Source: Bacilli bacterium
Lineage (GTDB): Bacteria > Bacillota_I > Bacilli_A > RF39 > UBA660
NCBI GenBank assembly: GCA_028698535.1
Contig: JAQVDA010000006.1
Coordinates: 1-19,185 of the forward strand
Reading direction: 5' to 3'
DNA: 19,185 bases
This document shows, one piece after another, positions 1-19,185 of the stretch. The notes beneath the pieces are model-generated. The model did not search any database. It had not been told where the DNA came from and saw nothing but the letters and a program-made list of their open reading frames with translations. Numbering within the stretch: the first letter of the stretch is position 1; every line of letters starts with the position of its first letter. The position numbers and the translations under genes are program-made.

Positions 1-258
1 TATTTCTTCTAATATGATTTCTTTAATTGGTTTTACGCAGTCTAAGTGACCACTAATTACGGCCCATTTATTTTGAAATACGGCTACTTTATTGCTTCGT
101 TTCATAATGAGCATTTTATCTTTATAAACTACAATACATGCTACCCCAAGGACTATATTTGAATCTTTAAAATCAAATACTTCTTTACCATCTAATATCT
201 TTTTAGGCAAATCTTTATCCAGCTTAACAATTAGTTCGTTTAATTCATTAATATTCAT
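1..258 (-). CDS. Nudix hydrolase, N-terminal part (cut by window edge)
   Basis: The first 86 codons of a minus-strand gene are present and the rest lies beyond base 1. The start ATG (256-258) follows an AAGGAG ribosome binding site. After a 40-residue lead-in comes a beta-strand region (VLGVACIVVYKDKMLIMKRS) and then NKWAVISGHLD, the usual approach to a Nudix box. The box itself begins GHLDCVKPIKEIILEEI. The glycine and the EEI at the expected distance are kept, but the first Nudix glutamate position is Lys. The family hydrolyses nucleoside diphosphates linked to another moiety; the substrate cannot be read from this piece. It appears to have its own promoter at 283-311. The fold assignment is fairly sure. 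Catalytic competence is uncertain because the second half of the box is not visible. Confidence 0.75.
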   Translation of the reverse strand, partial: MNINELNELIVKLDKDLPKKILDGKEVFDFKDSNIVLGVACIVVYKDKMLIMKRSNKVAVFQNKWAVISGHLDCVKPIKEIILEEI

Positions 259-282
259 TTTTTCTCCTTCACTTTAATTTCT

Positions 283-311
283 ATGTTAACATGTTATTTA
301 AACTGTTTCAA
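283..311 (-). promoter_or_regulatory. Promoter of the Nudix gene
   Basis: On the minus strand there is TTGAAA (306-311), a 17-bp spacer and TAACAT (283-288), with a TG one base before the -10 (extended -10). It lies 25 bp upstream of the Nudix start codon, which suits a short leader and suggests the gene is not simply read through from pcm. Confidence 0.5.
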
Positions 312-357
312 CTAAATAAATATTTAACATTTATGATTAAATTAATTCCAATTTTTA

Positions 358-945
358 TTATTTTGGCCACCCATACTTTCCTTTAAATTCAACGAATTTT
401 ACATCTGTAATCGGTTCTATGGTAATAGCGCCTTTATAATCCTTTTTAATTAATTTTAAAGTTTGTAATTGAGAAGTACCGACGGGAATAACCATAATGC
501 CGTTGTTGTTTAATTGTTCTAGTAGTTCATTAGGAATCTCTTTGGCACCAGCGGTTACTATAATGCGATCATAAGGGGCATGTTTTTCTAATCCTTTACT
601 ACCGTCTGCAATTAAAAACTTAATATTTTTATAGCCCATTTTTTGTAATTTCGCTTCCGCCTTTTTGCTTAACTCGGGAATTAATTCAAGGGTATAGACT
701 TGTTTAGCAAATTTAGCTAGTATAGCTGTTTGATATCCGGAACCGGTTCCTATTTCTAAAACCGTACAATTTTCATTTAAATCTAATAATAAACTCATTT
801 CTAAAACTAAGCTGGGTTGAGAAATCGTTTGTCCACATTCTATCGGTAAAGCAATATCATAAGTGGCAAATGATTTAGCGGGATTATCGATAAATTGTGA
901 GCGATCTAAACTTTTAACAAAATTGATTAATTTTTGTTGTTTCAT
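358..945 (-). CDS. pcm: Protein-L-isoaspartate O-methyltransferase
   Basis: The 195-aa product matches the usual length of bacterial PIMT. The enzyme uses S-adenosylmethionine to methylate abnormal L-isoaspartyl residues in damaged proteins, starting their repair in the cytosol. Visible signatures are the GQTISQP substrate segment (about residues 38-44), the SAM motif I VLEIGTGSGYQTA (62-74), and the later YDRIIVTAGAKEIP block. The ATG at 943-945 was chosen because an AGGAGGT box sits 8 bases upstream; a longer reading frame to 993 has no such site and adds an unlikely hydrophobic lead. The gene diverges from htpG, so two protein-maintenance genes share one upstream region. An extended -10 (TGC then TATAAT, at 1007-1015 on the minus strand) is a likely promoter. 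Confidence 0.93.
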   Translation of the reverse strand: MKQQKLINFVKSLDRSQFIDNPAKSFATYDIALPIECGQTISQPSLVLEMSLLLDLNENCTVLEIGTGSGYQTAILAKFAKQVYTLELIPELSKKAEAKLQKMGYKNIKFLIADGSKGLEKHAPYDRIIVTAGAKEIPNELLEQLNNNGIMVIPVGTSQLQTLKLIKKDYKGAITIEPITDVKFVEFKGKYGWPK

Positions 946-1066
946 ATTATTGACCTCCTTTTTATAATGATTTATTAATAATATTATAATCATACTATTG
1001 ATGATTATTATAGCATCTTTTTCTGGTGGGAAAATTGATAAAATTAAATTTTATTTAAATATAGTC

Positions 1067-1095
1067 TTGAATTTAGATATTAATTCTATTATAAT
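1067..1095 (+). promoter_or_regulatory. htpG promoter (sigma-A type)
   Basis: TTGAAT (1067-1072), exactly 17 bp, then consensus TATAAT (1090-1095). It lies immediately upstream of the CIRCE operator, so the transcript would start within the operator, the normal arrangement for HrcA repression. Confidence 0.8.
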
Positions 1096-1099
1096 TAGA

Positions 1100-1126
1100 T
1101 TAGCACTCAACTTATTGGAGTGCTAT
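1100..1126 (+). promoter_or_regulatory. CIRCE element (HrcA operator)
   Basis: TTAGCACTC, nine bases, GAGTGCTAT. This differs from the consensus inverted repeat TTAGCACTC-N9-GAGTGCTAA at a single base. CIRCE is the binding site of the heat-shock repressor HrcA. Here it sits between the -10 box and the htpG start, predicting heat-inducible, HrcA-controlled expression of htpG. Confidence 0.93.
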
Positions 1127-1174
1127 AACATGGGGTAGAATAATATAATAATTTATAATAGGAGGTATAATACT

Positions 1175-3040
1175 ATGGCTAAAAAACAATTTAAAGCGGA
1201 GTCAAAAAGATTATTAGATATTATGATTAATTCTATTTATACGCATAAGGAAATATTTTTAAGGGAGCTTATATCAAATGCTAGTGATGCTTTAGATAAA
1301 CGTCATTATTTTTTATTAACTGATAAAAAGAAAAAATATAGCCGGGATGATTTATATATTAGAATCACCGCTGATAAGAAAAACAGAACTTTAACCATTA
1401 CTGATACTGGTATTGGTATGGATAAGAAGGAATTAGAAGAAAACTTAGGAACTATTGCCAAAAGTGGAACTCTTGCTTTTAAATTAGAAAATAAGATTAA
1501 AGATTCGAACGATATTATTGGTCAATTTGGGGTTGGTTTTTATTCGGCCTTTATGGTGGCTAGTAAAGTAGTAGTTATTAGTAAAAAGAACGAAACTGAT
1601 AAAGCTTATAAATGGGAATCTAGTGGTATTGATGGTTATGTTATTTCGGAAGTGAAAAAAGCCAATATTGGTACCGATATTATTTTAACTATTAAAGAAA
1701 ACGAAAAAGAAGAAAAATATGATGATTTTCTTGAGGAATATCATTTAAGATGGTTAATAAAAAAATATTCTGATTTTATAAAACATCCGATTATAATGAA
1801 AACAACTAAATCAAGGCCTAAAAAAGATAATAAAGATGAGTTTGAAGAATATCAAGAAGACGAAACAATTAATAGTATGATTCCTATCTGGCGTAAAAAG
1901 AAAAAGGAATTAAAAGAAGAAGATTATGAGAATTTTTATCTTGAACAAAAATTTGGTTATGATAAACCTTTAAAAGTAATTCATACTAGTGCGGAAGGGG
2001 TTGTTAGCTATGATGTTTTATTATATATTCCGACTGAATTACCATTTGATTTTTTTACCAAAGATTTTCAAAAGGGTTTAAAGTTATATGTTAATAATGT
2101 TTTGATTACTGAAAAATGTGCTGAACTATTACCAGATTATTTTGGCTTTGTTAGAGGTTTAGTTGATTCTCCTGATGTTTCTTTAAATATATCAAGAGAG
2201 ATGTTACAACATGATCGTCAATTACAATTTATTGCGAAAAGAATTAATGATAAAATTAAAAAGGAATTATCAGAAATGTTAAAAAACGAACGTGAAAAAT
2301 ATGAAACTTTCTTTAAAAACTTTGGTCGGGTTATCAAATATGGTGTATATACCGATTGGGGCGTTAATAAAGAATTTTTACAAGACTTAATTATGTTTTA
2401 TTCATCAAGAGAGAAAAAATTAGTTACTTTAGATGAATATGTATCAAGAATGAAGAAAAAACAAAAATATATTTATTATGCGACTGGGGAAGATGTGGAT
2501 ATGATTGATAAACTACCACAAACCGAATTTGCGAAAGAGAAAGATTATGAGATTTTATATTTAACCGATGAAATAGATGAGTTTGCCGTAAAAATGTTAT
2601 CCCAATATCAAGATAAAGAGTTTAAGTCAGTATCAAGTAGTGAATTAGAGGAAAGTAAAAAAACAACGGCCGATAAACAAACAAAAGAAATTTTCGCTTT
2701 TATGAAAGAAGTATTAAAAGATAAGATAAAAGATATTAGAGCATCTGAAAGATTAAGAAGCTATCCGGTATGTATAATAAATGAAGGCGCGGTATCCATT
2801 GAAATGGAAAAGGTATTAAAAATGATGCCCAATGCTCAAGATGTTAAAACGGATAAAATATTAGAGATTAATACTGAACATGAAATATTTAATACCATCA
2901 AAAAAGCTTTTAAAAATGATAAGGAAAAACTGAAAACGATTACTAAGATTTTATATAATCAATCATTATTAATTGAGGGTTTATCGGTTGATGATCCTGT
3001 AGGGTTTTCTAATGATATATATAGTTTAATCAAACAATAA
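1175..3040 (+). CDS. htpG: Molecular chaperone HtpG (Hsp90)
   Basis: The 621-aa product has the full length of bacterial Hsp90. The N-terminal GHKL ATPase is clear: [13 protein letters not shown] (with the Glu and Asn of the nucleotide pocket), DTGIGM, and the lid/glycine-rich [14 protein letters not shown]. The middle domain carries LYVNNVLI and the conserved [20 protein letters not shown] with its catalytic-loop arginine. The C-terminal dimerisation domain follows, without the eukaryotic MEEVD tail. The protein is a cytosolic ATP-driven chaperone that remodels late folding intermediates, usually with DnaK. The start ATG follows an AGGAGGT site. It is a single-gene unit with a promoter, CIRCE and its own terminator. 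Many lysines and TGG-encoded tryptophans show that this host reads the standard code. Confidence 0.98.
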
Positions 3041-3059
3041 ACAAAAAATATTAGCCTTT

Positions 3060-3085
3060 AAAATTACCAGTATTGGTAATTTTTT
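3060..3085 (+). terminator. Rho-independent terminator of htpG
   Basis: A perfect 10-bp stem (AAAATTACCA with TGGTAATTTT) around a GTAT loop, with T residues following on, 20 bp after the htpG stop codon. Confidence 0.85.
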
Positions 3086-3154
3086 GTATATATTCTTTCT
3101 TTTAACATATAAAATTAATAATAATTTCTTTGTTTATAAAATTACCTTAATAAA

Positions 3155-3163
3155 TGGTATAAT
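3155..3163 (+). promoter_or_regulatory. Extended -10 promoter before the DUF368 gene
   Basis: TGGTATAAT: a TGn extension plus consensus TATAAT. No good -35 is seen at 17 bp. It is about 60 bp upstream of the DUF368 start and downstream of the htpG terminator. Confidence 0.5.
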
Positions 3164-3224
3164 TAATAAAGTAAGGATATAAATATCAAAAAGAAATAAA
3201 GGTTAGGCGATAGGGAGATTATTA

Positions 3225-4076
3225 ATGATGAAAAAGCTTAAATTGGTGATAGCGGGAATTATTATTGGGGCGGGGATGATTTTACCGGGAGTAAGTGGCG
3301 GTGTTTTAGCGATTATCTTTGGTATCTATGAAAACATGATACACGCGCTAACAAATTTCTTTGCTGATTGGAAGAAACATATCTCTTATCTTATGCCTAT
3401 TTTTATAGGGGTTATTATAGGCATTATTTTATTTGGTAAAATGCTAAATTATTTTTTCTATGAATATCATGCTGAATTATGTTTTATTTTTATGGGCTTA
3501 ATTCTTGGTAGTTTACCGGTTCTTTTTTTAAAAATGAAAGAAAGAGATGCCAAAGGGTTAAATGTAGTAGTGTTCTTGATTTCTTTCTTAGTATCAATGG
3601 GCATTTTTGTTCTTGGTAAGAATATAATTGATATTAATATTGCGGCTAAGTTAGATGGGGGTATTATTGCTAATATATTACTATTTTTCACTGGTTTTAT
3701 CTATATATCAGGTAAAATTATACCGGGTATTAGTAGCTCATTTATGCTCATGTTAATAGGGATGTATCAGTACTTTTTACATATTATTGCAAATGTTTTC
3801 ACCTTAACAAAACAAGAAATGATTGAGTTAATCCCCGTATTACTAGGTGTGATTATGGGAGCGGTAGTAATGGTGAAATTAATAAAATATCTATTAGATA
3901 ATCATTATCGCACTACTTATAGTTTTATTTTAGGGTTTGTTCTAGGGTCAATTGCGGCAATATATCCGGGTTTAAGTTATACTTTTAAAGATATTCTAAA
4001 TATTATGGCTTTAATAATATCTTTTCTAATCTCTTATCGTTTTTTGAGTCAAACTAATATTGATAATGATGCTTAA
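3225..4076 (+). CDS. DUF368 family membrane protein (probable polyprenyl-phosphate translocase)
   Basis: A 283-aa polytopic membrane protein of the DUF368 family (PF04018), with about eight to nine hydrophobic helices. The hallmark GAGMILPGVSGG occupies residues 15-26. A second, related element, GKIIPGISSSFM, is at 163-174, so the protein has an internal two-fold repeat typical of transporters with inverted topology. Members of this family (PopT in Vibrio and Staphylococcus) have been reported to return undecaprenyl phosphate across the cytoplasmic membrane for cell-envelope synthesis. That role is transferred by family, not proven here. The start is one of two adjacent ATGs (3225 or 3228) after a GGGAG site. 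It appears monocistronic, followed directly by the tRNA operon promoter. Confidence 0.88.
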   Translation: MMKKLKLVIAGIIIGAGMILPGVSGGVLAIIFGIYENMIHALTNFFADWKKHISYLMPIFIGVIIGIILFGKMLNYFFYEYHAELCFIFMGLILGSLPVLFLKMKERDAKGLNVVVFLISFLVSMGIFVLGKNIIDINIAAKLDGGIIANILLFFTGFIYISGKIIPGISSSFMLMLIGMYQYFLHIIANVFTLTKQEMIELIPVLLGVIMGAVVMVKLIKYLLDNHYRTTYSFILGFVLGSIAAIYPGLSYTFKDILNIMALIISFLISYRFLSQTNIDNDA

Positions 4077-4092
4077 TTATAGGTATAACATA

Positions 4093-4122
4093 TTGACAAA
4101 AACCACCTATATCTAGTATACT
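4093..4122 (+). promoter_or_regulatory. Promoter of the tRNA operon
   Basis: Perfect -35 TTGACA (4093-4098), 18-bp spacer, -10 TATACT (4117-4122). It lies 29 bp before the first tRNA and is the strongest consensus promoter seen in the window, as expected for stable RNA. Confidence 0.85.
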
Positions 4123-4150
4123 ATAAAGGCAATTAATTAAATAAGTTGAG

Positions 4151-4226
4151 GGTTCCGTAGTGTAGTGGTTAACACGTCTGCCTGTCACGCAGAAGATCGC
4201 GGGTTCAATTCCCGTCGGAACCGCCA
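4151..4226 (+). tRNA. tRNA-Asp (GTC)
   Basis: A 76-nt cloverleaf: acceptor GGTTCCG pairs with CGGAACC, discriminator G, encoded CCA. The anticodon stem TCTGC/GCAGA encloses the loop CTGTCAC, anticodon GTC. The T-arm contains GGTTCAATTC. It is the first of four tRNAs in one transcript, three bases before tRNA-Phe. Confidence 0.97.
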
Positions 4227-4229
4227 AGA

Positions 4230-4305
4230 GGCTTCGTAGCTCAGTCGGTAGAGCAAAGGACTGAAAATCCTTGTGTCGGCGGTTCGATTCCGTCCGAAGC
4301 CACCA
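4230..4305 (+). tRNA. tRNA-Phe (GAA)
   Basis: Acceptor GGCTTCG pairs with CGAAGCC, discriminator A, encoded CCA. Anticodon stem AAGGA/TCCTT with loop CTGAAAA gives GAA. It is followed by a 46-bp AT-rich spacer before tRNA-Arg. Confidence 0.97.
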
Positions 4306-4351
4306 TTCTTATATAAATGCATATAATATAATATCAAATAATGTATATAAT

Positions 4352-4428
4352 GCGCCCGTAGCTCAATTGGATAGAGCGTTTGACTACGGATCAAAAGGTT
4401 ATGGGTTCGACTCCTATCGGGCGCGCCA
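4352..4428 (+). tRNA. tRNA-Arg (ACG)
   Basis: 77 nt. Acceptor GCGCCCG pairs with CGGGCGC, discriminator G, encoded CCA. Anticodon stem TTTGA/TCAAA with loop CTACGGA gives ACG; A34 would be expected to be deaminated to inosine by TadA to read CGN codons. Confidence 0.96.
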
Positions 4429-4431
4429 TTA

Positions 4432-4508
4432 CGGGAAGTAGCACAACTTGGCAGTGCACCTGGTTTGGGACCAGGGGGTTGCAGGTTCAAATCCTGTCTT
4501 CCCGACCA
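4432..4508 (+). tRNA. tRNA-Pro (TGG), integration target
   Basis: 77 nt. Acceptor CGGGAAG pairs with CTTCCCG, discriminator A, encoded CCA. Anticodon stem CCTGG/CCAGG with loop TTTGGGA gives TGG. The 3' end from the T-loop to one base past the CCA (4486-4509) is repeated, with two mismatches, at 10387-10410. The tRNA remains complete, because the element restored its 3' end on integration. Confidence 0.97.
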
Positions 4509-4509
4509 T
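4486..4509 (+). repeat. Left attachment site (attL) in the tRNA-Pro 3' end
   Basis: 24 bp covering the T-loop, the acceptor 3' strand and CCA-T of tRNA-Pro. It matches 10387-10410 at 22 of 24 positions in the same orientation, which is the classic footprint of a tyrosine-integrase element in a tRNA gene. Integrase and excisionase-like sequences lie between the two copies. Confidence 0.85.
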
Positions 4510-4518
4510 AAGTAAATT

Positions 4519-4543
4519 AACCCTTGTAATACAAGGGTTTTTT
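4519..4543 (+). terminator. Terminator after the tRNA operon
   Basis: A 9-bp stem AACCCTTGT/ACAAGGGTT with an AAT loop, followed by a T tract. It begins 10 bp after attL, so it belongs to the inserted element's left end and would now terminate the tRNA transcript and keep it from running into the island. Confidence 0.85.
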
Positions 4544-4559
4544 AATGTCAAAATGAAAA

Positions 4560-4576
4560 TGACTCCAGTTTGACTC
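4560..4576 (+). repeat. Left candidate integrase arm-site pair
   Basis: Two TGACTC boxes start at 4560 and 4571, spaced 11 bp. The same arrangement with the same spacing and orientation occurs at the other end of the element (10283 and 10294), each time just inside the attachment repeat. This is the layout expected for arm-type binding sites of an integrase N-terminal domain. The function is inferred. Confidence 0.5.
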
Positions 4577-4604
4577 TAGGATGCAGAATTTTGCCGAAAT
4601 ATAT

Positions 4605-4633
4605 TTGCAAAAGTTATTGAATGGTGTTATAGT
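4605..4633 (+). promoter_or_regulatory. Promoter of the RloC-like ATPase gene
   Basis: TTGCAA (4605-4610), 17-bp spacer, TATAGT (4628-4633) with TG one base upstream (extended -10). The predicted transcript start is near 4640, immediately before a strong hairpin. Confidence 0.55.
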
Positions 4634-4643
4634 TAAATTGTGA

Positions 4644-4675
4644 AGCAGTACAAAGAAATTTGTGCTGCTGTTTTT
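4644..4675 (+). terminator. Hairpin with T-tract in the leader of the RloC-like gene
   Basis: An 11-bp stem (AGCAGTACAAA with TTTGTGCTGCT, one U-G pair), GAAA loop, then GTTTTT. It has the form of an intrinsic terminator, but it lies between a promoter and its gene. It may block read-through from the tRNA operon, act as a 5' mRNA stem, or attenuate the ATPase gene. Confidence 0.6.
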
Positions 4676-4693
4676 ATTTAAGGATGTGAGATT

Positions 4694-5245
4694 ATGTTTG
4701 ATAGTAAAGTTTTAAATGATAATTTAAAATACTTAAAATTTGATTCAGATTTTAATATCAATCTTGAAGAGGATTCGACTGTTTATTTTGGTTACAATGG
4801 AATAGGTAAAACCAGTATTTATAATTACATTGTCAATAGTGATTTTTCAAATAGAATAGATTACTTTGATGTTGATAGAATGAAGGAAGATTTTATAAAA
4901 ATAAAGGGTAGTATAGTAATAGCAGCTAAAGTTGCAGAAATTGAAAATTTACAAAATCACCTTAAAATAATTCAACAAGATTTATCAATCGATTCACAGT
5001 TTAAACAAGCTGGCATTAATGCAACAGTTGCTAAACAAATAGATATCTTATTTGAAGAGATTCAATCATCAAAACAAATAGATAGTTTTACATTGAGTAA
5101 GGAAAGATTAAATGAAATAAACCAAAATATTCCATCAGATTATATCAATTGTACTGTAAAAAACTATAAAAGGATAAAAGGAGTGAGTAATGTAGAAGAA
5201 GAAATAAACAATCTAAAAAGTGTATATTTAAAAAACGCTAGATAA
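4694..5245 (+). CDS. PrrC/RloC-like AAA_13-type ATPase, N-terminal fragment
   Basis: 183 residues forming the front of an SMC/ABC-type ATPase. FGYNGIGKTSIYNY (32-45) is the Walker A loop in the setting used by AAA_13, PrrC and RloC proteins. It is followed by helices with coiled-coil character. The frame ends at TAA 5243-5245. The rest of the protein continues in the +1 frame from codons that would read TLDNLLKIVDEETDECPVCG. Removing one A from the six-A run at 5230-5235 would fuse both parts into one protein of about 633 aa. So this is half of a broken gene, a recoded gene, or a homopolymer sequence error. It is the first gene inside the left end of the tRNA-Pro island. Similar proteins act as phage-triggered defence nucleases. 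Confidence 0.75.
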   Translation: MFDSKVLNDNLKYLKFDSDFNINLEEDSTVYFGYNGIGKTSIYNYIVNSDFSNRIDYFDVDRMKEDFIKIKGSIVIAAKVAEIENLQNHLKIIQQDLSIDSQFKQAGINATVAKQIDILFEEIQSSKQIDSFTLSKERLNEINQNIPSDYINCTVKNYKRIKGVSNVEEEINNLKSVYLKNAR

Positions 5246-5246
5246 T

Positions 5247-6596
5247 TTGTTAAAAATTGTTGATGAAGAAACTGATGAATGCCCAGTATGTGGGACTACC
5301 GGTAAAAAAATTTTGGCAATTATAACTACCAAAATGGAAAAACTCTCAGAAATTAAAGATAATCTATTTGCTGGATTTAATTTTGATAAGACTAATAAAA
5401 GGCACGCGGAGATTTTAAATAATATAGTTAAGACTGTTAAATCAATGGATAATAAAGAAATTTTGGATTATTTTTTATGTAATGGTAATCAGGATAACCG
5501 TAAATTGTTTGAAAAAGCATATAAAGAAATTTCTAAACTAACTAATAAAATTAAAAAATTATTAAGTGTAAAGGAAGAACAATATAAAGTCTTAAAAGCT
5601 GAAGAGACTTTGATTAAAGGTTATATAAACAAAAAATTTGATTTTAAAGAAATTATTTTTGATGATGAAAACCATCAAATTGAGTTTATTCCGAAAAAGG
5701 GAAGGAAAATAGATAGTTATAGTACGGGTGAAATTAACTTACTTTTAATTATTGTTAAGTTATACGGGTTTAGAATTAATAATAAAGATATTTTAGTTAT
5801 TGATGATCCGATAAGTAGTTTTGATATGACGAACCAATATAAAATAATGTATGAAATAGCATCCCTGACAAAAGAAAATAAAGTCCATGTTTTTACACAC
5901 AATATTGAAACAATTAATATATTAAATTCTCAACTAAAGTGGTTATTCAATTTAAAATATTTTGATGTTTATAAGGGCGTGCGATACATAAAGAAAATAA
6001 GTACAAGTGATTATGGTATTTTAAACATCATAAAAAAATACGACAAAGATAAATACTTGTTGCTCTTAGTATCAAGGGAATTGGAAGACAAAAATTATAA
6101 AGGACACAAGGTTTTTCATTATGATAGTCCCTTTACCTTTAGGTTTAAAGTAGGTTCAGATTATGTTGATTTAACAAATGAGTATTTTGTTGAAATGATA
6201 GATTCTTTTGATGCTAGTGATTATATTGAAAAAAATTTTGAAGAAATGATTTATATAAAAATTTTATTAATTATTGGTATACGGGTTTGGATTGAGAAGA
6301 AATTCTATGAAGCGTTTAAGGATAATAAAGATATTCTGTGTGAATTAACTAAAAAGGAAACTTTTGGAGCAAAGATTGATTATTTATATCCTAAAGGGAA
6401 AACTCCTAAAATAAATTGTTATCCTGAAGTTGATAGGACTAAATTAATGCAAATGAAAGTGATGTTAAATCAAAACGGTCATTATTATGATCAAATACAA
6501 CCTTTTAATTTTGCAGCTAATGTTTCAATTGATGATTTGGATTATGAAATTTGTATTATCAAAAAAATGTTTGAGTATAAAAAAGAAAGCGCATAA
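5247..6596 (+). CDS. PrrC/RloC-like ATPase, C-terminal fragment with candidate anticodon-nuclease domain
   Basis: 449 residues continuing the preceding fragment in another frame; the TTG start is only nominal. Residues 12-15 (CPVC) resemble the zinc-hook of RloC-type proteins. The ABC signature is YSTGEIN (158-164), Walker B is ILVIDDP (182-188), and the switch His is in FTHN (216-219). After the ATPase, the C-terminal part holds R346-V-W-I-E350 and, later, NQNGH412. This Arg-x3-Glu plus downstream His resembles the catalytic triad described for the tRNA anticodon nucleases PrrC (Arg320, Glu324, His356) and RloC. The E-to-H distance here is about 62 residues, against 32 in PrrC, so the nuclease call is an inference. 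The stop lies 6 bp from the convergent integrase remnant. If active, it would cleave tRNA when sensing DNA damage or phage. Confidence 0.7.
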   Translation: MLKIVDEETDECPVCGTTGKKILAIITTKMEKLSEIKDNLFAGFNFDKTNKRHAEILNNIVKTVKSMDNKEILDYFLCNGNQDNRKLFEKAYKEISKLTNKIKKLLSVKEEQYKVLKAEETLIKGYINKKFDFKEIIFDDENHQIEFIPKKGRKIDSYSTGEINLLLIIVKLYGFRINNKDILVIDDPISSFDMTNQYKIMYEIASLTKENKVHVFTHNIETINILNSQLKWLFNLKYFDVYKGVRYIKKISTSDYGILNIIKKYDKDKYLLLLVSRELEDKNYKGHKVFHYDSPFTFRFKVGSDYVDLTNEYFVEMIDSFDASDYIEKNFEEMIYIKILLIIGIRVWIEKKFYEAFKDNKDILCELTKKETFGAKIDYLYPKGKTPKINCYPEVDRTKLMQMKVMLNQNGHYYDQIQPFNFAANVSIDDLDYEICIIKKMFEYKKESA

Positions 6597-6602
6597 CACT
6601 TT

Positions 6603-6935
6603 TTATATTTCATCCAATTTATCCGCTAACTTCTTTTGTGCATCATCATAAAGGTGTCCATAGGTGTTTAAAGTAATAGTAATATCAGAATGACCTAATC
6701 GCTTTTTAATAGTTAGGGATCTCGTCCTAGATTTATTAATAATGCTACATGTGAATGTCTTAAGTTATGTAATCTAATATCCTTTGAACCTGCCATTCTT
6801 TGATAATATTTAAAATTTCTTCTAAGAGTTTCCTTTGGTTGGATTGTCAACACTTTTTCTTTTGTTAGATAATTGATCAGATCCTAAAGATACATCTACT
6901 TTATATGTACCATTATGCATTTTTTTAATAGGCAT
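6603..6935 (-). pseudogene. Tyrosine recombinase (integrase) remnant
   Basis: The gene start is intact: AGGAGG, then ATG at 6933-6935, then MPIKKMHNGTYKVDVSLGSD, a typical AP2-like arm-DNA-binding start. The frame is then lost, and the next recognisable part is already the C-terminal catalytic end: LRRNFKYYQRMAGSKDIRLHNLRHSHVALLI (box with the second catalytic Arg) followed, after another frame change at 6721-6726, by LTIKKRLGHSDITITLNTYGHL with the catalytic His and Tyr. Some 250 central residues of a normal integrase of roughly 380 aa are missing. The protein cannot be functional, so the island cannot move by its own enzyme. It stays oriented toward the tRNA end, as expected for the element's own integrase. 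Confidence 0.88.
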
Positions 6936-7034
6936 TAACACCATCCTCCTTCTTTTGTGATTTGTTTTGGTTAAATAAAAACATCTCGTTATCTTTAATA
7001 TCTAATTATTGGTTTATATCAAGAAGATTAAATA

Positions 7035-7214
7035 TTATTGAATATTTAATCTATAAAATAAATAACTGCTGGGTATTTTACCGTTAACTGTCAAATAACC
7101 TTTTTCTTTTAATTCATAATCTAATACTTTAATAATTTCGTAGGCTTTACTCTTTTTACATCTTAATATTTTCATGACATCGTTGCAGTTAAAAACTTTT
7201 TGATTTTCGTTCAT
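7035..7214 (-). CDS. Small excisionase-like DNA-binding protein
   Basis: A 59-aa basic protein, not obvious without reading the minus strand. The ATG (7212-7214) follows a strong AGGAGGT site. Its pattern, FNCNDVMKILRCKKSKAYEII then ELKEKGYLTVNGKIPSSYLFYRL, resembles the small excisionase/MerR-type winged-helix proteins found beside integrases in Firmicutes phages and conjugative elements. It is upstream of and codirectional with the broken integrase, as xis usually is with int, and divergent from the XRE repressor. The 142-bp divergent gap carries repeated palindromes, so its transcription is probably under the repressor's control. Assignment as excisionase is by pattern and position. Confidence 0.7.
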   Translation of the reverse strand: MNENQKVFNCNDVMKILRCKKSKAYEIIKVLDYELKEKGYLTVNGKIPSSYLFYRLNIQ

Positions 7215-7238
7215 AGTAATACCTCCTTTTAAATTATA

Positions 7239-7313
7239 GACAATCTTATTTGCCTATAATCACAATAACACGGACAAATTAATTTGCAATATAAAAGACA
7301 AAATTAATTGTCT
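7239..7313. promoter_or_regulatory. Three operator-like palindromes in the divergent control region
   Basis: Three related sites: 7239-7254 (GACAA..TTTGCC, imperfect), 7275-7286 (CAAATTAATTTG, a perfect palindrome), and 7296-7313 (AGACAA-6-TTGTCT). The third overlaps the -35 of the XRE gene promoter. Spacing and symmetry suit binding by the HTH repressor encoded next door, controlling both directions. This is inference. Confidence 0.6.
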
Positions 7314-7336
7314 TTTTTTGCAATATGTTTTATAAT
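7308..7336 (+). promoter_or_regulatory. Promoter of the XRE/restriction-modification operon
   Basis: TTGTCT (7308-7313), exactly 17 bp, TATAAT (7331-7336). The -35 is the right arm of a palindrome, so a bound repressor would block it (autoregulation). Confidence 0.75.
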
Positions 7337-7356
7337 GTATATGGAGGTAATAGGGT

Positions 7357-7698
7357 ATGGATAAATTAGCTTCAAATTTGAAAAAAATGCGTGAACTAAA
7401 AGGTGTTAGTCAGTATAAACTCGCTGAAGAGTTAAATATTAAAAGATCAGCATATGGTAATTATGAAACAGGGATGTCATATCCTGAATTTTATACTCTT
7501 GAAAAAATAGCTGACTATTACAAAATAGATGTTAGAGATTTATTAGGATTAGCTCCTGATTTTGAAAAAGGTTTGGATATTGATAAAGAAGCTAAAGAAT
7601 TAATGGAAAATATTAAGGAATATTATTATAAGAAGTATAGAGAAATACCAAGTAAGAAAATCCTAATAAAAATAATAGATTTTATTAAAAAAATTTAA
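7357..7698 (+). CDS. XRE-family transcriptional regulator
   Basis: 113 residues. The N-terminal two-thirds is a Cro/C1-type helix-turn-helix (about residues 4-60): LKKMRELKGVSQYKLAEELN, then RSAYGNYETGMSYPEFYTLEKIADYY, then DVRDLLG. The C-terminal 45 residues are helical and lysine-rich, with no peptidase motif, so it is not a self-cleaving C1. Start ATG follows GGAGGT. It heads an operon with the restriction enzyme (15 bp gap to the next frame) and the methyltransferase, the position of a restriction-modification controller protein. Its length and the divergent excisionase-like gene also fit an element immunity repressor. It may do both jobs. Confidence 0.9.
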   Translation: MDKLASNLKKMRELKGVSQYKLAEELNIKRSAYGNYETGMSYPEFYTLEKIADYYKIDVRDLLGLAPDFEKGLDIDKEAKELMENIKEYYYKKYREIPSKKILIKIIDFIKKI

Positions 7699-7713
7699 AT
7701 ATAGGAGGTAGTT

Positions 7714-7947
7714 ATGAATAATAAGTTGGAAGAAAATATTAAATTATCTATTGAAGAAGAAAAAAAGCTTACACATTATATACGTGATGGACGCAATAAA
7801 TACATAACAAATGCAAAAGAAACCGTTGAACTTGTATGTATGAAGAATTCAGAATTAATAAAAGAATATTTGAAAAATCAAAACATATCACAATTAATTA
7901 TGATATTGAGACAAGAAGTATATGATGTTTTTTGGAGCAAGAAATAA
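7714..7947 (+). CDS. Probable N-terminal part of the restriction endonuclease
   Basis: 77 residues (EENIKLSIEEEKKLTHYIRD..., mostly helical) behind an excellent AGGAGG site. It overlaps the following frame by 16 bp. That following frame would begin at a TTG with no ribosome binding site and shows a recognisable endonuclease. One extra T in the six-T run at 7928-7933 would join both into a protein of about 300 aa, close to the length of Ecl18kI/SsoII-type enzymes (about 305 aa). I therefore read it as the enzyme's first quarter, split off by a frameshift. The alternative is a separate small protein of unknown function. Confidence 0.6.
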   Translation: MNNKLEENIKLSIEEEKKLTHYIRDGRNKYITNAKETVELVCMKNSELIKEYLKNQNISQLIMILRQEVYDVFWSKK

Positions 7948-8609
7948 GATTTAATGAAATTATATTAAAGCAAATTGGTTTAGAATTTGATTATCCAAAA
8001 GAAATATTAAGTGAAATAGTAAATAATCTCGAAAAGGATTTTTCTAAAGAATTAAATATAACTGAATTTAGAAATAGGATAAATGAAGAATTTAGTACAT
8101 ATGCTGGTAAAATTTACCCATATATTTATCAATTATCGTTAAGTAATACTCAATCTAGAAGGAGCAGAGCGGGTAGTACTTTTGAAAGTATAATTTATAC
8201 CCTATATGAATTACTTGGTTATTCATATGATTCGCAAGCTCAAATTGGTAAATTAGCTTTTGAAAAACTAGGATTAGGGAAAGTTGTAGATTCCGTATTG
8301 CCTGGCATCCAAGCTTTTAATGATTATAGAAATAAGACAGTTGTTGGTAGTATGAAAACAACTTTAAGAGAACGTTGGCAAGAAGTAGTAGAAGAAGTAC
8401 AAAGATCTAATTTACCCAATATTTATTTGCTAACTGTTGACGAAGATATAGCTGGTGCTAAAATAAAACAGATGGCAATGCACAATATTATTTTAGTAGT
8501 GTTAAAGAATATTAAAGAAACTAAATTTAGTAAGGATCATAATGTGATATCTTTTGAATATTATTTTTATAAAAACATACCGGAAGTATTAAATTATTGG
8601 GATAAGTGA
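7932..8609 (+). CDS. EcoRII/Ecl18kI-like type II restriction endonuclease, main part
   Basis: 225 residues with the marks of the EcoRII-C/Ecl18kI/SsoII group. Seen: RRSRAGSTFE (76-85), D120 in VVDSVLPG, then SMKTTLRERW with K142 and R146-E147-R148, then E155. The distances D-22-K-13-E equal those of the Ecl18kI active site (Asp160, Lys182, Glu195). The RER triplet sits where Ecl18kI has Arg186-Glu187-Arg188, which read the CC/GG part of its site. This predicts cutting at a CC(N or W)GG-like sequence. It ends 11 bp before the methyltransferase, which protects the same site. The start is uncertain, since the intact gene probably began at 7714. If the frameshift is real, the enzyme is likely dead or made only in a subpopulation. 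Confidence 0.8.
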   Translation: MEQEIRFNEIILKQIGLEFDYPKEILSEIVNNLEKDFSKELNITEFRNRINEEFSTYAGKIYPYIYQLSLSNTQSRRSRAGSTFESIIYTLYELLGYSYDSQAQIGKLAFEKLGLGKVVDSVLPGIQAFNDYRNKTVVGSMKTTLRERWQEVVEEVQRSNLPNIYLLTVDEDIAGAKIKQMAMHNIILVVLKNIKETKFSKDHNVISFEYYFYKNIPEVLNYWDK

Positions 8610-8620
8610 GGTGAAAATTA

Positions 8621-9532
8621 ATGGCAGTAAAATTTATTGATTTATTTGCGGGAATAGGTGGAATTAGAATTCCTTTTGAAGAATTAGGCTATGAATGTGT
8701 CTTTAGTTCCGAAATAGATAAATTTGCTGTTGAAACATATAAAGCAAATTTTAACGACACACCATACGGTGATATAAAAACAATAAAACCAAGAGATATT
8801 CCTAAACATGATTTGTTATTAGCGGGATTTCCTTGTCAGCCTTTTTCTCAAGCTGGATTAAAAAAAGGACTTGAAGATGAGAGGGGAACATTTATTTTTG
8901 ATATAATAAAGATTGTCAAAGAGCATAAACCTAAAGTTGTTTTTTTAGAAAATGTGAAAAGATTTTATACAAGCAATAATAATTTAATTTATATGATGGT
9001 AAAAACTGAATTTGAAAAGATGGGGTATAATTTCTTTTTTCAAATATATAATTCAAAAGACTTTGGTATCCCACAAAACCGAGAGAGAGTATATATGGTT
9101 GCTATTAGAGATAAGAGAAGGAAATTTAACTTTCCAAAACCAAGCTATATAGTTACTCGTGTTGGACAAATTTTAGATAAAAATGTAAACGAAAAATATA
9201 CTATATCAGATAAACTATGGGCTGGGCACCAACGAAGGAAAAAAGAGCATATGTCAAAAGGCAATGGGTTTGGGTACTCTTTATTTGATCATAAATCACC
9301 TTATACTAACACAATATCAGCAAGATATTATAAGGATGGATCAGAAATATTAATAAATCAAAAAGATAAAAATCCACGAAAATTAACACCACGTGAAGCA
9401 GCTAGATTACAAGGGTTTCCAGAAAGCTTTAAAATTGTTGTTAATGACGTGCAAGCATATAAGCAGTTTGGTAATAGTGTATCAGTACCTGTAATTAGAG
9501 CGATAGCAAAAGAGATTGATAATATAATGTGA
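8621..9532 (+). CDS. DNA (cytosine-5) methyltransferase
   Basis: 303 residues, complete, with all main motifs in order: I FIDLFAGIGG (5-14), IV GFPCQPFSQAG with catalytic Cys72, VI FLENV, VIII QNRERVY, IX RKLTPREAARLQGFP, X QFGNSVSVPV. The target-recognition region includes ISARYYKDGSEILI, a segment I associate with Dcm/SsoII/Ecl18kI-type enzymes that methylate within CCNGG or CCWGG. That agrees with the neighbouring endonuclease. It transfers a methyl group from SAM to cytosine in DNA. GAGGTG precedes the ATG. It is the one clearly undamaged catalytic gene of the restriction-modification operon, and may now act as a solitary methylase. Confidence 0.95.
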   Translation: MAVKFIDLFAGIGGIRIPFEELGYECVFSSEIDKFAVETYKANFNDTPYGDIKTIKPRDIPKHDLLLAGFPCQPFSQAGLKKGLEDERGTFIFDIIKIVKEHKPKVVFLENVKRFYTSNNNLIYMMVKTEFEKMGYNFFFQIYNSKDFGIPQNRERVYMVAIRDKRRKFNFPKPSYIVTRVGQILDKNVNEKYTISDKLWAGHQRRKKEHMSKGNGFGYSLFDHKSPYTNTISARYYKDGSEILINQKDKNPRKLTPREAARLQGFPESFKIVVNDVQAYKQFGNSVSVPVIRAIAKEIDNIM

Positions 9533-9576
9533 TTATTTAGAGGGATATTATGATTGATTTACGTTAATTTTTTATT

Positions 9577-9906
9577 ATGAATATTAGCGAAGATGAGTAT
9601 CACTATAAATACTATTATAATTTAATTAATAGCACTTGTAATATAAAATTTTTTGATAATCAAGATGTAATTGAAAAACTCAAAGAACTAAGAAAGCCGC
9701 CAGATGATAAAGCCGCTAAAGATTGTGAACTCTTTTTATTTATGTGCTATTTTTTATATAGTAAAGGATATCTAATAGAAGAGTTTCCAACTGCATTAAG
9801 TCGTCCAAAATCATTGCTTGATTTTTCGTATAATCAAATACGAGCTTATAGTCAAAAAAAAGAAAAATATATGCTAAGGTTGAATGGCCCCAAAGAAAAG
9901 AATTAA
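9577..9906 (+). CDS. Unrecognised protein, N-terminal fragment (broken gene)
   Basis: 109 residues, acidic then hydrophobic (LFLFMCYFLYSKGYL, 50-64). I do not recognise the family. Two defects are visible. First, the only good start is an ATG at 9550 behind AGAGGG, in the same frame, but an in-frame TAA follows five codons later (9565-9567); the ATG at 9577 has no ribosome binding site. Second, the frame fails after an eight-A run (9854-9861). The -1 frame continues without a stop as KVEWPQRKELIDSLNFIKQD and onward into the protein ending at 10259. The original gene was probably 9550-10259, about 235 aa. It is the last gene of the restriction-modification cassette. Confidence 0.45.
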   Translation: MNISEDEYHYKYYYNLINSTCNIKFFDNQDVIEKLKELRKPPDDKAAKDCELFLFMCYFLYSKGYLIEEFPTALSRPKSLLDFSYNQIRAYSQKKEKYMLRLNGPKEKN

Positions 9907-10007
9907 TAGATTCATTAAATTTTATCAAGCAGGATAAATATCATTTAAACGTTGAAGTAAATAAAAGAATTAAGTCAATTTCTACAAGAGATGCTACTTT
10001 TGAAAAA

Positions 10008-10259
10008 ATGTCTACAGATGAAAAGCTACAAGAATTATGCAATTTAATTGAGAATATGTTAAAGAAAAACGAAAAATTCATAAAATTAGATTACAAAAAT
10101 CTTTTTATTGGATTTGTAACAGAAGAAGATATTATGAAATATAGGAAAATTACACATTGTTTTAGGCATGCTACTAATGAAGCGATGAAAGAAAGAAAAA
10201 AATATTCTGAAGAGCAAAATATTTTTTTGATAAAATATGGTATTAATATAGCAGAATAA
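10008..10259 (+). CDS. Unrecognised protein, C-terminal fragment (same broken gene)
   Basis: 83 residues (MSTDEKLQELCNLIENMLKK...), helical and charged. The reading frame is open well upstream of this ATG, back past 9861, so the ATG is probably internal. The upstream codons (NKRIKSISTRDATFEKM) connect it to the fragment ending at 9906 through a single indel in an eight-A run. No family recognised. Its place beside a restriction-modification system and an ATPase nuclease inside a mobile island suggests a defence or accessory role, by association only. Confidence 0.45.
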   Translation: MSTDEKLQELCNLIENMLKKNEKFIKLDYKNLFIGFVTEEDIMKYRKITHCFRHATNEAMKERKKYSEEQNIFLIKYGINIAE

Positions 10260-10282
10260 ATTATTTTAGTTTGTATTAATCT

Positions 10283-10299
10283 TGACTCCAGAATGACTC
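10283..10299 (+). repeat. Right candidate integrase arm-site pair
   Basis: TGACTC boxes at 10283 and 10294, 11 bp apart, matching the left pair at 4560/4571 in sequence, spacing and orientation. The shared core is TGACTCCAG, three bases, TGACTC. Confidence 0.5.
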
Positions 10300-10386
10300 C
10301 ACAATAAATAAAAAGAGTGGATTTTATGGGAATTATGAAAAAACAACCCTTATTTAATAAGGAAAAAACAAATAAGTATAGTTAAA

Positions 10387-10410
10387 TTCAAATCTTGTCT
10401 TTCCGACCAT
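10387..10410 (+). repeat. Right attachment site (attR)
   Basis: A relic of a tRNA-Pro 3' end (T-loop, acceptor strand, CCA-T) with no tRNA 5' part in front. It differs from attL at two C-to-T positions. These would unpair the acceptor and T stems, showing that this copy no longer serves a tRNA and has drifted since integration. Confidence 0.85.
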
Positions 10411-10422
10411 GATGTAAATAAG

Positions 10423-10445
10423 TTCTTATTTAATAAGGATTTTTT
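10423..10445 (+). terminator. Terminator right of attR (probable original tRNA-operon terminator)
   Basis: A 7-bp stem TTCTTAT/ATAAGGA (one G-U) with a TTA loop and a T tract, 12 bp after attR. Before the island arrived this would have followed tRNA-Pro directly. Confidence 0.65.
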
Positions 10446-10560
10446 GTTTTCTTGTTTTATCCTCATTTCTTGGGGTAAGATGAGAATAAACATTTAAAGT
10501 TATAATCATATTATCAAAATCTACCTTTTACTTATAACGATTGAATCAGTTACACTAAAC

Positions 10561-10590
10561 TAGACAGTTTTCATATAGACATAGTATAAT
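10561..10590 (+). promoter_or_regulatory. Promoter of the kinase/PHP operon
   Basis: TAGACA (10561-10566), 18-bp spacer, consensus TATAAT (10585-10590), 47 bp before the kinase start codon. Confidence 0.55.
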
Positions 10591-10637
10591 TAAAATAAAA
10601 AAAGGATAAAAAAATAAAAAGGGAAGGAGAATTATGT

Positions 10638-11522
10638 ATGAGCACTCCAAAATGGCGTGAACCCCTTATTGATCCACATACTATTTCTTTTAATAATGAT
10701 TTATTATTAGAAGAGATAATAGGTTATCCTCATGCGTGGAATGATGTTTTTGAATGCCACGGGAAAAAAGACGGCGAGAACATTGATTTCTATTTAAAAA
10801 TTCAAAGAGATGAAAAAGGTAATATAAAAAATGAAGCGCTTATTTTACCTTTAATTAAAAATTATAATTTACCGATACCAGAGCTTTTAGATGTAGGCAA
10901 AAAAGGTGATTTTTATTATATCGTTATAAGTTCATTAAATGGTCAGAGGTTATCTACTATTTTGGAAGGTTTTGAAGATAAAAAGAAAGAAAGTATGAAA
11001 TATATGAAATCTTTAGGGAAAATGCTTTCATATATACATAGTTTGGAAGTTAGTTCGCCAAAAGCTAAGTTAAGAAAAATTAACAATATACCTATAGTTG
11101 ATGATTTAAGTAAGTATCCTGAAATAAAACCAATTTTGGAATGGTTAAATTCTAATATGCCCGCTTTTAAGTATAATACATTTATTCATGGCGATTTTCA
11201 TTATGCTAATGTTTTATGGAGTGAGTATCAAATAAGTGGTGTTCTTGATTGGGAATATTCGGGACAGGGTTTAAAAGAACAAGATATTGCGTGGTCGTTA
11301 ATATTAAGACCATCTCAAAAATTTATGGATAGTAAGCAAGAGGTTGATTTGTTTCTTGAAGGTTATAGAGAAACGGGATTTTATGACGAGAAAAAGTTAA
11401 GATGGTGTTTAATTAATGGCTATGTTCATTTTTATATAATGAATATTGCTAAAAATGATGAGTATTGTAATAAAATTATTAAGATAATTTATGAAATCCT
11501 ATGCTATAATTTTAATGGGTGA
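10638..11522 (+). CDS. APH/choline-kinase-fold phosphotransferase
   Basis: 294 residues with the APH fold (PF01636). The ATP-binding N-lobe ends in the hinge-like YYIVISSLNGQRLS. The Brenner box is HGDFHYANVLW (184-194; catalytic Asp186, Asn191), and the metal-binding motif is GVLDWEYSG (Asp204). Such enzymes phosphorylate hydroxyls of small molecules: aminoglycosides, macrolides, choline, homoserine or sugars. The sequence does not decide which, so calling it a resistance enzyme would be unsafe. The ATG at 10638 is favoured over one at 10634, which opens a frame of a few codons. Its TGA stop is 5 bp before the next gene's ATG, indicating translational coupling with the PHP phosphoesterase, which may act on the phosphorylated product or a related metabolite. 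Confidence 0.85.
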   Translation: MSTPKWREPLIDPHTISFNNDLLLEEIIGYPHAWNDVFECHGKKDGENIDFYLKIQRDEKGNIKNEALILPLIKNYNLPIPELLDVGKKGDFYYIVISSLNGQRLSTILEGFEDKKKESMKYMKSLGKMLSYIHSLEVSSPKAKLRKINNIPIVDDLSKYPEIKPILEWLNSNMPAFKYNTFIHGDFHYANVLWSEYQISGVLDWEYSGQGLKEQDIAWSLILRPSQKFMDSKQEVDLFLEGYRETGFYDEKKLRWCLINGYVHFYIMNIAKNDEYCNKIIKIIYEILCYNFNG

Positions 11523-11527
11523 TATAA

Positions 11528-11791
11528 ATGATAGATTTACACATACACTCTAAATGTTCGTTAGAGGGGAAAAAAGATATAAATGATATATTGAATCTTT
11601 GCTCAGAATCTGGTGTAAAGTACATATCTATTACTGATCATAATACAGTAAGAGCGTATTATAACTTAGATCAAGCCAAGAACAATTTTAAGGGAACTAT
11701 ATTATATGGAATAGAAGCCGATGCTATAGTCAATAATAAGACTTTTGATTTTCTTTGTTATGGTTTCAATTTAGATATAATAAATAAATGA
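11528..11791 (+). CDS. PHP-domain phosphoesterase, N-terminal part (before an in-frame TGA)
   Basis: 87 residues opening with IDLHIHSKCS (metal ligands His5, His7), then ISITDHNT (Asp37, His38) and YGIEADA, all standard for PHP metal-dependent phosphoesterases of the YciV/TrpH type. The frame stops at TGA 11789-11791 and then runs on in the same frame, with no indel, through VEKQYQTIDVRQKKIF into the second half. The site thus looks like a tryptophan codon TGG changed to TGA. Other genes here use TGA as a real stop and TGG for Trp, so a nonsense mutation or base error is more likely than a different code. Cytosolic, probably acting on phosphorylated nucleotides or sugars. Confidence 0.8.
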   Translation: MIDLHIHSKCSLEGKKDINDILNLCSESGVKYISITDHNTVRAYYNLDQAKNNFKGTILYGIEADAIVNNKTFDFLCYGFNLDIINK

Positions 11792-11818
11792 GTTGAAAAA
11801 CAGTACCAAACAATTGAC

Positions 11819-12397
11819 GTGCGTCAAAAGAAGATATTTAATGCTTTAATAGAAATAGCAAATAAAAAGGGTATTGCTATAGAAAACTTGAATACTTATA
11901 ACCCAAGTAATGAATTTGCCCATCAAGCAATATTTAGAATGATGATGGAAAGCGAAGGAACTAAAAAATATTTAGAAAAACAAAATATAAATAGTGTTAG
12001 TGATTTTTATAGACGGAGCACAATTGATAATAGTTTTGATTTTTATTTAGATATGAGTATAGTATGGCCTAAATTAAAAGATTTGTATAAAATTATTAAC
12101 GAGAATAGGGGCCAGGTTTTTTTAGCTCATCCATATCATTATGGAAATAATATCAAAGAGATATTAGAAATCTGTAAACCTTATATTGATGGAATAGAAA
12201 TATATAATTTTGATACAAGTAAAGAGCAATTAGAAAAAGTATGTAATTATGCGAGAGATAATGACTTATTATTATCCGTTGGAAATGATTATCATGGTAA
12301 AGACACGCACCATGTATTAGGAGTAAATATTAATCCTAAAATTGAAAAAGAGATTATTGATTGGATTGAAAAATCAAAAAATAAAATTGTTGTTTAA
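11819..12397 (+). CDS. PHP-domain phosphoesterase, C-terminal part
   Basis: 192 residues continuing the preceding gene in the same frame; the GTG start is nominal and has no clear ribosome binding site. It supplies the remaining metal ligands: FLAHPYHYG (about residues 99-107), DGIEIYN, and SVGNDYHGKD near the C-terminus. The ligands of the trinuclear centre are therefore split between both parts, and neither half alone should be active. Read through, the protein would be 289 aa, a normal length for single-domain PHP enzymes. Coupled to the APH-like kinase upstream; no terminator is seen between them. Confidence 0.8.
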   Translation: MRQKKIFNALIEIANKKGIAIENLNTYNPSNEFAHQAIFRMMMESEGTKKYLEKQNINSVSDFYRRSTIDNSFDFYLDMSIVWPKLKDLYKIINENRGQVFLAHPYHYGNNIKEILEICKPYIDGIEIYNFDTSKEQLEKVCNYARDNDLLLSVGNDYHGKDTHHVLGVNINPKIEKEIIDWIEKSKNKIVV

Positions 12398-12414
12398 ACC
12401 ATCTATGTTATAAT
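12387..12414 (+). promoter_or_regulatory. Promoter before the PF06541-type membrane protein
   Basis: TTGTTG (12387-12392), 16-bp spacer, TATAAT (12409-12414) with a TGT extension. It overlaps the last codons of the PHP gene, 37 bp before the next start. Confidence 0.55.
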
Positions 12415-12450
12415 ATATATATATTAAAATAGAAGTAAGGAAAAATTAAA

Positions 12451-13041
12451 ATGTATGGTGTAAAATATAAACTCGGTGAATACTTTGTTTACTTTATTAT
12501 TTATTCTTTTGTTGGGTGGTTAATTGAATCTGTCCTTATCAGTATTATAAATAGACGCCTTGTTCATAGAGGTAGTATGAAAGGACCTTTCCTTCTTATT
12601 TATGGATTTGGAGCTATTTTTATATTACTATTTTTGAGCCCTTTTTCTAATAATATTATAGTCTTATTTTTGGCATCATTAATATTAATGACCATATGGG
12701 AATATTTAGTTCATTGGTTTTTAGAGTTACTTTACAAACGAAAATGGTGGGATTATTCCTTTAATTTTTTAAATATACATGGTCGAGTTTGCTTGTTTTA
12801 TTCGCTTTGTTGGGGTTTTTTAGGAGTCATTTTAATTATCTTTTTACATCCTTTCGTTATGAAAATAGTTAATAATATACAATCTCTATCAATAGTTGCT
12901 TTTAATTTTGTTGGTTATCTTTTTATAGTTTGTTTTTTATTAGATGTTATTTTTGCTATTCCAAGGGCGATAAAGTGGAAAGGTTTTAGAGTAAAACAGC
13001 GACCGGATGTTTTAACCACTATTATTAAACTTTTTAAGTAG
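12451..13041 (+). CDS. Putative ABC-transporter-type integral membrane protein (PF06541-like)
   Basis: 196 residues with about five to six membrane helices. Recognisable family blocks: YFIIYSFVGWLIESV near the N-terminus, RRLVHRGSMKGPFLLIYGFGA, WEYLVHWFLELLYKRKWWDYS, and FNFLNIHGRVCLFYSLCWGFLG. These are characteristic of the family annotated as putative ABC transporter permease (PF06541, CmpB type), common in gut Firmicutes. No ATPase partner lies nearby and the transported substrate is unknown, so the transporter label rests on the family name alone. AGTAAGG precedes the ATG. It appears monocistronic. Confidence 0.8.
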   Translation: MYGVKYKLGEYFVYFIIYSFVGWLIESVLISIINRRLVHRGSMKGPFLLIYGFGAIFILLFLSPFSNNIIVLFLASLILMTIWEYLVHWFLELLYKRKWWDYSFNFLNIHGRVCLFYSLCWGFLGVILIIFLHPFVMKIVNNIQSLSIVAFNFVGYLFIVCFLLDVIFAIPRAIKWKGFRVKQRPDVLTTIIKLFK

Positions 13042-13106
13042 TCGTTTTAATATTAAGTGATAGTAATTAATAGGATATAATATAATCTTATTATGGAGGA
13101 GTTATT

Positions 13107-14078
13107 ATGCACTTAATTTTAGAAAGTAATGGTAATCAAGTACCTAGCAGAAAATCATTTTATGATTTTTTTCAGGATAGATTTGATTCTGATTTATTAA
13201 CATTACTAAATGTAACCGCAAATAGATATCTGGAAATGGTAATCTTAATAGAACACTTAAAAAATAAAAGCTATTTGAGACAAGAGTTAGTGACTAAATC
13301 AAAACATTTTAAACAAATTAAACAACCTTTATCTTTACAAATTGATGATGTTGAGGCAAAATTAACTTCTTTAACTAGTGAGATTCAAATAACTAAAGAT
13401 GAATTAATTAGTTGTTTAGAAGGTATTAATAATAAGAAAATGACTAAATTAACTATATCGGAAGAACAAAAGATGGCGTTAAGTAATCAGCTTCAAGTGT
13501 TTATTAGGGATAAAATCACTCATCCCTCGGCCCGTTTAGCGGCCGCTATAATAGCCGTTGATATTGTGTCAAAAGAAGCCGAAATATTAAATTCTTACAA
13601 GGATTTATCACAACAGCTTATTAGTGATTGGGAAAATAGGTATGTTTCTTTGGATTATTTCAAGGAACAATTGATAATTAACCAAGAAAAAGAAACGTTT
13701 ACTGCTTATTTAAATGATGTGTTATATTCTTTTTTTAATAATGTATCATTAGTAAATGAAAACAACATCATAACAGAAGAGGCTAGTGATTTATTACTAA
13801 AAGATAAAGATATAATGAATATTGCTTATATTATTTTTAATCAAGTTCTAAGTAAATCTTTTATATTAGATACTTATAATCAATACATTGCGGTCGAAAG
13901 AGCAGTCCGTAAGGATATCCATGATTATATTAACAATCAATCTAATTTATTTAAAGATAACTGGCGTCAGTCGGTGTTGTATTTATTTGATTTTATGCAG
14001 TTAAAATTATCGTTGTTTGGTATAGAGCCAACGTTACAAGATGTACCGTTAGATGATGGTAAAAAATTAAATAAATAA
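13107..14078 (+). CDS. Hypothetical soluble coiled-coil protein
   Basis: 323 residues; I do not recognise a family. No signal peptide, no membrane helix and no cysteine motif. After a short N-terminal region (PSRKSFYDFFQDRFDSDLL), residues 70-115 have heptad-like coiled-coil character (LQIDDVEAKLTSLTSEIQITKDEL). A more hydrophobic helical stretch, SARLAAAIIAVDIVSKEAE, is near 147-165, and the rest is helical. A strong GGAGGAG site precedes the ATG, with TATAAT boxes at 13076 and 13081. The gene stands alone between two membrane-protein genes. Composition and codon use match the host genes, so it is unlikely to be recent cargo. Confidence 0.7.
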   Translation: MHLILESNGNQVPSRKSFYDFFQDRFDSDLLTLLNVTANRYLEMVILIEHLKNKSYLRQELVTKSKHFKQIKQPLSLQIDDVEAKLTSLTSEIQITKDELISCLEGINNKKMTKLTISEEQKMALSNQLQVFIRDKITHPSARLAAAIIAVDIVSKEAEILNSYKDLSQQLISDWENRYVSLDYFKEQLIINQEKETFTAYLNDVLYSFFNNVSLVNENNIITEEASDLLLKDKDIMNIAYIIFNQVLSKSFILDTYNQYIAVERAVRKDIHDYINNQSNLFKDNWRQSVLYLFDFMQLKLSLFGIEPTLQDVPLDDGKKLNK

Positions 14079-14191
14079 AATAGTTAAGGATATACGAACT
14101 TAAACTTAATAGAAACAAAGGTTTCTATATAATTAGTCTAACTGTTTGTCTCTTATAGTAATAAAAGATATAAATCTTTTTTATTGAAATA

Positions 14192-14220
14192 TTTATATCC
14201 AGCACGATACATGATATAAT
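14192..14220 (+). promoter_or_regulatory. Promoter of the sulfotransferase gene
   Basis: TTTATA (14192-14197), 17 bp, TATAAT (14215-14220) with a TGA extension. A weak hairpin (AAAAGAT/ATCTTTT, near 14163-14180) followed by T residues lies upstream and may end transcription from the preceding gene. Confidence 0.45.
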
Positions 14221-14244
14221 TAACATATAATAAGGAGGCTAACA

Positions 14245-16200
14245 ATGCGGATTGGTGATTATATTAAATATTTATTTGTCTTTTTAATCTTTATCGTATT
14301 AAGTTTTTTAATTTATCATTTTATTTTTTATAAAGATAAAGAAAAGGTTACTGTAATAACTGATATCTTAGAAGAACAATTTGTCATAGAACAAAGTTAT
14401 TTAGGCGATTTTGCCAAAAAAAATTATACCTTTGATAATCCCAAATTAATTTTAAATCCATATGGCAATTCACCGTTGACCGCTTTAATAATGTTTAAGA
14501 CTAAAGAACAAGTACCCGTGGAAGTAATTATTAAGGGTAAGGATGATAAAACCACCATCAGACATACTTTTAATAAAGATACACAACACATTTTACCTAT
14601 TTATGGGTTATACGCTGATTATAATAATGCGGTTATATTAAAGGTGGATGGGGTAGAAAAAGAAATTATTATTAAGACGCCTCCGTTACCCAATGATTTT
14701 GTTTTACCAACAGCTGTTAAAGTAAATCGTAAGTTAGTAAATGATGATTTAATATTTGTCAGTACGGCTTTAAAAGGTTATAATGCGGCTTATGATGTTA
14801 ATGGGGATCCTCGGTGGTATCTTATAGGTAATTATGCGTGGGATATAGGGCGTTTAGCTAATGGTCACTTATTGTTAAGTTCTAATCGTCCTATTGCGCC
14901 ACCCTATTATACAGTTGGTCTTATGGAGATGGATTTAACTGGTAAGATATATCAAGAATATGTTATCCCTGGTGGTTATCATCATGATTATTATGAAATG
15001 ACCGATGGTAATTTATTAGTCGCTAGTAACAAATTTGTTGATGGAACAGTTGAAGATTATGTAGTATTAATTGACCGGAAAAATGGTCATATATTAAAAG
15101 AATGGGATTTAAAGGAAATATTACCGCAAACAGAAGGTAAAGCGGATATGTGGGATCCATATGATTGGTTTCATAATAATGCCGTTTGGTATGATAAAGA
15201 TAATAAGGCTATTGTTTTGTCCGGTCGTCATCAAGATGCCGTCATTAGTATTGATTATGATACTGGTAAATTGAACTGGATAATTGGTGATAAGACCAAT
15301 TGGTGTGAAGAAATGCAGCCTTATTTTTTTACTCCGGTTGGTGATGAGTTTGAGTGGCAATGGGCTCAACATGCGTCAATGGTATTACCTAATGGTGATA
15401 TATTTATTTTAGATAATGGTAATAATCGTTCAAAAATAATAAAGAACTATCTTAAGGCGGATGATAACTATACCCGCGGAGTTATTTATCACCTTGATAC
15501 TGAAAAGATGACCATTGAACAGATATGGCAATATGGTAAAGAAAGAGGTAGTGATTTTTATTCACCATATATATCGGATGTTGATTATTTAAAAGATAAT
15601 CATTATTTAGTTCATTCCGGCGGTATTGGTAAACTTGATGGTAAAGCATTAAATGTTCCTTCTCCGATGGTTCCAAACGCCAAAGCCAATAGTATCACGG
15701 CTGAAATATTAAATGATGAAGTTATCTTTGAATTAGAATTACCAAGTAATTTCTACCGTGCCGAGAAAATGAGTTTATATACTACTAATAATTTAAAGTT
15801 AGGCAAGGGTAAAAGACTAGGCTCTTTAGGAGTTACTGAACCAATTGTCGAAAAGGTAAGCTTATTAGCGGCATCAACGATTATTCCAGAAGAGTATGAA
15901 GTTAGTTTTCAAAAAGAGGTTGATCGTTTAGTATTTAAAGCTAAACTGGTTGAAGGGACAAAGATAAGAATAATTCTTGATCGTTTATTTGATCAAACGA
16001 TATATGCGGCTACAGCTTCAACGCGGGCATATACCGCTATGTGTATTGATATTTTTCATGAGGATGATAACTATAACAATACCCAGATAATAAATATTGC
16101 TCGTTATATTAATAATGAGGGATTATCAGGACGTTATGATATCTATTTAAAAATAGATAACAAAGTATATAATACTGGTCAATATGTCGTCTTTGATTAA
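14245..16200 (+). CDS. Arylsulfate sulfotransferase (ASST), membrane-anchored
   Basis: 651 residues. A single hydrophobic helix (YLFVFLIFIVLSFLIYHFIF, about 9-28) with basic residues before it anchors the protein, placing the catalytic beta-propeller outside the cell. The body matches the ASST family (PF05935), which moves sulfate from one phenolic sulfate to another phenol without PAPS. Diagnostic blocks: GGYHHDYYEM (His246/247), DWFHNNAVW (His310), LSGRHQDAV (Arg328), and QHASMVLPNGDIFILDNGNN (His376). The 18-residue distance from His310 to Arg328 equals that of His356 and Arg374 in the E. coli enzyme, making His376 the likely sulfurylated histidine. AAGGAGG precedes the ATG. No DsbA/DsbB-like partner is nearby. 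Confidence 0.9.
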   Translation: MRIGDYIKYLFVFLIFIVLSFLIYHFIFYKDKEKVTVITDILEEQFVIEQSYLGDFAKKNYTFDNPKLILNPYGNSPLTALIMFKTKEQVPVEVIIKGKDDKTTIRHTFNKDTQHILPIYGLYADYNNAVILKVDGVEKEIIIKTPPLPNDFVLPTAVKVNRKLVNDDLIFVSTALKGYNAAYDVNGDPRWYLIGNYAWDIGRLANGHLLLSSNRPIAPPYYTVGLMEMDLTGKIYQEYVIPGGYHHDYYEMTDGNLLVASNKFVDGTVEDYVVLIDRKNGHILKEWDLKEILPQTEGKADMWDPYDWFHNNAVWYDKDNKAIVLSGRHQDAVISIDYDTGKLNWIIGDKTNWCEEMQPYFFTPVGDEFEWQWAQHASMVLPNGDIFILDNGNNRSKIIKNYLKADDNYTRGVIYHLDTEKMTIEQIWQYGKERGSDFYSPYISDVDYLKDNHYLVHSGGIGKLDGKALNVPSPMVPNAKANSITAEILNDEVIFELELPSNFYRAEKMSLYTTNNLKLGKGKRLGSLGVTEPIVEKVSLLAASTIIPEEYEVSFQKEVDRLVFKAKLVEGTKIRIILDRLFDQTIYAATASTRAYTAMCIDIFHEDDNYNNTQIINIARYINNEGLSGRYDIYLKIDNKVYNTGQYVVFD

Positions 16201-16328
16201 AAAAACAACATGATTATGGCCTTTGCCAGATATAATTACCTGATGATAAGAACGTAAAATAATGTTCATTATAATCTAAACGGGTGTTGTTTTTGAATTA
16301 TACATGCTATAATGTACGAGGTGGTTTA

Positions 16329-17207
16329 ATGAATAACGCAAAGGATGTAAGAAGAGCAAAGGACTCACAAAATTTTTTGCATAATAAAGCTTTGGTTGAA
16401 AAACTATTAGATATCAGTAATATTACTGGTAATGATTTTGTAATTGAAATAGGACCCGGGAAGGGTATAATAACGGAGGCTTTAGATAAAAAGTGTAAAC
16501 AAGTAATAGCCGTGGAATATGATGAACAGTTATATCGCAATTTATTAACTAAAAAATGGCGTAATACCCGCATTATTAATGCGGATTTTCTTAGTTACGA
16601 ATTTACTAAAGGAATTAAAGTAAAAATATTTTCTAACATACCATTTAATATGACTACCGATATATTTCTTAAAGTATTGAAAAACTTTGAAGTTATTGAA
16701 GATTTTTATGTAATAATGCAAAAGGAAGCGGCAGAAAGGTTTATAGGGACCCCATACAAATTAGAATCTTTAAAATCCTTGTTATTTAAACCAATATTTT
16801 CGGGCAATATTATACATGAATTTATTAAAACTGATTTTTCACCAATCCCAAATGTTAGGATTGTTCTAGCTCATTTCCAAAAGAAAGAATATTGCGATAT
16901 AAAGAAGGCCCCGATCATTATGTATTGGGATATGTTGGTGTATCTTTATAATCATAAGGGTTCAACATTTAAAGAAAAAACCAAGGATATTTTTTCTTAT
17001 CAACAACAAAAAAGAGTAGCAAATGCCATTAAACTTGATATGGTTTCTCCAATTTCATTATGGACATTTGAACAATGGATGGGTATTTTTAATTGTTATA
17101 AACAATTTGTACCTAGCCATAAGCAACAACAAGTTAATGGGGCTTTTAAAAAACAAGATATTAGTCAAAAGAAACTTAATAAAGTTCATCGTTCAAGAAA
17201 TTATTAA
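16329..17207 (+). CDS. Erm-family 23S rRNA (adenine-N6) methyltransferase
   Basis: 292 residues from the ATG at 16329, preferred over a GTG at 16284 because GAGGTGG sits just upstream. Order of motifs: DSQNFLHNK (near 10), SAM motif I VIEIGPGKGIIT, motif IV FSNIPFNMTTDIF (Erm-type NIPF/Y), QKEAAERFIGTPYK, and IKTDFSPIPNVRIVLAHFQKKE. The last two resemble Erm enzymes more than KsgA, which has LGQNFL and NLPY. Erm dimethylates A2058 of 23S rRNA and can block macrolide, lincosamide and streptogramin B binding. About 45 basic C-terminal residues exceed ErmC (244 aa), as in some chromosomal Erm types. No translational-attenuation leader peptide is seen. Confidence 0.85.
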   Translation: MNNAKDVRRAKDSQNFLHNKALVEKLLDISNITGNDFVIEIGPGKGIITEALDKKCKQVIAVEYDEQLYRNLLTKKWRNTRIINADFLSYEFTKGIKVKIFSNIPFNMTTDIFLKVLKNFEVIEDFYVIMQKEAAERFIGTPYKLESLKSLLFKPIFSGNIIHEFIKTDFSPIPNVRIVLAHFQKKEYCDIKKAPIIMYWDMLVYLYNHKGSTFKEKTKDIFSYQQQKRVANAIKLDMVSPISLWTFEQWMGIFNCYKQFVPSHKQQQVNGAFKKQDISQKKLNKVHRSRNY

Positions 17208-17547
17208 TAGTATATAAATTGATAAGTTAAATGTTTATATGTTTAACTACTTAATAATGTAAGGAATGGATTATCGACACTTGGAGTATCCAATGAGTGG
17301 GTATGGAATTAGAGAGGTTCTAATTTAGTTAATTGCGTTGATAATATAAAACTTTATCACAAAAAACAACTATCTTAAAATAATATTAGATGGGTTTTAA
17401 AACTTTTATTAATAATTTTAATATTCAAAACACGAAATGAAGAATTCAAAATAATATTGTAATAAGTTATTCCTATATACTATAAATAATTATAGGGGAA
17501 AATATGGAAAAGGATAAATAAAATAATTTAAAATATATTTAAAAAAA
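17208..17547. other. 340-bp AT-rich gap without a convincing gene
   Basis: It holds a 7-bp hairpin right after the Erm gene (AGTTAAA/TTTAACT, near 17225-17248), a second 7-bp hairpin at 17307-17325 (AATTAGA/TCTAATT), a 20-codon frame at 17266-17328, and a five-codon frame at 17503 behind AGGGG. None has enough support to call a gene. Position next to a deleted transporter operon suggests rearranged debris. Confidence 0.5.
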
Positions 17548-18048
17548 TTAATAAATCCCGCTAATACCACTTTTTATATATTTTTGGAATATAATGAATA
17601 GTAGAATTATTGGCATGGTTGATAATACTAACGAAAGCATTAATACTGCGTAATTACAAGTCCATATAGTTCCTAAACTATTTAGATATAAGGTATTTGT
17701 GAATTTGTTTGGCGATTGTAAAATTACTACTGGTAATAATAAAGCGCCCCAAGATTCTAAAAATGATAATAAAGCAGAAGTTATAAATACTGCTCTCATA
17801 CAAGGCATATATACTTTATAAAATATTTCAAATTCATTTAAACCATCTATCCGGGCTGCTTTTATTAATTCAATAGGCATTAGGCGAGCATTCTGTTTAA
17901 ATAAATAAATATTAAATGGTAAGGAGAGACAACATATAATAACAGCCGTATATGTATCTATCATACCTATCATTTTAAATATTAAAAACAATTTGATATA
18001 TATTATTTTTGTATTCCATCTTACTATAAATAATATATTCGGAACCAA
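17548..18048 (-). pseudogene. Sugar ABC-transporter permease, C-terminal half only
   Basis: Recognisable permease sequence starts near residue 25 of this frame (KMIGMIDTYTAVIICCLSLPFNIYLF) and runs to the normal C-terminal end. It includes the EAA loop ELIKAARIDGLNEFEIFYKVYMP (60-82), by which MalG/UgpE-type permeases dock onto their ATPase, and the last membrane helices. Full-length family members have about 275 aa, so the first two helices are missing. What precedes it in this frame is the out-of-frame tail of the ATPase gene, so its first residues are not native. It cannot form a normal permease. Confidence 0.8.
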
Positions 18049-18964
18049 TTAATTCAGCATATTTAATACTTACCCTAGTACCTATGTCACTTTTCTTATT
18101 ACATACAATAAAATTTTCTGGTCTAATTCCTAAATTAATAGTTTGAGGTTTACTTATAATGTTTGGTAATTCAATTTCTTGATTAAATATATTAATAAAC
18201 TTTTTGTTATTTTTATAGTTAATATTCAAATTATTAATTATATTCATTTTTGGAGTCCCTAAAAATTGAGCTACAAATTGATTTTGTGGGTTTTCGAAAA
18301 TTTCAATGGGAGTACCTATCTGTTCTATATGGCCATCTTTTAAAACCATGATTTTAGTTGCTAATGATAAAGCTTCGATTTGATCATGTGTAACATATAT
18401 AATAGTAGCATTAAAATCTTTATGCAGTTGCTTTAATTCTTTTCGTAATTGATTTCTTAATACTACATCTAAATTAGATAATGGTTCATCCATTAAGAAT
18501 ATTTTAGGGTTTCTAACAATTGCTCTTCCTATTGCGACTCTTTGTTTTTGCCCACCGGATAATTGTGCTGGCTTTCTATCTAAGAGTTTATCAATCCTTA
18601 ATTTTTCCGCAATTTCAACTACTCTATTCTTAATTTCTTTTTTATTTTCTTTTTTATTTCTAAGAGCAAAGGCTAGATTTTCAAAAACAGTCATATGCGG
18701 ATATAGAGCATAATTTTGAAAAACCATTGCTATATCTCTATCTTTCGGTTCTATATTATTTGATAATACATCATTAATATATATTTCACCAGAATTAATA
18801 TCTTCTAATCCAGCTATTAGGTTAAGAATAGTTGTTTTACCGCTACCAGAAGCACCAATTAAGACAAAGAAGTCATTATTATCAACAGTAAAGGATAAAT
18901 TATCAATCACTAATTTTTTATTATCATATGTTTTACAAATGTTTTTAAGATTAACCAAGGCCAA
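17975..18964 (-). CDS. Sugar-type ABC transporter ATPase (MsmK/UgpC-like), truncated
   Basis: 329 residues. Walker A GASGSGKT (37-44), Q-loop QNYALYPHMTV, signature LSGGQKQRVAIGRA (135-148), Walker B IFLMDE (155-160), D-loop SNLD, H-loop His193. The regulatory OB-fold starts normally (NLGIRPENF, then AELIGSEYIIYSK) but ends after about 20 more residues, about 35 short of the usual 360-370. The final dozen residues (YKNNIYQIVFNI) may be read from foreign sequence. The start is TTG behind AAGGAGGG. This family energises uptake of oligosaccharides or glycerol phosphate. The nucleotide-binding core is whole, so it might still serve other permeases, as MsmX does. Confidence 0.88.
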   Translation of the reverse strand: MALVNLKNICKTYDNKKLVIDNLSFTVDNNDFFVLIGASGSGKTTILNLIAGLEDINSGEIYINDVLSNNIEPKDRDIAMVFQNYALYPHMTVFENLAFALRNKKENKKEIKNRVVEIAEKLRIDKLLDRKPAQLSGGQKQRVAIGRAIVRNPKIFLMDEPLSNLDVVLRNQLRKELKQLHKDFNATIIYVTHDQIEALSLATKIMVLKDGHIEQIGTPIEIFENPQNQFVAQFLGTPKMNIINNLNINYKNNKKFINIFNQEIELPNIISKPQTINLGIRPENFIVCNKKSDIGTRVSIKYAELIGSEYIIYSKMEYKNNIYQIVFNI

Positions 18965-19069
18965 AATACACCCTCCTTTCTAATGCTAAAATATACCAAA
19001 TTATTATAAGATTATTATATCATAATTTAAACAGATGTTAAATATCTTCGGATGTTACTTGTAAATACT

Positions 19070-19120
19070 TTTTGAAAATGTCATAAAAAAAGCCGCAAAT
19101 TATCTTTTGAAAATGTCATA
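19070..19120 (+). repeat. Short direct repeats near the right edge
   Basis: The 16-mer TTTTGAAAATGTCATA occurs at 19070-19085 and 19105-19120. A weaker copy (TTGAAAACTGTATA) is at 19131-19144. Several copies at one end recall the multiple terminal repeats of IS21-like insertion sequences, and an ORF begins just after. The other end of any element is outside the window. Confidence 0.5.
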
Positions 19121-19157
19121 GTTATAATACTTGAAAACTGTATAGGAAAGTGCTAAG

Positions 19158-19185
19158 ATGAAGCCAGTAAAGGTTCGCATTCTTT
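19158..19185 (+). CDS. Start of an ORF at the right edge, possibly a transposase
   Basis: Nine codons (MKPVKVRIL) run off the window. A GGAAAG site is 8 bases upstream of the ATG and a TATAAT box at 19123-19128. The link to an insertion sequence is only through the repeats in front of it. Confidence 0.3.

What the first reader, a model, noticed from the sequence alone, without database searches (positions are those of the whole stretch)
4486..10410. A compact defence island in tRNA-Pro pairing an anticodon-nuclease candidate with a restriction-modification system
Seen: a 24-bp direct repeat (22/24) of the tRNA-Pro 3' end at both borders, integrase and excisionase-like sequences, an RloC/PrrC-like ATPase, a type II endonuclease, a C5 methyltransferase and an unknown gene in 5.9 kb. 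Known: PrrC guards type IC restriction systems and is released when phage attacks them. Inference: here a similar ATPase nuclease may back up a type II EcoRII-like system, a pairing I do not know as a described unit.
Basis: partly seen in the sequence, partly recalled or inferred. Interest (0 to 1): 0.7.

Follow-up and report, generated by a model that had tools for sequence, protein, structure and literature searches.

The report
Decayed defence island in tRNA-Pro
A small, partly broken mobile DNA island sits in a transfer-RNA gene of an uncultured bacterium and carries a restriction-modification system next to a relative of known infection-triggered RNA-cutting proteins; relatives of that protein often lie beside restriction systems of changing types, which hints at a general back-up defence.

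Summary
A 5.9-kb island ends in a 22/24 repeat of the tRNA-Pro 3' end (4486-4509, 10387-10410). A relative of another genus has the same tRNA cluster without the island, and its post-tRNA sequence matches the window from 10411: an empty site.

Three island genes are frame-broken at homopolymer runs and the integrase is a remnant: in this assembly it is a decayed element, not a working cassette.

The restriction system is Ecl18kI/SsoII-like (CCNGG expected). The ATPase belongs to a clade of ~630-aa zinc-hook ABC proteins with an invariant R-x3-E...N-x3-H pattern like RloC/PrrC; nuclease function is inferred, since fold and profile tests of that domain were weak or negative.

The pairing recurs without being fixed. 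7 of 15 loci of this clade have a DNA methyltransferase within 8 kb (0.51 expected), with different systems; 3 of the 15 genomes show no methyltransferase of the four families searched. Other AAA_13 genes do the same (6 of 10). PrrC/RloC linkage to R-M systems was published in 2013. In serine-recombinase elements that split an amidase gene, the ATPase and recombinase ends are conserved while the R-M genes between them show no DNA similarity.

The parts
4432..4508 (+). tRNA-Pro (TGG), integration target; last of a tRNA-Asp-Phe-Arg-Pro cluster 4151-4508
   Evidence: ARAGORN; Rfam
4486..4509 (+). left direct repeat (tRNA-Pro 3' end)
   Evidence: 22 of 24 identical to 10387-10410; 200 shuffles reach 17 at most
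4518..4543 (+). terminator-like hairpin plus T run brought by the island behind the tRNA
   Evidence: read directly
4560..4576 (+). paired TGACTC motif, 11 bp apart, left end (possible integrase arm site)
   Evidence: the function is inference
4694..5245 (+). ABC ATPase, N-terminal piece (Walker A GYNGIGKT), frame broken at its end
   Evidence: aligns to the N-terminus of intact relatives
5247..6596 (+). ABC ATPase, rest: zinc hook CPVC, signature, Walker B, H-loop and C-terminal candidate RNase domain (R-x3-E ... N-x3-H)
6600..6960 (-). tyrosine integrase remnant in several frames, internal part missing
   Evidence: assignment by motif, my reading
7035..7214 (-). 59-aa excisionase-like ORF
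   Evidence: no Pfam match
7357..7698 (+). Cro/CI-type HTH regulator directly upstream of the endonuclease gene
   Evidence: PF01381 4.6e-14
7714..7947 (+). endonuclease N-terminal piece, frame-broken
7932..8609 (+). Ecl18kI-like endonuclease, main piece
   Evidence: PF09019 1.6e-16; R.Ecl18kI 2fqz 1.7e-32
8621..9532 (+). C5-cytosine methyltransferase, intact
   Evidence: PF00145 7.5e-104; 58% identical to a Vagococcus plasmid methyltransferase and 57% to that of 4.2-kb plasmids with an Ecl18kI-type endonuclease
9577..9906 (+). unknown gene, first piece, frame-broken
9852..10259 (+). unknown gene, second piece (open frame; 9894-10259 used as query)
   Evidence: 44% over 120 aa to hypothetical proteins on plasmids of Bacilli
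10283..10299 (+). paired TGACTC motif, right end
10387..10410 (+). right direct repeat; native post-tRNA sequence starts at 10411

Best explanation
This is a decayed integrative element of ~5.9 kb that entered the 3' end of tRNA-Pro, probably by its own tyrosine integrase, and carries two defence modules: an Ecl18kI/SsoII-type restriction-modification system (expected CCNGG) and a RloC/PrrC-like ABC-ATPase with a C-terminal candidate RNase domain.
Most likely mode of action of intact relatives: the R-M system cuts unmodified incoming DNA. The zinc-hook ATPase, silent in the uninfected cell, is released when restriction fails or DNA ends or stress appear; its R/E/H domain then cuts tRNA or other RNA to stop translation.
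Shown: the island borders, the empty site in a relative, gene families, recurrent ATPase/R-M neighbourhood, invariant candidate catalytic residues.
Inferred: RNA cutting, silencing and trigger.
In this assembly the ATPase, endonuclease and third gene are frame-broken and the integrase is a remnant, so only the methyltransferase (and the HTH) is expected to work. The database holds an intact endonuclease of the same lineage from another contig.
Against: Foldseek found no PDB match with E below 0.001 for the C-terminal domain. Its profile does not match a RloC-like C-terminal profile from five proteins (probability 0.15%). The Glu-His spacing is 61 residues against 36-52 in RloC. Other AAA_13 genes lie as often near methyltransferases (6 of 10), OLD-like ATPases in 2 of 9; Fisher P for this clade against OLD-like is 0.39, so general defence-island clustering is not excluded. 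7 of 15 loci have no methyltransferase hit within 10 kb, though one of these has a C5-methyltransferase fragment and some contigs are short. In 3 of the 15 genomes (G731, G736, G737; loci L034, L039, L040) none of the four methyltransferase families was found at all, so the ATPase does not strictly need such a partner, unless those drafts miss it.
Confidence: 0.6

Rival explanations
1. Passive cargo: the ATPase and the R-M system are independent defence genes gathered in one mobile island, with no functional tie.
For: The R-M partner differs between loci; 3 of 15 ATPase genomes show no methyltransferase of the four families; OLD-like ATPases also lie near methyltransferases in 2 of 9 cases; in L030/L032 the ATPase is part of the element's conserved block, not of the R-M cassette.
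Against: 7 of 15 against 0.51 expected for this clade and 6 of 10 against 0.45 for other AAA_13 genes, more often than the OLD-like control, though not significantly; PrrC-EcoPrrI shows a real coupling in one case (PMC3710099, PMC3506569, passages read).
Confidence: 0.37
2. The frame breaks are sequencing or assembly errors at homopolymers and the island is intact in the cell.
For: All three breaks fall where a run of 6-8 identical bases lies; an intact 298-aa endonuclease of the same lineage exists.
Against: The broken ATPase frame recurs with an amino-acid difference and the broken endonuclease with two; no intact ATPase of this lineage was among the 120 best of 270 hits; long flanking genes (HtpG 621 aa, arylsulfotransferase 651 aa) are open; the integrase is truncated, which no base-calling error explains.
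Confidence: 0.15
3. The homopolymer breaks are reversible switches (phase variation or slippage) that turn the toxic genes off, not permanent decay.
For: Breaks at three runs; intact and broken endonuclease alleles coexist in the lineage.
Against: Runs of 6 or more are common here (31 in the island) and shorter than typical switching tracts (recalled); the integrase is plainly decaying.
Confidence: 0.15
4. The ATPase is not an RNase but a DNA-end-processing SMC/Rad50-like effector.
For: Profile hits in the PDB are Rad50 and ABC proteins, fold hits are SMC/Rad50 heads and ABC ATPases.
Against: Those hits are the ABC part; the C-terminal domain has an invariant R-x3-E, N-x3-H set in the order and place of RloC, and its best, though weak, structural rows are HEPN toxins.
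Confidence: 0.2

Closest known systems
RloC (ABC-ATPase anticodon nuclease with zinc hook; PMC2610378, passages read)
   Same: ABC motifs split by an insert with a CX2C zinc hook; C-terminal R-x3-E ... H order; N four residues before H, as in 3 of 5 RloC-like proteins of related genomes
   Different: Shorter (629-645 aa in 12 complete relatives, one of 668, against 658-897); Glu-His spacing 61 against 36-52; C-terminal profiles do not match; the window piece is below the Pfam AAA_13 cut-off. In that paper 8 of 72 RloC genes lay in type I or III R-M loci; here 7 of 15 lie near methyltransferases, mostly of type II-like systems.
PrrC with EcoPrrI (type IC R-M guard)
   Same: ABC-ATPase plus C-terminal nuclease candidate beside R-M genes; proposed guard logic
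   Different: PrrC lacks the zinc-hook insert, has 341-416 aa and is linked to type I genes (PMC2610378 passages); here the partner is type II. Type I neighbours were seen at L037 and, at 9.6 kb, at L033
ABC-HEPN / R-M neighbourhoods of PMC3710099 (2013, passages read)
   Same: That paper reports PrrC/RloC-type genes often in R-M operons and with Fic/Doc; L035 shows ATPase, AbiEi, Fic, methyltransferase, AlwI
   Different: The passages read do not describe this short clade, the Ecl18kI partner, or a conserved ATPase end with exchanged R-M genes; the whole text was not read
Ecl18kI / SsoII type II R-M (CCNGG)
   Same: Endonuclease aligned to R.Ecl18kI at 1.7e-32; methyltransferase 57% identical to that of 4.2-kb plasmids, of which pKPN2 carries such an endonuclease beside it; the best plasmid hit, 58% in Vagococcus lutrae, lies near a LlaMI-family endonuclease gene
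   Different: The methyltransferase lacks the 71-residue N-terminal regulatory region of M.SsoII (abstract start of PMC3978073, listing); a separate HTH gene lies upstream. R and M genes are tandem here, divergent on pKPN2

Membership tests
RloC/PrrC anticodon nucleases | ABC ATPase motifs (Walker A, signature, Walker B, H-loop) | tested here: met
   residues of signature and Walker B invariant, Walker A and H-loop at least 90%; Walker A of the window lies in the first piece 4694-5245
RloC | zinc-hook CX2C in an insert that splits the ATPase | tested here: met
   CPVC in 5247-6596; C-P-x-C invariant in 35 sequences
RloC | C-proximal R-x3-E-x36-52-H triad | tested here: inconclusive
   R, E, H invariant and in order, spacing 61 in the window
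RloC | C-terminal domain homologous to RloC by profile | tested here: inconclusive
   hhalign of 14 against 5 sequences not significant; of the full-length profiles only the ABC part aligns, probability 99.5%
HEPN RNases | HEPN fold of the C-terminal domain | tested here: inconclusive
RloC/PrrC anticodon nucleases | tRNA anticodon cleavage | not testable with these tools
   needs biochemistry
PrrC | embedded in type IC hsd genes | tested here: not met
   partner in the window is a type II system
Ecl18kI/SsoII R-M | EcoRII-C / CCGG-family endonuclease next to a C5 methyltransferase | tested here: met
Ecl18kI/SsoII R-M | CCNGG specificity | not testable with these tools
   inferred from similarity only
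Ecl18kI/SsoII R-M | N-terminal regulatory region of the methyltransferase | tested here: not met
   the 303-aa methyltransferase begins at the catalytic domain (compare abstract start of PMC3978073)
tRNA-integrating element with tyrosine integrase | direct repeat of the tRNA 3' end at both borders and an empty site | tested here: met
tRNA-integrating element with tyrosine integrase | intact integrase | tested here: not met
   remnant only

The most novel reading that the evidence does not exclude
The ATPase clade is a general R-M back-up that is not tied to one R-M type: mobile elements keep the ATPase at one end and exchange the whole R-M system beside it, so it would have to sense a common consequence of restriction failure or DNA breakage rather than one partner protein. 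L030 and L032 (ATPases 93% identical, recombinases 72%) share a left block with the ATPase and a right block with HTH and recombinase, while the R-M genes between show no DNA similarity.
Probability: 0.25. Interest if true: 0.68.

Novelty: new variant of a known kind. Interest (0 to 1): 0.42.

Why it matters
If an RNA-cutting ATPase stays in place while very different restriction systems are swapped beside it, then the coupling of restriction to cell shutdown does not need one dedicated partner as in PrrC-EcoPrrI. That would make a long-standing question (fortuitous island clustering or functional coupling) testable with natural swaps. The window itself is a decayed example and mainly documents the element, its target site and the frame-break pattern.

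Tried and rejected
Rejected: a fixed ATPase/Ecl18kI unit. Apart from the window's own genome, 3 of the other 385 family genomes hold any endonuclease match, at 26-30% identity, and tblastn of the endonuclease piece found nothing at E 0.01 in the 14 other ATPase loci; the HTH and the third gene's second piece found nothing there either.

Led nowhere: viral contigs with the ATPase piece, the ATPase alignment and the endonuclease gave no relative; the methyltransferase gave 3 loci, not pursued. Intact ATPase P0011 against plasmids and phages: no match. Endonuclease against phages: none. ATPase piece and profile against the PDB: ABC and Rad50 hits at best, plus chance-level rows. C-terminal profile against the PDB: chance-level hits only. 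Foldseek on the C-terminal model: none significant. PADLOC gave no named, established system for the ATPase: hits were to the candidate family PDC-S06 (best 2e-12) and weaker ones to LmuB, Mad, PtuA and a type I ATPase model. The integrase-remnant peptides found no relative among the neighbour proteins.

Rows dropped before counts: G708, a short fragment with stops, left out of the 15 loci. In one search, 25 of 386 genomes pass E 1e-3, but only the 6 below 1e-40 (own included) are counted as this clade; four of these five others are the same contigs as L030, L032, L035 and L038. From 38 AAA_15 rows I kept 9 genes with frames of about 425-703 aa as OLD-like controls, leaving out frames under 400 aa, SbcC-sized frames of about 980-1000 aa, and one 629-aa row below the cut-off; that choice is mine. 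Contig numbers of some ATPase genomes were taken from accession numbers; one search checked the loci themselves with 14 methyltransferase queries and added one fragment in L041.

Bias: all ATPase loci were found by the ATPase, so whether the serine-recombinase elements always carry it is unknown.
Full report
The thing itself. The window is contig 77 of a 670-kb, 80%-complete draft genome. A tRNA-Asp-Phe-Arg-Pro cluster ends at 4508. The 24 bases 4486-4509 recur at 10387-10410 with 22 identities; the next best place on the + strand has 15, and 200 Markov shuffles gave at most 17. Two TGACTC motifs 11 bp apart lie just inside each end; these four are the only ones on the + strand, and three lie on the minus strand outside the island. 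I read them as possible integrase arm sites (inference).

Empty site. I searched 60 genomes (own included) with the left-flank gene (PF04018; search). The best match outside the own genome, G026 of another genus, carries the gene followed by the same tRNA-Asp-Phe-Arg-Pro cluster (the only one of 12 flank loci scanned that does) and no island directly behind it. The 60 bases after its tRNA-Pro match the window best at 10411 (score 30) and poorly at the left border (14); the joined flanks are identical to it in 104 of 113 columns. No second species of the window's own genus was among the relatives, so a same-species empty site was not seen.

State of the genes. The ATPase, the endonuclease and the unknown third gene each change frame, and each overlap of the two frames contains a homopolymer run (5230-5235, 7928-7933, 9854-9861). 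The broken ATPase frame is also in the protein database with one amino-acid difference, and the endonuclease both intact (298 aa, identical over the shared part) and broken with two differences (229 aa). The integrase is a remnant. The methyltransferase and the HTH gene are open.

R-M system. The endonuclease piece matches EcoRII-C (1.6e-16), with R.Ecl18kI far ahead of PspGI and EcoRII in the PDB (1.7e-32, 3.2e-5, 1.9e-3). The methyltransferase is 58% identical to one on a Vagococcus lutrae plasmid and 57% to the one on 4.2-kb enterobacterial plasmids; on pKPN2, the one looked at, it lies beside such an endonuclease. CCNGG is therefore expected, not shown. M.SsoII has a regulatory N-terminus of 71 residues (abstract start of PMC3978073); here it is absent and a separate HTH gene precedes the endonuclease gene.

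Neighbourhood test. Fifteen loci of the clade (window, twelve from GTDB, and two more) were compared with methyltransferases of four Pfam families in 24 genomes. Seven of 15 lie within 8 kb of one, against 0.51 expected from the genome fraction near methyltransferases; none of 200,000 simulations reached that. Ten other AAA_13 genes over the Pfam cut-off gave 6 of 10 (0.45 expected); nine OLD-like ATPases gave 2 of 9 (0.37 expected). The clade differs from chance but not significantly from the OLD-like control (P 0.39) or from other AAA_13 genes (P 0.69). Against the pairing: 7 of 15 have no hit within 10 kb, and G731, G736 and G737 have none of the four families anywhere in the draft. Partners: Ecl18kI-like (window), C5 plus D12 methyltransferases with an HNH gene (L030), two C5 methyltransferases with McrB/McrC-like genes (L031; LlaJI-like, name recalled), C5 with a MutH-type endonuclease (L032; Sau3AI-like, recalled), D12 with AlwI endonuclease (L035, L105), and type I hsd genes (L037). 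L033 has a DpnII-type endonuclease gene directly upstream and a methyltransferase 9.6 kb away. L041 keeps a C5-methyltransferase fragment next to the ATPase.

Exchange of partners. L030, L031 and L032 are serine-recombinase elements; L031 and L032 have an Amidase_3 N-terminal half on the left, and L030 and L031 the other half with LysM on the right (recombinases). L030 and L032 align over the ATPase side (1214-4340 of L030) and the recombinase side (8267-10784) and, at E 1e-6, nowhere between, where the R-M genes are; L031 and L032 show the same pattern. ATPases of L030 and L032 are 93% identical, recombinases 72%. At protein level the C5 methyltransferases are still distant relatives (23-31% where L030 is compared). 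Because all loci were found through the ATPase, this shows that partners change beside a conserved ATPase, not that elements always keep it.

Comparison with what is known. PMC3710099 (passages read) lists PrrC/RloC-type ABC-HEPN genes as often found in R-M operons and with Fic/Doc genes and proposes multi-pronged defence, while stating that the studied RloC is not linked to an R-M system; PMC3506569 (passages) proposes restriction/suicide coupling; PMC12707154 (passages) reviews PrrC as guard of EcoPrrI; PMC12322248 (passages) lists RloC and PrrC among accessory systems. Literature searches listed no paper that, by title or abstract start, describes this short clade or an ATPase with exchanged R-M partners; most subscription papers and all bioRxiv preprints are outside that library.

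Verdict. The window is a decayed example of a new variant of a known kind.

Noticed in passing
window 10638-11522 (+): APH-family phosphotransferase gene directly right of the island; the NCBIfam resistance models hit stay far below their cut-offs (best 61.5 against 205 bits, APH(3') family), so not assignable as a resistance gene.
   Followed up: partly
window 16284-17207 (+): Erm-like rRNA methyltransferase: best NCBIfam model Erm(42) 1.4e-72 but below its cut-off; broad Erm model 198 against 212 bits. Outside the island.
   Followed up: partly
window 11528-12397 (+): PHP-domain gene interrupted by an in-frame stop region (two ORFs in the same frame): decay also outside the island.
   Followed up: no
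window 17548-18964 (-): UgpC/MalK-like ABC ATPase gene overlapping a permease gene that lacks its N-terminal part: looks like a deletion that joined two transporter genes.
   Followed up: no
L030 1214-10784, L031 758-13250, L032 8565-20719, L035 535-12436, L039 8891-10989: Family of serine-recombinase elements at a LysM amidase gene, with different R-M systems between an ATPase end and a recombinase end (L039 is cut by the contig end; the left border of L035 was not seen).
   Followed up: partly
L123 1235-5402 (Aerococcus urinaeequi plasmid): A relative of the island's unknown third gene lies near a PmeII-type endonuclease and a C5 methyltransferase; the two other plasmid contexts looked at (L122, L124) show no annotated R-M genes.
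   Followed up: partly
L105 1-8702: Recombinase, AlwI endonuclease, D12 methyltransferase, 217-aa unknown and the ATPase in one row: gene order differs from L035, where the ATPase comes first.
   Followed up: partly
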